Positions 1 to 64,000 of a stretch of DNA of 64,000 bases are shown in pieces. The notes under the pieces were generated by a model. It was not told where the DNA came from. It saw nothing but the letters and a program-made list of their open reading frames with translations, and did no database searches. How positions within the stretch are numbered: position 1 is the stretch's first letter; each line of letters starts with the position of its first letter. The translations under genes and the position numbers were made by a program. This DNA is from Paracoccus aerius (lineage in GTDB: Bacteria > Pseudomonadota > Alphaproteobacteria > Rhodobacterales > Rhodobacteraceae), in contig NZ_BNCL01000011.1 in assembly GCF_014656455.1 (NCBI RefSeq), positions 1 to 64,000 of the forward strand, given 5' to 3'.

Positions 1-28
1 CATGGGCGGCATGGGCGGCATGATGTAA
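1..28 (+). CDS. groL: Chaperonin GroEL, last 8 residues (cut by window start)
   Basis: The frame starting at base 2 reads two Met-Gly-Gly units followed by Met-Met and TAA. A C-terminal Gly-Gly-Met repeat is the hallmark of GroEL, where it forms the flexible tail inside the folding chamber. Only this tip is inside the window. A strong intrinsic terminator follows at 58-88, which fits the end of a groESL operon. Another protein with a GGM tail is possible but less likely. Confidence 0.7.
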
Positions 29-57
29 GCAAACGCCTGCATCAGGAAAAACACGGG

Positions 58-88
58 AAAAGGGCGCCAGAAGGCGCCCTTTTCTTTT
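58..88 (+). terminator. Intrinsic terminator after groEL
   Basis: An 11-bp perfect stem (58-68 with 73-83) closes on an AGAA loop. A-rich bases precede the stem and a T-rich tract with one C follows it. It ends the transcript whose last gene is the GroEL tip. Confidence 0.85.
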
Positions 89-153
89 GCCCGCTAACCC
101 CCTGTTCAGGAATCCGCTGTATCGGATGGTCATGAACCCTGCAGGGATGTTCC

Positions 154-426
154 ATGAACCGTTTTCTCGCACTGCTGATCCTGACGGCCTTGGGTCTTGC
201 CGGCCCTGCGCGCGCCTGCAGCACCAGCGGCAGCAGCACCTTTTGCGCAGATGGCTGGGTCGCGCAGACCGTCGAGCCGCGCCGCCCCGGCGGCGCAGAC
301 ATCGGTGCCGATGCCGGCTATGGCGACGGCAGCGGCATGGAACCGGGATCGTTTGCGGAGGGCGTTTATGTCGAGGGGGCGGTTGTCGTGGAAGAGCCGC
401 CCCTTGAAGTCGAGGGCCAGTTGTAG
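154..426 (+). CDS. Small secreted protein, function unknown
   Basis: This is a 90-residue product with a clear signal peptide. The N-terminus is MNRF, residues 5-16 are hydrophobic, and cleavage is likely after the Ala-Arg-Ala at about residue 21. The mature part starts with Cys, carries a second Cys near residue 31 and ends in an acidic Val/Glu-rich tail. A Shine-Dalgarno-like AGGGA lies about 7 bases before the ATG. The ARAC context is not a good lipobox, so I favour export by Sec with ordinary cleavage. I do not recognise a family. It is a stand-alone gene between the groEL terminator and a convergent membrane gene. Confidence 0.6.
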   Translation: MNRFLALLILTALGLAGPARACSTSGSSTFCADGWVAQTVEPRRPGGADIGADAGYGDGSGMEPGSFAEGVYVEGAVVVEEPPLEVEGQL

Positions 427-563
427 CCGCAGGCGCCATGAGCCGGCACGGGCGGCAGCGGCACAACGGCACCAAAGGCCTTTGGCCAGAAGGGCAGCTC
501 AACGGAAAGGCTGGATCCAGCAGAAATGCCAGGCCCGGCCATTCTGACTGTGGACCCCGTCTT

Positions 564-941
564 TCAGGAAGACTCGTCCTTTTCCAGATGGGTCAATTCC
601 CTTTCCAGGAAGAACGAGATCAGCGACCGGATCGTCACAAGCCCGCCAAGCAGCAGGATGTTTTCGGCGTTCAGGTGCAGCATGGTGCGGATCAGGTCGG
701 CCACGATCAGAACCTCTAGCCCCGACAGGATGTGGCGGCCCAGCGTCAGTCGGCCGAGGTTCAGGCGGTGGCCGCGTTCATGGCCCTCGCATGCCCTGGC
801 CTCGCCCGAGGCGAAGGCGCGGACGGCTTGAACCAGCCCCGCGATCAGGATGAGGATCGCGAACAACTCGATGACGACCACCATCCATTCGAAAGCCGGC
901 GTCAGCGGGCCAAGATGATCGGATAGCGAAAAGGTTTCCAT
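564..941 (-). CDS. DUF1622 family inner-membrane protein
   Basis: The 125-residue product has three hydrophobic spans (about 17-40, 70-88 and 92-112). An Arg/His-rich cytoplasmic loop separates the first two. The arrangement and the 'LEVLIVADLIRT' type motif match DUF1622 membrane proteins, whose function is unknown. I chose the ATG at 941 because an AGGA lies 8 bases upstream. The open frame runs on to 1121, but that extension would enter the divergent ferritin-like gene and has no membrane-protein character. The gene shares its upstream region with the ferritin-like gene at 1072. Confidence 0.75.
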   Translation of the reverse strand: METFSLSDHLGPLTPAFEWMVVVIELFAILILIAGLVQAVRAFASGEARACEGHERGHRLNLGRLTLGRHILSGLEVLIVADLIRTMLHLNAENILLLGGLVTIRSLISFFLERELTHLEKDESS

Positions 942-1071
942 AGGCGTGATCCTGTCGTTCAAGCAGCCCGAGCGGCCCGTCCTGTCGGAACCAACGGCGG
1001 CGGCCAAAGGTTCAGCCCGCAGACAACCAACGCAGACACCCAACGCAGACAGCAACCGAAGCGAGGCAAGC

Positions 1072-1521
1072 ATGGCTACCACCGTCGGCACTGAAGACAA
1101 TATCCGCGACCTGGTCCGCAACCTGATCCTGCTGGAACATGATGCGATCGCGGCCTATGAATCCACCATCGAGCGCCTGTCGGACGCCACCCTGTCCCAG
1201 CAGGTCGAGGCGTTCCGGAGGGATCACCTGCAGCATCTCGAGGTTCTTCAGGAAATGGCCGCCGAGACCGGGGCCGAGGCACCGCAGGAAGGCGACATGA
1301 AGCAGATGCTGACCACCGGCAAGATCGCCCTGGCGGATCTGTTCGGCGACGGGGCCATCCTGAAGGCGATGGCCACCAACGAAAACGACACCGTGACCGC
1401 CTATGAGCGCGCCTCGGCCCATCCCGACGCCATCGAGAAGTCGCGCGCCTTCTTCCAGAAGGCCCTGGCGGACGAACAGCACCATCGCGAATGGATGGTG
1501 CGCACGTCAGAGGCCATTTAG
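1072..1521 (+). CDS. Ferritin-like four-helix-bundle protein (DUF2383/DUF892 type)
   Basis: The product has 149 residues and is all-helical. Glu22 and Glu30 in the EHDAIAAYE segment, His52/His55, Glu104/Glu112 and the late DEQHH segment (about 134-138) are spaced like di-iron ligands of a ferritin-like bundle. This family is often linked to oxidative or general stress, but a specific role cannot be read here. The ATG at 1072 has a GAGG about 6 bases upstream. The frame is open back to 946, but the extra 42 residues look non-coding. The upstream region carries a 13-base tandem duplication (about 1028-1053). It is divergent from the DUF1622 gene. Confidence 0.75.
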   Translation: MATTVGTEDNIRDLVRNLILLEHDAIAAYESTIERLSDATLSQQVEAFRRDHLQHLEVLQEMAAETGAEAPQEGDMKQMLTTGKIALADLFGDGAILKAMATNENDTVTAYERASAHPDAIEKSRAFFQKALADEQHHREWMVRTSEAI

Positions 1522-1564
1522 GCCGAACAACCAACGCGTCCGGCCCCGGGCCCGGGCGCGCTTC

Positions 1565-3091
1565 TCAGACGAAGACCGGCTCGACCTCCAGGGCGCTGCA
1601 CAGCGACCGGAAGCGGGATTCGGCCACCTCTCCCATCAGCTTTCGCCCGGTCGCGGTCAGTTGCAGGCGCAACTGCCGGTCCTTCATGACCAGCTTGCCC
1701 GCATCCGCAGGATCATCAAGCGCCAGCATCGCACCAAAGCGCATGGCCTTGCCCAGCACCTCGGCCTCCTTGATCTGGGCGTCGTCCAGCAGCTTGAACA
1801 AGGGCGCCATGGGCGAATTTGCCCGGCTGTTCTTGTAGCGGTGCAGCAGCGCGAGGCCCAGGAAAACCCGTTCCGGATGGGACAGCGCCGCCATGTTGGC
1901 ACGGGTCACGTTGTCGAAGCAGGCCTCGGCGCGATAGTCGGGATGGGCGCGCCAGCTTGTGTCATGCAAAAGGCAGGCAGCGCGGACAAGGCGGTCGCGT
2001 TCCGGCGGCAGGTCCTCGAACAGCGGCAGCAGGAAGTGATACAGCTTCTTGCCCGATCCCGGCATCCGCGCCATCTGGCGTTCGGTGAAGCGGGCGGCCT
2101 CGATCAGCGGGTCGCGCTTGCGCAGGCTGTCGGGCATCTGCTCGTAAAGCAGCCCTTCGCGGATGCCATAGCTGCTGACGGCCAGTTCCTTCGGCTGGAA
2201 CGTTTCGGCAAGTTGCGACAGCACCTGGGCCGCCAGCGGCACCAGTTCCATGCGCGAGTTCGAGATGCCGGTCCGCGCGCGTAGGTCGGCCAGGTCATGG
2301 GCGCCGATCCAGGCAACGGTGTCGGCGACGGCGGAAGGGGTCAGCCGGTATTCGTGCAGCACGGTCATGGGATAGGACACGCGCTCCATGTCCAGCCGGG
2401 CGATCGCGCGCCAGGATCCGCCGACCAGATAGATGCGCTCGTGATGGGTGCCCATCACCTCGGCCAGCCCTGCCATCACCTTCATGATATGCTTGCGCAG
2501 GCCATCCTTGCCGCCGGGAACCTGTTGCAACCGGAAGGGACCAAGCTGTGACGAGACGCGGTTGCCGACCTTGCCGTCCGCGACCTCGGCCAGTTCCATC
2601 GAGTTGCCGCCGATGTCGCAGACCAGCCCTTTCGCATCCGGCCAGCCCAGCAGCACCCCCTGGGCGGACAGCCGCGCCTCTTCCTCGCCGTCGATCACGA
2701 ACATCCTGATGCCGGTCTCGCGTTCGACGCGGGCTTGGAACTCGGGTCCGTCGGCGGCCTCGCGCACGGCGGCGGTGGCCACGCAGGTCAGCGGGTCGAT
2801 GTCCATGCCCTTGGCAAGTGCTGCAAACCGCTGCAGGGCGGCAAAGCCGCGCTCGACCCCCTCGGGGTTCAGGCGGCCGGTCTGCGCCATCTTGGCGCCA
2901 AGGCCCGCCATGACCTTTTCGTTGTAGAAATAGGCGGGCGACCGCGCCGCGCCATCGAAGACGACCATGCGGATCGAGTTCGATCCCACGTCCACCACGC
3001 CCACACGCGACAGGGCGCGCTTGGGAAGGGTTGCGAACATCTTGCCGAAAGGCTCGACCTTCTTGCCGGTCGTCGTGCGCACGCCGTTCAT
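1565..3091 (-). CDS. ppx: Exopolyphosphatase (Ppx/GppA family)
   Basis: The 508-residue enzyme is predicted to release phosphate from the ends of polyphosphate, or to hydrolyse pppGpp. The two ASKHA phosphate-binding segments are visible: VVDVGSNSIRM at about 32-42 and CDIGGNSMEL at 158-167. The C-terminal half has the HD-like helical domain of long Ppx proteins, including LVRAACLLHD. The ATG at 3091 is preceded by AGGAGAGG; the alternative TTG at 3154 overlaps the ppk stop and has no good ribosome site. It is the last gene of the perM-hdaA-ppk-ppx operon, 59 bases after ppk. Ppx and GppA cannot be separated by motif alone, but pairing with ppk favours Ppx. Confidence 0.93.
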   Translation of the reverse strand: MNGVRTTTGKKVEPFGKMFATLPKRALSRVGVVDVGSNSIRMVVFDGAARSPAYFYNEKVMAGLGAKMAQTGRLNPEGVERGFAALQRFAALAKGMDIDPLTCVATAAVREAADGPEFQARVERETGIRMFVIDGEEEARLSAQGVLLGWPDAKGLVCDIGGNSMELAEVADGKVGNRVSSQLGPFRLQQVPGGKDGLRKHIMKVMAGLAEVMGTHHERIYLVGGSWRAIARLDMERVSYPMTVLHEYRLTPSAVADTVAWIGAHDLADLRARTGISNSRMELVPLAAQVLSQLAETFQPKELAVSSYGIREGLLYEQMPDSLRKRDPLIEAARFTERQMARMPGSGKKLYHFLLPLFEDLPPERDRLVRAACLLHDTSWRAHPDYRAEACFDNVTRANMAALSHPERVFLGLALLHRYKNSRANSPMAPLFKLLDDAQIKEAEVLGKAMRFGAMLALDDPADAGKLVMKDRQLRLQLTATGRKLMGEVAESRFRSLCSALEVEPVFV

Positions 3092-3150
3092 CCCCGCCTC
3101 TCCTGCTGGGCTCGCATTGCGGCCGTTAATGACCCGACCGGGCGGCCGGG

Positions 3151-5316
3151 TCAATCATTCGAATGGGTCAGTGCCGGAACGTCCCCGGCGCCCGCCGTGC
3201 CCCGGCCGGACAGTGACGGATGATCCATGAAGAAGCGGTGACAGTTGAACAGGTCGTCGCGCCCCTCGGGAAGATAGCGCACGAAGCGGCCATCGGGTTG
3301 CAACAGCCAGCTTTGCGCCTCGTCCGCCATGTTGGCGGCCATGATCTGGCTGACGATCTGCGCCTTGACGGTGTCGTTCACGCATTCGACCAAGGTTTCC
3401 ACCCGCCGGTTCAGGTTGCGGTCCATCCAGTCTGCCGAGCTGATGAAGACCCGCGCCCGCTTCGAGGGCAGGCCGAAGCCGTTGCCGAAGCAGACGATGC
3501 GCGAATGTTCCAGGTATCGCCCGACGATGGACTTGACGCGGATGTTTTCCGACAGGCCCCGGATGCCCGGCCGGATGCCGCATATGCCGCGCACCACAAG
3601 GCTGATCTTCACCCCCGCGGCACTGGCCGCGTAAAGCGCGTCGATCACGTCCTTTTCGATCAGCGAGTTCATCTTGGCCCAGATTGCCGCAGGCCGCCCC
3701 TGCCGCGACAGTTCGGCCTCGCGCGCGATCAGGGAGATCAGCCGGTCCTTGAGATCGATGGGCGAGATGGAAATGTTTTCCAGCCCGGCTGGCTGCACGT
3801 AACCGGACAGGTAGTTGAAGACCTTGGTCGCGTCCCGGCCAAGCGCCGGGTCACAGGTGAACAGCGACAGGTCGGTATAGATGCGCGCGGTGATCGGGTG
3901 ATAGTTGCCGGTTCCGTAATGGGTATAGGTGACCAGGTTGTCCCCTTCGCGCCGAACGACCGTGCTGATCTTGGCATGGGTCTTGTAGTTCACGAAGCCA
4001 TAGACGACATGGGCGCCTGCCCGTTCAAGCCGGCGTGACTGGCGGATGTTCGCGGCCTCGTCGAAGCGGGCCTTGAGTTCGACAAGCGCCGTGACCGACT
4101 TGCCGGATTCCGCAGCCTCGCAGAGGGCGTCGACGATGGGGCTGTCGCGGCTGGTGCGATACAGCGTCTGCTTGATCGCCAGCACGTTCGGATCGCGCGC
4201 GGCCTGGGCAAGGAAGCGCACCACCATGTCGAAGGTTTCATAGGGATGGTGCAGCAGCATGTCCTTCTGCTTGATGGCCGAGAACATGTCCCCGTCATGG
4301 TCCTGCACCCGTTCGGGAACGCGCGGCGTGAAGGCGGGCCACAGAAGGTCGCGCCGGCTGTCCAGCACCAGTTCGGACAGGTCCGCCACGCCCAGCAGCC
4401 CCTCGACCTCGATCACCTCGTCGGGGCCGACCTCAAGCTCCTCCATGATCAGGCGGCGCAGGCGGTCGGGCGCGCCGCGCGTGATCTTCAGCCGGATGAC
4501 GCTGCCGCGGCGGCGCCGCTTCAGCGCGGTTTCGAATTCGCGGACCAGATCCTCGGCTTCTTCCTCGACCTCAAGGTCGCTGTCGCGCAACACGCGGAAG
4601 GCGCAATGGCCCGTGTCGCGATAGCCGGGGAACAGCGAGGACAGGTGCATCAGCAACAGATCTTCCAGCCGCAGGAAGCGTTCGCCGCCCGGCAGGGGCA
4701 CGAAACGCGTCAACTGCGCGGGGATGGGCAAAAGCGCCTGCATCTGCCGCCCGTCGGTTTCGCGCGCCAGTTCCAGCGCCAGCGAAAAGCCGGCATTGGG
4801 AATGAAGGGAAAGGGATGCGCCGGGTCGATGGCCAAGGGCGAGAGGACCGGGAAAACCTTGCGCTCGAAATGGTCGTGCAGGAACTCCTCCTCGGCGCGG
4901 GTCAGGCGGGACCGGGACAGGATGACGATGCCCGCTTCCTCCATCTCGCGACGGATGCGGTTCCAGACGCCCTGCTGCGCGCCCATCAGGCGGCGGGCGT
5001 CGGCGTTGATCATCGCTAATTGTTCCGCAGGCGTCAGCCCGTCGTCCGAAGGCGTGGCGTTCCCCTCGCGCACCAGTTCGCGCAGGCCCGCGACGCGGAC
5101 GGTGTAAAACTCGTCCAGGTTGGTGGCGCTGATCGACACGAAGCGCAGCCGTTCCAGCAGGGGCACGCGGGGATTGCGCGCCTCGTCCAGGACGCGCCAG
5201 TTGAAGGACAGCCAGCTGATTTCCCGGTTGAAGAAGCGCGAGCCGTCCTGGGGAACCCCCTCGGGCAGATCCTGGGGTTCGGGAAAGGGTGTCCGAAGGA
5301 AATCAGCTTGCGTCAT
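3151..5316 (-). CDS. ppk1: Polyphosphate kinase 1
   Basis: The 721-residue enzyme makes polyphosphate reversibly from ATP. It has the PPK1 N-terminal signature FFNREISWLSFNWRVL, the catalytic-His region YTHYGTGNYHP, and a second His in YLEHSRI, with the PLD-like C-terminal domains between and after them. Length is normal for PPK1. The ATG at 5316 follows an AGGA with good spacing and overlaps the hdaA stop by 14 bases, suggesting translational coupling. The open frame continues upstream only as an out-of-frame shadow of hdaA. The next gene is ppx, so synthesis and degradation of polyphosphate are co-transcribed. Confidence 0.97.
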   Translation of the reverse strand: MTQADFLRTPFPEPQDLPEGVPQDGSRFFNREISWLSFNWRVLDEARNPRVPLLERLRFVSISATNLDEFYTVRVAGLRELVREGNATPSDDGLTPAEQLAMINADARRLMGAQQGVWNRIRREMEEAGIVILSRSRLTRAEEEFLHDHFERKVFPVLSPLAIDPAHPFPFIPNAGFSLALELARETDGRQMQALLPIPAQLTRFVPLPGGERFLRLEDLLLMHLSSLFPGYRDTGHCAFRVLRDSDLEVEEEAEDLVREFETALKRRRRGSVIRLKITRGAPDRLRRLIMEELEVGPDEVIEVEGLLGVADLSELVLDSRRDLLWPAFTPRVPERVQDHDGDMFSAIKQKDMLLHHPYETFDMVVRFLAQAARDPNVLAIKQTLYRTSRDSPIVDALCEAAESGKSVTALVELKARFDEAANIRQSRRLERAGAHVVYGFVNYKTHAKISTVVRREGDNLVTYTHYGTGNYHPITARIYTDLSLFTCDPALGRDATKVFNYLSGYVQPAGLENISISPIDLKDRLISLIAREAELSRQGRPAAIWAKMNSLIEKDVIDALYAASAAGVKISLVVRGICGIRPGIRGLSENIRVKSIVGRYLEHSRIVCFGNGFGLPSKRARVFISSADWMDRNLNRRVETLVECVNDTVKAQIVSQIMAANMADEAQSWLLQPDGRFVRYLPEGRDDLFNCHRFFMDHPSLSGRGTAGAGDVPALTHSND

Positions 5317-6037
5317 GGTCCTGACTTTCAGGGAACAGGTGGGAGTCGGGTTCGGAAAGCCGGGCCAGCAGTTCGGCGGCAAGGCGGCGGGTGATCGGGC
5401 GCTTGTCGGCCATGGCGGCCTGATCGACGGCGGCCACAAGCTGGCGGGCCAGCCCCAGGTCGCGCGGCATGTGCAGGACAAGCCAGTCGATCAGGTCGGC
5501 AGGCACCGCCTGCTGGCGGTCGGCGAACAGCTTGACCAGCACGGCGGCCAGCAGCGATTCATCGGGCGGCATCAGCCGGACCTGGGGCATCGCGTCCATG
5601 CGCGACCGCAGGTCCGGCAGCACCAGCCCCCAGTCGCGCGGCGGCGTGCGGGCGGTCAGCAGCAGCAGGCAGTCGCGCGGCGCACACAGGTTCCACAGGT
5701 GGAACAGCGCCTGTTCCGCCCCTGCCGCGCGGCCCGCCCGGTCGGCATCCTCGATCACAAGGGCCCCGCCTTCCGTCGCAAGCCCATCCGCCGCGTCCGG
5801 CCGCAGCGCCGAGGCCTTCATGCGCCGCGCGCCGTTCTCGGCGGCCCAGAAGGCCGCCAGATGCGACTTGCCCGCGCCTTCCGGCCCGATCAGCAGCATC
5901 CGCCCCTGCGGCCAGTCCTGCGGGGCATCCAGGGCCGCAAGCGCGGCGCGGTTGGCGGATGCTGGCAGGAAGTCGGCGCGCGAATGGGCGGGCGGCGTGG
6001 TCAGATCCAGGGTCAGCTGGCGGGACGTGACGGTCAT
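5303..6037 (-). CDS. hdaA: DnaA regulatory inactivator homologue HdaA
   Basis: This 244-residue protein resembles a DnaA AAA+ domain without the DNA-binding domain. Residues 7-12 (QLTLDL) fit the clamp-binding motif with which Hda proteins attach to the DnaN sliding clamp. The P-loop GPEGAGKS is at 51-58 and a Walker-B-like LVIEDAD follows. Hda bound to the clamp stimulates ATP hydrolysis by DnaA and prevents re-initiation; in Caulobacter HdaA does this. It lies 10 bases after the perM-like gene and overlaps ppk, an arrangement common in alphaproteobacteria. The start is the first ATG after the upstream stop. Confidence 0.9.
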   Translation of the reverse strand: MTVTSRQLTLDLTTPPAHSRADFLPASANRAALAALDAPQDWPQGRMLLIGPEGAGKSHLAAFWAAENGARRMKASALRPDAADGLATEGGALVIEDADRAGRAAGAEQALFHLWNLCAPRDCLLLLTARTPPRDWGLVLPDLRSRMDAMPQVRLMPPDESLLAAVLVKLFADRQQAVPADLIDWLVLHMPRDLGLARQLVAAVDQAAMADKRPITRRLAAELLARLSEPDSHLFPESQDHDAS

Positions 6038-6047
6038 CGGGCGGCGG

Positions 6048-7265
6048 TCACGCTTCTGGTTCGGGATGCCGGCGCGACATTTCCTCGCGCATGATCTCGA
6101 TCTGGCCCTGGGCGCGGTTCTGGTCGGCGCGGATGCGCGCCTCGCGAATGGAACTGGCGACGGTGCCTTCCGGCACGATCTCGACCAGCATCGGCTGGCC
6201 GGGATCGGGGGGAAGCGCCTGGCCCGTGAACAGCGCGCTTTCCTGATACCGCTGCGTCAGGAACCGCCCGATCACCCCAAGGGCCGCGGCCAGCGGCACG
6301 GCCATGACCATGCCGACAAAGCCGAACAGCGCGCCGAAGACCGACAAGGCCAGCAGCAGCCAGACCGGATGCAGCCCGACATGGTGCCCCACGATCTTGG
6401 GTTGCAGATAATTGCCCTCGACGATCTGGCCGATGGCGAAGATCGCGATCACAAGCCCGATCCACAGCGGGTCGCCCCAGAAGCTGAACAGGGCGACGCC
6501 GATGGCCGTTGCCCCGCCGATCAGCACGCCGACATAGGGGATGAAGGACAGCATCGCGGCCATGATGCCGATGAAGAAGCCGAATGGCAGGCCCACGATC
6601 ATCAGGCCGATGGAATACCAGGTGCCCAGGATCAGGATCACCAGTCCCTGCCCGCGCACAAAGCCCGACAGCGCCTCATCGATTTCCCGCGACAGGCGGC
6701 GCAGGGTGGGGGCGTGTTCGCGCGGCAGCAGCGTGTCGATGCGGTCAACCAGGTGATCCCAGTCCAGCAGCAGGTAGAAGGCCACGACCGGCACGATCAC
6801 CAGGATCGCGATGGCGCTGATGATGCCGCCCACCGAAGACAGCAGGCTCGACGCGACGGTTCCCATCTGTTCGCCCATGGCCGCGCCCAGGTCGGTCAGG
6901 GCAGTGCCGATATCGCCATTCGCGGGCAAAAGCTCGGGGAAGCGGGCGGACAGGAACAGCCGGCCCTGCTCGATCATCTCGGGCGCGGTCTCGATCAGCG
7001 AGGTTGCCTGGCGCAGCATGATCGGCACCACCAGCAGGACCACCCCGGCAAAGGCCAGCACGGCGATCACGGTGATGACTACGACCGACATGACCCGCGA
7101 CAGGCCCGACCGTTCCAGCCGATCGGCCACCGGGTCCAGCAGATAGGCCACGCCCGCGCCCAGGATGAAGGGCAGGATCGCCTGGCCCAGCAGCCACATC
7201 GCCAGCAGCAGCGTCACCGCAGCCACCCCCCACCACATCAGCTGCTTGTGTATCGGTATGCGCAT
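6048..7265 (-). CDS. AI-2E family (PerM/TqsA-like) membrane transporter
   Basis: The 405-residue integral membrane protein has N-terminal paired helices (about 10-45 and 57-85), a soluble central segment rich in Ala/Glu, and a C-terminal helix cluster including [20 protein letters not shown]. This is the layout of the AI-2E/PerM family. The short C-terminal tail is charged. Substrates are known for only a few members (TqsA with AI-2; others are Na+/H+ antiporter-like), so none is assigned here. It is the first gene of the operon that continues with hdaA, ppk1 and ppx. Confidence 0.88.
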
Positions 7266-7396
7266 GGCCGGTTCCTGATGCGAGTGTTGGCCCGGAATGT
7301 GAACGCGACAGGCGCCAGTTGCAAGCGGGCGGTTCTTGGCAAGGCAGGACCGATCCGCTAACGGTTTGCGCCGTATACGCTCAAAGGATCCCGCCC

Positions 7397-8758
7397 ATGC
7401 GTTTGTCGCGCTATTTCCTGCCGGTGCTGAAGGAAGACCCGAAAGAGGCGCAGATCGTCAGCCACCGGCTGATGCTGCGCGCCGGAATGATCAAGCAGCA
7501 AACCGCGGGGATCTATTCCTGGCTGCCGCTGGGCTTCAAGGTGCTTCGCCGCGTCGAGCAGATCGTCCACGAGGAACAACAGCGCGCGGGCCACATCCCC
7601 CTGCTGATGCCCACGCTGCAATCGGCCGACCTGTGGCGCGAAAGCGGCCGCTACGACGACTATGGCGAGGAGATGCTGCGCATCCAGGACCGCCACAAGC
7701 GCGACCTGCTGTATGGTCCCACGAACGAGGAGATGATCACCGACATCTTCCGCAGCCATGTGAACAGCTACAAGGACCTGCCGCTGACGCTGTATCACGT
7801 CCAGTGGAAGTTCCGCGACGAGATCCGCCCCCGCTTCGGCGTGATGCGGGGCCGCGAGTTCCTGATGAAGGACGGCTACAACTTCGACCTGACCAAGGAA
7901 GACGCGCTGCACGCCTATAACCGCCACCTGGTCAGCTATCTGCGGACCTATGAACGCATGGGCCTGCAGGCCATCCCGATGCGCGCGGACGGCGGCCCGA
8001 TCGGCGGTGATTACACCCATGAATTCCTAGTGCTGGCCGAGACGGGCGAATCCGAGGTCTTCTATGACAGCCAGATCACCGACCTGACCTTCGGCGACCG
8101 GCAGATCAACTATGACAGCGTCGAACAGTGCCAGGCCGTGCTGGAGGAGTTCACCAGCCGCTACGCCCGCACCGACGAGACCCATGACGAAGCCGTCTTC
8201 GCCGAAGTCCCCGAGGAACGCCGCCGCACCGCGCGCGGGATCGAGGTGGGCCAGATCTTCTACTTCGGCACCAAATATTCCGAACCGATGGGCGCCACGG
8301 TCGTCGGCCCGGACGGGCAGCGCGTTCCCGTCCACATGGGCAGCCACGGCATCGGCGTGTCCCGCCTGCTGGGCGCGATCATCGAGGCCAACCACGACGA
8401 TCGCGGCATCGTCTGGCCCGAAGGCGTGACCCCCTTCCACGTCGGCATCGTCAACCTGAAGCAGGGCGACAATTCCACCGACAGCGCCTGCGACGCGATC
8501 TATGCGGAACTGCAGGCGCGTGGCCTCGATCCGCTTTACGACGACCGCGACGACCGGGCGGGGGCCAAGTTCGCCACCATGGATTTGATCGGCCTGCCCT
8601 GGCGGATCACCGTCGGCCCGCGCGGGCTGGCCGCAAACAAGGTCGAACTGACCAACCGCCGCACGGGCGCGACCGAGGAGATGTCACCCAAGGAGGCCAT
8701 CGCCCGGCTGGAACAGGTCTATGCGCCGGTTCTGGGCCTGAAGGTTCAGGACAGGTGA
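7397..8758 (+). CDS. proS: Prolyl-tRNA synthetase, short alphaproteobacterial type
   Basis: The 453-residue class II synthetase charges tRNA-Pro. The N-terminus [18 protein letters not shown] is typical, motif 2 is in [17 protein letters not shown], and the anticodon-binding domain starts after about residue 345. The length shows that the large INS editing domain of the E. coli enzyme is missing, as is normal for alphaproteobacterial ProS. The ATG at 7397 has AGGA 9 bases before it. The open frame extends to 7319, but those residues lack conservation features. The stop overlaps the start of the DUF2937 gene. Confidence 0.97.
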
Positions 8759-9246
8759 TCGGACTTCTGCGGCTGGCGGTGGCGGTCTGCCTTGCCATCG
8801 CCTTGTCGCAGTTCCCGGCCTTTTCGGACCAGTATGTCCAGCGGCTTGGCGGGCAGGTCGATGCGCTGTCCCGCGTTGCCGCCCAGTTCGACGCCAGCGC
8901 CCGGGCCGCCGGGCTGACCCGCGACCAAGCCCTGGCGGATCTGTCGGGCAGCGCCTTTCGCGACGCACACCAGTCCAACATGCGCGAGGTCTTCGTCCGC
9001 CTGGACCGGGCGAGCGCGGACCTGCAGATGCTGCGGATCGCCGGGCCGCTGGAACGGATGCTGCTGCCTCACCGGCTGCGCGACGCGGAAACCCTGGCCG
9101 CGACCTGGGGCGACTTCCGGCCCGCGATCCCCGTGACGGTTGCGGGCCTTTGGGCGGCGGGGATCGGGCTGGTGCTGGGATGGCTGCTGACTGCCCTGCC
9201 CGGCCTGCTGTTCAGGCGCCCGCAGGACCGCCTCGGCTGGCGTTGA
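8755..9246 (+). CDS. DUF2937 family membrane protein
   Basis: The 163-residue protein has a hydrophobic N-terminal segment (about 2-20) that could be a signal anchor. A helical extracytoplasmic stretch follows, then a second membrane span at about 125-153 and a basic tail. This two-helix layout and the [14 protein letters not shown] segment match DUF2937, of unknown function. It starts with GTG inside the proS stop (GTGA overlap), so its translation is probably coupled to proS. No known partner is implied by the neighbourhood. Confidence 0.75.
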
Positions 9247-9359
9247 CCATGCGTCACCAGCCTGAAAAGGCAAGGATTGTTGATATTATCCTGCTTTTCT
9301 TTTGAACAGGGCGCTTCTAACGTGCGGCGCAGGACATTGTTCCAACTGGGAGACAATCA

Positions 9360-10544
9360 ATGAAAAAACTTCTTCTGGCCACTGCTGCAGGTGCCCTGCT
9401 GGCCGGTGCCGCCTCTGCCGAGGACGTCAAGCTGGGGATCTCGCTGGGCTTTACCGGGCCGCTGGAATCCATGGCGCCGGGCATGGCCTCGGGCGCTGAA
9501 CTGGCCATGAAAGAGGTCACCGATTCCGGCCTGCTGCTGGACGGTTCGACCGTGACTGCGGTTCAGGGCGATTCGACCTGCATCGACGCCGCCGCCGCGA
9601 CGGCGACGGTCGAACGCCTGATCACTGCCGAAGGGGTCAAGGGCATCGTCGGCGGCATGTGCTCGGGCGAGGCGATCGCCTCGCTGCAGAACGTGGCCGT
9701 GCCGAACGGCGTGGTGATGATCTCGCCTTCCGCGACCTCGCCCGCGCTGTCCACGATCGAGGATAACGGGCTGTTCTTCCGCACCTCGCCTTCCGATGCC
9801 CGCCAGGGCGAAGTGATGGCCGAGATCATGATGGAAAAGGGCATCCAGAACGCCGCGATCACCTATACCAACAACGACTATGGCAAGGGCCTGGCGGATG
9901 CCTTCGCCTCGTCCTTCCAGGAAAAGGGTGGCACCGTGACGGTGAACGCCGCCCATGACGACGGCAAGGCAGACTATTCGGCCGAGGTTGCGGCCCTTGC
10001 GGCGGCGGGCGGCGACGCCCTGGTGGTCGTGGGTTATGTGGACCAGGGCGGCTCGGGCGTGGTCCGCGCGGCACTGGACACCGGCGCCTTTGACACCTTC
10101 GTCTTCCCCGACGGCATGGTCGGCCAAGCCCTGGTGGACAACTTCGGTTCGGAAATCGACGGCAGCTTCGGCCAGAACCCCGCAGCCGAGGGCGAGGGCC
10201 GCGAGAAGTTCCTGGCCATGGCCGAGGAAGCAGGCTTCGACGGCACGAGCGCCTATTCGGCCGAGGCCTATGATGCCGCCGCGCTGATGATGCTGTCCAT
10301 GGCCGCCGCCAAGTCCAGCGATCCCAATGTCTGGAAGAACAACGTCATGGATGTCGCCAACGAGCCGGGCGAGAAGATCCTGCCGGGCGAACTGGCCAAG
10401 GGGCTGGAGATCCTGAACGGCGGCGGTGACATCGACTATGTCGGCGCCTCCTCGATCGAGATGGTGGGCGCGGGCGAAAGCGCCGGCGTCTACCGCGAGG
10501 TCAGCTTCGACAACGGAGAAATGACTGTCGTCGGCTATCGCTGA
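9360..10544 (+). CDS. livK: Branched-chain amino-acid ABC transporter, periplasmic binding protein
   Basis: The 394-residue protein has a signal peptide (MKKLLLATAAGALLAGAASA, cleavage near residue 20) and a type I periplasmic-binding-protein fold recognisable from KLGISLGFTGPLESMAPGMA at the start of the mature part. It should capture leucine, isoleucine, valine or related amides for the membrane complex encoded downstream. The ATG follows GGGAGA. The AT-rich upstream stretch (about 9270-9310) is the likely promoter. A strong terminator at 10562-10595 separates it from livG, a common arrangement that lets the binding protein outnumber the other subunits. Confidence 0.95.
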   Translation: MKKLLLATAAGALLAGAASAEDVKLGISLGFTGPLESMAPGMASGAELAMKEVTDSGLLLDGSTVTAVQGDSTCIDAAAATATVERLITAEGVKGIVGGMCSGEAIASLQNVAVPNGVVMISPSATSPALSTIEDNGLFFRTSPSDARQGEVMAEIMMEKGIQNAAITYTNNDYGKGLADAFASSFQEKGGTVTVNAAHDDGKADYSAEVAALAAAGGDALVVVGYVDQGGSGVVRAALDTGAFDTFVFPDGMVGQALVDNFGSEIDGSFGQNPAAEGEGREKFLAMAEEAGFDGTSAYSAEAYDAAALMMLSMAAAKSSDPNVWKNNVMDVANEPGEKILPGELAKGLEILNGGGDIDYVGASSIEMVGAGESAGVYREVSFDNGEMTVVGYR

Positions 10545-10561
10545 CGTGTAAGGAATGCTCC

Positions 10562-10595
10562 GGCCCGGCAGCCACGCGGTTGCCGGGCCATTTTT
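10562..10595 (+). terminator. Terminator or attenuator between livK and livG
   Basis: A 9-bp perfect GC-rich stem (10562-10570 with 10581-10589) has a 10-base loop and is followed by A and five Ts. It probably stops most livK transcripts. Readthrough or a separate promoter would feed livGFHM. Confidence 0.8.
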
Positions 10596-10657
10596 CATGA
10601 CAAAAGCCGCTGAATGCGGTCACACTTCACCAATGGCGTGAAGACGGGGTTAAACGA

Positions 10658-11440
10658 ATGATCAGGGTCGAGGACCTTCACCGGCATTTCGGGGGCTTCC
10701 GCGCCGTCGATGGTGCCAGCCTGACGATCGAGACAGGGTCGATCACCGGGCTGATCGGACCGAACGGCGCGGGCAAGTCCACGCTGTTCAACGTAATCGC
10801 GGGCGTGCTGCCGCCGACATCGGGTCGCGTCTTCATGGATGGCGAGGACATCACCGGCCTGCCGCCGCACGCGCTGTTCCACAAGGGGCTGCTGCGCACC
10901 TTCCAGCTGGCGCACGAGTTTTCGTCCATGACCGTGCGCGAGAACCTGATGATGGTGCCGGGCGCCCAGTCGGGCGAGACGATCTGGAAGACCTGGTTCC
11001 AGCGCGGCCGGATCGAGCGCGAGGAAACCGCCCTGCGCAGGAAGGCCGACGAGGTCCTGGACTTCCTGACCATCCGGCACCTGACCCATGAAAAGGCCGG
11101 CAACCTGTCCGGCGGCCAGAAGAAGCTTCTGGAGCTTGGCCGGACCATGATGGTCGATGCCAAGGTCGTGTTCCTGGACGAAGTCGGCGCGGGCGTGAAC
11201 CGCACCCTGCTGATGACCATCGCGGATGCGATCATCCGGCTGAACAAGGAACGCGGCTATACCTTCTGCGTGATCGAACACGACATGGATTTCATCGGCA
11301 AGCTGTGCGACCCGGTCATCGTCATGGCCGAGGGAAAGGTCCTGGCCAAGGGAAGCGCCTCCGACATCATGCAGAACGAGGCCGTGATCGAGGCCTATCT
11401 GGGCACCGGCCTCAAGAACAAGGACATGGTGGGCGCATGA
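10658..11440 (+). CDS. livG: Branched-chain amino-acid ABC transporter ATPase LivG
   Basis: The 260-residue ATPase has Walker A GPNGAGKS at 34-41, the signature LSGGQ at 150-154 and Walker B VFLDE at 171-175. The LivG-type helical insert lies between about 70 and 140. The D-loop region reads LDEVGAGVN, where most LivG proteins have LDEP-AAGLN, so the usual Pro is replaced by Val. It shares a 4-base ATGA overlap with livF and works as the LivG half of the LivGF heterodimer. Confidence 0.95.
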   Translation: MIRVEDLHRHFGGFRAVDGASLTIETGSITGLIGPNGAGKSTLFNVIAGVLPPTSGRVFMDGEDITGLPPHALFHKGLLRTFQLAHEFSSMTVRENLMMVPGAQSGETIWKTWFQRGRIEREETALRRKADEVLDFLTIRHLTHEKAGNLSGGQKKLLELGRTMMVDAKVVFLDEVGAGVNRTLLMTIADAIIRLNKERGYTFCVIEHDMDFIGKLCDPVIVMAEGKVLAKGSASDIMQNEAVIEAYLGTGLKNKDMVGA

Positions 11441-12270
11441 GCGATCAGGACGCAGTCTTCGGCAAGCGCGGCAATCGCGACCTGTCCGTCGTGAACCCCA
11501 ACGGGCGTGGCACCATCGACGGCACCCGCCGATCCGGCCCCGTCCGACAGGGTCATGCGGGCGATCCCTTCCTGATCGGCGAGAACATGACCGGCGGATA
11601 CGGCAAGGGCGCCGACATCCTGCACGATTGCACCATCGCGGTCGAACGCGGCCAGATCGCCGTGATCGTCGGTCCGAATGGCGCGGGCAAGTCCACCGCC
11701 ATGAAGGCGATCTTCGGGATGCTGAACCTGCGTAAGGGCAGCGTCCGCCTGGACGGGCGCGACATCACCGCGCTGAACCCCCAGGACCGCGTCAAGGCGG
11801 GCATGGGCTTCGTGCCGCAGGTCAACAACATCTTCCCGTCCATGACGGTCGAGGAGAACCTGGAGATGGGGGCCTTCATCCGCAAGGACGACATCCGCCG
11901 CACGATGGAGCAGGTCTATGACCTGTTCCCCGCCGTCGCCGCCAAGCGCCGCCAGGCCGCGGGCGAGCTCTCGGGCGGGCAGCGCCAGCAGGTGGCGGTG
12001 GGCCGGGCCCTGATGACCCAGCCCTCCGTCCTGATGCTGGACGAACCCACCGCGGGCGTCAGCCCCATCGTCATGGACGAATTGTTCGACCGCATCATCG
12101 CCATCGCACGCGGCGGGCTGCCGGTGCTGATGGTCGAACAGAATGCCAAGCAGGCGATGATGATCGCCGACAAGGCCTATGTGCTGGTGCAGGGCGCAAA
12201 TGCCCATACCGGCACCGGTCACGAACTGATGCAGAACGACGAGGTGCGTCGCACCTTCCTGGGGGGCTGA
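11437..12270 (+). CDS. livF: Branched-chain amino-acid ABC transporter ATPase LivF, with N-terminal extension
   Basis: The 277-residue ATPase has Walker A GPNGAGKS at 79-86, LSGGQ at 178-182 and Walker B LMLDEP at 199-204. LivF is normally about 235-245 residues, with the P-loop near residue 40. Here about 40 extra residues precede the ABC domain, and they are polar and Gly/Arg-rich. The ATG overlapping the livG stop is the natural start; a later start is possible but no internal ATG before residue 51 fits. It partners LivG on the LivHM permease. Confidence 0.94.
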   Translation: MSDQDAVFGKRGNRDLSVVNPNGRGTIDGTRRSGPVRQGHAGDPFLIGENMTGGYGKGADILHDCTIAVERGQIAVIVGPNGAGKSTAMKAIFGMLNLRKGSVRLDGRDITALNPQDRVKAGMGFVPQVNNIFPSMTVEENLEMGAFIRKDDIRRTMEQVYDLFPAVAAKRRQAAGELSGGQRQQVAVGRALMTQPSVLMLDEPTAGVSPIVMDELFDRIIAIARGGLPVLMVEQNAKQAMMIADKAYVLVQGANAHTGTGHELMQNDEVRRTFLGG

Positions 12271-12273
12271 GCC

Positions 12274-13281
12274 TTGGATATCCTCAATGCCCTCGTGGCC
12301 TTTCTGAACTTCGTCTTCATCCCCGCCGCCGCCTATGGCGCGCAGCTTGCGCTTGGCGCGCTTGGGGTGACGCTGATCTATGCGATCCTGCGGTTTTCGA
12401 ACTTCGCCCATGGCGACACGATGGCCTTCGGCACCGCGATCACCATCCTGGTGACCTGGGGCCTGCAATCGCTTGGCATTTCGCTGGGGCCGCTGCCGAC
12501 CGCGCTGCTGGCGCTGCCCTTTGGCATTGCCGCGACGGCGCTGCTGGTCCTGGGCACCGACCGGGCGGTCTATCGGTTCTACCGCGCGCAGAAGGCTGCG
12601 CCGATCATCTTCGTCATGGCCTCGGTCGGCGTGATGTTCGTGATGAACGGGCTGACGCGCCTGCTGATCGGCGTCGATGAGCAGCGCTTCGACGACGGCG
12701 CGCGCTTCATCATCGCCGTGCGCGACTTCCGGGAATGGAGCGGCCTGGTCGAGGGGCTGGCCCTGCGGTCCACCCAGGCGCTGACGGTGGTCGTCACCGT
12801 GATCGTCTGCGCCGCGCTGTTCTGGTTCCTGAACCGCACCAAGTCTGGCAAGGCCATGCGCGCCTATTCCGATAACGAGGATCTGGCGCTGCTGTCGGGC
12901 ATCGACCCCGAACGCGTGGTGCGCCTGACCTGGATCATCGCCGCCGGGCTGATGACCATCGCCGGCGTCCTCTATGGCCTGGACAAGTCCTTCCGGCCCT
13001 TCAACTATTTCCAGATCCTGCTGCCGATCTTCGCGGCGGCCATCGTGGGGGGCCTGGGCAACCCGGTCGGCGCCATCGCGGGCGGCTTTCTTGTCGCCTT
13101 TTCCGAGGTCGCGGTGACCTATCCTTGGGTCAAGGTCGCGGGATACCTGTTCCCCGACTGGCAGCCGGGGGGGCTGCTGCAACTCTTGGGGACGGAATAC
13201 AAGTTCGCCGTCAGCTTCGTCATCCTGATCGTGGTCCTGCTGTTCCGCCCGACCGGGCTGTTCCGCGGCAAGTCGGTGTAA
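12274..13281 (+). CDS. livH: Branched-chain amino-acid ABC transporter permease LivH
   Basis: The 335-residue integral membrane protein has about eight hydrophobic spans. It carries the LivH motif RFSNFAHGDTMAFG early on and the cytoplasmic coupling region MRAYSDNEDLALLSGID. It starts with TTG at 12274 behind a G-rich stretch that includes the livF stop, only 3 bases after livF. It forms the translocation channel with LivM. Confidence 0.93.
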   Translation: MDILNALVAFLNFVFIPAAAYGAQLALGALGVTLIYAILRFSNFAHGDTMAFGTAITILVTWGLQSLGISLGPLPTALLALPFGIAATALLVLGTDRAVYRFYRAQKAAPIIFVMASVGVMFVMNGLTRLLIGVDEQRFDDGARFIIAVRDFREWSGLVEGLALRSTQALTVVVTVIVCAALFWFLNRTKSGKAMRAYSDNEDLALLSGIDPERVVRLTWIIAAGLMTIAGVLYGLDKSFRPFNYFQILLPIFAAAIVGGLGNPVGAIAGGFLVAFSEVAVTYPWVKVAGYLFPDWQPGGLLQLLGTEYKFAVSFVILIVVLLFRPTGLFRGKSV

Positions 13282-13293
13282 GGGAGGTCCGTC

Positions 13294-14625
13294 ATGTCAT
13301 CCAACCGTCAAGCCGCCGCATCCAGCCCCTGGCGCGCACCCGTCCTGTTCGCGATCCTCGCCGCGCTGTTCGTGCTGGAGGGCACGGTCAGGAACGGCAT
13401 GTTCTCGGGCTCGTGGAACACCTCGCTGGCGATCCTGAACATGGGCCTGATCTCGGCCATCACGGCCCTGGGCGTGAACATGCAATGGGGTTATGCGGGC
13501 CTGTTCAACACGGGCGTCGTGGGCTTTCTGGCCATCGGCGGCCTGGCCCCGGTCCTGGTGTCCCTGCCCCCGGTCGAGGGCGCATGGGCCGCGGGCGGGC
13601 CGCGCCTGATCCTTTCGCTGCTCGTGGGCCTGGGGACGCTGGCGCTTGCGCGCATCGTCTATGGCCGCACCCGCAAGGTCTGGACCGTCGCACTTGTCCT
13701 GCTGGTGGGCCTTGTCGCCTATCGCTGGCTGTTCGACCCCGCCGTCACCGCGATCGAGGCAAACGACCCGGCCCGCACCGGCAATATCGGCGGCTTGGGC
13801 CTGCCGATCCTGCTGTCCTGGCTGGTCGGCGGCGCATTCGCTGCAGCCGCCGCGTGGGCGGTGGGCAAGGTCGCGCTTGGGCTTCGCTCGGACTATCTGG
13901 CGATCGCCACCCTCGGCATCGGCGAGATCATCGTGGCGGTCATGCGCAACGAGGACTGGCTGGCCCGCGGCGTCAAGAACATCGCGGCCATCCCCCGGCC
14001 CGTCCCCTACGAGACCGAACTGCAGCAGAACCCGGCCTTTGCCGACTTCGCCGCCGGCTGGGGTTTCGGCGTGGCCGAGGCCTCGGGCATCTGGGTCAAG
14101 CTGTGCTACATGTCGCTGTTCCTGGTGGTGCTGCTGGTCATCATCCTTCTGGCCGAACTGGCGCTGAAATCGCCCTGGGGGCGGATGATGCGCGCCATCC
14201 GCGACAACGAAACCGCGGCCGAGGCGATGGGCAAGGACGTCACCGCCCGCCACCTGCAGGTCTTCGTTCTGGGTTCTGCTGTGATCGGCGTCGCGGGCGC
14301 GATGATGATCACGCTGGACGGGCTGCTGGCGCCGACCAGCTTCAACCCGCTGCGCTATACCTTCCTGATCTGGGTGATGGTGATCGTGGGCGGGTCCGGC
14401 AACAACTGGGGCTCGGTGCTGGGCGCGGTGCTGATCTGGTTCCTGTGGATCAAGGCCGAAGTCTGGGGCCCGAACCTGATCGGCGTCCTTGTCGGCCCCC
14501 TGCCCGACGGCGACATCAAGGCGCATCTTCTGGGCAGCGCGCCGCATATGCGCTTTATCGCGATGGGGCTGGTGCTGCTTATGGTGCTGCGCTTCGCGCC
14601 ACGGGGCCTGGTTCCCGAAAAATAA
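13294..14625 (+). CDS. livM: Branched-chain amino-acid ABC transporter permease LivM
   Basis: The 443-residue permease has the LivM/LivH family core, including MQWGYAGLFNTGVVGFLAIG and the coupling segment MMRAIRDNETAAEAMGKDV. It is longer than many LivM proteins. The extra length lies in a hydrophobic block at about 105-200, between the first core helices and the RSDYLAIATLGIGE segment. AGGGAGG precedes the ATG by a few bases. It ends the liv operon; a terminator follows at 14628. Confidence 0.93.
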   Translation: MSSNRQAAASSPWRAPVLFAILAALFVLEGTVRNGMFSGSWNTSLAILNMGLISAITALGVNMQWGYAGLFNTGVVGFLAIGGLAPVLVSLPPVEGAWAAGGPRLILSLLVGLGTLALARIVYGRTRKVWTVALVLLVGLVAYRWLFDPAVTAIEANDPARTGNIGGLGLPILLSWLVGGAFAAAAAWAVGKVALGLRSDYLAIATLGIGEIIVAVMRNEDWLARGVKNIAAIPRPVPYETELQQNPAFADFAAGWGFGVAEASGIWVKLCYMSLFLVVLLVIILLAELALKSPWGRMMRAIRDNETAAEAMGKDVTARHLQVFVLGSAVIGVAGAMMITLDGLLAPTSFNPLRYTFLIWVMVIVGGSGNNWGSVLGAVLIWFLWIKAEVWGPNLIGVLVGPLPDGDIKAHLLGSAPHMRFIAMGLVLLMVLRFAPRGLVPEK

Positions 14626-14627
14626 GG

Positions 14628-14651
14628 AAAGGGGCCGCAAGGCCCCTTTTT
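14628..14651. terminator. Bidirectional terminator between livM and the CAP lipoprotein gene
   Basis: A 9-bp stem (14628-14636 with 14641-14649) has a GCAA tetraloop, A's before it and a run of Ts after it. The symmetry lets it end livM on the plus strand and the lipoprotein gene on the minus strand; the latter's stop codon touches it. Confidence 0.85.
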
Positions 14652-15178
14652 CATGCGCAGTTGTCGCCCAGAACGACGCTGTAATAGGTCATCCCGCCCG
14701 CGCCCTGGGCAGACCCGCTGCCAACCTGGCGGCTGGTCTGGCCCAGAAGTTCCGTCCGCTGCGCCTCGGTCCCCAGCCAGCCGCTGACTGCCTGGGCCGG
14801 GCCGCCGCCGCGGCTGACCAGTTGAACCACGCCGCAGGCCGGATAGCCGACCGCCCGCGCCCGGTCCACGACGCTGGACCCGTTCGATCCCTCGACATCC
14901 AGCCGCCCCCTTTGCGCCATGTCGCAGGCATGGCTTTGCGCGGCCTGCGCCAGCAGGGGGGCGCTGTCCAGCAGGGTCTTGCCCTCGGCCTGCCGCGCCG
15001 CGTTGACGGCGCTGTCAAGCTGGGCGCTGATCGTGGGATCGGAGGCGCATTGCGCGGCCAGGGATTGTTCTGCGGGGGCGGCGGTCCGGCCCCAGGGCAT
15101 TTCCAGTTCCGCCCCCTGCTGACAGGCGGCAAGTGCCGCCAATGCGGCTGCGGTGGAAAGGATGCGGAAGGTGGACAT
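14651..15178 (-). CDS. CAP-domain lipoprotein
   Basis: The 175-residue product starts MSTFRIL and has a lipobox (LAALAAC, Cys19), so it should be lipidated in the cell envelope. The rest matches a bacterial CAP/SCP domain: a helix with HACDMAQRG, the VDRARAVGY stretch and a final GGMTYYSVVLGDN strand of the kind that ends these domains. Catalytic activity is not established for bacterial members. The ATG at 15178 has only a weak G-rich site upstream; an upstream start at 15238 would bury the signal peptide. It is convergent with livM and divergent from guaA. Confidence 0.8.
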   Translation of the reverse strand: MSTFRILSTAAALAALAACQQGAELEMPWGRTAAPAEQSLAAQCASDPTISAQLDSAVNAARQAEGKTLLDSAPLLAQAAQSHACDMAQRGRLDVEGSNGSSVVDRARAVGYPACGVVQLVSRGGGPAQAVSGWLGTEAQRTELLGQTSRQVGSGSAQGAGGMTYYSVVLGDNCA

Positions 15179-15278
15179 GAAAACCCCGGCTATTGCCCGG
15201 GCCAACGCCGGCGCGCGCCGGGCAGTTCCTGCCGCCAAGTCCCTTGCGCGGCGGCATGGGCGCGCTTAAAGCGCATCC

Positions 15279-16838
15279 ATGACCCAGCATCAGCGCCTTC
15301 TTATCATCGACTTCGGCAGCCAGGTGACGCAGCTGATCGCGCGCCGCCTGCGCGAGCTGAACGTCTTCTGCGAAATCCACCCATACAACCTGCTGACGGA
15401 CGACATCCTGCGCGGCTTGAATCCGCAGGCCGTGATCCTGTCCGGCGGACCGGACAGCGTGACGCGCACGGGCAGCCCCCGCGCCCCGCAGGCGGTCTTT
15501 GACTTGGGCGTGCCGATCTTCGGAATCTGCTATGGCCAGCAGGTGATGATGGAGCAGCTGGGCGGCGCGGTCGAAGGAGGGCACCACGCCGAATACGGGC
15601 GCGCCTTCATCGCCCCGGCCCCGGGCCACAAGGGCGACGGCATCTTCGCGGGCCTGTTCGATGCGGGTCGCGAGGAGGTCTGGATGAGCCATGGCGACCG
15701 CGTGACCGCGCTTGCGCCGGGCTTCGAGGTGATCGGCGTCTCGCCCAATGCGCCCTTCGCGATGATCGCTGACGAATCGCGCCGCTTCTATGGCGTGCAG
15801 TTCCACCCCGAGGTCCACCACACCCCGCGCGGCCGCACCATGCTGGAGAACTTCGTCCGGCTGGCCGGCTTTACCGGCGACTGGACCATGGCCGGTTATC
15901 GCGACGAGGCGATCCGCAAGATCCGCGAACAGGTCGGCGACAAGAAGGTCATCTGCGGCCTGTCCGGCGGAGTCGATTCCTCGGTCGCCGCAGTGCTGAT
16001 CCACGAGGCGATCGGCGACCAGTTGACCTGCGTCTTCGTGGACCACGGTCTTCTGCGGCTCAACGAGGCCGAGGAAGTCGTGACGATGTTCCGCGACAAC
16101 TACAACATCCCGCTGATCCACGCCGACGAATCCGAACTGTTCCTGGGCGCCCTGGAAGGCGTCAGCGACCCCGAGGTCAAGCGCAAGACCATCGGGCGGC
16201 TGTTCATCGACGTGTTCCAGCGCTACGCATCCGCCATCGAGGGGGCCGAGTTCCTGGCCCAAGGGACGCTTTATCCAGACGTGATCGAAAGCGTCAGCTT
16301 CAGCGGCGGCCCGTCCGTCACGATCAAGTCGCACCACAATGTCGGCGGCCTGCCCGAGAAGATGGGACTGAAGCTGGTCGAGCCCCTGCGCGAGCTTTTC
16401 AAGGACGAGGTCCGCGCCCTGGGCCGCGAACTGGGCCTGCCCGACAAGTTCATCGGCCGCCATCCCTTTCCCGGCCCCGGCCTCGCCATCCGCTGCCCCG
16501 GAGAGATCACCCGCGAAAAGCTGGACATCCTGCGCAGGGCGGATGCCGTCTTCATCGACCAGATCCGCAGGCACGGCCTGTATGACGAGATCTGGCAGGC
16601 CTTTGTCGCCATCCTTCCGGTCCGCACCGTGGGCGTCATGGGCGACGGGCGCACCTATGACTTTGCCTGCGCGCTGCGGGCTGTCACATCCGTGGACGGG
16701 ATGACGGCGGATTACTATCCCTTCACGCACGAGTTCCTGGGCGAGACCGCGACCCGCATCATCAACGAGGTCAAGGGCATCAACCGCTGCACCTATGACA
16801 TCACCTCGAAGCCGCCGGGCACGATCGAATGGGAATGA
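15279..16838 (+). CDS. guaA: GMP synthase (glutamine-hydrolysing)
   Basis: The 519-residue enzyme converts XMP to GMP with glutamine as nitrogen donor. The class I amidotransferase domain has the nucleophile Cys84 in FGICYGQQ and the His176/Glu178 pair in FHPEV. The ATP-pyrophosphatase P-loop SGGVDSS lies at 229-235. The C-terminal dimerisation domain ends in the expected KPPGTIEWE. Length is normal. A small unusual fusion gene follows 26 bases later and may be co-transcribed. Confidence 0.98.
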
Positions 16839-16864
16839 CCATCTGAGGCATCGAAAGGACCATC

Positions 16865-17671
16865 ATGACCTGCGCCTGCGGCCACCACCACCACCCCCGC
16901 CACCATCACGAGTCCAAGGGCACGCCCGTGCCGATGATGGCGCCGATGCTGGGGGTGACGGGGCGGCTGATCTGTGCTGATGCAGGGCAGATGATGACGG
17001 CCCTGTCGCTGCTGCCCGATCACATCCGGCAAAGCCGCGAGGAACCGGGCTGCCTGCGCTTCGAGATGTGGCAGGACGAAGATCCGCTGGTCTGGAACCT
17101 GTCCGAACTGTTTCTCGACGCCGATGCCTTTGCCGCGCATGGTGCAAGGACAAGGGCCAGCGACTGGGGCCGCGACAGTACGGGCATCACCCGCGATCTT
17201 CACCGCCTCGAGGTGATCCCGGTCATCCGGCGCGAAACCCGGCAGGATCTGGACGCCATCGACGCCCTGCTGCGCGAAGCCTTTGACGGCGAGGCCGAGG
17301 CGCAACTGGTACGCCGGTTGCGCGCAGATGGCGACCTGTCGCTGTCGCTGGTGGCCGATGCCGGTGGCACCATCCTTGGCCATGCCGCCCTGTCGCCCCT
17401 GTCGGCGGATCGCCCCGCCCATGCGCTTGCCCCCGTCGCGGTCGCGCCAAAGGCGCAGCGGCTTGGCATCGGCACGGCCCTGGTCCGCGAGGCCGTGTCC
17501 TGGGCCGATGAAGCCTCGGTCGTGGTGCTGGGCGATCCGGCCTATTACGGACCGCTGGGTTTTCTGCCTGCCGATCTGGTTTCCCCCTATGCCGGGCCAG
17601 GGTTGCAGATGATCGGGGATCTGCCCCGCGGCACCGCCATCCGCCACGCCCCGGCTTTCGCCGCCCTTTAG
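16865..17671 (+). CDS. Fusion of a His-rich tail, an ABM domain and a GNAT acetyltransferase
   Basis: The 268-residue product has three parts. Residues 1-16 (Cys-Ala-Cys-Gly then seven His) look metal-binding. Residues about 27-105 resemble an antibiotic-biosynthesis-monooxygenase fold: the LPDHIRQSREEPGCLRFEMWQ segment, then LSELFLDADAFAAH. Residues about 118-265 form a GNAT domain of the YhbS type, with the acetyl-CoA loop VAPKAQRLGIGTAL and a later GDPAYYGPLGF. ABM and GNAT domains are usually separate proteins. No frame break is visible between them, so this reads as a true fusion. It follows guaA by 26 bases. Substrate is unknown; detoxification or metal-linked small-molecule modification is only a guess. 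Confidence 0.7.
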   Translation: MTCACGHHHHPRHHHESKGTPVPMMAPMLGVTGRLICADAGQMMTALSLLPDHIRQSREEPGCLRFEMWQDEDPLVWNLSELFLDADAFAAHGARTRASDWGRDSTGITRDLHRLEVIPVIRRETRQDLDAIDALLREAFDGEAEAQLVRRLRADGDLSLSLVADAGGTILGHAALSPLSADRPAHALAPVAVAPKAQRLGIGTALVREAVSWADEASVVVLGDPAYYGPLGFLPADLVSPYAGPGLQMIGDLPRGTAIRHAPAFAAL

Positions 17672-17736
17672 GCGCGGTCAGCCTTGCGGAACGGTCAGGC
17701 TGGGTTACATCTGTGACAAGCATGAAAGGAATCCGC

Positions 17737-19554
17737 ATGGCAGGACAACCGATTTACGATGCGCGCGAGCCGGTCTCGGGCAGCGAGTTTGGAAACCTTC
17801 CAACGTGGGATCTGACCGACCTTTATCCCGCGCCCGATTCCGCCGAACTGACTGCCGACATCGCCCTGCTGGAATCCGAAGTCACGGCTTTCGCCGCCCG
17901 CTATCAGGGCAAGCTGGCCGACCTGACCCCGGCCGAGATGCTGGCCTGCATCGAAACCTATCAGCGCATCGACATCACCGCCGGGCGGATCATGTCATAT
18001 GCCGGGCTGCGCTATTACCAGAACACGACCGATCCGGCGCGGGCCAAGATGATGGGCGACCTGCAGGGCCGCATCACCGACATCACCACGCCGCTGGTCT
18101 TCTTCAGCCTGGAATTCAACCGCATCCCCGACACGACCTATGAAGCGGTCTTTGCGGCAGCCGACGGTCCCGCGCGCTACAAGCCGATGTTCGACCGGAT
18201 GCGGGCAATGCGGCCCCACCAGCTTTCCGACGAGCTGGAGCAGTTCCTGCACGACGCGTCCGTGGTCGGCGCCGCTGCCTGGAACCGGCTGTTCGACGAA
18301 ACCACCGCCGCGCTCGAGTTCAAGGTCGATGGCGAGGTGATGGGCCTGGAAGCCACGCTGAACCTGCTGACCGACCATGACAGGTCGCGCCGCGAGGCCG
18401 CCGCCCATGCCTTGGCCGAGGTCTTTGGCAAGAACGTCACCTTGTTCGCGCGGGTCCACAACACCCTGGCCAAGGAGAAGGCCATCGAGGACAAGTGGCG
18501 CAAGATGCCCACGCCCCAGCATGGCCGTCACCTGTCGAACCATGTGGAACCCGAGGTGGTCGAGGCGCTGCGCAATGCCGTCACTGCCGCCTATCCGCGC
18601 CTGTCGCATCGTTACTATGCCCTTAAGGCAAAATGGCTGGGCCTGGACAAGCTGCAGGTCTGGGACCGCAACGCGCCGCTGCCGACCGCCCCTGCCCGCA
18701 CCATCGGCTGGGACGAGGCGCGCCAGACCGTGCTGGATGCCTATGGGGGCTTTTCGCCCCGGCTGGCGGAACTGGCCGAGCCCTTCTTCGACAAGGGCTG
18801 GATCGACGCCGCCGTCACCCCCGGCAAGGCGCCGGGCGCCTTCGCCCATCCGACCGTGACGACGGTCCATCCCTACGTCCTGCTGAACTATCTGGGCAAG
18901 CCGCGCGACGTGATGACGCTGGCCCATGAACTGGGCCACGGCGTCCACCAGCGTCTGGCGGCAGGCCAGGGCGAACTGTTGTCATCCACCCCCCTGACGC
19001 TGGCGGAAACCGCGTCGGTCTTTGGCGAGATGCTGACCTTCCGCGCCCTTTTGGCCAAGACCACCGACCCGGCCGAGAAAAAGGCCCTGCTGGCCGGCAA
19101 GGTCGAGGATATGATCAACACGGTCGTCCGTCAGATCGCCTTCTATGACTTCGAATGCAAGCTGCACGCGGCGCGCGCCGAAGGGGAACTGACCCCCGAC
19201 GACATCAATGCGCTGTGGATGTCGGTGCAGCACGAAAGCCTGGGGCCGGTCTTCGAGTTCATGCCCGGATACGAGACCTTCTGGACCTATGTGCCCCATT
19301 TCGTGCATTCGCCCTTCTACGTCTATGCCTATGCCTTCGGCGACGGGCTGGTGAACGCGCTTTACGCCACCTACGAGGCTGGGCTGCCCGATTTCCAGGG
19401 GAAGTATTTCGACCTGCTGTCCGCCGGCGGATCGAAGCACCACAAGGAGCTGCTGGCCCCCTTCGGGCTGGACGCCTCGGACCCCCGGTTCTGGGACAAG
19501 GGGCTGTCCATGATCGAGGGCTTTATCGACGAGCTTGAGGCATTGGAGGCATAG
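17737..19554 (+). CDS. pepF: Oligoendopeptidase F (M3 family)
   Basis: The 605-residue metallopeptidase is expected to cut short peptides in the cytoplasm. The zinc motif HELGH is at 397-401 and the third ligand region follows with LAETASVFGEM. The N-terminal helical lobe (WDLTDLYPAPDS) is typical of PepF. I placed the start at 17737 because AAGGA lies 6 bases before it; two upstream in-frame ATGs (17713, 17722) are also possible and add only a few residues. It is followed by an intergenic element and a dipeptidase, another peptide-degrading function. Confidence 0.93.
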   Translation: MAGQPIYDAREPVSGSEFGNLPTWDLTDLYPAPDSAELTADIALLESEVTAFAARYQGKLADLTPAEMLACIETYQRIDITAGRIMSYAGLRYYQNTTDPARAKMMGDLQGRITDITTPLVFFSLEFNRIPDTTYEAVFAAADGPARYKPMFDRMRAMRPHQLSDELEQFLHDASVVGAAAWNRLFDETTAALEFKVDGEVMGLEATLNLLTDHDRSRREAAAHALAEVFGKNVTLFARVHNTLAKEKAIEDKWRKMPTPQHGRHLSNHVEPEVVEALRNAVTAAYPRLSHRYYALKAKWLGLDKLQVWDRNAPLPTAPARTIGWDEARQTVLDAYGGFSPRLAELAEPFFDKGWIDAAVTPGKAPGAFAHPTVTTVHPYVLLNYLGKPRDVMTLAHELGHGVHQRLAAGQGELLSSTPLTLAETASVFGEMLTFRALLAKTTDPAEKKALLAGKVEDMINTVVRQIAFYDFECKLHAARAEGELTPDDINALWMSVQHESLGPVFEFMPGYETFWTYVPHFVHSPFYVYAYAFGDGLVNALYATYEAGLPDFQGKYFDLLSAGGSKHHKELLAPFGLDASDPRFWDKGLSMIEGFIDELEALEA

Positions 19555-19606
19555 GGGGTGCCGCCCCCATCCGCTGCGCGGATTTCCCCGCGGATATTTT
19601 TGCACA
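19554..19606. repeat. Compound palindrome of the Rhodobacteraceae intergenic type
   Basis: Directly behind pepF there are two small hairpins, a G5/C5 stem (19554-19558 with 19564-19568) and a 6-bp stem (19569-19574 with 19578-19583). They are followed by CCCCGCGG and GATATTTTTGCACAGAAG. G/C hairpins ending in a GGATATTT tail recur between genes in this family, and I recognise the pattern from that. Here it probably also serves as the pepF terminator. Its copy number cannot be tested inside this window. Confidence 0.5.
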
Positions 19607-19610
19607 GAAG

Positions 19611-20801
19611 ATGGTGGCGATGCTGAAACGGATCCTTGTGGCTGTGGCGGTGCTGGTGGTCGTGGCTGCGGCGGCCTTCTTTGTTCTTGCGCCGGGCTAT
19701 GTCGAACGGGCACTGAACCCGCTGCGGATGCCCGCCGAAGGCTGGCCGGTGTCGAACGAGGCGCAGGCGCTGCATGACCGGCTGGTGATCGGCGACTGGC
19801 ATTCCGACGCGCTTTTGTGGGACCGCGACATCCTGCGCCGTGCCGATCGCGGCCATACCGACGTGCCGCGCCTGATTGAAGGCAATGTGGCGGTGCAGGT
19901 CTTCACCACCGTCACGAAAAGTCCGCGCGGCCAGAACTATGACCAGAACAGCACCGAGGCGGCGGACAATATCACGCCGCTCTTCATGGGCCAGTTGCGC
20001 CCGGTGCGGTCCTGGTTCTCGCTGCGCGAGCGGGCCTTGGTGCAGGCCGAGGCCCTTGCCCGGGCCGCCGAGCAAGCGCCGGACCGGTTGCGGCTGATCC
20101 GCACGCGTGGCGATCTGCAAGCCGTGCTGGATGAGCGGGCCGGCGGGAAGCCCGTGCTGGGCGCCCTTCTGGGGTCGGAAGGCGGACACCCGCTGGAAGG
20201 GGACATCGCCAATCTTGACGTTCTGCATGAGGCCGGCTTCCGGCTGATCGGACTGACCCATTTCTTCGACAATGAACTGGGCGGAAGCCTGCACGGCGAA
20301 GGCGGCTCTGGGTCGGGCTTGTCGGATTTCGGTCGGCAGGTTGTTCAGGCCATGATCGACCGCGGCATGGTGATCGACCTCGCCCATGCCTCGCCCTTGA
20401 TGGTGCAGGACGTGCTGGCGATCCCCGAGGCTCGGCCGATCCTGTCCCATACCGGCATCCATGGCCATTGCGGCAGCGCCCGGAACCTGGACGATGACCT
20501 GGTGCGCCAGATCGCGGCAAAGGGCGGCGTGATCGGGATCGGCTTCTGGGCCGACGTGGTCTGTGGCGCGACGCCTGCCCATGTCGCCGAAGCCATTGTT
20601 GCCGCCATCGACCTGGTGGGCGAGGATCACGTTTCGCTGGGATCGGATTACGACGGTTCGGTCGGCGTACCGTTCGACGCGGCCAATCTTGCGGCGCTGA
20701 CCCAGGCCTTGATGGACGAGGGACTGTCCGAGGATCAGATCACCAAGGTCATGGGCGCCAACATGATCCGTTATCTGAACGAAACCCTGCCAGAGGCCTG
20801 A
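19611..20801 (+). CDS. Membrane-anchored dipeptidase (M19, renal dipeptidase family)
   Basis: The 396-residue product has one N-terminal membrane span (about 5-27) and then an M19 amidohydrolase domain. The first metal pair is His64/Asp66 in GDWHSD. EGGHPLEG, LTHF and the LSHTGIHGHCG segment supply the remaining metal and substrate residues, and a GSDYDG motif ends the barrel. It should cleave dipeptides at the outer face of the inner membrane. The ATG could be 19611 or 19620; neither has a strong ribosome site. It lies 3 bases ahead of the rbsD-like gene. A second, soluble M19 enzyme is encoded at 34732. Confidence 0.88.
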   Translation: MVAMLKRILVAVAVLVVVAAAAFFVLAPGYVERALNPLRMPAEGWPVSNEAQALHDRLVIGDWHSDALLWDRDILRRADRGHTDVPRLIEGNVAVQVFTTVTKSPRGQNYDQNSTEAADNITPLFMGQLRPVRSWFSLRERALVQAEALARAAEQAPDRLRLIRTRGDLQAVLDERAGGKPVLGALLGSEGGHPLEGDIANLDVLHEAGFRLIGLTHFFDNELGGSLHGEGGSGSGLSDFGRQVVQAMIDRGMVIDLAHASPLMVQDVLAIPEARPILSHTGIHGHCGSARNLDDDLVRQIAAKGGVIGIGFWADVVCGATPAHVAEAIVAAIDLVGEDHVSLGSDYDGSVGVPFDAANLAALTQALMDEGLSEDQITKVMGANMIRYLNETLPEA

Positions 20802-20804
20802 TCG

Positions 20805-21188
20805 ATGAAACGCACGAAGCTGCTGCATTCGGAACTGTCCGGACTTATCGCCGCGATGGGTCACGGCGACCTGCTGGTCATCGGCGATGCGGGCCTGCCC
20901 GTCCCGCCGGGCGTGCGCTGCATCGACCTGGCCGTGACGCGCGGTGTGCCGCGGTTCTTCGACGTGCTGGATGCCGTTCTGGCCGAGATGGTCGTCGAAC
21001 GCGCGGCCTGGGCCGACGAGGCTTCGGGCGATCTGGACGCTGCACTGCGTGGCCGTGACCTGGGCGAGACCCGCCAGGTCGCGCACCAGGCGTTCAAGGC
21101 CCTGACCGGCCAGGCCCACGCCGTCGTGCGCACCGGAGAGTTCACCCCCTATGCCAATGTCTGCCTGTGGTCCGGCGTCGCCTTCTGA
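20805..21188 (+). CDS. rbsD: RbsD-type D-ribose pyranase / sugar mutarotase
   Basis: The 127-residue product matches RbsD in length and motifs. His20 lies in MGHGD, DAGLPVP follows at 28-34, and the conserved C-terminal PYANVCLWSGV contains Tyr116. RbsD interconverts pyran and furan forms of ribose; FucU is a close relative for fucose, and I cannot exclude that specificity. No ribose transporter is nearby. Instead it follows a dipeptidase gene by 3 bases, so the substrate in this setting is uncertain. Confidence 0.85.
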   Translation: MKRTKLLHSELSGLIAAMGHGDLLVIGDAGLPVPPGVRCIDLAVTRGVPRFFDVLDAVLAEMVVERAAWADEASGDLDAALRGRDLGETRQVAHQAFKALTGQAHAVVRTGEFTPYANVCLWSGVAF

Positions 21189-21249
21189 CCTTGCGGAACC
21201 CGCTGCGCCAAACCGCGTTCGGTCGCAGATCGTGCAAAGGAGTAGAAGG

Positions 21250-21387
21250 ATGCAGAAGACCTTGATCGGCCTTGGCGCCATTCTTGCCATGATGACGCTG
21301 GCAGGCTGCCAGACGGCACAGGGGATCGGCCGCGATGTTTCGACCGCGGGCCAGGTGATCCAGCAGGAAACGGCCGAGGCTATGTGA
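21250..21387 (+). CDS. Entericidin-like small lipoprotein
   Basis: The 45-residue peptide has a signal sequence ending in the lipobox TLAGC (Cys20), followed by the entericidin-type QTAQGIGRDVSTAGQVI amphipathic helix. A strong AAAGGAG precedes the ATG. Entericidins are outer-membrane or periplasmic lipoproteins linked in E. coli to toxin/antidote and stress behaviour; the role here is unknown. A small GC hairpin at 21393 follows. Confidence 0.85.
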   Translation: MQKTLIGLGAILAMMTLAGCQTAQGIGRDVSTAGQVIQQETAEAM

Positions 21388-21392
21388 TCCAG

Positions 21393-21416
21393 GGGCGGCC
21401 TTCCGGGGCCGCCCTT
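21393..21416 (+). terminator. Weak hairpin terminator after entericidin
   Basis: An 8-bp GC stem (21393-21400 with 21407-21414) has a 6-base loop but only two Ts behind it. It may slow or partly end the short transcript. Confidence 0.45.
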
Positions 21417-21453
21417 GAACCTTCCGGCATCCTTGCGTGGACAGGAGATTGCG

Positions 21454-21834
21454 ATGCGACTGATGTTTCTCGCGGCGCTGCTGCTGCCCTTGCCGGCACA
21501 GGCCTTTACCGCCCAGAACGGCATGACGGCGGTGCAGACCGGCCCATCCGAGATCTCGGTCATCCACGATGTGCGGCGTGCCGATACGGACTACTGGTGC
21601 GCGGCTGGCGATTTCGCGCAGCGGGCCCTTGGGCTGCCCGGCAAGACCCGCATCTGGCGTGCCTCGCCCAAACCGCGGGGGGCGGGGGAAGGGATCATCT
21701 TCACGCTGGATCCCGCCAAGGCGGCCAAGGGCGCGGGCCTGTCGCAATTCGGCAGCGGGCAAAGGGACGGATCGATCCCGGCCGCGATGGCAGTAGGCAG
21801 CTATTGTCGGGTGATCGTGCCCTATTTCGACTGA
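21454..21834 (+). CDS. Secreted protein, function unknown
   Basis: The 126-residue product has a signal peptide (MRLMFLAALLLPLPAQA, cleavage near residue 17). The mature domain contains two Cys, one in DYWCAAGDFA and one in GSYCRV near the C-terminus, which may form a disulfide. CAGGAG stands 7 bases before the ATG at 21454; the in-frame start 39 bases earlier lacks a site. I recognise it only as the kind of small periplasmic protein conserved among Rhodobacteraceae. It ends 3 bases before the convergent GAF gene. Confidence 0.65.
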   Translation: MRLMFLAALLLPLPAQAFTAQNGMTAVQTGPSEISVIHDVRRADTDYWCAAGDFAQRALGLPGKTRIWRASPKPRGAGEGIIFTLDPAKAAKGAGLSQFGSGQRDGSIPAAMAVGSYCRVIVPYFD

Positions 21835-21837
21835 CGT

Positions 21838-22320
21838 TCAGCCGGCAAGCGTTCCCAGGCGGCTGGCCACGAGGTTGGAATGCGTTTCGACAAGGTGAAG
21901 CGCGTCCTCGGTCAGGTCGGGGCGCGGCTGGCGGCTGAGAAAGCAGAACATGCCGAAGACGCTGCCGTCGGGTCGATGGACCGGCACGGACAGGTGGCTG
22001 CCGATGGGGATCATCTGGGTGATCGGCAGGTCGGTCGCGATCTTGTGGCGACTGGTATCGGGCATCAGGCGGGGCAGATTGCCGTCGATGATGTGCTTGC
22101 AATAGATTTCGCGCAGATCCATGCTCTGGCTGGGCTGGATCATCGCCTCGAGCCCTGGGGCGCTGACGGCGCGGAAGACGGCGCGGCTGTCCATGAATTC
22201 GGACAGGTAGGCAACCTCCATCCCCAGCGTTTCGCGCACCGTTTCCAGCGACAGCTGAATGGCCGCGTGATCGGCGGTGTTTTCGGCGACGGCGGACAGG
22301 GCGGGCGAAAGGCTGGGCAT
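21838..22320 (-). CDS. Stand-alone GAF-domain protein
   Basis: The 160-residue protein is one GAF domain: an N-terminal helix (SLETVRETLGMEVAYLSEF), then SVPVHRPDGSVFGMFCFLSR, the characteristic GAF strand pair near the C-terminus. Cys in YCKH and FCFL are potential redox or ligand sites, but no function is proved. It has no output domain, so it would act as a separate sensor, perhaps for a partner elsewhere. GAGGA lies before the ATG. The intergenic space upstream holds a large palindrome next to the RAYT gene. Confidence 0.8.
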   Translation of the reverse strand: MPSLSPALSAVAENTADHAAIQLSLETVRETLGMEVAYLSEFMDSRAVFRAVSAPGLEAMIQPSQSMDLREIYCKHIIDGNLPRLMPDTSRHKIATDLPITQMIPIGSHLSVPVHRPDGSVFGMFCFLSRQPRPDLTEDALHLVETHSNLVASRLGTLAG

Positions 22321-22385
22321 GGCATCCTCGTTAAGCGACAGGATTGCAGGCTAGCACGGCAGGGGCTGCGGGCGATGCCCGAAAT

Positions 22386-22430
22386 GCCTCGGTTTTTATC
22401 GGTCGCCGTTAACCGACCGGAAACCGAGGC
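22386..22430. repeat. Large nested palindrome upstream of the RAYT gene
   Basis: The outer arms are a perfect 10-bp stem (22386-22395 with 22421-22430). A second 6-bp stem (22400-22405 with 22414-22419) nests inside it. The sequence could extrude as a cruciform or fold as RNA. It ends 15 bases before the RAYT start codon. It differs in sequence from the three downstream REPs but occupies the 5' flank, as REPs do in RAYT units. Confidence 0.7.
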
Positions 22431-22445
22431 GCGCGATGTTGGCGC

Positions 22446-22924
22446 ATGTTGCGCTATCTCCGCCCCCGCCTGCCCGGCGTCCCGATCTTCTTCACCGTCG
22501 CCTTGGCGCAGCGGGACAGTCGGCTGCTGGTCGATGAGGTTGATCGCCTGCGCGAGGCGGTCAGGGCGACGCAGGCGGAACGGCCGTTCGGGATGGATGC
22601 ATGGGTTGTGCTGCCGGATCACCTGCATTGCCTCTGGCGCCTGCCCGATGGGATTGCAATTATTCGACCCAGTGGCGGCTGATCAAGGCGCGCTTCTCTC
22701 GGGGCTTGCCAGCAGGACCGTTACGCGGCAGCCATGTCGCCCGGCAGGAACGCGGCATCTGGCAGCGCCGGTTCTGGGAACATCATATCCGCCATGACGA
22801 GGATCATGCGGCGCATCTGCGGTATTGCTGGTTCAATCCGGTGAAACATGGATATGTGAAACGGCCCGAGGATTGGCCGTATTCGTCATTCCACCGCGAC
22901 AAGGCCGCCGGAAAGGTGGCGTAG
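22446..22924 (+). pseudogene. REP-associated tyrosine transposase (RAYT, Y1/HUH type), frameshifted
   Basis: The first reading frame (22446 to a stop at 22682) encodes the HUH half, with the metal motif in LPDHLHCLWRLPDG. The second frame supplies the rest, STQWRLIKARFSRG and the C-terminal part with the catalytic-Tyr region WFNPVKHGYVKRPEDWPYSS, ending at 22924. The two join if one G is added to the GGG at 22650-22652. RAYTs are single-copy, domesticated IS200/IS605-like transposases that process REP hairpins. A sequencing error in a short G run is possible, so it may be intact in the organism. Confidence 0.85.
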
Positions 22925-22944
22925 GGTGCGTGCTTGCACGCACC
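22925..22944. repeat. REP palindrome 1
   Basis: A perfect 9-bp stem (22925-22933 with 22936-22944) closes on TT. It begins at the RAYT stop codon, preceded by GTAG. The GTAGGGTGCGTG type is a REP class widely seen beside RAYT genes. Confidence 0.85.
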
Positions 22945-23018
22945 GTGTGTCGGTGAGGTGGGAGGAACGGGTCATAGAGTGGGCGAGCAGACCGCCCGGA
23001 TGATCGTGCAACCCGTAG

Positions 23019-23038
23019 GGTGCGTGTTCACACGCACC
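23019..23038. repeat. REP palindrome 2
   Basis: A 9-bp stem (23019-23027 with 23030-23038) closes on TC. It is a diverged copy of REP 1 in the same orientation, again preceded by GTAG. Confidence 0.85.
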
Positions 23039-23061
23039 ATTGGCGACGGCGGCGAGGAAGC

Positions 23062-23081
23062 GGTGCGTGCAAGCACGCACC
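23062..23081. repeat. REP palindrome 3, inverted
   Basis: This is the exact reverse complement of REP 1: a 9-bp stem (23062-23070 with 23073-23081) with an AA loop. With REP 2 it forms an inverted REP pair (BIME-like) just before the end of the AT-rich orphan gene. Confidence 0.85.
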
Positions 23082-23099
23082 CAACGCTTGCTGTGTCAA

Positions 23100-23966
23100 T
23101 TACTCATCAAGCAGCAAATCATCATCATCGTCAGGGCCAAGGTCGCTATAATCTCGTCGGACTGCTAAGACTTTAAGTCTCTTTGCACGACCATCCATTG
23201 TGTCAATGGATGTGAAACGAGCTACCACCTCCATCTTTGCATCAAACTTGCCTTTTTCACGCAAAGCGAATGCCCCCGCAGCCGCAACAATCGTCTCCAA
23301 GCTCTCACGATCCGCATCAGCCAGCAGATCAAGTGTAAACGCTTGCTCAGCTTCCAAATCGAACATTCGTCCGGTCCTATTTCGTCCATCATAGCTTGTG
23401 ACTAGAAACCGCTGGGACCTAACTTCGTTATTAAAAACTTCCTCGTTCATGTAGGCTTTTGTTTCGCCGCTCAACTGGATCGAATTATCATCTCCGTTAA
23501 CAAAAATTGTTATGTTTCCAGATCCATGATTGATGACATTATGCGCCTTGCGAATAGCTGGTTCTGTTGCCTGAACCAGGGCACCAAAGTCTCCCGACGG
23601 AACCTTGTCATCCAGTTCTTCAACACGCTCGCGCCTCAGTTGGCCGGTTGCCGTGAGAAAAACCCGTTTAATTAGATCCCAAGTTACTCCACCTGCGACA
23701 GCATTAGCTGCAAAAACGCCAAGGTGTTCTGCCTGATCAGCATATTGAAAGATAAATTCAAAAGAACCTTCGCGAGTCCCAACTAGAAGTAGATCCGACT
23801 CAAGGTCCTTGATACGCTTACGACGAACCTCTCCACTTCTAGCGTAGTGAATGATAACACTTACAGCTTGGGAAAAGGCTTCAGCACTTTCAAGTGCAGC
23901 AAATGCAGGAACCATACCAGTTCTCGCAAGACCGCCATCCAACTTTGCAATCAATGTTTCTGTCAT
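23100..23966 (-). CDS. AT-rich orphan gene, function unknown
   Basis: The 288-residue product is soluble, without signal peptide or membrane span. It has a mixed alpha/beta N-terminal part, a middle segment NITIFVNGDDNSIQLSG reminiscent of a small beta hairpin, and an acidic C-terminal tail with five Asp. I do not recognise a family. A 60-base sample (23401-23460) is about 40% GC, against roughly 65-70% in neighbouring genes, and AT-ending codons are common, so recent transfer is likely. The ribosome site is weak. It sits between the REP cluster and lepA, which marks this spot as an insertion site. Confidence 0.7.
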   Translation of the reverse strand: MTETLIAKLDGGLARTGMVPAFAALESAEAFSQAVSVIIHYARSGEVRRKRIKDLESDLLLVGTREGSFEFIFQYADQAEHLGVFAANAVAGGVTWDLIKRVFLTATGQLRRERVEELDDKVPSGDFGALVQATEPAIRKAHNVINHGSGNITIFVNGDDNSIQLSGETKAYMNEEVFNNEVRSQRFLVTSYDGRNRTGRMFDLEAEQAFTLDLLADADRESLETIVAAAGAFALREKGKFDAKMEVVARFTSIDTMDGRAKRLKVLAVRRDYSDLGPDDDDDLLLDE

Positions 23967-24016
23967 AAACCCAAAATCCTAATGACTATATGCGGTCTTA
24001 GTGCTGGGGTCAGTCA

Positions 24017-25816
24017 CTACCCATCCATCTTCAACGCCTGAATAAACGCCGTCTGCGGGATCTCCACTTTCCCGAACTGGCGCATCTTCTTCTTGCCGGC
24101 CTTCTGCTTCTCCAGCAGCTTCTTTTTCCGCGTCGCGTCGCCGCCATAGCATTTGGCGGTCACGTCCTTGCGCATGGCCGACAGTGTCTCGCGCGCGATC
24201 ACGCGGGCGCCGATGGCCGCCTGGATCGGGATCTTGAACATGTGCCGGGGGATCAGTTCCTTGAGCTTTTCCACCATCACGCGGCCACGGGCCTCGGCGC
24301 GGTCGCGGTGGACCATGATGGACAGGGCGTCCACGGGCTCGTCATTGACCAGGATCGACATCTTGACCAGGAAATCCTCGCGGTATTCGCTGATCTGATA
24401 GTCGAAGCTGGCATAGCCCTTGGTCACGGATTTCAGGCGGTCGTAGAAGTCGAAGACGACCTCGGCCAGGGGCAGGTCATAGACGACCATGGCGCGGTTG
24501 CCGGCATAGGTCAGGTCCAGCTGGATGCCGCGGCGGTCCTGGCACAGCTTCAGCACGTCGCCCAGGTATTCGTCGGGGACCATGATCGTGGCCTTGATGC
24601 GCGGCTCCTCGATATGGTCCACATGGGTCAGGTCGGGCATGTCGGCGGGGTTGTGCAGGTCGCGCACCTCTCCGTCGCGCATGTGCAGCTTGAAGACCAC
24701 CGAAGGGGCGGTGGTGATCAGGTCCAAGTCGTATTCGCGTTCCAGCCGGTCGCGGATCACCTCGAGATGCAGCAGACCCAGGAAGCCGCAGCGGAAGCCG
24801 AAGCCAAGGGCAGCCGAGGTCTCCATCTCATAGCTGAAGGAGGCGTCGTTCAAGGCCAGCTTCTCGATCGCGTCGCGCAGGGCCTCGAAGTCGTTGGCGT
24901 CCACGGGGAACAGCCCGCAGAAGACCACCGGCTGGGCTGGCTTGAAGCCGGGCAGCGCGGCCTCGGCGCCCTTCTTTTCATGGGTGATGGTGTCGCCCAC
25001 GCGGGTGTCGCGGACCTGCTTGATGGAAGCGGTAAAGACCCCGATCTCGCCCGGGCCCAGTTCGGCGATGTCCACCATCTGCGGGGTCAGCACGGCCAGC
25101 TTGTCGATGCCGTAGACCGCCCCGGTCTGCATCATCTTCACGCGGTCGCCCTTGCGGATCACGCCGTCCATGACGCGGATCATCACGACAACGCCCAGAT
25201 AGGCGTCATACCAGGAATCCACCAGCATGGCCTTCAGCGGCGCGTCGCGGTCGCCCTTGGGCGCGGGAAGGCGCGTCACGATGGCTTCCAGCACGTCGGG
25301 GATGCCGAGGCCGGTCTTGGCGCTGATCGGGATCGCGTCCTGTGCGTCGATGCCGATCACCTCCTCGATGTTGTCCTTGACGCGGTCGGGTTCGGCGGCG
25401 GGCAGGTCGATCTTGTTCAGGACCGGCACGATCTCGTGGCCCGCGTCGATGGCCTGATAGACATTGGCCAGGGTCTGCGCCTCGACCCCCTGGGAGGCAT
25501 CCACGACCAGCAGCGAGCCTTCGACCGCGCGCATGGACCGGCTGACCTCGTAGGCGAAGTCCACATGGCCCGGCGTGTCGATCAGGTTCAGCACATAGGT
25601 GCGGCCGTCCTTGGCCGGATAGCTGATCCGGACAGTGTTGGCCTTGATGGTGATGCCGCGTTCCCGCTCGATATCCATGCTGTCCAGAAGCTGGGCCTTC
25701 ATGTCGCGTTCGGCGACAGTGCCCGTCAGCTGGATCAGCCGGTCGGCCAGGGTGGATTTGCCGTGGTCGATATGGGCCACGATGGAGAAATTGCGGATCA
25801 GGGAAAGCTCGGTCAT
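24017..25816 (-). CDS. lepA: Elongation factor 4 (back-translocase)
   Basis: The 599-residue translational GTPase has G1 AHIDHGKS at 14-21, G3 DTPGHVDF and G4 NKIDLP. The C-terminal LepA-specific domain includes [20 protein letters not shown]. Length is normal. EF4 acts on ribosomes under stress or during assembly. The ATG at 25816 gives the expected N-terminus [18 protein letters not shown]; a TTG 15 bases upstream is less likely. The 3' side has the transferred orphan gene. Confidence 0.97.
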
Positions 25817-25865
25817 GGCCGGGCTATACAAGGGCTTTGGCCCTGCGGGAAGGGGATTTTGCAGC

Positions 25866-26747
25866 TTACAGCGCGGCCAGTTGCGCCCGCCGCAGCCGCG
25901 CCTCTCGCCACATGGAATAGATCCCCGCGCCCGCGATCAGCGCCGCCCCCAGAAGCGTCGCCGCATCGGGCCTTTCGCCGAAGACCGCGACCGCCAGCAG
26001 CATGGCGAACAGCAGCCGGGAATAGCGGAAGGGCGCGATCACCGCGATCTCGGCGATGCGGGTGGCGATCACCATGGTGATATAGCCCAGAAGGCCAAAG
26101 CACAGGGTCGCCGCCATCAGCGCCCCCTGCCCCGCCGAGGGCGCGATGGGCTGTTGGGCGCCGACGGCCAGCAGGACCAGGCCCGCGACACCCATCGACC
26201 CAAAGGCCCCGGCCGACAGCAGGCCCGAACCCACCTCGGGCGGCAGGCGGCGCGTCACCAGGTCGCGGACCGCAAGCGTGACCACGGCGATGATCGCCAG
26301 GACCGAACTGAACTCGAAGGCGGCGGTGCCGGGCTTGACGATCAGCAGGACGCCCGCAAAGCCCACCGCGATGGACATCCAGCGGCGCCAGCCCACCTGC
26401 TCGCCCAGGAACAGCGCCGCGCCAAGCGTCATCAGCAGGGGCTGCGCCTGCAGGATGGCCGAGGCGATGGACAGATCCCCCGTGGCAAGCGCGGTGACAA
26501 AGGTGATGGCGCAGACGCCCTCGCACAGGTTGCGCAGCGCCACCTGTGGCCGCAGCAGGTTGCGCAGGCGCAGGCCTTCGGGGCTGAAGGCGATCCACAG
26601 GCCGAAGACCGCCATGCCGGCAAATCCGATCACGGCCAGAAGCTGGCCCGTGGGGATGCGGCCCGTCAGGCCCTTCAGCAGCGCGTCCTCGCAGGCAAAG
26701 GCGGCCATGGCCAGAACCATCAGCAGGGCCGCGCGGAGGTTATGCAT
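25866..26747 (-). CDS. EamA/DMT-family transporter
   Basis: The 293-residue protein has about ten hydrophobic spans arranged as two EamA repeats. The repeats include [21 protein letters not shown] in the first half and its counterpart near [19 protein letters not shown] in the second. Such proteins export amino acids, nucleosides or other metabolites; nothing here points to one substrate. The start overlaps the stop of the HAD gene by 8 bases, so the two are co-transcribed. Confidence 0.88.
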
Positions 26748-27438
26748 GATCCGCCTCCAGCCGGGCGATCAGGCCGGGCAGGTCCGCGATGCTGTCCAGC
26801 CGGTGCGCGCGGGGATGATCCGGCGCATCGGCATGTTCGATGGCCCAGGTCATCGCATGCGGGATGAAGACGCCATGCCCGCCCAGTTCCACCACCGGCA
26901 GCACGTCGCTTTTCATCGAATTGCCGACCATCGCGAAGCGTTCGGGCGCGACATCGGCGCGGAACAGGACGCGAGCATAGGTTTCCGGCGACTTGTCGGC
27001 CAGGATCTCGACCGCGTCGAAGCGTTCGGCCAGCCCGGATGCGGCGATCTTGCGTTCCTGGTCGATCAGGTCGCCCTTGGTGATCAGGATCAGACGCCGG
27101 TCGGCCAGGGCATCAAGCGCCTGCACCACGCCGGGAAGCAGATCGACCGGATGGGCCAGCATCTCCTGCCCCAGTTCCAGGATGCGGCCGATGGCGCGGC
27201 CGTCGATCCGCCCGTCGGTCAACTCGATCGCGGTCTGGACCATCGACAGCATGAAGCCCTTGATGCCGAAGCCATAGCGGGCAAGGTTCGCGCGCTCGAC
27301 ATCCAGCAACCGGCTGGCGATGTCGGCGCCGTCCGCGTAATCGCCCAACAGGGCCGCGAATTCGCCCTCGGTCACGCGGAAGAAGGTCTCGTTTTCCCAA
27401 AGGGTGTCGTCGGCATCCAGTCCGATCGCGTCGATCAT
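26740..27438 (-). CDS. HAD-superfamily hydrolase
   Basis: The 232-residue enzyme begins MIDAIGLDADDTLWENE. The nucleophile and acid/base aspartates are Asp8 and Asp10. Later HAD motifs are visible: LILITKGD (motif II/III) and MVGNSMKSDVLP (motif IV). The helical cap suggests a phosphoglycolate-phosphatase-like or other small-metabolite phosphatase. AAGAGGA precedes the ATG at 27438. The frame is open far upstream but that part overlaps the divergent HMA gene and is a shadow. Confidence 0.85.
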   Translation of the reverse strand: MIDAIGLDADDTLWENETFFRVTEGEFAALLGDYADGADIASRLLDVERANLARYGFGIKGFMLSMVQTAIELTDGRIDGRAIGRILELGQEMLAHPVDLLPGVVQALDALADRRLILITKGDLIDQERKIAASGLAERFDAVEILADKSPETYARVLFRADVAPERFAMVGNSMKSDVLPVVELGGHGVFIPHAMTWAIEHADAPDHPRAHRLDSIADLPGLIARLEADHA

Positions 27439-27513
27439 CGCATCCTCTTGTCTTGCCGCCGCGCCCATGCAGGACCATGCTGGCAGTGACTTGTCAAATC
27501 CCAAGGTAAAGCC

Positions 27514-27699
27514 ATGACGTTCACCGTTCCCGACATGACCTGCGGCCATTGCAAGGCCGCCGTCGAGGCCGCCATCGCCGAGGCCGGCGGCCATGCCACG
27601 GTCGATCTGGCCGCCAAGACCGTCACGGTCGAAGGACTGGACCAGACCCGGGCCGCCAACGCGATTCGCGCGGCCGGATACGAAGTTTCCCCAGCCTGA
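27514..27699 (+). CDS. Heavy-metal-associated (HMA) domain protein, CopZ-like
   Basis: The 61-residue protein is a single ferredoxin-fold HMA domain with the metal-binding motif MTCGHC (Cys10 and Cys13) at the usual place and the terminal AAGYEVSP strand. Such proteins carry Cu(I), or sometimes Zn or Hg, to partners such as P-type ATPases. No ATPase is nearby. The central His of the CGHC motif is unusual compared with CXXC copper chaperones and may tune metal choice. AAGG stands before the ATG. Confidence 0.85.
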   Translation: MTFTVPDMTCGHCKAAVEAAIAEAGGHATVDLAAKTVTVEGLDQTRAANAIRAAGYEVSPA

Positions 27700-27851
27700 C
27701 CGCCCAAGGCCTTGAGCAGGCGGGCGAACCTGGCCCGCACCACTCGCGATTGAGCGGGCGGGCACTTCCTGCTAGCATCGATGCCGGACGGGATCGCAGA
27801 CCGGGACAACCGGCACCCGCCGCCAGCAAAGGCAACCCGAGGAGACAGTTC

Positions 27852-28154
27852 ATGCTAAACCGCATCGTCATTGCGGCCGCCGCCATCATGATGACCGCGC
27901 CCCTGGCCGTCGCCGGTCCCATCGACAGCGCCTGCGTCCGGTCCGACCGCGCACGCGGCAACGCGCCCTTGTGCACCTGCATCCAGCAGGTCGCGAACCA
28001 GACGCTGTCCAGGTCCGACCAGCGGCGCGCGGCGTCCTTCTTCCGCGACCCGCACGAGGCCCAAGAGGTCCGCATGTCGAAGAGCGACCGCGACAATGCC
28101 TTCTGGGCGCGCTACAAGCGGTTCGCATCCCAGGCCGAGGCCTATTGCCGGTAA
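27852..28154 (+). CDS. Small secreted Cys-containing protein, function unknown
   Basis: The 100-residue product has a signal peptide (to about residue 21) and four Cys in the mature part (28, 41, 43 and 99), enough for two disulfides. A basic Arg/Lys-rich helix lies between them. GAGGAGA stands before the ATG at 27852; the longer open frame upstream is a shadow of the HMA gene. I do not know the family. It ends 4 bases before the cobB start. Confidence 0.65.
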   Translation: MLNRIVIAAAAIMMTAPLAVAGPIDSACVRSDRARGNAPLCTCIQQVANQTLSRSDQRRAASFFRDPHEAQEVRMSKSDRDNAFWARYKRFASQAEAYCR

Positions 28155-28158
28155 GCCC

Positions 28159-28836
28159 TTGCGCATCACCGTCCTGACCGGCGCGGGCATTTCCGCCGAA
28201 AGCGGCCTTGCGACCTTTCGCGCCGTCGATGGTCTATGGGAAAGCCACCGGATCGAGGACGTGGCGACGCCCGAAGGCTTCGCCGCCGATCCCGCGCTTG
28301 TGCATCGCTTCTACAACATGCGCCGCAAGGACGCAGCCGGGGCGCAGCCCAACGCGGCGCATCTGGCGCTGGCCGATCTGGCCCGGCGCCACGACCTGAC
28401 GCTTGTCACGCAGAATGTCGACGATTTGCACGAACGCGCGGGCAGCCCCGAGGTGATCCACATGCATGGCTCGCTGTCGGGCGCCCTCTGCGCGGCTTGC
28501 GGCCATCGCTGGCCCGCGCCGCCCGTGATGTCGCCCGACGACTCCTGCCCCGCCTGCGCCCGCCCCGCCACCCGGCCCGACATCGTCTGGTTCGGGGAAA
28601 TGCCCTATCACATGGAGCGCATCTGGGACGCCCTGGAAAGCGCCGACCTGTTCGCGGCGATCGGCACCTCGGGCAATGTCTATCCTGCGGCGGGCTTTGC
28701 CCAGCACGCCCGGCGCCAGGGGGTGGAGTGCCTGGAGCTGAACCTTGAAGGCAGCGCCAACGCCCGCGACTTCCACCGCCGCATCACCGGCCCCGCCGGT
28801 CGCACGGTCCCGGAATGGGTGGCCTCGCTGGGTTGA
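28159..28836 (+). CDS. cobB: NAD-dependent protein deacylase (sirtuin, CobB type)
   Basis: The sirtuin core is complete: GAGISAESGLATFR for NAD, TQNVDDLHERAG, the catalytic His103 in HMHGS, and a four-Cys zinc site (111, 114, 130, 133). Tyr52-x-x-Arg55 in FYNMRR matches the class III signature of E. coli CobB, so removal of succinyl or malonyl groups is likely besides deacetylation. I chose the TTG at 28159 (225 residues) because it gives the usual short N-terminus. The ATG at 28096 would add 21 residues, overlap the previous gene and lacks a ribosome site. Confidence 0.88.
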   Translation: MRITVLTGAGISAESGLATFRAVDGLWESHRIEDVATPEGFAADPALVHRFYNMRRKDAAGAQPNAAHLALADLARRHDLTLVTQNVDDLHERAGSPEVIHMHGSLSGALCAACGHRWPAPPVMSPDDSCPACARPATRPDIVWFGEMPYHMERIWDALESADLFAAIGTSGNVYPAAGFAQHARRQGVECLELNLEGSANARDFHRRITGPAGRTVPEWVASLG

Positions 28837-28875
28837 TTGCCCTTGCCTGATGACGGCCTTGTGAGCTAAGGCGGC

Positions 28876-29050
28876 GCTGCCTCGGTTCCGGGTCCGTCCC
28901 GGTTAAAAGGGAACGCGGTGCGATTCCGCGACTGCCCCCGCAACTGTCAGCGGAGAGCGAGGCCGGATGAACGCCACTGTCCCGCGTGCGCGGGATGGGA
29001 AGGCCCGGCCAAGCTGTGACCCGCAAGTCAGGAGACCTGCCGAACGCGAT
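28876..29050 (+). promoter_or_regulatory. Cobalamin (AdoCbl-type) riboswitch
   Basis: The segment holds the conserved core in order: CCCGGTTAAAAGGGAA, the GGTGCGATTCCGCGACTGCC stretch, CCCCGCAACTGT, GCCACTGTCCCGCG, and finally the B12-box-like AAGTCAGGAGACCTGCC. Ends are approximate. The following 130 bases (to 29182) contain GC palindromes, such as the pair of CCCGGG near 29150-29170, that could form the expression platform. It stands in the 355-base gap between cobB and btuB and should repress the btu operon when cobalamin is plentiful. Confidence 0.93.
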
Positions 29051-29191
29051 CACCCTGACGGCGTGCGAGGGGCGCGCCGGAAACGGAAACTTCCGTCGTG
29101 GTGGTGTCGCTGTCCGGGGGTGCATTTCCATCGGACGAACCGCATCGCGCCCGGGCCATTCGCGCCCCGGGTTTCTGGAAGGATGTCATTC

Positions 29192-31075
29192 GTGACGCCA
29201 AGACCCGTTCTTTTGTCGCTGACCGCGGCCCTTGCCCTGACAACCGCCCTGCCCGCCGCGGCCCAGGACGCGGCACCAAGGCCCTTCGTCCTCGACGACC
29301 TGACCCTGACCGCGAACCGCGAACCGACCGAACTCAGCCGCTCGGGCAGTTCGGTGTCTGTGCTGACCGAGGAGGACCTGCAAGACCGGGCCAGCCAGCC
29401 CCTGTCGCGCAGCCTGACCCGCCTGCCGGGGGTGACCTTGCGGCAGGAGGGGCCGTTGGGGACCAATGGCAAGCTTCAGGTGCGCGGTGTCCCCGCAGAA
29501 TATCTGCCGGTCATTATCGACGGGATCGAGGTTTCGGATGCGGCCGCGCCGAAATCCTACTATGACATCGGCGGCCAGATCACCTCAGGGATCGGTCGCG
29601 TCGAACTGCTGCGAGGGACACAATCGGCACTGTATGGATCGCGCGCCCTTGCAGGTGTCCTGTCTCTGCAATCCCTGCGTCCGACCGAAGACGGGTTGCA
29701 CCACCACTTCGAAATCGAGGCTGGCAGTTTTGATACCCTGACTGCCAGCTATGGAGCGACTCTGCGCCGAACCAGCACGGAACTTGCCTTTCAGGTAAGC
29801 CATGTCAGCACAGATGGCTTTTCCGCCAGCGATGAAGATGACGGAAACTTTGAAGATGATGGTTATGAAGCGACGCGCCTGTCAGTTTTTGCTGCGCATG
29901 AATTGCAGAATGGCGTCGTTTTTGGGGTGAATGGTTTTTGGCAGGACAGCAGGGCCGATTTCGACGATGGCCTCTATGATTTTATGACCGACACTTTCTA
30001 CTTCGGCGACATCTATGGAACTCCCGGCAACGATTACACTGAAAACAGATCCTTCGGCCTGCGGGGCTTTGCGCAATTCAGCACCGGCCCGGTTGATCAT
30101 GAACTGGCCGTGACGCAGTATCGGTTAGAGCGGGACAGCTTCTATGATGGCTTTTTGACATCTTATGCAAGCACCCGCACAAAGCTAACTTGGCAAGGCG
30201 CGACCGATATCGGCGCGGGCATCCGTGCCGACTTTGGGGCCGATACAGAGAAAGAAGAAGCCGAAGGCAACGGCAATGCCCGCATTAGCGGCGCCTTTGT
30301 GGGAAGCACGGCTGCGGTCAACGACCGATTTGATATCACGACATCGTTGCGCCATGACAATCACTCACGCTTTGGCGGATTCACCTCGGGTCGGGTCGCG
30401 GCGGTTTATCGCGCCGACGACGATCTGCTGTTCCGCCTTGCCATCGGTAACGGCTTTCGCGCGCCGTCCCTATACGAACTGTTCAGCATCTATGGCGATC
30501 CTACGCTGGAACGCGAAGAAAGCCGATCGGCTGAAATTGGGGTCGAAAAAAGCTGGGGTGAGAACAGTTATCTTCGCGCGACGGCCTTCTGGATAAAAGC
30601 ACAGAACGTGATCGGCTATGACGAAGATCTGGCAACATGCGCAGCGGCGACAGGACCGTTCGGCCAGCCTGGTTGCTATGCCCAGCGGGAAGGCACCGCC
30701 CGCCGCCGCGGGGTCGAAATCGACGGTCGCTATGCCTTTGGCGCGGGCCATGCGCTAACGGCCAGCTATACCTTTATCGACAATCAGACTGATGTCCCGG
30801 AATGGGCCCAGGTCCCCGAACGGGTCCTGAACCTAGGCGCCGAGACCACGTTTGCCACCGGCACCACCGCGGCGATCGACCTGCAGCACGTCGCGGGGCG
30901 CGCCGACGACCTCGACGACTTCACCACCGTCGATCTCAGCGTCAGCCACCCTGTCCGCGACAACGCAACCGCATATCTGCGGGTCGAGAACGTCTTCGAC
31001 GAGGATTACCAGTGGGTCCGGGGCTATGGCACCTCGGGGCGGGCGGTCTATGCGGGGCTGCGTGCGTCGTTCTAG
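29192..31075 (+). CDS. btuB: TonB-dependent cobalamin receptor BtuB
   Basis: The 627-residue outer-membrane receptor has a signal peptide ending PAAAQ, a TonB-box-like FVLDDLTLTANR, a plug domain and a 22-strand barrel closing with a terminal Phe. I prefer the GTG at 29192: GGAAGG lies 8 bases upstream, whereas for the ATG at 29183 it touches the start codon. The middle (about 29700-30650) has much lower GC and different codon use than both ends, suggesting replaced extracellular loops. The riboswitch and the btuFCD genes behind it make cobalamin or a relative the likely ligand. Confidence 0.92.
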   Translation: MTPRPVLLSLTAALALTTALPAAAQDAAPRPFVLDDLTLTANREPTELSRSGSSVSVLTEEDLQDRASQPLSRSLTRLPGVTLRQEGPLGTNGKLQVRGVPAEYLPVIIDGIEVSDAAAPKSYYDIGGQITSGIGRVELLRGTQSALYGSRALAGVLSLQSLRPTEDGLHHHFEIEAGSFDTLTASYGATLRRTSTELAFQVSHVSTDGFSASDEDDGNFEDDGYEATRLSVFAAHELQNGVVFGVNGFWQDSRADFDDGLYDFMTDTFYFGDIYGTPGNDYTENRSFGLRGFAQFSTGPVDHELAVTQYRLERDSFYDGFLTSYASTRTKLTWQGATDIGAGIRADFGADTEKEEAEGNGNARISGAFVGSTAAVNDRFDITTSLRHDNHSRFGGFTSGRVAAVYRADDDLLFRLAIGNGFRAPSLYELFSIYGDPTLEREESRSAEIGVEKSWGENSYLRATAFWIKAQNVIGYDEDLATCAAATGPFGQPGCYAQREGTARRRGVEIDGRYAFGAGHALTASYTFIDNQTDVPEWAQVPERVLNLGAETTFATGTTAAIDLQHVAGRADDLDDFTTVDLSVSHPVRDNATAYLRVENVFDEDYQWVRGYGTSGRAVYAGLRASF

Positions 31076-31856
31076 CACCATGCTGGCGGCGGCGGTGGCG
31101 ATTGCCGCCGCCCTGCCTGTCGTCGCCGCGCCGCAGCGCGTGGTGTCGATGAACCTGTGCAGCGACCAGTTGGCGATGATGCTGGCCGCGCCGGGGCAGC
31201 TGCTTTCGGTCAGCAGCCTTGCGCAGGATCCGCGGCTGTCTCCCATGGCGGATGAGGCCGCAGCCTATGTCCCCAACAGCGGGCGGGCCGAGGAAATCTA
31301 TCTCATGCGCCCCGACCTGGTGATCGCGGGAACCTATACCCCGCCCGCCACCCTCTCGATGCTGCGCCGTCTGGGCATCCGGGTCGAGACCCCGCCCCCG
31401 GCCGAGGATTTCGACGCCATCCGGACCGAGATCACCCGCATGGGCAGGCTTCTGGGCCGCGAGGAGGGTGCGCGCGACCTGCTGGCCCGCTTTGACGCCG
31501 ATCTTGCCGCAGCCACCCGCCCCGCGGATCGGGGACGGGCCGCGCTTTATTCGGCGAACGGCTATACCTCGGGCACCAAGACCCTTGCCGGCGCGATCCT
31601 CGAGGCAGCGGGATATGACAACATCGCTGCCGATTACGGCATCGCGGTGACGGCCGGCCTGCCGCTGGAATTGCTGGTCATGGCCCGGCCCGACCGCCTT
31701 GTCACCGGGACCAACTGGCCTGGCCAGTCGCGCAGCGAGGCGATCCTGAGCCATCCCGCCCTTGCCGCCGCAGCGCCCGTGAAGACGCGGGTCAGGGATC
31801 TTTTCTGGACCTGCGGCACACCCTTGGTGACCCGGGCCATCAGGTCGCTGGAATGA
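31050..31856 (+). CDS. btuF: Periplasmic cobalamin-binding protein BtuF-like
   Basis: This is a 268-residue cluster-A-2/class III binding protein with a signal peptide and the core RVVSMNLCSDQLAMMLA followed by YLMRPDLVIAGTYTPP. A cysteine in LFWTCGTP and a second in NLCSD could pair. It is the carrier between BtuB and BtuC. The start is uncertain: 31050 (ATG, overlapping btuB by 26 bases and preceded by GGGCGG), 31062 (GTG) or 31080 (ATG without a site). All leave a usable signal peptide. Its end overlaps btuC by 4 bases. Confidence 0.85.
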   Translation: MRGCVRRSSTMLAAAVAIAAALPVVAAPQRVVSMNLCSDQLAMMLAAPGQLLSVSSLAQDPRLSPMADEAAAYVPNSGRAEEIYLMRPDLVIAGTYTPPATLSMLRRLGIRVETPPPAEDFDAIRTEITRMGRLLGREEGARDLLARFDADLAAATRPADRGRAALYSANGYTSGTKTLAGAILEAAGYDNIAADYGIAVTAGLPLELLVMARPDRLVTGTNWPGQSRSEAILSHPALAAAAPVKTRVRDLFWTCGTPLVTRAIRSLE

Positions 31857-32839
31857 AGGCGCTGTTCATCGCCCTGTCGCTGCTGGTCGCAGTGCTGTTC
31901 GCGACGTCGCTTCTGACGGGCCCGGCGGGACTGCCGGTTGTGCAGTCGCTGCTGGACCTGGTCTTCGGCGGCGACGGCCCGGTGCCCATCGTGATGCGCG
32001 AAATCCGCCTGCCGCGCGCGATCCTGGGCCTGGCCGTCGGCGCGGGCCTGGGCCTGACCGGCGCGGCGCTGCAAGGCTATCTGAGGAACCCGCTGGCCGA
32101 GCCCGGTCTGCTGGGCATTTCAGGGATGGCGGCCTTTGGGGCGGTGCTGGCGATCCAGACCGGCCTGTCCCTGGTCGCGGTCCTGGCGCTGCCACTGGCG
32201 GCCCTGCTGGGCGCGGCGGCGGGCGTGGGCCTGCTGGTCGTACTGGCGGGGCCGCGCGGCGGATCGGTGACGCTGATCCTGGCAGGGGTCGCCATATCGG
32301 CCCTGGCGGGCGCGGGAACGGCCCTGGTGCTGAACCTGTCGCCCAATCCCTATGCCGCGAACGAGATCATCTTCTGGCTGATGGGTTCGCTGGCGGACCG
32401 GTCGATGCTGCATGTCTGGCTGGCCCTGCCTCCGATGATCCTTGGGGCCGGGCTGATCCTGTCCACGCAGCGGGCGCTTGACGCGCTGACCCTGGGCGAG
32501 GCCGCGGCCCAGGCCCTGGGCCTTGCCGGACCGTCGCTGCGGTGGCGTCTGGTCGCGGGCACCGCGCTGATCGTCGGGCCGGCCACGGCGGTGGCGGGCG
32601 CGATCGGCTTTGTCGGGCTTGTCGTGCCGCATGTCCTGCGCCCCTGGATCGGCGCGCGGCCTTCGGTCCTGCTGCCGGCCTCGGCGCTTGGGGGGGCGGC
32701 GCTGCTGCTGGCGGCCGACATCGGCGTGCGGCTGATCGTGCCGGATCGTGACCTGAAGCTGGGCGTGTTGACCGCAATCGTGGGCGCGCCGCTGTTCCTG
32801 CACCTGATCTGGAGAACCCGCAGCGGGGGGCGCGTCTGA
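31853..32839 (+). CDS. btuC: Cobalamin ABC transporter permease BtuC (FecCD family)
   Basis: The 328-residue permease has about ten membrane spans and the FecCD motifs: REIRLPRAILGLAVGAGLG and LTGAALQGYLRNPLAEPGLL early, GAIGFVGLVVPHVLRPW late. It starts inside the btuF stop and ends at the first base of btuD, so the operon is tightly coupled. FecCD permeases also move siderophores and haem; the riboswitch argues for cobalamin. Confidence 0.92.
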   Translation: MKALFIALSLLVAVLFATSLLTGPAGLPVVQSLLDLVFGGDGPVPIVMREIRLPRAILGLAVGAGLGLTGAALQGYLRNPLAEPGLLGISGMAAFGAVLAIQTGLSLVAVLALPLAALLGAAAGVGLLVVLAGPRGGSVTLILAGVAISALAGAGTALVLNLSPNPYAANEIIFWLMGSLADRSMLHVWLALPPMILGAGLILSTQRALDALTLGEAAAQALGLAGPSLRWRLVAGTALIVGPATAVAGAIGFVGLVVPHVLRPWIGARPSVLLPASALGGAALLLAADIGVRLIVPDRDLKLGVLTAIVGAPLFLHLIWRTRSGGRV

Positions 32840-33576
32840 TGGTCATTGATCTTGCCGGCCTGTCCGTCACCCGCCGCAAGCGACCCGTCCTGCACGGCGT
32901 CACCCTGTCCATCGGCAAGGGCGAGTTCGTGGGCCTGATCGGTCCCAACGGCGCAGGAAAGTCGTCGCTGATGGAGGCCATGCTTGGCCTGATCCCCTTC
33001 ACGGGCCGGTCCTCGCTGGCGCAGATGACGCCTGCGGATCGTGCGCGCCACGCAGCCTATCTGCCCCAGGCCCGAGAGATCGCCTGGCCCGTCAGCGTCG
33101 AGGATCTGGTGGCCCTTGGCCGCATCCCCTGGCCCGGCGGCAGGCGCAGCGGCGCCGACCGGGCCGCCATTGACGCCGCCATCGCCCGGATGGGGCTGGA
33201 GCCGTTCCGCAAACGCACCGCCCTGCGCCTGTCGGGGGGCGAGCAGAACCGCGCCCTGATCGCGCGGGCCCTAGCGCAGGACACGCCCCTGCTGATTGCG
33301 GACGAACCGATCGCCGGGCTGGATCCGGCCCAGCAGCTTGCCTGCCTGCGCCTGTTCCGCGATCTTGCGGTCGAGGGGCGGACGGTGCTGGCCTCGATCC
33401 ACGACCTGGGGCTCGCGGCGCGGTTCTGTTCGCGGCTTGTGCTGCTGTCGGGCGGGCATGTGCTGGCCGATGGGCCTGCCGCGGAAGTCCTGCAAGACAC
33501 TTTGCTGCGTCGCGCCTTTGGCATCGGCGTGCGCCGGGTCGAGACGCCGGACGGTCCCGCGATCCTGCCGGTCTAG
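32839..33576 (+). CDS. btuD: Cobalamin ABC transporter ATPase BtuD
   Basis: The 245-residue ATPase has Walker A GPNGAGKS at 35-42, signature LSGGE and Walker B LLIADEP, with the LHDLGLAARF-type switch region as IHDLGLAARF. It energises BtuC2. It ends the riboswitch-controlled operon and overlaps the convergent parA stop by 4 bases. No intrinsic terminator is evident between them. Confidence 0.92.
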   Translation: MVIDLAGLSVTRRKRPVLHGVTLSIGKGEFVGLIGPNGAGKSSLMEAMLGLIPFTGRSSLAQMTPADRARHAAYLPQAREIAWPVSVEDLVALGRIPWPGGRRSGADRAAIDAAIARMGLEPFRKRTALRLSGGEQNRALIARALAQDTPLLIADEPIAGLDPAQQLACLRLFRDLAVEGRTVLASIHDLGLAARFCSRLVLLSGGHVLADGPAAEVLQDTLLRRAFGIGVRRVETPDGPAILPV

Positions 33577-34208
33577 CCGAGGGTGGCCAGAACCTCATCA
33601 GTGAGCGCGGCAATTTCATTTCGCGCGGGGCCGCTGCGCGCGCGTTCGATCGCGCCGACGCCCTGGCCCAGCGTTTCCGCGTAAAGCACCCGGTTCGCGA
33701 CCTGCGTGGCCGCGACATCGGCGCCCAGTTCCGCCGCCTTCTGCGCCACGTCGGCCGACAAGCGGGTGTTGGGCCGGACCCGGTTCATCACCACCAGCAC
33801 CGGCGCCTTTTCCCGCCGCGCCAGTTCCAGGACGCCTTCGGTGGCCCACAGATCGACATGACTGGTGGCGACCGGCACCAGCACCAGATCGGCCACCCGC
33901 AGCGCCGGGCGCAGGTCGCTGTCGATCTTGGGCGGCGTGTCGATGATGACGAAGTCGAACCGCTTCTTCAGCTTTTCCGATTCATAGCTGGCCCCCCAGG
34001 CGGACGAGGTTGAGAAATCCATCGCCTCGTCCTCTCCCTGCGCCTGGATCCGTTCAATGAACCAGCGGCCCAGGCTGCCCTGAGGATCGGTGTCGATCAG
34101 AGCGACGGAATGCCCCCGCTGATGCAGGCTGACGGCCAGGTTGACGGCAAGTGTGGTCTTGCCCGACCCGCCCTTCTGCTGCGCCACCGTGATGATCCTG
34201 CCTGCCAT
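33573..34208 (-). CDS. Orphan ParA-family ATPase
   Basis: The 211-residue protein has the deviant Walker A KGGSGKTT (12-19), a DTDPQGS switch and IIDTPPK. These mark the ParA/MinD group that positions DNA or protein cargo. There is no parB or centromere beside it, and the protein is shorter than chromosomal ParA. Chromosomal orphan ParAs place other cargo; PpfA of Rhodobacter sphaeroides positions chemoreceptor clusters, but no chemotaxis gene is near here. CAGGAG precedes the ATG at 34208. Confidence 0.85.
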   Translation of the reverse strand: MAGRIITVAQQKGGSGKTTLAVNLAVSLHQRGHSVALIDTDPQGSLGRWFIERIQAQGEDEAMDFSTSSAWGASYESEKLKKRFDFVIIDTPPKIDSDLRPALRVADLVLVPVATSHVDLWATEGVLELARREKAPVLVVMNRVRPNTRLSADVAQKAAELGADVAATQVANRVLYAETLGQGVGAIERARSGPARNEIAALTDEVLATLG

Positions 34209-34289
34209 CGCATACTCCTGCCCCGCTTGACGCACCGGAAGGTTAGCGACCGGGCGTCGCCATTGCACGGCCTTTCTGCACCTGCAGCA

Positions 34290-34613
34290 TCAGTCGTCGA
34301 AGACGGCCTGGACCTCGTACATTACCGGCTCGAAGCTTTTGCACATGGCATGGATCGCGCGGTTGCGACGGCGCATCTCGTCCTGGCGAAGCATGGCCTG
34401 ATAATCCTTGCGGTCGCGCCATTGGGAATAGGTGGCGATCCGGGTTTGCGCGTCGTTGAGGTGGATGGCGCCCGACACGAAGCCGGGCTGGCGGCGGATC
34501 ACCTGGTCCCAGGCATCGGTCAGCAGTTCCAGCACATCATGGGCGCTGCCCGGCGTCACCTCGAAGGTGGTGATGACGGTCTGGCCGTCGAAATCGCGGC
34601 GGATGTCGGGCAT
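34290..34613 (-). CDS. ABM-domain (antibiotic biosynthesis monooxygenase) protein
   Basis: The 107-residue dimeric alpha-beta-barrel type protein shows the ABM pattern: VITTFEVTPGSAHDVLELL, GFVSGAIHLNDAQTRIATYSQW and a helix with the final VMYEVQAVF strand. Enzymatic function cannot be assigned; some members are true monooxygenases and others degrade haem. GGAGAG stands before the ATG. It is divergent from the M19 dipeptidase gene. Confidence 0.8.
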   Translation of the reverse strand: MPDIRRDFDGQTVITTFEVTPGSAHDVLELLTDAWDQVIRRQPGFVSGAIHLNDAQTRIATYSQWRDRKDYQAMLRQDEMRRRNRAIHAMCKSFEPVMYEVQAVFDD

Positions 34614-34731
34614 GGCTGGCTCTCCTCTGGCTTGCGGGTCCAGCCTAAGGCCGAATCGCGGGCACCGCAAAGCGCGGCCATTGCCGCGCGCGCCGGGATG
34701 TGCATGGTCGGCACAAACCAAGGAGCGACGG

Positions 34732-35772
34732 ATGATCCCTGTATTCGACGGCCACAACGACTTCCTGCAACGCGTGGTGGCGTCCGGCCCCAAGGTCTGG
34801 CTGGACGGCGACGGCACCGGCCATCTGGACCTGCCGCGCGCCCGGGCAGGCGGACTGGTCGGCGGGTTCTTCGCGATCTGGATCCCGGCGCCCCACGGGC
34901 CGAACGACGCGGCCGCCGTGGCGCTGATGGAAAACCCGCCCTTCGCCATGCCCCTGCCGGACCAGATCCCCTTTGCCGAGGCCCTGCCCCATGCCTTTGC
35001 CCAGGCCGCGGCGCTGAAGGCCTTGGAACGCACCGGCACGCTGGACATCGTCACCTCGGCCCGCGGCATCCGCGAAACCATTGCCGCGGGCCGCATTGCC
35101 GCAATCATGCACATGGAGGGGGCCGAGGCGATCGCCGACATGGATGCCCTGCACCTTTGGCACGCGGCGGGGCTGCGGTCGCTGGGTCCGGTCTGGTCGC
35201 GGCCCACGGCCTATGGCCACGGCGTTCCCTTCGCCTTTCCGTCCTCGCCCGATACCGGCGCGGGGCTGACGGATGCGGGCAAGACGCTGGTCCGGGAATG
35301 CAACAGCCTGCGGATCATGCTGGATCTGTCCCACCTGAACGAGGCAGGGTTCGACGATGTGGCGCGCCTGTCTGACGCGCCCCTGGTTGCAAGCCACAGC
35401 TGCGTCCACCGGGTCAGCGAAAGCAGCCGCAACCTCACCGACCGGCAGTTGCGCATGATCGCCGAAAGCCGCGGCCTGGTCGGCCTGAACTTCGCGTCCA
35501 GCTTCCTGCGCGAAGACGGCCGCCGCCTGCCGCTGGAAGGTCTTGGCACGATGCTGCGCCACCTCGATCACCTGCTTGCGATCCTGGGCGAGGATGGCGT
35601 GGCGCTCGGCTCGGACTTCGACGGGGCACTGATGCCGCGCGACCTGCCTGACGCGGCCGCCCTTCCCGCGCTGATCGGCGCGATGCAGGCGCATGGCTAT
35701 GGAGAGGCACTGATCCGCAAGATTGCCAGCGAGAACTGGATCAACCTGCTGGAGCGGACCTGGGGCGACTGA
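34732..35772 (+). CDS. Soluble M19 dipeptidase
   Basis: The 346-residue metallo-dipeptidase starts MIPVFDGHND, so the first metal pair is His8/Asp10. MEGAEAI supplies a bridging Glu. Further ligands lie in DLSHLNEAGF and ASHSCVH, and the final GSDFDG motif is present. Unlike the M19 protein at 19611 it has no membrane anchor, so it acts in the cytoplasm. AAGGAG stands before the ATG at 34732. Confidence 0.9.
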   Translation: MIPVFDGHNDFLQRVVASGPKVWLDGDGTGHLDLPRARAGGLVGGFFAIWIPAPHGPNDAAAVALMENPPFAMPLPDQIPFAEALPHAFAQAAALKALERTGTLDIVTSARGIRETIAAGRIAAIMHMEGAEAIADMDALHLWHAAGLRSLGPVWSRPTAYGHGVPFAFPSSPDTGAGLTDAGKTLVRECNSLRIMLDLSHLNEAGFDDVARLSDAPLVASHSCVHRVSESSRNLTDRQLRMIAESRGLVGLNFASSFLREDGRRLPLEGLGTMLRHLDHLLAILGEDGVALGSDFDGALMPRDLPDAAALPALIGAMQAHGYGEALIRKIASENWINLLERTWGD

Positions 35773-35869
35773 TCGCCCCTTTCGCTTCGGTCGGAACATC
35801 CCCCAAGTCGCCGGCCCAGGAACCCGTCGGCGACGGGCTAGCCGCCGGCCCTTGCGGCATCAAAATACC

Positions 35870-37141
35870 CTATTCGGTCGACGTCTGCACGTCAGTGGCA
35901 GGTGTTGCCTGGGCCACCGCGATCATCTGCGCCAGTTCGGGATCGGCGTTGAGGTCGGCCAGGGCAAAGCTGCCGGTCACGTCCTCGGGCGACAGCTTGA
36001 TGTTCTTCACCACCTGCGGGCCGGGCGCGGCGGGACCATAGGTCTGGCCGCTGACCGCGAAATAAACCGCGCCCGAATTGCCGGTGCGCAGCAGCGGCGG
36101 TTCCTCGAGCGAAGGCAGCGTGAAACGTTCGCCCGCATCCATGATCTTTTCCAGCAGCACCGTCCCATCGGCCGAGGTGACGCGCACCCAGGCCGGACGC
36201 GCCGCCAGCAGTTCCAGGGCGGGCGCGTCGGGGGCAACGGTGATGGCGGCGGCCGTGACCTGCTCGGGCATGGGCGGGCCGAACGGGACCGCTCCGGCCT
36301 CGGCCAGGGCACGCTGGATCGCGGTCGCGGCTTCGGGGACAGCCTGGGCCAGGGCCGTATCTTCGGGTCCGGCGGCGGGGGTCAGACCGGGATCGATGGC
36401 GGCGATCGGTCCGTCGCGTGCCGTCAGGACGGGGGCTTCCAGAACCTGCGGGCGGTAAAGGCGGTCAAGCCCCTCGGGCTGCGGCAGGGCTTGGGCAAGG
36501 TCCGTCGTCTCCGTCATGTCCAGGGGCGGCTCGGACACATTCGCGCCTGCGACCGGATCAAGCGCGGTGACCACGCCAGGCGCATTCTCGCCCGGCGTCA
36601 GCGTCACGCGCTGAACCTCTTGCAGGACCGCCCAGCCACCATAGCCCAGGCCGCAGATCAGCGCGATCAGGACCAGCAGGGCGCCGATAGCGCGGGGTTC
36701 GATATCGGACCAGAAGCTTTCCTGCTGCGGAATGAACAGGGCCTTGGGATTGGCCAGGGCCTCGACCGGGTCGGACGGCCGTCGCGCGGGCTTTGGCCCG
36801 GCAGCCGCCTGGGCCATGCCATGCGTCGGCTGGAAACCGGATTCCAGGCAGAAGCGGCGAAACGTCCAGTCGGGATCCATGCCCAGGTAACGGGCATAGG
36901 ACCGCACATAGCCCGACACGAAGCTGGGCGTGTCAAAGGCGGTGATGTCGCAATTCTCGATCGCTGCAACATAGGACGCACGGATGCGCAATTCGCGCTG
37001 CACGTCCAGCAGCGACTTGCCCAAGGTCGCCCGCTCGCCCCGCATGAGATCGCCGAGGCGCGTGTCATCGTCGAGGAAATGATGCACTTCCTCCACCTGC
37101 GAAATCTCCTCTGCCGGGTTCTCAGCCCGCAGCCTGCTCAT
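35870..37141 (-). CDS. rodZ: RodZ-like cell-shape protein
   Basis: The 423-residue bitopic protein has an N-terminal Xre-type helix-turn-helix (about 29-95, including RELRIRASYVAAIE and FVSGYVRSYARYLG). A juxtamembrane basic stretch, one membrane span (about 151-171), a long Pro/Ala-rich periplasmic linker and a C-terminal DUF4115 domain (about 305-375) follow. This is the RodZ layout; RodZ links MreB to the elongation machinery. The periplasmic linker is longer than in E. coli RodZ. hemA follows on the same strand after the stop, but with a separate promoter region of its own. Confidence 0.88.
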   Translation of the reverse strand: MSRLRAENPAEEISQVEEVHHFLDDDTRLGDLMRGERATLGKSLLDVQRELRIRASYVAAIENCDITAFDTPSFVSGYVRSYARYLGMDPDWTFRRFCLESGFQPTHGMAQAAAGPKPARRPSDPVEALANPKALFIPQQESFWSDIEPRAIGALLVLIALICGLGYGGWAVLQEVQRVTLTPGENAPGVVTALDPVAGANVSEPPLDMTETTDLAQALPQPEGLDRLYRPQVLEAPVLTARDGPIAAIDPGLTPAAGPEDTALAQAVPEAATAIQRALAEAGAVPFGPPMPEQVTAAAITVAPDAPALELLAARPAWVRVTSADGTVLLEKIMDAGERFTLPSLEEPPLLRTGNSGAVYFAVSGQTYGPAAPGPQVVKNIKLSPEDVTGSFALADLNADPELAQMIAVAQATPATDVQTSTE

Positions 37142-37252
37142 TTTCTGTCTGCCTCATCGCCCGATGCCAGATACCGTCCGAATCGAACGATATCTTTTGT
37201 TCTTTAACGCGAGCTTATCACGCAGGCGAGAGCAGTTCACCCGTGGAATGTG

Positions 37253-38482
37253 TCAGGCGCTCATTTCCTGACGGTTGAGCGCACAATGTGACCACAACCT
37301 GTCCATTGCCTTGACCAGATGGTCGATCTGGCGGGGCGCGTGGACCGGCGACGGGGTGAAGCGCAGCCGTTCGGTGCCGCGGGGGACGGTCGGGAAATTG
37401 ATCGGCTGGACATAGATGCCATAGTCGCGAAGCAGCATGTCGGACAGCATCTTGCAATGGACCGGGTGGCCCACATGGACCGGCACGATATGGCTGCCAT
37501 GGTCGATGATCGGCATCCCCAGCGACTTCAGCCGCATCTTCAGGATCCGCGCATGAAGCTGCTGGGCGTCGCGCAGGTGCTGGCCCTCGGCGCCCTTCAG
37601 GAAGGCGATCGAGGCCGCGGCCCCCGCCGCGATCGCGGGCGGAAGCGAGGTCGTGAAGATGAAGCCCGGCGCATAGGACCGGATCGCGTCGCACATCTTG
37701 GCCGAGGCTGCGATATAGCCGCCGAAGACCCCGAAGGCCTTGCCCAGCGTGCCGTTGAAGATGTCGATGCGGTCCATCAGCCCGTCGCGTTCGGCCACGC
37801 CCGCGCCACGGGGGCCATACATGCCGACGGCATGAACCTCGTCCAGATAGGTCAGGGCATTGAATTCGTCCGCAAGGTCGCAGATCGCGGCGATAGGGCC
37901 GAAGTCGCCATCCATCGAATAGATCGATTCAAAGGCGATCAGCTTGGGGGCCATGGGATCGTCGGCGGCCAGCAACTGGCGCAGATGGGCCACGTCATTG
38001 TGGCGGAAGATGCGCTTGGCGCCGTCGAACCGCTTGATCCCCTCGATCATCGAGGCGTGGTTCAGTTCGTCCGAATAGATGATCAGACCGGGAAACAGCT
38101 TGCGCAGCGTGGACAGCGTCGCGTCGTTGGCAATGTAGGCACTGGAAAAGACCAGGGCCGCCTCCTTCGCGTGCAGGTCGGCCAGCTCGGCCTCGAGCCG
38201 CTTGTGATAGACGGTGGTGCCGGAAATGTTGCGCGTTCCGCCGGACCCTGCGCCCACCGCATCCAGGGCCTCGTGCATCGCGTCAAGGACAGCCGGATGC
38301 TGACCCATGCCCAGGTAGTCGTTGCCGCACCAGACAGTGATGTCCTGCTTTTCGCCATCGGGGCGCGTCCAGACGGCTTGCGGAAACTGGCCCTTCACCC
38401 GCTCGATGTCGATGAAGGTCCGGTAACGGCCTTCCTCATGCAGCCGGCCGATAGCCTGGTCCAGGGCGGCATCATAATTCAT
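37253..38482 (-). CDS. hemA: 5-aminolevulinate synthase
   Basis: The 409-residue enzyme makes 5-aminolevulinate from glycine and succinyl-CoA, the first step of tetrapyrrole synthesis in alphaproteobacteria. The PLP lysine is Lys248 in GTLGKAFG, the same number as in the R. capsulatus enzyme. Other active-site marks are [18 protein letters not shown]-type SDELNHASM and [17 protein letters not shown] lies before the ATG at 38482. An FNR-like palindrome at 38546 suggests oxygen control. A divergent M20 peptidase gene shares the promoter region. Confidence 0.97.
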
Positions 38483-38545
38483 TGCGGGCGTTCCCTTGCA
38501 TAGCTGGCTGGGGGCAATCATTGTCAGATCGCGCGCGGTCCGACG

Positions 38546-38559
38546 TTGATACATGTCAA
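38546..38559. promoter_or_regulatory. FNR/FnrL-like box between hemA and the M20 peptidase gene
   Basis: The site reads TTGAT-N4-GTCAA, one base from the FNR consensus TTGAT-N4-ATCAA. It stands 64 bases upstream of the hemA start and 91 bases upstream of the divergent gene. FnrL-type control of hemA is known in Rhodobacter. Confidence 0.6.
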
Positions 38560-38649
38560 ATGACAGGGATGACAGGTTAAAATTGTCGCATGTCGACCAA
38601 AGGACCATCCTCAATACTTAGAAAACGACTCGGGAAAACAAAGGGCAAT

Positions 38650-40035
38650 ATGTCGAATAATAGCACATTGGACGCCGTTCTGCAAAAGCTGGACGAAGGC
38701 CTGGATGGGGCCCTGCACCGGCTGATGGCCTTGTTGCGCATCCCTTCGATCTCGACCGATCCGGGCCATGCGGGCGATGTCCGGGCGGCGGCGGAATGGT
38801 TGCGCGACGAACTGGCGGGCCTGGGCTTCCAGGCCGTGGTCCGCGACACGGCGGGCCATCCGATGGTTGTCGCGCGCTCGCAGCCGGGCGGCGCCCGGCC
38901 GCTGCTGTTCTATGGCCATTACGACGTGCAGCCGGTGGATCCCCTGTCCTTGTGGGACAGCCCGCCCTTCGAGCCGCGGATCGAGGATACTGCCGACGGC
39001 AAGGTGATCCGCGCCCGCGGCGCATCCGATGACAAGGGCCAGCTGATGACCTTCATCGAGGCCTTCCGCGCCTGGCGCGAGGTCCATGGCGAACTGCCCA
39101 GCGACCTGATCCTGCTGCTGGAGGGAGAGGAAGAGTCCGGATCGCCGTCCTTGCGGCCCTTCCTGCACGAGAACGCGGACGAACTGCGCGTCTCGCTGGC
39201 GATGATCTGCGACACGGAACTGTTCGGCGGCACCCGCCCCGCCATCGTCACCCAGCTTCGCGGCCTGGTGGGCGAAGAGGTCGTGATCCGCGGCGCCGAC
39301 CGCGACCTGCATTCGGGCCTCTTCGGCGGGCTTGCCGCGAACCCTATCATGGTGCTGTCCCAGGCGCTTGCGGCGCTGAAGGACGCAGATGGGCGCGTCA
39401 CGCTGCCCGGCTTCTATGACGGCGTGGACGACCTGACGCCCGAGTTGCGCCGGGACTGGGAATCCCTTGGCTTCGACGCGGGTGCAATGCTGGGCCGGGT
39501 GGGCCTGTCGGATCCCATCGGCGAAAAGGGCCGGATGCCGGTCGAGATGGCCTGGAACCGGCCCACGGCGGAAATCAACGGCATCACCGGCGGCTATACC
39601 GGCGAGGGCTTCAAGACCGTCCTTCCGGCCGAGGCCCGCGCCAAGGTAAGCTTCCGCCTGACCGGCCGGCAGGATCCGGCCAAGATCCGCGCGGCCTTCC
39701 GCGACCATGTCCGCGGATTCCTGCCCGCCGATTGCAGCGTCGAGTTCCACGAACACGGCGGCAGCCCGGCCAGCGTGATGGACACCTCGGACCCGGCCTT
39801 CGCGGCCGCGCGGAGGGCCCTGGGCGAGGAGTGGGGGCAAGAAGCCGCCTTTATCGGCAGCGGCGGCTCGATCCCCATTGCAGGTGACTTCAAGACGATC
39901 CTGGGCATGGATTCGATGCTGGTCGGGTTTGCCCGCGACGACGACCGCATCCATTCCCCGAACGAGAAATACGACATCCGCAGCTTCGCCAAGGGCGCGC
40001 GGTCCTGGGCGCGGATCCTGGCAGCCCTGCGCTGA
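38650..40035 (+). CDS. M20-family dipeptidase
   Basis: The 461-residue zinc peptidase has metal ligands His90 and Asp92 (YGHYDVQPV), Asp127 (RGASDDKGQ), the catalytic Glu161 with Glu162 (EGEEESGS) and the dimerisation insert between about 205 and 320. It belongs to the M20 group annotated as carnosinase or dipeptidase-like. I prefer the ATG at 38650, with AAAGGG upstream, over the in-frame ATG at 38590, which gives a basic leader without features. A bidirectional terminator follows. Confidence 0.92.
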   Translation: MSNNSTLDAVLQKLDEGLDGALHRLMALLRIPSISTDPGHAGDVRAAAEWLRDELAGLGFQAVVRDTAGHPMVVARSQPGGARPLLFYGHYDVQPVDPLSLWDSPPFEPRIEDTADGKVIRARGASDDKGQLMTFIEAFRAWREVHGELPSDLILLLEGEEESGSPSLRPFLHENADELRVSLAMICDTELFGGTRPAIVTQLRGLVGEEVVIRGADRDLHSGLFGGLAANPIMVLSQALAALKDADGRVTLPGFYDGVDDLTPELRRDWESLGFDAGAMLGRVGLSDPIGEKGRMPVEMAWNRPTAEINGITGGYTGEGFKTVLPAEARAKVSFRLTGRQDPAKIRAAFRDHVRGFLPADCSVEFHEHGGSPASVMDTSDPAFAAARRALGEEWGQEAAFIGSGGSIPIAGDFKTILGMDSMLVGFARDDDRIHSPNEKYDIRSFAKGARSWARILAALR

Positions 40036-40043
40036 AAAAGACA

Positions 40044-40067
40044 AAGGGCGGGAAGATCCCGCCCTTC
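40044..40067. terminator. Bidirectional terminator between the M20 gene and the SLT lipoprotein
   Basis: A 10-bp perfect stem (40044-40053 with 40057-40066) has a 3-base loop and is flanked by A-rich and T-rich bases. It suits both convergent genes. Confidence 0.8.
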
Positions 40068-40088
40068 ACTTTATCACTGTCCGTTGTT

Positions 40089-40709
40089 TCAGGCCTTGGG
40101 CTGGCAATAGCTCTGGCTGCTGGTCCAGGCGGCGATATCGGCGCGCTTTGACGCGTTGCGCAGGGGCGCCCAGTCCCGGGCGATGCCGCGCCAGCCGTTG
40201 CCGTCATGGGCGACCGCATTGTCGCGCGCCACCTGGCGGGACATGATCTTGACCGCGCAGGACATGTTGTCGCCGCCGTTCTTGATGTTGCCGTTGCAGC
40301 CATAGTTGCGCCAGGTCGCCGGCGCGATCTGCATCAGGCCCAGCCATTTCCCGCCGCCGCCGCTGGCTTGCGGGTTGTAGGTGCTTTCGTGCTTGGCTAC
40401 CGCCGACAGCAGGCCCGCCCAGAAGGCCTTGCGGCCGGTCGAGTTCAGTTGTTCGTAATTGGGGCAGAAGGCGTCGATGTCACCCGGCACGCGCGACAGG
40501 ATCGTGACCCCTTCCCGGTCCAGGGCGGAAAGCGTTGCCTTGGTCCACTGTTCGGACCCCGCGGCCTGGCCCCACCGCATCGGGGGCTGGTTGGCCAGCT
40601 GCATCTGCTGCGCATCCGCCGCAGCCTTGCTTTCGGATTGGGGGGTCATCGTGGATTGGCACGCCGCCAGGAAAGCCAGGGCTGCAAGGGGCACAAGCGC
40701 AGAGCGCAT
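40089..40709 (-). CDS. Lipoprotein with lytic transglycosylase (SLT) domain
   Basis: The 206-residue product has a lipobox (LAFLAAC, Cys17) and then an SLT fold. The catalytic Glu108 is in AVAKHESTYNP, followed by GKWLGLMQIAPATW. Extra Cys residues (FCPNY, YGCNG, MSCAV, YCQPK) probably form disulfides in the periplasm. It should cleave or remodel peptidoglycan. GAGGA stands before the ATG at 40709. Confidence 0.88.
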   Translation of the reverse strand: MRSALVPLAALAFLAACQSTMTPQSESKAAADAQQMQLANQPPMRWGQAAGSEQWTKATLSALDREGVTILSRVPGDIDAFCPNYEQLNSTGRKAFWAGLLSAVAKHESTYNPQASGGGGKWLGLMQIAPATWRNYGCNGNIKNGGDNMSCAVKIMSRQVARDNAVAHDGNGWRGIARDWAPLRNASKRADIAAWTSSQSYCQPKA

Positions 40710-41011
40710 CCGGTCCTCGTGGGATTGTTTCGACAACAACTCCCATATCCCGGCCGGAAATTCCCGCAAGACGGCGCGAAAAACGTCGGCGGCAACACGC
40801 CAAAGGCCGGAATCGCCATGCTCGGAAATCCGCCGACGGCATCCTTTGACGCCGCCGGATTAACAATCTGCGCGCGATTTTCTGGCAGCCATCTGATTCG
40901 CCGCGTGTGTAACGCCAAACGATTTGCCCCTGCGGCCCCCGTGACATCACCACCGCGCTGACCTAAAAGGCCTGCACCAGAAAAACTCGTTTGACCCATC
41001 CGAGGTTCCCG
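40710..41011. other. 302-base divergent intergenic region without a gene
   Basis: This stretch separates the SLT lipoprotein (minus) from gatB (plus). It is less GC-rich near 40855-40930. It must hold both promoters. I see no convincing coding frame, RNA gene or strong palindrome. Confidence 0.6.
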
Positions 41012-42526
41012 ATGCTTGACCACCTTTCCTTCACTGCGCCGCAGCCAAAGACCATCGCCGGGGCGAAGGGGGATTGGGAACTTGTCATCGGGCTCGAGGT
41101 TCATGCGCAGGTCGCGTCCAACGCCAAGCTGTTCTCGGGCGCCTCGACCGGCTTTGGCGCCGAACCCAACAGCCACGTGGCCTTCGTCGACGCCGCAATG
41201 CCGGGGATGCTGCCGGTCATCAACGAATTCTGCGTGGGCCAGGCGGTGCGGACCGGGCTGGGGCTGAAGGCCGCGATCAACCTGCGCAGCGCCTTCGATC
41301 GCAAGAACTATTTCTACCCGGACCTGCCGCAGGGCTATCAGATCAGCCAGCTTTACCACCCTGTCGTAGGCGAGGGTGAGGTGATCGTGGACATGGCCCC
41401 CGGCGTCGCCCGCCGCGTGCGCATCGAGCGCATCCACCTGGAACAGGACGCGGGAAAGTCGATCCACGACATGGACCCCAACATGTCCTTCGTGGACCTC
41501 AACCGCACGGGCGTGGCCCTGATGGAGATCGTCAGCCGCCCCGACATCCGGGGCCCCGAGGAAGCGGCCGCCTATGTCGCCAAGCTGCGCCAGATCATGC
41601 GTTACTTGGGCACCTGCGACGGCAACATGCAGAACGGAAACCTGCGCGCCGACGTGAATGTCAGCGTCTGCCCGCCCGGCGCTTATGAACGCTATCAGGA
41701 AACGCAGGACTTCAGCCACCTGGGCACGCGCTGCGAGATCAAGAACATGAACTCGCTGCGCTTCATCCAGCAGGCGATCGAATACGAGGCCCGCCGCCAG
41801 ATCGCCATCATCGAGGATGGCGGAACGGTCGTGCAGGAAACCCGCCTTTACGACCCCGACAAGGGCGAAACCCGGTCGATGCGGTCCAAGGAGGAAGCGC
41901 ACGACTATCGCTATTTCCCCGATCCCGACCTGCTGCCCCTGGACATCGAGCAGGCCTGGGTGGACGACATCGCCGCCGCCATGCCCGAACTGCCGGACGA
42001 GAAGAAGGCGCGGTTCGTCAAGGAACTGGGCTTGTCGGAATATGACGCGGGCGTGCTGACCGCCGAGGTCGAGAATGCCGACTTCTTCGAGGCGGTCGCC
42101 AAGGGCCGCGACGGCAAGCAGGCCGCGAACTGGGTCATCAACGAATTGTTCGGCCGCCTGAACAAGGAAGGGCTGACCATCGACACCTCGCCCGTGTCGG
42201 CCGACCAGCTTGGCGGCGTGATCGACCTGATCGCCAGGGGCGACATCTCGGGCAAGATCGCCAAGGATCTGTTCGAGATCCTGTGGACCGAAGGCGGCGA
42301 CCCGGCCCAGATCGTCGAGGCCCGCGGGATGCGCCAGGTCACCGACCTGGGCGCCATTGAAAAGGCCGTGGACGAGATCATCGCCGCGAACCCTGCCCAG
42401 GTGGAAAAGGCGCGCGCCAATCCCAAGCTGGCGGGCTGGTTCGTGGGCCAGGTGCTGAAGGCAACCGGCGGCAAGGCCAATCCCGCGGCGGTCAACGACC
42501 TGGTGGCGCAGAAGCTGGGGATGTGA
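41012..42526 (+). CDS. gatB: Asp-tRNA(Asn)/Glu-tRNA(Gln) amidotransferase subunit B
   Basis: The 504-residue subunit contains the GatB kinase-like core ([12 protein letters not shown] near residue 22, [36 protein letters not shown]-like segment) and the C-terminal YqeY-like tail that grips tRNA. It converts misacylated Glu-tRNA(Gln), and probably Asp-tRNA(Asn), together with GatA and GatC, which are not in the window. The ATG at 41012 has GAGG upstream; a TTG at 40991 is less likely. Confidence 0.97.
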
Positions 42527-42608
42527 CCCCTCGGTCCTGGCGGAACAACCGCCGGGGCGCCAAGTTACCATCAGTCACGCAGAAGTCCTGCCCGGGAAGG
42601 AGCATCCC

Positions 42609-43040
42609 TTGAGCCAGTTCGAATACAGCGTCATTCCTGCGCCGTCCCGTGGCGAAAAGGCCAAGGATGCCAAGACCCCCGGCGACCGCTATGCCGTGGC
42701 CCTGACGGCGGAACTGAACCGGATGGCGAAGGATGGCTGGGAATATGTCCGCGCCGACGTGCTGCCATCCGAAGAACGCAGCGGCCTGACCGGGCGCAGC
42801 ACCGTTTACCACAACCTCCTGGTCTTCCGCCGGGCGATGGCACCTGTTGCAGCCGGGGCGATGGCACGCCAGCCGCAGCCGGAATATCCGGCCGCCGCAT
42901 CGCCCATGCGCGCGCCCGAGCCGGTGCCGGACCTGCCCCAGGCCGCTTCACCCGGACTGGTGGATCATGCCGCTGTTGCCGCGCCCGACCGGAACGACGC
43001 CACGCCCCCTGCCCCCCGCAACGCCCCGTCGCAAGGCTGA
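42609..43040 (+). CDS. DUF4177 domain protein with disordered tail
   Basis: The 143-residue product has an N-terminal DUF4177-like domain (about 1-75; FEYSVIPAPSR, then MAKDGWEYVRADVLP). This small fold is found in proteins of unknown role. The rest is a Pro/Ala-rich, probably unstructured tail. It starts with TTG, supported by AAGGAG 7 bases upstream. It lies 82 bases after gatB and ends at the stop of a convergent gene. Confidence 0.75.
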   Translation: MSQFEYSVIPAPSRGEKAKDAKTPGDRYAVALTAELNRMAKDGWEYVRADVLPSEERSGLTGRSTVYHNLLVFRRAMAPVAAGAMARQPQPEYPAAASPMRAPEPVPDLPQAASPGLVDHAAVAAPDRNDATPPAPRNAPSQG

Positions 43041-43835
43041 TCAGGCAGCCTGCGCCTGCAACTGCGGGATAAATGGCTGCACCGAGACGCTTCCCTGGTC
43101 GAAGACACAGAAACTGCCCGGCGGAACCTCGATCCAGTCGCTTTCCTCGGTTTCCAGTGGTTCGGACACAACGGCACGTCCGTTCCGGGTCTGTGACCAG
43201 CGGTGATAAAGGCTGGGCGCCTGATCGTCGCTGGCATAGCGGACCGCATAAAGCCGCTGCCCGTCCGAGAATGCGCAGGCCGCGCGGACAAAGGGCGCGC
43301 AGCCCCGCCGCATCGCCAGATCGGCCAGCCTCGCAATAGCCCGTTCCATTGCTCCCTTGGGATCATGGTCCAGGCCTTCGCCCAAGGCGATCAGGAACAG
43401 CGCCTCGCTGTCGGTGGCGCCCTTTCGGTGCGGATAAAGGTCGTCGGGGATCATCACGTCGGCATCGCGGCGGAAGGCGTCATAGCCGCCAAACTGGCCG
43501 TTGTGCATGAAGCTCCACCGGCCCGACACGAAGGGATGGCAGTTGTTGCGGCTGGTCGCGGTTCCGGTCGATGCGCGGACATGGGCCATGAACAGCCCCG
43601 ACCGCACTTGGGCCACAAGGCTGTGCAGGTTCGGATCCGACCAGGCGGGCATCACGTCGCGGTAAAGCCCAGGCTCGGGACGTTCGCCATACCAGGCCAG
43701 ACCGAAGCCGTCGGCATTGACCGGCGTCAGGCAGCGCCGCGCCCCTTGGCTTTGCCGGATCAGCGAGTGATCGGGGCGGCTGACGATATCCTCGAGGAAA
43801 ATCGGTTGGCCCACATAGGCGGCCCAACGGCACAT
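43041..43835 (-). CDS. Class II glutamine amidotransferase (YafJ type)
   Basis: The 264-residue protein has the Ntn-type catalytic Cys right after the start Met (MCRWAAYVGQ), which fixes the start at 43835. Further amidotransferase marks are GFGLAWYGERPEPGLY, MAHVRASTG and FVHNGQFGG-like SFMHNGQFGG. Stand-alone proteins of this kind include the ergothioneine hydrolase EgtC and YafJ; without egt genes nearby YafJ-like is the safer label. It is followed on the minus strand by nothing until the convergent DUF4177 gene. Confidence 0.88.
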   Translation of the reverse strand: MCRWAAYVGQPIFLEDIVSRPDHSLIRQSQGARRCLTPVNADGFGLAWYGERPEPGLYRDVMPAWSDPNLHSLVAQVRSGLFMAHVRASTGTATSRNNCHPFVSGRWSFMHNGQFGGYDAFRRDADVMIPDDLYPHRKGATDSEALFLIALGEGLDHDPKGAMERAIARLADLAMRRGCAPFVRAACAFSDGQRLYAVRYASDDQAPSLYHRWSQTRNGRAVVSEPLETEESDWIEVPPGSFCVFDQGSVSVQPFIPQLQAQAA

Positions 43836-43899
43836 GACCCTGCCCCTTCGCGTTTCTGTTCTTGTCACAGAAATACCACGAAAGGATGATATGCCTAGC

Positions 43900-44199
43900 C
43901 TATTTCGCGGGCGGCGGCGTTTCCTCGACGATCACAAGATCGCGTTCCGATGCGCCCTTCGCGTGGGCCAGCGCCGCCTGGTATTCGCTGCTGTTGTAGC
44001 AGGCAATGGCCGCATCGAAGCTGGGAAAGCGGGCGACCACGTTGCGCGGACGCTCGTTTCCTTCCATCTGCTGGAAACGCCCACCGCGGGCCAGGAAAAC
44101 ACCGCCATGCGCGGCGATGGCCGGACCCGCCGCCTGCGCGTATTTCGCGTAAGCCTCAGGGTCCGAGACGGTGACATGGGCAATCCAAAGGGCAGTCAT
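43900..44199 (-). CDS. DUF1330 protein
   Basis: The 99-residue protein has the short alpha/beta DUF1330 pattern ([20 protein letters not shown], then [22 protein letters not shown]). The domain belongs to the dimeric alpha-beta-barrel group and has no known activity. The start overlaps the alaS stop by 4 bases, so both are on one transcript. Confidence 0.88.
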
Positions 44200-46856
44200 G
44201 CCGTTTCCTCCAGCAGTTTTTCAACCTGGGCGATGGCGTCGTCGGCAGCCGCCAGGCTGGGCGCGCCGCCCTGGGCGCGGTCGGGCCGCCCGCCGCCGCC
44301 CTTCCCGCCAAGCGCGGCCGTCGCCGTCTGCACCAGCGTCACGGCGCTGATCCGGTCCACCAGATCCGGCGTCACACCCGCCGCGACCGTGGCCTTGCCC
44401 TCGGCCTCGGCCAGGACCAGAACCGCGCCGCTGCCCAGTTGCAACTTCATTTCGTCGACCAGGGCGCCCAGTTCCTTGCCGCCCACGCCCTCGACCCGGC
44501 GGCCGATGAACTTGACGCCGCCGATATCCTTGGCCGCCTGACCCGCGCCGCCGCCGCCCATGGCAAGCTGGCGCTTGAGTTGCGCGACCTCGTTCGCCAA
44601 GGCCTTGCGTTCGTCGGCCAGCGACTTGACGCGGTTGACCACGTCGCCGGCCTGCGCCTTGAGGATGCCCGCGATCTCGGACAGCTGCCGGTCGGCATCG
44701 CGCAGATGCGACAAGGCAGCCTGCCCGGTCAGCGCCTCGATCCGGCGGACGCCCGCGCTGCTGGCGCTGTCGCCCAGCAGGGCGAAGGCGCCGATATCGC
44801 CTGTCCGGACGACATGCGTGCCGCCGCACAGCTCCAGCGAATAGGTCTGACCGTCCGCGCCCTTGCCGCTGTCGGCAAGCTGGCCCATCGACACCACGCG
44901 GACCTCGTCCCCGTATTTCTCGCCGAACAGCGCCTGCGCACCCAGGCCCCGCGCGTCGTCGGGCGTCATGATCCGCGTTTCCACAGGGCTGTTCTGGCGG
45001 ATGAAGTCGTTCACCTCGGCCTCGATCCGGGCCAGTTCCTCGGGGGAAACGGCACTGTTGTGGCTGAAGTCGAAGCGCAGGCGGTCGGGCGCGTTCAGGC
45101 TGCCCCGCTGCGCGACATGATCGCCAAGCGCGCGGCGCAGCGCCTCGTGCAGCAGGTGGGTGGCCGAATGGTTGGCGCGGATCGCGCTGCGACGGTCGTG
45201 ATCGACCGACAGGGTGGCGCCCTGGCCCCGGCTGATGGTGCCCAAGGTCACTTCAGCCATGTGCAGGAAGACCCCCGCGACCTTCTTCGTGTCGGTCACG
45301 CGGGCCGCGCCGGTTTCGGTCTTGATCAGGCCGGTATCACCGACCTGGCCGCCGCTTTCGGCATAGAAGGGCGACTGGTTCACGACGATGGACACGGTCT
45401 GCCCCTCGGTCGCCTCGCCCAGGTCCGCGCCATCGGCCACGACGGCCAATATCTGCCCCTCGGCTTCCTCGGTGTCATAGCCCAGGAATTCGGTCGAGCC
45501 GTGCTTTTCCGCCAGTTCAAGCCAGATGGCCGCATCCTTGGCGTCGCCCGAACCCGACCAGGCGGCACGAGCCTTGGCCTTCTGCTCGGCCATTGCCGTG
45601 TCGAAGCCCGCCGTATCGACCGACCGGCCCTGTTCGCGCAGCGCGTCCTGCGTCAGGTCCAGGGGGAAGCCATAGGTGTCATACAGCTTGAACGCCGCCT
45701 CTCCGGGCAGGTTCGCGCCTTCAGGCAGCTTGGCCAGCTCATCGTCCAGCAGCCGCAGCCCGCGGTCCAGCGTCTGGCGGAAGCGGGTTTCCTCGGACCG
45801 CAGCGTTTCCTCGATCATCGCCTGGGCGCGGGTCAGTTCCGGATAGGCCGCGCCCATCTGCCGGACCAGGGCCGGCACCAGCTTGTGCATGACCGGATCC
45901 TGCGCGCCCAGCATATGCACGTGCCGCATCGCGCGGCGCATGATCCGGCGCAACACATAGCCGCGCCCTTCATTGCTGGGCATCACCCCGTCCGCGATCA
46001 GGAAGCTGGTGGACCGCAGATGGTCCGCGATCACCCGGTGATGGACCTTGCCCGGCCCGTCGGGGTCGTTGCTGGTGGCATGAGCCGAAGCCTCGATCAG
46101 CGAACGCATCAGGTCGGTGTCATAGTTGTCGTGCTTGCCCTGCAGCAGCGCGCCGATCCGTTCCAGCCCCATGCCGGTATCGATCGACTGCATGTCCAGT
46201 GCACGCATCGAGCCGTCCTCGAACTGCTCGTTCTGCATGAAGACGAGGTTCCAGATCTCGATGAAACGGTCGCCGTCCTCATCGGCCGAACCCGGAGGGC
46301 CGCCCCAGATGTGGTCGCCGTGGTCGAAGAAGATCTCGGTGCAGGGGCCGCAGGGGCCGGTCGGGCCCATGCGCCAGAAGTTGTCGTCGGTGGGGATGCG
46401 GATGATCCGCTCATCCGTCAGGCCCGCGACCTTCTTCCAGATGTTCGCGGCCTCGTCGTCGGTGTGATAGACGGTGACCAGCAGCTTGTCCTTGGGAATG
46501 CCGAAGTCCTTCGTCAGCAGTTCCCAGGCAAAGGGAATGGCCTGTTCCTTGAAATAGTCGCCGAAGCTGAAATTGCCCAGCATCTCGAAGAAGGTGTGGT
46601 GGCGCGCGGTATAGCCCACGTTGTCCAGGTCGTTGTGCTTGCCGCCCGCGCGCACGCATTTCTGCGCCGTGGTCGCGCGCTTGTAGTCGCGCGTCTCGGC
46701 CCCGGTGAACAGGTTCTTGAACTGCACCATGCCCGAGTTGGTGAACATCAGCGTCGGGTCGTTGCGCGGCACCAGGGGCGAGCTGTCGACGACCTTGTGG
46801 CCATTACGCTCGAAGAAGTTCAGGAAAGTGGATCGGATGTCGTTCAGACTGGGCAT
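44196..46856 (-). CDS. alaS: Alanyl-tRNA synthetase
   Basis: The 886-residue enzyme starts [15 protein letters not shown]. It has class II motifs in the first third ([28 protein letters not shown]), an editing domain with the zinc motif [12 protein letters not shown] and later CGGTHV, and the C-Ala domain. Length is normal. AAGG lies 8 bases before the ATG. The divergent spacer to 46997 holds the alaS promoter and that of a microprotein. Confidence 0.98.
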
Positions 46857-46997
46857 GGCAGGCCTTCATCGCTGGGTCGCACACCGGCCGTCACCGGGCT
46901 GGCATGGTCTATCCGGCGCGCGGGTTCCTGTCCAGCGACGGCTGGCCGGAACAACTGGTGCCACGCACCCGTTACCTTGGACAAGCAAGAGGTTCAC

Positions 46998-47084
46998 ATG
47001 CTCAAGTTCATCGGCGGTACGATCGGCGTCATCTTCATCATCGGCCTGCTGGTCGTGATCGGGATCCTGGCCCTGATCTTCTAG
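46998..47084 (+). CDS. 28-residue membrane microprotein
   Basis: An ATG with AGAGG 6 bases upstream opens a frame of 28 codons. It encodes MLKF followed by an uninterrupted Ile/Leu/Val/Gly helix that ends in Phe. It fits one transmembrane span with no loops. A strong terminator (47105-47129) follows 20 bases after the stop, so it is a complete small transcription unit between alaS and recA. Such peptides often attach to larger membrane complexes, but no partner is visible. Confidence 0.6.
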   Translation: MLKFIGGTIGVIFIIGLLVVIGILALIF

Positions 47085-47104
47085 GCCGCACCCCCGTAAT
47101 GGCA

Positions 47105-47129
47105 AAAGGCGCGGCCATGCCGCGCCTTT
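47105..47129. terminator. Strong hairpin terminator between the microprotein and recA
   Basis: An 11-bp perfect stem (47105-47115 with 47119-47129) closes on CAT and is A-rich on one side and T-rich on the other. It can end both the microprotein transcript and the recA transcript. Confidence 0.85.
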
Positions 47130-47149
47130 GCAATTTCCGGCCTGACCGA

Positions 47150-48138
47150 TCACTCCTCGCTCAGGCTGTCGTCCTCGCCACCTTCGGCCGCGAATTCCAG
47201 GCCGTGGCTTGCGCGGATCTTGTCCTCGATCGCGGTGGCCCGTTCGGGGTTGTCGCGCAGGAACTGCTTGGCGTTCTCGCGGCCCTGGCCGATGCGTTCG
47301 TCGCCATAGGAATACCAGGCGCCCGATTTCTCCACCACGCCGGCCTTGACGCCCAGGTCGATCAACTCACCGACCTTGCTGATGCCCTCGCCATACATGA
47401 TGTCGAACTCGACCTGGCGGAAGGGCGGCGCGACCTTGTTCTTGACGACCTTCACGCGGGTGGTGTTGCCGATCACCTCGTCGCGGTCCTTGACGGCGCC
47501 GGTGCGGCGGATGTCCAAGCGGACCGAGGCATAGAACCCATGCAGTTCGACCGGCCGATGCTGGCCGTCAGCTTGCGCATCGCCTGGCTCATCAGGCGGG
47601 CCTGGCTGCCCATCTGCATGTCGCCCATGTCGCCTTCGATCTCGGACTTGGGCGTCAGCGCCGCGACCGAGTCGACCACGACCAGGCTGACGGCGCCCGA
47701 CCGCACCAGCGTGTCCACGATTTCCAGCGCCTGCTCGCCCGTGTCCGGCTGCGAGATCAGCAGTTCGTCCAGGTTCACGCCCAGCTTGCGCGCATATTGC
47801 GGGTCAAGCGCGTGCTCGGCATCGACGAATGCGCAGACGCCGCCCTTTTTCTGTTCCTCGGCCACGACATGCAGCGTCAGCGTGGTCTTGCCCGAGCTTT
47901 CCGGCCCGAAGATCTCGATGATGCGGCCCTTGGGCAGTCCGCCGATGCCAAGCGCGATGTCCAGCCCCAGCGAACCGGTCGAGGTCGCCTCGATCTCGGC
48001 CACGGGGTTGTCCTTGCCCAGCTTCATGATCGAACCCTTGCCGAACTGGCGTTCGATCTGGGCCAGGGCGCTGTCGAGCGCCTTCTGCTTGTCCGCGCTG
48101 CGCTTGTCGTTCATGTCGAAGATGCTCGCCTGTGCCAT
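47150..48138 (-). pseudogene. recA: RecA recombinase, broken by an internal out-of-frame deletion
   Basis: The first 200 residues are a normal Rec[13 protein letters not shown], Walker A GPESSGKT at 78-85, [21 protein letters not shown] and ASIGRSNCM. After Met200 the frame slips and stops 21 codons later (47473). The C-terminal part resumes at [13 protein letters not shown] (from 47536, another frame) and runs 128 residues to 47150. In RecA these anchors are joined by 28 conserved residues containing loop L2 (FINQIRMKIG...ETTTGGNALK). Only two bases remain, so about 82 are missing. Restored length would be 356, normal for the group. The gene cannot give active RecA as read. An assembly or sequencing error must be excluded. 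Confidence 0.9.
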
Positions 48139-48203
48139 ATGGTCCTTACCGTTATTTCACAGCCCGGTCGGCACGGCAATCTGCCGGCCTTGAGGGGGTT
48201 CAT

Positions 48204-48218
48204 GTTCACTTCTTGTTC
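48204..48218 (-). promoter_or_regulatory. Alphaproteobacterial SOS (LexA) box upstream of recA
   Basis: The plus strand reads GTTC-N7-GTTC exactly (48204-48207 and 48215-48218), 66 bases upstream of the recA ATG. This is the LexA motif known in Rhodobacter, Sinorhizobium and relatives. The control region is therefore intact although the gene is broken. Confidence 0.88.
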
Positions 48219-48318
48219 CTGACCCTAGATGCGTATCCAACGGCTCATTTTCAAGCAGATTCGCTTCTCGTTCGACCTTTTTTAACCAAGAATCGCACCT
48301 CCGGGCCGGGGCCTGTTC

Positions 48319-50406
48319 CTAGGAGTCGAGACGCCGCGGATGATCCTGCATCTGCCGCCCGACGATCTGCACCAACTCGTTGAGCGTAAAGGGTTTTGCC
48401 AGAAAGGCGGCGTTCGGGACAGGGTCGTGGCCTTCGGCGAAGATGTCCTCGGTATAGCCGGACATGAAGACGACGCGCGTGCCGGGGCGGTCCTCGAGGG
48501 CGGCGCGGACCCAACTGGGTCCGTCCATGCCCGGCATGACCACATCGGTCACGAAGATGTCCACGGCCAGATTGCCGTCCAGCAGCCTCAGCGCCTCTTC
48601 CGCACTGGCGGCCTCATGGACCTCGTAGCCCTTCAGGCGCAAGGCGCGGGCGGCAAAGGCGCGGACCGGGGCCTCGTCCTCGACCAGCAGCACGCTGGCG
48701 CGCTGCACCGGTTGCGGGACGGCTGCCGCCACCGGCGCGGGCCGCATCACCGGCTGGATTCCGCTTTGCGCCGGGAAATAGAGCGAGAAGCAGGTGCCCT
48801 TGCCGACCTCGCTGTCGCAGAAGATATAGCCGCCGGTCTGCTTGACGATGCCATAGGCCGTGGACAGGCCGAGGCCCGTCCCCTCGCCCACGCGCTTGGT
48901 GGTGAAGAAGGGCTCGAAGATCTTGTCGCGCAGCGCCGGGTCGATACCGCAGCCTTCATCGGTGACGCGGATGCGCAGATAGTCGCCCTTGGGCAGGGAC
49001 ACCCTGTCGCGCGCAAGATCGCCGTCGATGGCAACCATGTCGGTGCGGATCTCGATGTTGCCGCCCAGGGGCATGGCGTCGCGGGCGTTCACGACAAGGT
49101 TCATGATGACCTGCTCCAACTGCCGCTTGTCGGCCCGGATCGCACGCAAGGCAGAATCGTGGCTGATGGCCAGGGCGATCTTTTCCCCGACAAGGCGGTT
49201 CAGCAGATGGGTCAGGTCCGCCAGCACGTCGCGGGGGTCCAGCGTTTCCAGCTTCAACTGCTGGCGGCGCGAAAAGGCCAGCAACTGGCCCACCAGTGCG
49301 GCAGCACGGTTGGCGTTCTGGCCGATCTGGTCGAGGTCGGCATAATCCGGGTCGCCCTTGTCATGGCGCAGCATCAACAGGTCGCAATGGCCGCGGATCG
49401 CGGTCAGCAGGTTGTTGAAGTCATGCGCCACGCCGCCCGCAAGCTGGCCGATGGCCTGCATCTTCTGGCTTTGGACGAACTGCGCTTCCAGCGTCTTCAG
49501 CGCGCTTGCGTCGTTCAGGACCGCGATCAGGCCCGGCTGTTCGACCGGATCCATTGCCAGCGTGACCTGGAAATGCTGCTCCTTGGCGGCATCGTCAGGC
49601 GAGCGGAGGCGCAGCACCTCGGATCGGCCGTCGTTGCGGCGCGCGGCATGGGCCTCGGCGATCCATTCGCCCGCGGGCCGGCCGGGGCCGTCCAGCAGGC
49701 TGCCGATATGGACCGTGTCCGGTCCCTGCGGCAGGCTGGGCCCCAGAAGCCGTCGCGCGGCGGCATTGGCGCGGCGGATATGGCCGTTGGGCGCGATCCG
49801 AAGAAGGGCCACGGGAATCGCCTCGAAGTCGTCGGCGGTCTCAATTTCCTCGGCAGCCAGCGGGGCGGAAGCGGGCTGGGTGCCGCGGCGGTGATAGGAC
49901 CAGATCTGCAGGGGCGCATCCTCGGCCCGGCTGAGGGTCAGCGTATCTCCCGAGGCAAGGGCCAGATCCGCGCAGCCGACATAGCCCGCGCGCCGGACCA
50001 GCCCGCCCAGGTCGTCCTGCGCATCGGCGCGCAGTTGGGACAACAGCCGCAGGATGTTCTGGCCGGCGATATCGCCAAAGCCGCTGCGCGACATCTCGTT
50101 CTGCATCACGACCAGCCCGTCCGAATCGCAGATCCAGATCGGTTCCGGTGCCGCGGCGACCTCGTGCCGGATCGAGGCCAGGGCACGCCGCGCAGCCAGC
50201 CGGTCCAGCACGTAGCCCAGCGAGATCACGCCCCCCAGGATGTACCAGGCGACCGCGATTGTGCCGATGACCAATGCCAGGATGCCGTATCTGCTTTGCG
50301 GAAGGGCCAGGGCCGCAACGGCGGCGATCACCACCGGCAGCATCAGAAGCGGCAGGGCCACTGCCGCGTTACGCGAAACCGCCGACTGCGTTTCCCCCAA
50401 GGTCAT
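48319..50406 (-). CDS. cckA: Hybrid histidine kinase CckA
   Basis: The 695-residue kinase has two membrane spans (about 16-37 and 42-66), two PAS-like regions (about 85-170 and 195-300), the HisKA box with His328 in GGVAHDFNN, an ATPase domain ([28 protein letters not shown]) and a C-terminal receiver with Asp621 in [10 protein letters not shown]. CckA phosphorylates ChpT and, through it, CtrA. I prefer the ATG at 50406, with AAGGG 8 bases upstream. It leaves the CtrA box at 50457-50471 in the promoter. A start at 50490, overlapping the rsmB stop, would place that box inside the gene. Confidence 0.93.
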
Positions 50407-50456
50407 CCCTTTAGCCCTTTTCCAAGCCTTCAGGATGTTTGATAGCGTCACACCGC

Positions 50457-50471
50457 TTAACAGAGCGTTAA
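50457..50471 (-). promoter_or_regulatory. CtrA-type box (TTAA-N7-TTAA) upstream of cckA
   Basis: The site is a perfect TTAA-N7-TTAA and also part of an 8-bp inverted repeat (CGCTTAAC / GTTAAGCG). It stands 51-65 bases before the preferred cckA start. It suggests that CtrA feeds back on the gene for its own upstream kinase. Confidence 0.7.
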
Positions 50472-50486
50472 GCGCGCTCATGCGCT

Positions 50487-51629
50487 TCATTCGCGGGCCA
50501 TCAGCGACAGGAAGAACCCATCGCTGGCGTCCAGCGGCGTCCACCGATGGTGCGACACCTGGTGGAATGCAGAGTTTTCGGCCAGGAAGCGGTCCACCTG
50601 CCTGCCGTTTTCGGAGTCGAGGATCGAGCAGGTCATATAGGCCAGATGGCCGCCGGGCTTCACCAAGGGCGCGACCTCGCGCAGGATCCGGGCCTGCAGG
50701 GCGACAATGTCCTCCAAGGCTTCGGGGCGGAGGCGCCATTTCGAATCAGGCGTGCGGCGCCAGGTGCCCGATCCCGAACAGGGAACATCGGCGATGACCA
50801 GGTCGAAGCGGCCCTTGGGCTTGCCGACCAAATCCACGCGCGCACCTGCCCGCTGGGCCCGCTGCGGCAGATCGCGCATCCGGGACATGTCGGCATCATG
50901 GGCAGACAGTGCCAGCCCGGGCGCGCGACCCGCGACGGCCAGGATCTTGCCCCCGCCGCCCGCGCAGAAATCCAGCACCCTGTCGCCCGGCGAGACGGGC
51001 AAGGCCGCGCAGGCCAGTTGAGGCGACAGATCCTGAAGCTCGACGAGCCCCTCGGCATAGGCCCGGCTTTGCGACAGCCGCCGTTCGTTTGCGGTGACGC
51101 GCAGGGCGGTGGGCAGGCGCACGTCGGATTCCGCTTCAATCCCGTCGCCCGCAAGTGCCTGAATGGCAGCCGCGGCATCGCCCTTGACCGGGTTGACCCG
51201 GAGCCAGACCGGCGCGCGATGGCGCATCTGCCGGGCCAAGGCTTCCGCGGCAGGCCCTAGCGACGCATCCCACAGCGGGCGGATCCAGCCCGGAATGTCG
51301 AGAATGTCATCCGCGCTGGCGGGCTCTTCCTCGGGGCGCAACGTCGCCGGGGCATGGCCTTCGCCGGTAAAGACCTGCGACGGATCCTGCCCCGCCGCGC
51401 GCAGGCCGCCGATCATCAGCCCGCGCCCCGTCAGCCCGCCGCCCAGGGCCGCGTGGCTGTCGCGGCAGCGCAGCGCCTCGAACACAAGGTCGCGGACCGC
51501 CGCACGGTCGCCCGAACCGGCGAAGCGGCTGGAACGCGACCAGCGAAGCAAGGCCTGCTCGGCGGGCTGGCCTGCCAGGACCTGGTCCAGAACCTCGATT
51601 GCGGCGGATATCCTGGCGGCCGGGGTCAT
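50487..51629 (-). CDS. rsmB: 16S rRNA m5C methyltransferase (RsmB/NOP2 family)
   Basis: The 380-residue RNA methyltransferase has the SAM site [16 protein letters not shown], motif [14 protein letters not shown] with one catalytic Cys and motif [13 protein letters not shown] with the other. The N-terminal NusB-like helical region lies at about 5-70. It methylates a cytosine of 16S rRNA, by analogy C967. It starts 4 bases inside the end of ugd and ends at the region leading to cckA. Confidence 0.9.
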
Positions 51630-52795
51630 ATGTCGCGTTGCAGCAGATCCCGGGTGAACAGCTTGTCCGCAACATCGGCCAGATCGTCATGGCGGCGGTT
51701 GGCGATGATGAGGTCGGACTTGGCCTTGAAGGCCCCGAGGTCGCGTTCGACGGGGGAATGGAAGAAATGGTCGTCCTGCAGCACGGGCTCGTAGACGATG
51801 CAGCCGATGCCCTTGGCCTTGATCCGCTTCATGATCCCCTGGATCGCGCTGTCCCGGAAATTGTCCGAGCCTTCCTTCATCACCAGCCGATAGATGCCGA
51901 CGGTCCGCGGATTGCGGGCCACGATCTGCTCGGCGATGAAATCCTTGCGGGTGCGGTTCGAATCGACGATGGCCGCGATCAGGTTCTGCGGCACGGCGGA
52001 ATAGTTCGCCAGAAGCTGCTTGGTGTCCTTGGGCAGGCAATAGCCGCCGTAACCGAAGGACGGATTGTTGTAGTAGTCGCCGACCCGCGGATCCAGCCCG
52101 ACGCCCTGGATGATGGCGTGGGAATCAAGGCCGTGGATCAGGGCATAGCTGTCCAGTTCGTTGAAATAGGCGACACGCATGGCCAGGAAGGTGTTGGCGA
52201 ACAGCTTGATCGCCTCGGCCTCGGTCGAATTGGTGAACAGGACGGGCACGTTCTGGTCAAGCGCGCCCTGCGCCAGCAGCGCGGCAAAGCGCTGCGCGGT
52301 GTCGTTCGTGTCGCCCACCACGATCCGGCTGGGATGGAGGTTGTCGTGCAGCGCCAGCCCTTCGCGCAGGAACTCGGGCGAGAAGATGATGCCGTCAAAG
52401 CCGGTTTCGGCCCTCATCCGGCTGGTGAAGCCGACCGGGATGGTGGATTTCACCACGATCGGCGTGGTGGGCGCATGGCGGCGGGCAAGGGCGATGACCG
52501 CCTCGACCGTGCTGGTGTCGAAGCCGTTGGTCTTGGGGTCGTAGTTGGTGGGGGTCGCGACGATGACGAAATCGGCGCCCGCAAGCGCCTGCGCCGCGTC
52601 GGTGGTGGCCGTCAGGTCCAGCTCACGCTCGGCCAGGAAGCGGGAAATGTCGGCGTCCTCGATGGGGCTTTGGCGGGCGTTAACGGCGGCCACGCGGGCC
52701 TCGTTGACATCAAGGGCCACGACGGTCGAGTTCTGCGCCAGCAACACGGCGTTGGACAACCCGACATAGCCCAGACCAACAACGGCAATCTTCAT
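51626..52795 (-). CDS. ugd: UDP-glucose 6-dehydrogenase
   Basis: The 389-residue enzyme oxidises UDP-glucose to UDP-glucuronate for surface polysaccharides. It has the NAD site GLGYVGLSN at 7-15, [15 protein letters not shown] and the catalytic Cys253 in [13 protein letters not shown]. Length matches the short enzyme of enteric bacteria. Three ATGs are in tandem; 52795 gives the standard MKIAVVG start with GAGG 6 bases before it. It overlaps rsmB by 4 bases. Its position beside cckA has no obvious functional reason. Confidence 0.93.
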
Positions 52796-52856
52796 CATCA
52801 TCCTCATCCGCATCGGGCCGCAGCCCGGGTTACTAGGATGGGATGTAAAGGAAAGA

Positions 52857-52943
52857 TGGTGCGGTCGAGAAGACTCGAACTTCCACTCCGGTTAAGGAAC
52901 AGCGACCTCAACGCTGCGCGTCTACCAATTCCGCCACGACCGC
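52857..52943 (-). tRNA. tRNA-Leu (anticodon GAG)
   Basis: The minus strand gives a complete class II tRNA. The 7-bp acceptor stem GCGGTCG/CGACCGC closes it. The anticodon stem is CAGCG/CGCTG with loop TTGAGGT. A long variable arm (around GTTCCTTAAC) and a T loop TTCGAGT follow. The anticodon GAG reads CUC and CUU leucine codons. CCA is encoded. Confidence 0.96.
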
Positions 52944-53045
52944 ATCCGGGCAGTGCGGCGGGTGATAACCGAGCCGCGGAGGATTGAAAAGAGGGATTCT
53001 CGCACCCGCTTGACGGCGCAGGCGCGGCAGGTCAGACCCGGGACC

Positions 53046-53690
53046 ATGGTGGACTGGATTACAGCAAGCGGACTGACCGGCTATGACGACGCGGTGGCCT
53101 TCATGGAGGCGCGGGTCGCGGCCATCCACGACGGCCGCGCGGGGGAACTGGTCTGGCTGGTCGAGCATCCCCCCCTGTATACGGCAGGCACCAGCGCGCG
53201 GGACGGCGACCTGCTGGACGCGCGGTTCCCGGTCCATGCGACGGGCCGGGGCGGGCAGTACACCTATCATGGGCCGGGGCAGCGCATCGTCTACGTGATG
53301 CTGGACCTGAACCGGCGCGGCCGGGACGTGCGCGCCTTCGTGGGCCGGCTGGAGGCATGGGTGATCGCCGCGCTTGGCGATTTCGGCGTCGCCGGCGTCA
53401 TCCGCGACGGGCGCGTGGGCGTCTGGGTGCCGCGCCCCGACAAGCCCCCCCTGCCCGACGGCAGCACGCGCGACGACAAGATCGCGGCCATCGGCGTCAA
53501 GTTGCGCCGCTGGGTCAGCTTTCACGGCATGGCGATCAATGTCGAGCCCGACCTGTCCCATTACGGCGGCATCGTGCCCTGCGGCATCAGCGGCCACGGC
53601 ATCACCAGCCTGGTCGATCTGGGCCTGCCCGTCGGCATGGCGGATCTGGATCTGGCGCTGCGGCGGAACTTCGATCCGATCTTCGGATAG
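53046..53690 (+). CDS. lipB: Octanoyltransferase LipB
   Basis: The 214-residue enzyme moves octanoate from acyl carrier protein to lipoyl domains. Catalytic marks are [12 protein letters not shown], the conserved Lys in [11 protein letters not shown] and the nucleophile Cys in [11 protein letters not shown]. The ATG at 53046 yields the normal length; the frame extends to 52953 but runs towards the tRNA gene. Its lipoylated targets are elsewhere. Confidence 0.95.
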
Positions 53691-53763
53691 GTATTTTTCG
53701 TCGAATGCGACCTTCTGACGGCTGGCAAACGAACCTTTCCCGCTTAAGAAGGTTGGTTGGGAC

Positions 53764-53780
53764 TTCCAAGATCTTTGGAA
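53764..53780. promoter_or_regulatory. Perfect palindrome before cycA
   Basis: TTCCAA and TTGGAA form 6-bp arms around a 5-base spacer, ending 13 bases before the cycA ATG. It could be an operator or an mRNA hairpin near the ribosome site. A second inverted pair (AACCTT/AAGGTT, 53732-53754) lies just upstream. No known regulator is assigned. Confidence 0.5.
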
Positions 53781-53793
53781 TAGCGAGGATAGA

Positions 53794-54222
53794 ATGAGAT
53801 TTGCGATCATCGGCGCCCTGATGGGTGCAACCCTAGCCATGCCAGCCCTGGCACAGGATGCCGGCGACGCCACGGTTGGCGAAAAGGAATTCCGCAAGTG
53901 CAAGGCCTGCCACATGATCCAGTCGCCCGAGGGTGAGGACATCGTGAAGGGCGGTGCAACCGGGCCGAACCTTTATGGCATCGTGGGGCGTCCCGCAGCG
54001 GCCCAGGAAGGCTACAAGTATTCCGAGGCGCTGATCGCGCTGAAGGACGCGGGCGAGGTCTGGACCCAGGAGGATCTGGCCGCCTACATCACCGATCCGA
54101 ACAAGTTCGTGCAGGAAAAGACCGGCGATACCTCGGCCCGCACGAAGATGACCTTCAAGTTGAACAAGAACCAGGCCGATATCGCGGCCTATCTGGCCAG
54201 CGCATCGCCTGCGACACAGTAA
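53794..54222 (+). CDS. cycA: Cytochrome c550 (class I c-type cytochrome)
   Basis: The 142-residue periplasmic electron carrier has a signal peptide ending ALA|QD at about residue 20, the haem motif CKACH (Cys36, Cys39, His40) and the distal ligand Met119 in RTKMTF. The KCKACHMIQ and GGATGPNLYG segments are close to Paracoccus cytochrome c550. It delivers electrons to the aa3 oxidase. GAGGA precedes the ATG. In P. denitrificans the c550 gene also lies upstream of ctaDII; here a Usp gene separates them. Confidence 0.95.
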   Translation: MRFAIIGALMGATLAMPALAQDAGDATVGEKEFRKCKACHMIQSPEGEDIVKGGATGPNLYGIVGRPAAAQEGYKYSEALIALKDAGEVWTQEDLAAYITDPNKFVQEKTGDTSARTKMTFKLNKNQADIAAYLASASPATQ

Positions 54223-54271
54223 CGCAGCCGCGCCTGTTCCTGGCCGGGCCGATCCCCTGGGGTCGGCCCGC

Positions 54272-54285
54272 TTGATTCAGATCAA
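54272..54285 (+). promoter_or_regulatory. Perfect FNR box upstream of the Usp gene
   Basis: The site reads TTGAT-N4-ATCAA, the exact FNR/FnrL/FnrP consensus. It lies 87 bases before the ATG at 54372, a normal distance for an activated promoter. It predicts induction when oxygen falls. Confidence 0.85.
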
Positions 54286-54371
54286 TCCCTCCCTTCTTTC
54301 CTTGTGCCAGCCTCCCTCGCGCAACCAGGCCCGCGCCACCATGGTGCCAGGCCGCCGCAGGAGGAGCATCC

Positions 54372-54809
54372 ATGTTCAAGCATATCCTGATCCCGACCGA
54401 CGGGTCCGACCTGGCCAGCCAAGCCGTTGACAAGGGGCTGGCCCTGGCCGCCAGCCTGGGCGCCGTTGTGACCATCGTCACCGTGACAGAACCCTTCCAT
54501 ATCCTCAGCACCGACGCGATGCAGGTGGAAAGCAGCCGGGCCAGCTATGATGCCGATGCGGCGGCCTATGCCCGCAAGGTTCTTAAAGCCGCGCAAGCCA
54601 AGGCAGCGGCGGCGGGCGTCCGGGCCGAGACGCATCACAAGTGGCACGACAATCCTTATCAGGCAATCATCGACACCGCGCTTGGCGAAGGCTGCGACCT
54701 GATCGCCATGGCCTCGCACGGGCGCCGGGGGATGGCTGCGGTGGTGATGGGCAGCCAGGCCACCCGGATCCTGACGCATTCCAAGATCCCGGTTCTTGTC
54801 TTTCGCTAG
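54372..54809 (+). CDS. Universal stress protein (UspA family)
   Basis: The 145-residue Usp domain starts MFKHILIPTDGSDLAS and ends with the ATP-binding signature G-2X-G-9X-G-S in HGRRGMAAVVMGSQ. It is therefore the nucleotide-binding subclass. AGGAG precedes the ATG. A perfect FNR box at 54272 suggests that it is made under low oxygen. It stands alone between the cycA and ctaD genes, both parts of the aerobic chain. Confidence 0.93.
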   Translation: MFKHILIPTDGSDLASQAVDKGLALAASLGAVVTIVTVTEPFHILSTDAMQVESSRASYDADAAAYARKVLKAAQAKAAAAGVRAETHHKWHDNPYQAIIDTALGEGCDLIAMASHGRRGMAAVVMGSQATRILTHSKIPVLVFR

Positions 54810-54937
54810 GTCCGGAGGCAGGCTCTGCAACCAAAAGCTGCCCTTCCGGCGACCTTAGGGCATTGCCGGGTCGTCATGGCTGGTCTAGAACAACCCAAAG
54901 GAAATGCCGGTCTGCCGGACCGGATCACTATATCTGA

Positions 54938-56625
<1,688 letters not shown>

Positions 56626-56626
<1 letters not shown>

Positions 56627-57120
56627 TGCCCTATGAATGGAAAGACACGGCCCCGGATGATACCGGGGCCGTTTCATATCAACTGCGGCTCTGGCCCTAC
56701 CAGTCGCTGCCGCCGAAGGGATTCGTCTGGTTCATCGGCCTGACGGCGGGGTTCATGGCGCTGCCGGTCGTGGCGACGCTGGGCACCGCCGTCCTCTGGG
56801 GACTTCTGCCCTTCGTCCTGCTGGTGATCGGCGGCGTCTGGTATGCGATCCAGCACAGCTTTCGCCGGGGCCAGACGGCCGAGGAACTGCTGCTTAACCG
56901 CCGCACCGCGCAGGTGATCCGCCGCGATCCCGGCGGCGGCTTGCGGGAATGGACCACCAACAGCTATTGGCTGCGCCCGATCCTGCGGCGTGGCCCGGTC
57001 GAATCCTACCTGACCCTGACCGACGGCAAGCGCGAAATCGAACTGGGTGCCTTCCTGACCCCGCAGGAACGCCGCCACCTGCATGACGACCTGCTGAGGC
57101 GACTGGCCAACCTGCGCTAG
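56626..57120 (+). CDS. DUF2244 membrane protein
   Basis: The 164-residue product has two membrane spans (about 33-52 and 56-75) and a C-terminal soluble domain, the standard DUF2244 layout. The ATG overlaps the ctaD stop (TGATG), so it is translated with the oxidase subunit. DUF2244 genes often lie near haem-copper oxidase genes, but their role is unknown. A 10-bp hairpin is buried in its first codons (56647-56672). Confidence 0.85.
56647..56674 (+). terminator. Terminator-like hairpin inside the start of the DUF2244 gene
   Basis: A perfect 10-bp GC-rich stem (56647-56656 with 56663-56672) has a 6-base loop and is followed by TTTC. It begins about 20 bases behind the ctaD stop. It could attenuate transcription into the DUF2244 gene or protect the ctaD mRNA end. 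Confidence 0.5.
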
Positions 57121-57129
57121 GCGCGGGTG

Positions 57130-57315
57130 TCAATCGCCTTTATGCTCGGGCTTGCCCTTGCGCTTGGTTTCGGCAAGATCCTTCAGCTGGCTTTCGGACA
57201 TGCTGTCATGCATGTCCCTGGACGCCCCTTGAAGGTCCTTGACCTTGGTGTCGCCGCGCTTGGCGGACAGGGCCGCGCCTGCGGCTTTCTGCTGGGCTTT
57301 GGATTTGGCGGGCAT
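57130..57315 (-). CDS. DUF3008 family small basic protein
   Basis: The 61-residue protein begins MPAKSKAQQKAAGAALSAKRG and ends with a conserved MSESQLKDLAETKRKGKPEHK segment, the DUF3008 pattern. It is lysine-rich and probably disordered in part; function is unknown. AGGAGG stands 9 bases before the ATG at 57315. The yqeY-like gene on the same strand stops 41 bases upstream of this start. Confidence 0.85.
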   Translation of the reverse strand: MPAKSKAQQKAAGAALSAKRGDTKVKDLQGASRDMHDSMSESQLKDLAETKRKGKPEHKGD

Positions 57316-57356
57316 GGCTGTTACCTCCTGCCCGCCCAAACGCGCCGGACGGCAGG

Positions 57357-57818
57357 TCAGTTCAGCAGCCGCGCCTTGACCATCGGTCCCACCGCGCCGA
57401 AATCCATCTGCCCGGCATGACGATCGCGCAGTTCCGCCATAACGCGCCCCATGTCGCGGATGCTGGCCGCACCCAGCGAGGCGATGGCCGCGTCAATTGC
57501 AACGGCGGTTTCGGCCTCGTCAAGCTGACGGGGCAGGAACTCCTGGATGACGCCGATCTCGGCCTCTTCCTTCTGGGCCAGCTCCAACCGGCCGCCTTCC
57601 TCGTAGGCCTTGGCCGATTCCTGGCGCTGCTTGACCATCTTCGACAGGATCGCGATCAGGTCCTGGTCGCCCAGCGTGCCGTCGCCGTCGCCCGTGCGGG
57701 CCGCGATCTCGCGGTCCTTGATGGCGGCGCCGATCAGGCGCAGCGTGGACAGGCGTGCGCTGTCCTTGGCCTTCATGGCGTCCTTGGTGGCAGCTTGCAG
57801 CGTGGCTCGCAGGTCCAT
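57357..57818 (-). CDS. GatB/YqeY-domain protein
   Basis: The 153-residue protein is a free-standing YqeY domain: MDLRATLQAATKDAMKAKD, LSKMVKQRQESAKAYEEGGR, IQEFLPRQLDE and a C-terminal MGRVMAELRDRHAGQMD. The domain is shared with the tail of GatB, where it binds tRNA, but stand-alone YqeY has no proved role. GGAGA is upstream of the ATG at 57818. It is divergent from carA. Confidence 0.9.
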   Translation of the reverse strand: MDLRATLQAATKDAMKAKDSARLSTLRLIGAAIKDREIAARTGDGDGTLGDQDLIAILSKMVKQRQESAKAYEEGGRLELAQKEEAEIGVIQEFLPRQLDEAETAVAIDAAIASLGAASIRDMGRVMAELRDRHAGQMDFGAVGPMVKARLLN

Positions 57819-57951
57819 TGTCAGCGTCTCCGGGTCGCGAAAGCCTGCGATGTAGGCCAGCGACCCGGCCAGATCAAGGGTGGCCGATGTCCTTGACCTT
57901 GGGCCGCCATCCCCATATTGACCGGCAGATTTCAGACAAAGGGTGCTTGCT

Positions 57952-59103
57952 ATGGCCAACAAACCGACCGCCTGCCTTGCGCTTGCCGACGGAACCGTCT
58001 TCTATGGCCAGGGCTTCGGCGCCCCGGGGGAAGTGGTGGCCGAGCTGGTCTTCAACACCGCCATGACCGGCTATCAGGAGATCATGACGGATCCCTCGTA
58101 CGCCAGTCAGATCGTCACCTTCACCTTTCCCCATATCGGCAATACCGGCATCACCCCCGAGGATGACGAGGCACCCGATCCCGTCGCAAGCGGCATCGTC
58201 GTCCGCTGGGATCCGACCGACCCGTCCAACTGGCGCGCCGCAGGCGACCTGCCCGGCTGGATGGCCCGGCGCGGGCGCATCGGCATCGGCGGCGTGGATA
58301 CCCGCCGCCTGACCCGCGCGATCCGCCAGCAGGGCGCCCCTCATGTGGTGCTTGCCCATGATCCCGACGGCAACTTCGACATCGCGGCGATGGTCGCCAA
58401 GGCCCGCAACTGGACAGGCCTCGTGGGCCTTGATCTGGCAAAGGATGTCAGCTGCCGGCAAAGCTATCGCTGGACCCAGGGCGCATGGGAATGGAGCAAG
58501 GGCTTCGGCGAGGCTGCGCAAGACAAGCCCTTCAAGGTCGTCGCCCTGGATTACGGCGCCAAGCGCAACATCCTGCGGTCGCTGGTGGCCTTCGGCGCGG
58601 ATGTGACGGTCCTGCCCGCCACCGCCACGGCCGAGGAAGTCCTGGCCCATGAACCCGAAGGCGTGTTCCTGTCGAACGGCCCCGGCGACCCGGCGGCGAC
58701 CGGCGAATATGCCGTACCCATGATCCAGAACCTGCTGGACCGCGACATGCCGATCTTCGGCATCTGCCTGGGCCACCAGATGCTGGCGCTTGCCCTTGGG
58801 GCGAAGACGGTGAAGATGAGCCATGGCCATCACGGCGCGAACCACCCGGTCCGAGACGTGCAGACCGGCAAGGTCGAGATCACCTCGATGAACCACGGCT
58901 TCGCGGTGGACAGCCAGACCCTGCCCGCAGGTGTCGTGGAAACCCATGTCAGCCTGTTCGACGGCAGCAATTGCGGCATCCGCGTGGCCGACAGGCCGGT
59001 CTTTTCGGTGCAGTACCACCCCGAGGCCGCGCCAGGGCCGCAGGACAGCCTGTATCTGTTCAAGCGCTTTGCCGAGGCGATGCGCGACCGCCGGGGGGCT
59101 TAA
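57952..59103 (+). CDS. carA: Carbamoyl-phosphate synthase small subunit
   Basis: The 383-residue glutaminase subunit supplies ammonia for carbamoyl phosphate (arginine and pyrimidines). The N-terminal domain has the GQGFGAPGEVVAELVFNTAMTGYQE-type segment. The class I amidotransferase triad lies in FGICLGHQ and YHPEA. AAAGGG precedes the ATG at 57952; a GTG 9 bases upstream is also in frame. carB is not in the window. A CtrA box begins immediately behind its last codons. Confidence 0.97.
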   Translation: MANKPTACLALADGTVFYGQGFGAPGEVVAELVFNTAMTGYQEIMTDPSYASQIVTFTFPHIGNTGITPEDDEAPDPVASGIVVRWDPTDPSNWRAAGDLPGWMARRGRIGIGGVDTRRLTRAIRQQGAPHVVLAHDPDGNFDIAAMVAKARNWTGLVGLDLAKDVSCRQSYRWTQGAWEWSKGFGEAAQDKPFKVVALDYGAKRNILRSLVAFGADVTVLPATATAEEVLAHEPEGVFLSNGPGDPAATGEYAVPMIQNLLDRDMPIFGICLGHQMLALALGAKTVKMSHGHHGANHPVRDVQTGKVEITSMNHGFAVDSQTLPAGVVETHVSLFDGSNCGIRVADRPVFSVQYHPEAAPGPQDSLYLFKRFAEAMRDRRGA

Positions 59104-59114
59104 CCGCTTCTTAA
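59100..59114 (+). promoter_or_regulatory. CtrA-type box (TTAA-N7-TTAA) upstream of the glycosyltransferase gene
   Basis: The perfect TTAA-N7-TTAA overlaps the carA stop codon and ends 43 bases before the glycosyltransferase ATG. The position suits a promoter for that gene. Confidence 0.7.
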
Positions 59115-59157
59115 CCGGTTTCGTGCCAGTCATGGGCGATCCACAAGGGAATCGTCC

Positions 59158-61218
59158 ATGGCCAGTCCGCAAACTGTTGCACGCCCCTTTCCCGCTGCGG
59201 CCGTGCAGCCGACCCTGGCGCCGCGCCACCAGCAACCCCTGGGCCAGATCCTTCTGGAAGACGGGGCGGTCGATCCCGGCAACCTGCTGAAGGCCAGCGT
59301 CATGCGCGGGCGGCAGGACAGCCGCCTGGGCCAGATCCTCCTGTCGCAAGGCTGGGTCACGCCCGAGGCGCTGTTGCGCGCGCTGTGCCGCCAATGGCGC
59401 ACCACCGCCCTGGATCCCATCCGCAGGCCTGGCGATCCCCGCCTGATCGACATCCTTGGCGCCGAGTTCTGCCTTGCAAACGCCGTGCTTCCCTGGCGGC
59501 GCATCGGCGGCGTGACCTGGATCGCCACCGCTCGACCCGAAGCGTTCGAGGCGCTGATTCCAGGGCTGCCGGAAAGCTTCGGCCAGGTACGGATGCTGCT
59601 GTGCTCGGAAGACCAGATCCAGGGCGCAATCCTCGCCTCGCGCCGCATCGCCATGATCCGCAAGGCCGAGATGCGCGTTCCCGCCGCCGAATCATGCCGT
59701 TCGAGGAATGAGGCTCGGACCGGCCGCATCGCGCTTGGGGCGATCGCGCTGCTGGTCCTGGGGCTGTGGCTGATCCCGGTCGCGGTGCTGTCGCTGCTGA
59801 CCGCCTGGGCCACGGTGTCGCTGGTCGCGCAAAGCGGGCTGAAGCTGATGGCGCTGCTGGCTACCCGGCGCATCAGGGCCGAGGAACGCGTTCAGGCCGA
59901 AGGGCTTACCTCCGGCAAGGCTGCGCGAGCCGAGATGACCGGCCCGCTGCCCGTGATCTCGGTCATGGTGCCGCTGTTTCGCGAAAGCGATGTCGCGGGC
60001 AAGCTGGTGGGCCGCCTGTCGCGGCTGGATTATCCGCGCGAACTGACCGACATCCTTCTGGTGATCGAGGCCAGCGACCAGGTGACCCGCAACGCCATCC
60101 AGGGCGCGCGCCTGCCCGGCTGGATCCGTGTGGTCGAGGTGCCGAATGGCCCTGTCCAGACCAAGCCGCGCGCGCTGAACTATGCGCTGAACTTCTGCCG
60201 CGGCGCGATCATCGGCGTCTGGGATGCCGAGGACCGGCCCGATTCCGACCAGTTGCACAAGGTAGCGCGCGGTTTCCACTTTGCGCCCGCCGACGTGGCC
60301 TGCCTGCAGGGCGCGCTTGATTACTACAACCCGCGCACCAACTGGCTGGCCCGCTGCTTCACCGTTGAATACGCGTCTTGGTTCCGGGTGATCCTGCCCG
60401 GCGTCGCGCGGCTTGGACTGGTCGTTCCCCTGGGCGGCACGACGCTGTTCTTCCGCCGGGACGTGCTGGAACAGGTTGGCGCCTGGGACGCCTGGAACGT
60501 GACCGAGGACGCGGACCTGGGCGTGCGCTTGGCGCGGCGCGGCTGGCGGACCGAGATCATCGACACCACCACGGACGAGGAGGCGAACTGCCGCGCCCTG
60601 CCCTGGATCAAGCAGCGGTCCCGCTGGCTCAAGGGCTATGCGATGACCTGGGGCGTCCACATGCGCGACCCGCGCGCGCTGTGGCGCGAGCTTGGCCCCT
60701 GGCGGTTCCTGGGCTTCCAGATCCAGTTCCTGGGCAGCCTGTCGCAATACCTGCTGGCCCCCATCCTGTGGAGCTTCTGGCTGCTGAGCCTGGGCCTGCC
60801 CCACCCCCTGCGCGAACCCCTGGCGGGCGTCTGGGGCGGCTATGCGATCCCCGCGCTGTTCGGCACCTTCATCGTCTCGGAACTGCTGTCCATCGGCGTG
60901 GGCATATGGGCCGTGCGCGGCGACAAGCACCGGCACCTGACGGCCTGGGTGCCCAGCCTGCACCTGTATTTCCCGCTGGGCTGCCTGGCAGGATGGAAGG
61001 CGATCTACGAAGTGGTCGTGAAGCCCTTCTATTGGGACAAGACCGCGCATGGCATCTATGACGCCGCCGACGCTGCGGTCGTGGTGGCGGATGGCACGGT
61101 GCCGGTGCCGTTGCTGGGCCAGATCGGCGAACGCCGGGATGCCGCCCTGCCGAAGGAACCGGCGATCGCAGCCACCCTGGACGCGATCGCCGCCCCGCCG
61201 ATCCGCAAGAGCGCCTAG
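59158..61218 (+). CDS. Membrane glycosyltransferase (GT2) with N-terminal MshEN-like domain
   Basis: The 686-residue protein has an N-terminal domain (about 25-175) with two copies of a GQILLE/GQILLSQGWVTPEALLRAL pattern, as in the MshEN/GspE N-terminal fold that in some proteins binds cyclic di-GMP. Two membrane spans (about 190-230) follow. The GT2 catalytic domain has DAED at 356-359, TED at 449-451 and QRSRW at 486-490, with C-terminal spans from about 515. It should polymerise or export an extracellular glycan. A CtrA box precedes it. It overlaps the convergent glnE end by 4 bases. Confidence 0.88.
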   Translation: MASPQTVARPFPAAAVQPTLAPRHQQPLGQILLEDGAVDPGNLLKASVMRGRQDSRLGQILLSQGWVTPEALLRALCRQWRTTALDPIRRPGDPRLIDILGAEFCLANAVLPWRRIGGVTWIATARPEAFEALIPGLPESFGQVRMLLCSEDQIQGAILASRRIAMIRKAEMRVPAAESCRSRNEARTGRIALGAIALLVLGLWLIPVAVLSLLTAWATVSLVAQSGLKLMALLATRRIRAEERVQAEGLTSGKAARAEMTGPLPVISVMVPLFRESDVAGKLVGRLSRLDYPRELTDILLVIEASDQVTRNAIQGARLPGWIRVVEVPNGPVQTKPRALNYALNFCRGAIIGVWDAEDRPDSDQLHKVARGFHFAPADVACLQGALDYYNPRTNWLARCFTVEYASWFRVILPGVARLGLVVPLGGTTLFFRRDVLEQVGAWDAWNVTEDADLGVRLARRGWRTEIIDTTTDEEANCRALPWIKQRSRWLKGYAMTWGVHMRDPRALWRELGPWRFLGFQIQFLGSLSQYLLAPILWSFWLLSLGLPHPLREPLAGVWGGYAIPALFGTFIVSELLSIGVGIWAVRGDKHRHLTAWVPSLHLYFPLGCLAGWKAIYEVVVKPFYWDKTAHGIYDAADAAVVVADGTVPVPLLGQIGERRDAALPKEPAIAATLDAIAAPPIRKSA

Positions 61219-64000
61219 GCCGCCGGCGCGCCCGAAGCCACCGGAAGGGCCGCGTCGATCAGGGCGGCCGCTTCGGTGCAGGAATGGCGCAGGCGGTCGG
61301 CCAGTTCCGTGACCGATGCCGCACCGCTTTCCCGCAAAAGGAATTCCTGCCCGCCCAAACCTATGTCGTCCATGTCCAGCGGCTTGCCCGTCAGCAATCG
61401 ACCCGAGGCGTGCAGACGCCACAGGAACCGCCAGATCGACCCCAGCTTGTCGGCATCCACGGCCGTGATCAGTCCCGCCCGCCGGCCCGCCCGCAACTGC
61501 GCCAGCGTCCCCCGTGCCGGGTCCCCCGTCCGCAGCGCCAGGGATTGCGCCAGCAGGTCGATGTCCTGCAACCGGCCAGGGCCGACCTTGGCCTCCCATA
61601 CCCCGTCCAGCGGGCGCGCCGCAAAGATCCTTTCGCGCATGTCTGCCAGGTCGGGCATCACGCGCGCATCGGTGCCCCGCCCGCGCAGGACGGACAGCCG
61701 CAGCGCCTCGACATCGCGGGCCAAAGCCTCGGCCCCTTCTCCGGCAAGCGCCACCACGCGGGCGCGGGTCAGGGCCAGATGTTCCCAAGTCCAGGCCTCG
61801 GTCATCTGGTAGCTTTCGAAGCTCTGGATGGCGGTCGCGACCGGCCCCTGCCGCCCCGAGGGGCGCAGCCGCATATCCACCTCGTAAAGCCGCCCTTCGG
61901 CCGTGGGGGCCGAGGCGGCGGTGATCATGGCCTGCGTCAGCCGCGCATAATAGGGCCGCGCCGCCAAGGGGCGCGGCCCGTCCGAGGCCTCGGCCCCCTC
62001 TGCATCATAGATCACGATCAGGTCCAGGTCCGACCCGGCATTCAGCGTGCGCGCGCCCAGCGACCCCATGCCCAGCACCACGGCCCCCCGGCCCGGCGGC
62101 GCGCCATGCTTGCGGGCGAAATCGGCCGTGGTGACGGGAAACAGCGCGGCGATGCAGGCATCGGCAATATCGGCATACTGGCCCGCCGCCTCGTCCGCGT
62201 CGATCAGGCCGCGCAGGTGATGGACGCCCACGCGAAAATGCCATTCATGCGCCCAGCGGCGGGCACTGTCCAAGGCGGCCTCGTATCCGCCGCCGGAACC
62301 GTTCAGTGCCGCCTGCAGCACGCGGTCCAGATCAGCACGCAATCCTTGGGCACCGGGCCAGGGTGAAAAGAAACTGCCCCCCAGAACCGCATCCAGCACC
62401 GCCGAATGGCGCGTCAGATAGGCCGCGAGCCCCGGCGCGCTGCCGCAGATATCGACCAGCAGGTCGATCAACTGCGGATTGGCCTCGAACAGGGAAAAGA
62501 TCTGCACCCCGGCGGGCAGCGCCGACAAGAAGGCATCGAATCGGGACAGCGCCTCGTCGGGGTGGCCGGTCCTGGCCATGCGGCACAAGAGCTCCGGTTC
62601 GACTCGCCGGAAGATTTGCTGCGCGCGGGCGGACCGCAGCGCGGAATAGGTTTGCCATCGGTCGATGATCGCCTGCGCTTCGGCCGAGATCGACGGACGC
62701 TGCACAGCCTCGCCCGGCGCAAAGAAGGTTTCGGTCAGGTCGTGCACATGATCCAGCCGCGCGCGCAGCCGGATCGACCAGGCATCGGCATCCGCCTCTC
62801 CCATCAAGGCAGCGATCAGGGCCAGTCCGGCCCCGTCCTTGGGCACGGAATGGGTCTGGGCGTCATTCACCATCTGGATGCGATGTTCGATGTCCCGGTG
62901 CTGGCGGTAATGATCGGTCAGGTCGCGCGCCACATCCGCCGGGATCCAGCCCTTGTCCGCCAGGGCCGCCAGCCCGCCCACCGTGTCGCGGCATCGCAGG
63001 TCCGGGTCGCGCCCGCCCGCGATCAACTGGCGGGTCTGGGTGAAGAACTCGATCTCTCGGATGCCGCCGCGGCCCAGCTTCATGTTGTGGCCCGGGATCT
63101 CCAACCGTCCGCCCAGCCCCTTGTGGTCGCGGATCCGCAGGCGCATGTCGTGGGCGTCCTGGATCGCGGCGAAATCCAGGTGCTTGCGCCAGACGAAGGG
63201 CCGCAACTCGCGCAGGAACCGTTCACCCGCCGCGATGTCGCCTGCCGCAGCACGGGCCTTGATGAAGGCTGCGCGTTCCCAGGTGCGGCCCTCGGCCTCG
63301 TAATAGGCAAGCGCGGCGGCGGCCGAAAGGCAGACGGGCGTCACCGCAGCATCGGGGCGCAAGCGCAGGTCGGTGCGGAAGACATAGCCGTGCTCGGTCA
63401 CCTCGGACAGCATCGTCGCCATCTTGCGCGTGGCCCGGATCAGCGCGGCGCGGGCGTCCTGCTGGTGGGCATCGGCGTAGGCGGTCTCGTCGAACAGCAC
63501 GATCAGGTCGATGTCGGAGCTGTAGTTCAGCTCTCGGGCGCCGCCCTTGCCCATTGCCAGGGCGAAGATCCCGCCCGCGTCCGCGTTGCTGGGCGGCAGC
63601 TTGCCACGACGGCGTTCCTGTGCCACCTGCGCACGCAGGGCCAGATCGACGGCGCGATCGGCTAGGTCGGACAGCGCGCCCGTCACCTGTTCCAGCGTCC
63701 AGACCCCGCCCAGATCTGCAAGCGCGGTCTGCAGCGCGACCCGCCGCTTGGCGCGGCGCAGCGCCACCGCCAGATCGTCGGCGGAGAGGTCCTCAAGTCC
63801 TGCGGTTTCGCGCGTGACCACGTCGTCGTGATCAAGCGCCCCCGGCAGCCAGGCCGCTTCCTTCTGCAGCAGCCCTGCCAGATAGGGGCTGCACCCCGCC
63901 ACCCCGGCGATCAGCGCGGACAGGCGGGGATCAAGCGGCGGCAACTGCGCCAGCACGTGCTGGGCGCGGTCGGGGTCAACGGCGATGGGCTGGCGGGTGA
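61215..64000 (-). CDS. glnE: Glutamine synthetase adenylyltransferase/adenylyl-removing enzyme (5' end outside window)
   Basis: This bifunctional enzyme switches glutamine synthetase off and on in response to PII. Both nucleotidyltransferase domains are visible: ARELNYSSDIDLIVLFDE in the N-terminal half and GARTLNAGSDLDLIVIYDAE in the C-terminal half, each with a helical domain. The open frame continues without a stop to base 64000, and the residues before the in-frame GTG at 63956 (ending VDPDRAQH) still look like GlnE. The true start is therefore beyond the window; at least 928 codons are present. Confidence 0.96.
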   Translation of the reverse strand, partial: TRQPIAVDPDRAQHVLAQLPPLDPRLSALIAGVAGCSPYLAGLLQKEAAWLPGALDHDDVVTRETAGLEDLSADDLAVALRRAKRRVALQTALADLGGVWTLEQVTGALSDLADRAVDLALRAQVAQERRRGKLPPSNADAGGIFALAMGKGGARELNYSSDIDLIVLFDETAYADAHQQDARAALIRATRKMATMLSEVTEHGYVFRTDLRLRPDAAVTPVCLSAAAALAYYEAEGRTWERAAFIKARAAAGDIAAGERFLRELRPFVWRKHLDFAAIQDAHDMRLRIRDHKGLGGRLEIPGHNMKLGRGGIREIEFFTQTRQLIAGGRDPDLRCRDTVGGLAALADKGWIPADVARDLTDHYRQHRDIEHRIQMVNDAQTHSVPKDGAGLALIAALMGEADADAWSIRLRARLDHVHDLTETFFAPGEAVQRPSISAEAQAIIDRWQTYSALRSARAQQIFRRVEPELLCRMARTGHPDEALSRFDAFLSALPAGVQIFSLFEANPQLIDLLVDICGSAPGLAAYLTRHSAVLDAVLGGSFFSPWPGAQGLRADLDRVLQAALNGSGGGYEAALDSARRWAHEWHFRVGVHHLRGLIDADEAAGQYADIADACIAALFPVTTADFARKHGAPPGRGAVVLGMGSLGARTLNAGSDLDLIVIYDAEGAEASDGPRPLAARPYYARLTQAMITAASAPTAEGRLYEVDMRLRPSGRQGPVATAIQSFESYQMTEAWTWEHLALTRARVVALAGEGAEALARDVEALRLSVLRGRGTDARVMPDLADMRERIFAARPLDGVWEAKVGPGRLQDIDLLAQSLALRTGDPARGTLAQLRAGRRAGLITAVDADKLGSIWRFLWRLHASGRLLTGKPLDMDDIGLGGQEFLLRESGAASVTELADRLRHSCTEAAALIDAALPVASGAPAA

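Follow-up and report, generated by a model that had tools for sequence, protein, structure and literature searches.

Results

A split RAYT gene and its REPs

The window, by which we mean the whole 64,000-nucleotide stretch of Paracoccus aerius DNA that was analysed, contains a RAYT gene with three GGTGCGTG hairpins on its 3′ side, followed by an AT-rich accessory gene and lepA (Table 1). Near 22650 the frame of RAYT is interrupted, as seen both in the open reading frames and in the match to family model NF047646. The model is matched over its full length, split between two frames, and only the C-terminal part passes the family cut-off alone; Pfam gives a weak Y1_Tnp match, below cut-off. The 5′ part has an HLH motif, which we take to be the HuH motif, and the 3′ part, in the other frame, has the stretch YCWFNPVKHG, which presumably carries the catalytic tyrosine. 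With these motifs in different frames, no single protein of the window holds both; the gene would thus be a pseudogene giving no working RAYT, since neither product is expected to be catalytic.

Table 1 Features of the RAYT-lepA region, in window positions
Feature	Position	Strand	Remarks
5′ palindrome	22386..22430	.	separates RAYT from the divergent GAF-like gene; found once in genome, not a REP
RAYT 5′ part	22446..22682	+	78 aa to out-of-frame stop; NF047646 positions 1-68, 67.4 bits, below family cut-off
RAYT 3′ part, other frame	22601..22924	+	NF047646 positions 69-146, 99.6 bits
REP 1	22921..22944	+	GTAG tag and hairpin; RAYT ends on the TAG of this tag
REP 2	23015..23038	+	GTAG tag and hairpin
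REP 3	23062..23085	-	inverted, degenerate tag GTTG; pairs with REP 2 in opposite orientation (REPIN-like)
Outer edge GCTTGCT	23086..23092	.	homology with several relatives stops here
AT-rich accessory gene, DUF7946, 288 aa	23100..23966	-	slot between REPs and lepA
lepA (elongation factor 4)	24017..25831	-	conserved far side of slot; named from annotation of similar records

In an alignment with six relatives the window gene is one base shorter near 22650 than each of them, which together with the two frames bears out the one-base loss in GGG (22650-22652) proposed by an earlier reading made from the sequence alone. One of the six (G013) bears different RAYT lesions, and many relatives have open copies above the family cut-off. 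Whole-genome profile searches of the window's genome (G000, 4.22 Mb in 107 contigs) found no other match to NF047646 or PF01797; the second, intact RAYT that the sequence-only reading had proposed looking for was not found. The gene is therefore single copy, and it has the same lepA-facing place in 29 of the 35 RAYT-bearing genomes of the genus, as would be expected under vertical inheritance.

The hairpins, three as the sequence-only reading had described, have their cores at 22925-22944, 23019-23038 and 23062-23081, and that reading's pairing of a RAYT with cognate REPs also stands, given the two NF047646 halves, the three hairpins and 14 exact cores genome-wide. Its statement that the last palindrome is the exact reverse complement of the first holds for the 20-nt core and fails for the longer arms (96% over 27 nt), because REP 3 has the tag GTTG, not GTAG. 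It missed the use of the REP 1 tag as the RAYT stop codon. REP 2 and the inverted REP 3 fold together at -25.4 kcal/mol (z -3.3). GTAG ends the gene at 55 of 109 RAYT loci (some genomes counted twice, broken copies included), with a hairpin directly after it in 47 of these 55. In the relative most alike at the locus (G001, 94% over 742 bp) the tag is GTGG, and both tag and RAYT stop are lost. GTAG REPs are already reported often to give TAG stops to flanking genes (PMC3733652), and REPs to sit, in some cases, immediately 3′ of rayt stops (PMC2817692).

The palindrome on the 5′ side folds at -17.7 kcal/mol (z -4.6) and had been counted as part of a complete unit; it is unrelated to the REPs. 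It occurs once in the window's genome, once in G001 and not at all in a second relative, G027 (three genomes searched), the homologous stretch of G027 folds poorly, and four other aligned relatives diverge there. We therefore reject it as a REP. The GAF-like gene (21838-22320, named by its look only) lies between RAYT and the upstream neighbour, and its stretch is unmatched in four loci (L021, L026, L034, L042).

Age and reality of the frameshift

A hand tally, polarised against four relatives, gives six non-synonymous and eight synonymous changes on the window branch of RAYT, and five and four on the G001 branch, a few outgroup states being ambiguous. The window ratio is similar to those among other relatives, which suggests that most of the branch was still constrained; a neutral gene would be expected to show about three non-synonymous changes to each synonymous one. 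A long-dead gene is rejected on this tally, leaving a recent lesion or an assembly error as the two readings. The sequence-only reading of a RAYT 'caught at the moment of inactivation' is compatible with a mostly constrained branch, assembly error being the less likely alternative.

If sequencing or assembly had dropped a base from an intact gene, one would expect what is seen: a tally of 6:8 instead of about 3:1, neither half with any further stop or shift, and a shift site that adjoins a short G run. Against this, short-read sequencing rarely miscalls runs of three G, and damaged RAYTs recur in the genus (7 of 35, the window's included). We judge an artefact unlikely and the lesion probably real. 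Programmed -1 frameshifting, which would yield a full RAYT from two frames that do overlap (22601-22682), is rejected as highly improbable, since no classical slippery heptamer is seen by eye and many relatives encode RAYT in one open frame.

The two halves of the gene (22446-22924) differ in their lowest-dS relative besides G001, which is L022 for the N half and L042 for the C half, hinting at possible recombination inside the gene.

REP copies in the genome and the genus

The window's genome contains 14 exact REP cores grouped into 9 sites, and the other genomic copies that the sequence-only reading predicted are thus present; a reversed control pattern has no match here or in any of the 125 genus genomes. 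With two mismatches allowed the counts are 22 for the core and 2 for the control. Tag and palindrome, repetition through the genome and inverted pairs at several sites identify the elements as GTAG REPs/REPINs, with a low copy number for REPs. Tag decay was considered as a sign of inactivity and dropped: GTAG is kept at 10 of 14 exact cores here and 20 of 23 in G001 (hand tallies), which is too close to call.

The genus genomes were classed by hand as 28 with an open RAYT, 7 with a broken one, 5 with weak other Y1 matches and 85 with none. At least two exact cores were found in 22 of the 35 RAYT genomes, whatever the state of the gene, compared with 1 of the 90 others (the 85 and the 5 together); Fisher's test gives p 1.8e-14, for genomes that are not independent. 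The exact core is absent from 7 of the 28 open-RAYT genomes, whose own REPs perhaps differ.

REP sites compared with two relatives

Eight of the nine exact-core sites match a G001 REP locus, exactly or with up to two mismatches; the ninth, C10:34176, has no counterpart among those G001 REP loci that were retrieved. Of the exact-core sites in G001, 17 by hand tally, 10 lack an ortholog among the REP loci of the window's genome. The places of six of these were located here by both flanks and that of L148 by one, while L132, L146 and L147 were not located. All 11 exact-core sites of G027 match G001 REP loci, though two do so less fully: L165/L124 matches on one contiguous flank only, and L168/L132 at 82%, its place in the window's genome not being located. 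Five of the 11 match a REP locus here, and five of the other six were located here with no intact REP.

The state of the located sites in the window's genome can be summarised as (i) a whole REPIN missing (site A); (ii) a degenerate REP remnant (B); (iii) other DNA in place of the REP (C and G); (iv) a terminator-like hairpin instead of the REP (D); (v) a deletion (E). At G000 C5:28875-29849 (L175, L176), 10 bp replaces the roughly 85 bp of REPIN and edges present in G001 (L144) and G027 (L161), with the flanks kept. L153 has a G+C-rich terminator-like hairpin here and a REP in the two relatives (L136, L163).

Judged from four sites that carry REPs in every one of the three genomes, the window's genome is nearest to G001 (89-95%, against 88-91% between G001 and G027), by which the absences here would be losses. 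The flanks over about 3 kb contradict this at sites D and E, where G001 and G027 are more alike than either is with the window's genome; site A is mixed (96 and 94% nearby), C is marginal, and only B (85% nearby) favours the pairing of window and G001. Near lepA, G122 is closer to the window's genome and to G001 than those two are to each other. Loss of REPs here as against gain in G001 and G027 thus appears, on these comparisons, mostly undecided. The REP sites of the three genomes give no positive evidence of REP spread after RAYT loss. The locus had been put forward as one that can show whether REPs spread without their RAYT; it is a weak test, being one genome with a young lesion, compared with a G001 that has itself lost the RAYT stop. 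For Pseudomonas and Stenotrophomonas a comparative answer has already been published (PMC3686654), with the model that REPs decay once the RAYT is inactivated.

A variable slot between RAYT and lepA

The gene at 23100-23966 has a GC content of about 0.47 and matches DUF7946 at 31.7 bits (cut-off 27). It has no PADLOC match up to E 0.1, no homology to the slot gene of L021, no homologue in the plasmid collection and no credible match among solved structures (best E 0.41).

Five loci from other genera add to the 29 of the genus, giving 34 distinct loci with RAYT facing lepA. The six RAYT-bearing genus genomes not placed at lepA comprise two whose contig ends before any lepA match (G018, G029), two that have no lepA match in about 6.5 kb of retrieved DNA (G100, G043) and two where the C-half query found nothing in the DNA retrieved (G103, G065). 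In G089 a second RAYT copy also lies away from lepA, most RAYT loci of other genera have no lepA within the DNA examined, and at L101 the two genes are 3.7 kb apart and not convergent. Four loci that appeared to duplicate a genome already represented are left out of the slot counts.

The interval is filled in 25 of the 29 genus loci, with 739-4295 bp at GC 0.37-0.60 against flanks at 0.61-0.70; the remaining four intervals measure 44-373 bp. The main ORF runs with lepA in 22 of the 25 (hand tally), and an all-against-all comparison found few related contents, in two groups of three and two loci. Such varying genes are seen across Paracoccus loci L016-L039, L185-L193, L197 and L199-L201. Compared with G001, the window is 94% identical on the RAYT side as far as 23092 and 90% on the lepA side beginning at 24010, the DNA in the middle being unmatched; there G001 has an OLD/GajA-like gene (L187) instead of the DUF7946 gene. 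The locus shows one mark of a defence hotspot, conserved flanks around differing accessory genes. Transposase or integrase genes occur in three loci (L185, L188, L197).

Some of the contents resemble defence genes. In a scan covering the main ORF, and sometimes a second, of each interval, the main ORF gave a PADLOC match at E<=1e-9 in 7 of the 25 filled loci and 1 of 10 control window proteins did so, too small a difference to show enrichment; that control protein matched 23 PADLOC families (best 6.5e-25). The matches are to TIR (L017), NucC-like (L024), PDC-S59 (L038, L188, L200), OLD/GajA/AriA-like (L187) and AbiU (L189) families, and the other main ORFs have weak matches or none. A SLATT protein is encoded at L043, a Rhodobacter locus. 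Defence enrichment in the slot may be called suggestive only. The PDC-S59-like gene of L188 (G027) is short, at 217 aa over model positions 202-404 of 428, and an integrase-core (rve) gene adjoins it. No publication on this slot was found among the matches listed, in a search that subscription journals mostly fell outside.

The RAYT/REP unit might itself capture or exchange the slot genes. This would fit the high proportion of filled intervals and two observations on the GCTTGCT edge. Among the 13 filled genus intervals in which a REP of this kind was identified near the RAYT end, 11 have the edge or a one-letter variant behind the last REP, and the exact edge is missing from 42 GTAG REPs checked, two of them at G027's RAYT. 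However, in 12 of the 25 filled intervals our script found no such REP near the RAYT end, and slots that adjoin broken RAYTs (L197, L200, L201) are filled too. Further evidence comes from lepA regions, each about 11.8 kb long, that hold no RAYT match in the vicinity of lepA: seven were read, five from Paracoccus and one each from Cereibacter and Pseudorhodobacter. Four of the five Paracoccus replicons have a lower-GC segment of about 750 bp behind lepA (93-99% alike, hence not independent; the P. ferrooxidans annotation gives two hypothetical genes there), and P. denitrificans HAMBI_2443 has none. The place thus varies where no RAYT is nearby. Three distant lepA loci from viral contigs gave no RAYT match. 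We consider capture by the unit improbable. We read the slot as a core-gene hotspot with RAYT/REP along one border; a causal part for the latter is hypothetical.

Discussion

Intact RAYTs are thought to nick single-stranded REPs and to copy REPINs. We propose, with fairly good confidence, that the window carries the sole RAYT found in its genome, a frameshifted domesticated Y1/HuH transposase that faces lepA and has a GTAG REP at its stop, and that the REPs of the genome are stranded. By parting the half with the HuH motif from that with the tyrosine, the one-base frameshift would leave no catalytic protein; the 14 exact cores would then be stranded, and REP loss may follow. The slot in which AT-rich genes differ among relatives is bounded by the outer edge of the REPs and by the end of lepA, and exchange of these genes would most simply occur by homologous recombination in the conserved flanks.

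The locus resembles the RAYT/TnpAREP system with GTAG REPs (REPtron) in its NF047646 protein, in the GTAG hairpins adjoining the gene and in the inverted pairs elsewhere. It differs in that the gene is split and in having 14 exact cores where REPs usually exceed 100 copies per genome (PMC2817692). The pseudogenised RAYTs of Pseudomonas and Stenotrophomonas (PMC3686654) offer frameshifted genes, leftover REPs and a model of REP decay; here the host is an alphaproteobacterium, the RAYT is single and the locus is kept in most RAYT-bearing relatives. With core-gene defence hotspots (for example PMC10250203) the slot shares conserved flanks and changing contents, some of them defence-like, whereas it is small, has its main gene directed with lepA in most cases and has a RAYT/REP edge opposite.

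A broken RAYT with its REPs is ordinary decay, as the known life cycle of these genes would lead one to expect. The slot adjoining lepA is the less expected part and is worth following. A domesticated transposase could be kept because its REP edge aids exchange of neighbouring accessory, partly defence-like genes, and would so maintain a small immunity slot directed with a housekeeping gene; we hold this to be improbable. The slot does raise the question whether a benefit of RAYT retention is tied to the neighbouring genes. For new single-gene defence systems the lepA-RAYT interval offers a compact search space, and the genus table provides a case where the copy number of one REP type tracks the presence of RAYT.
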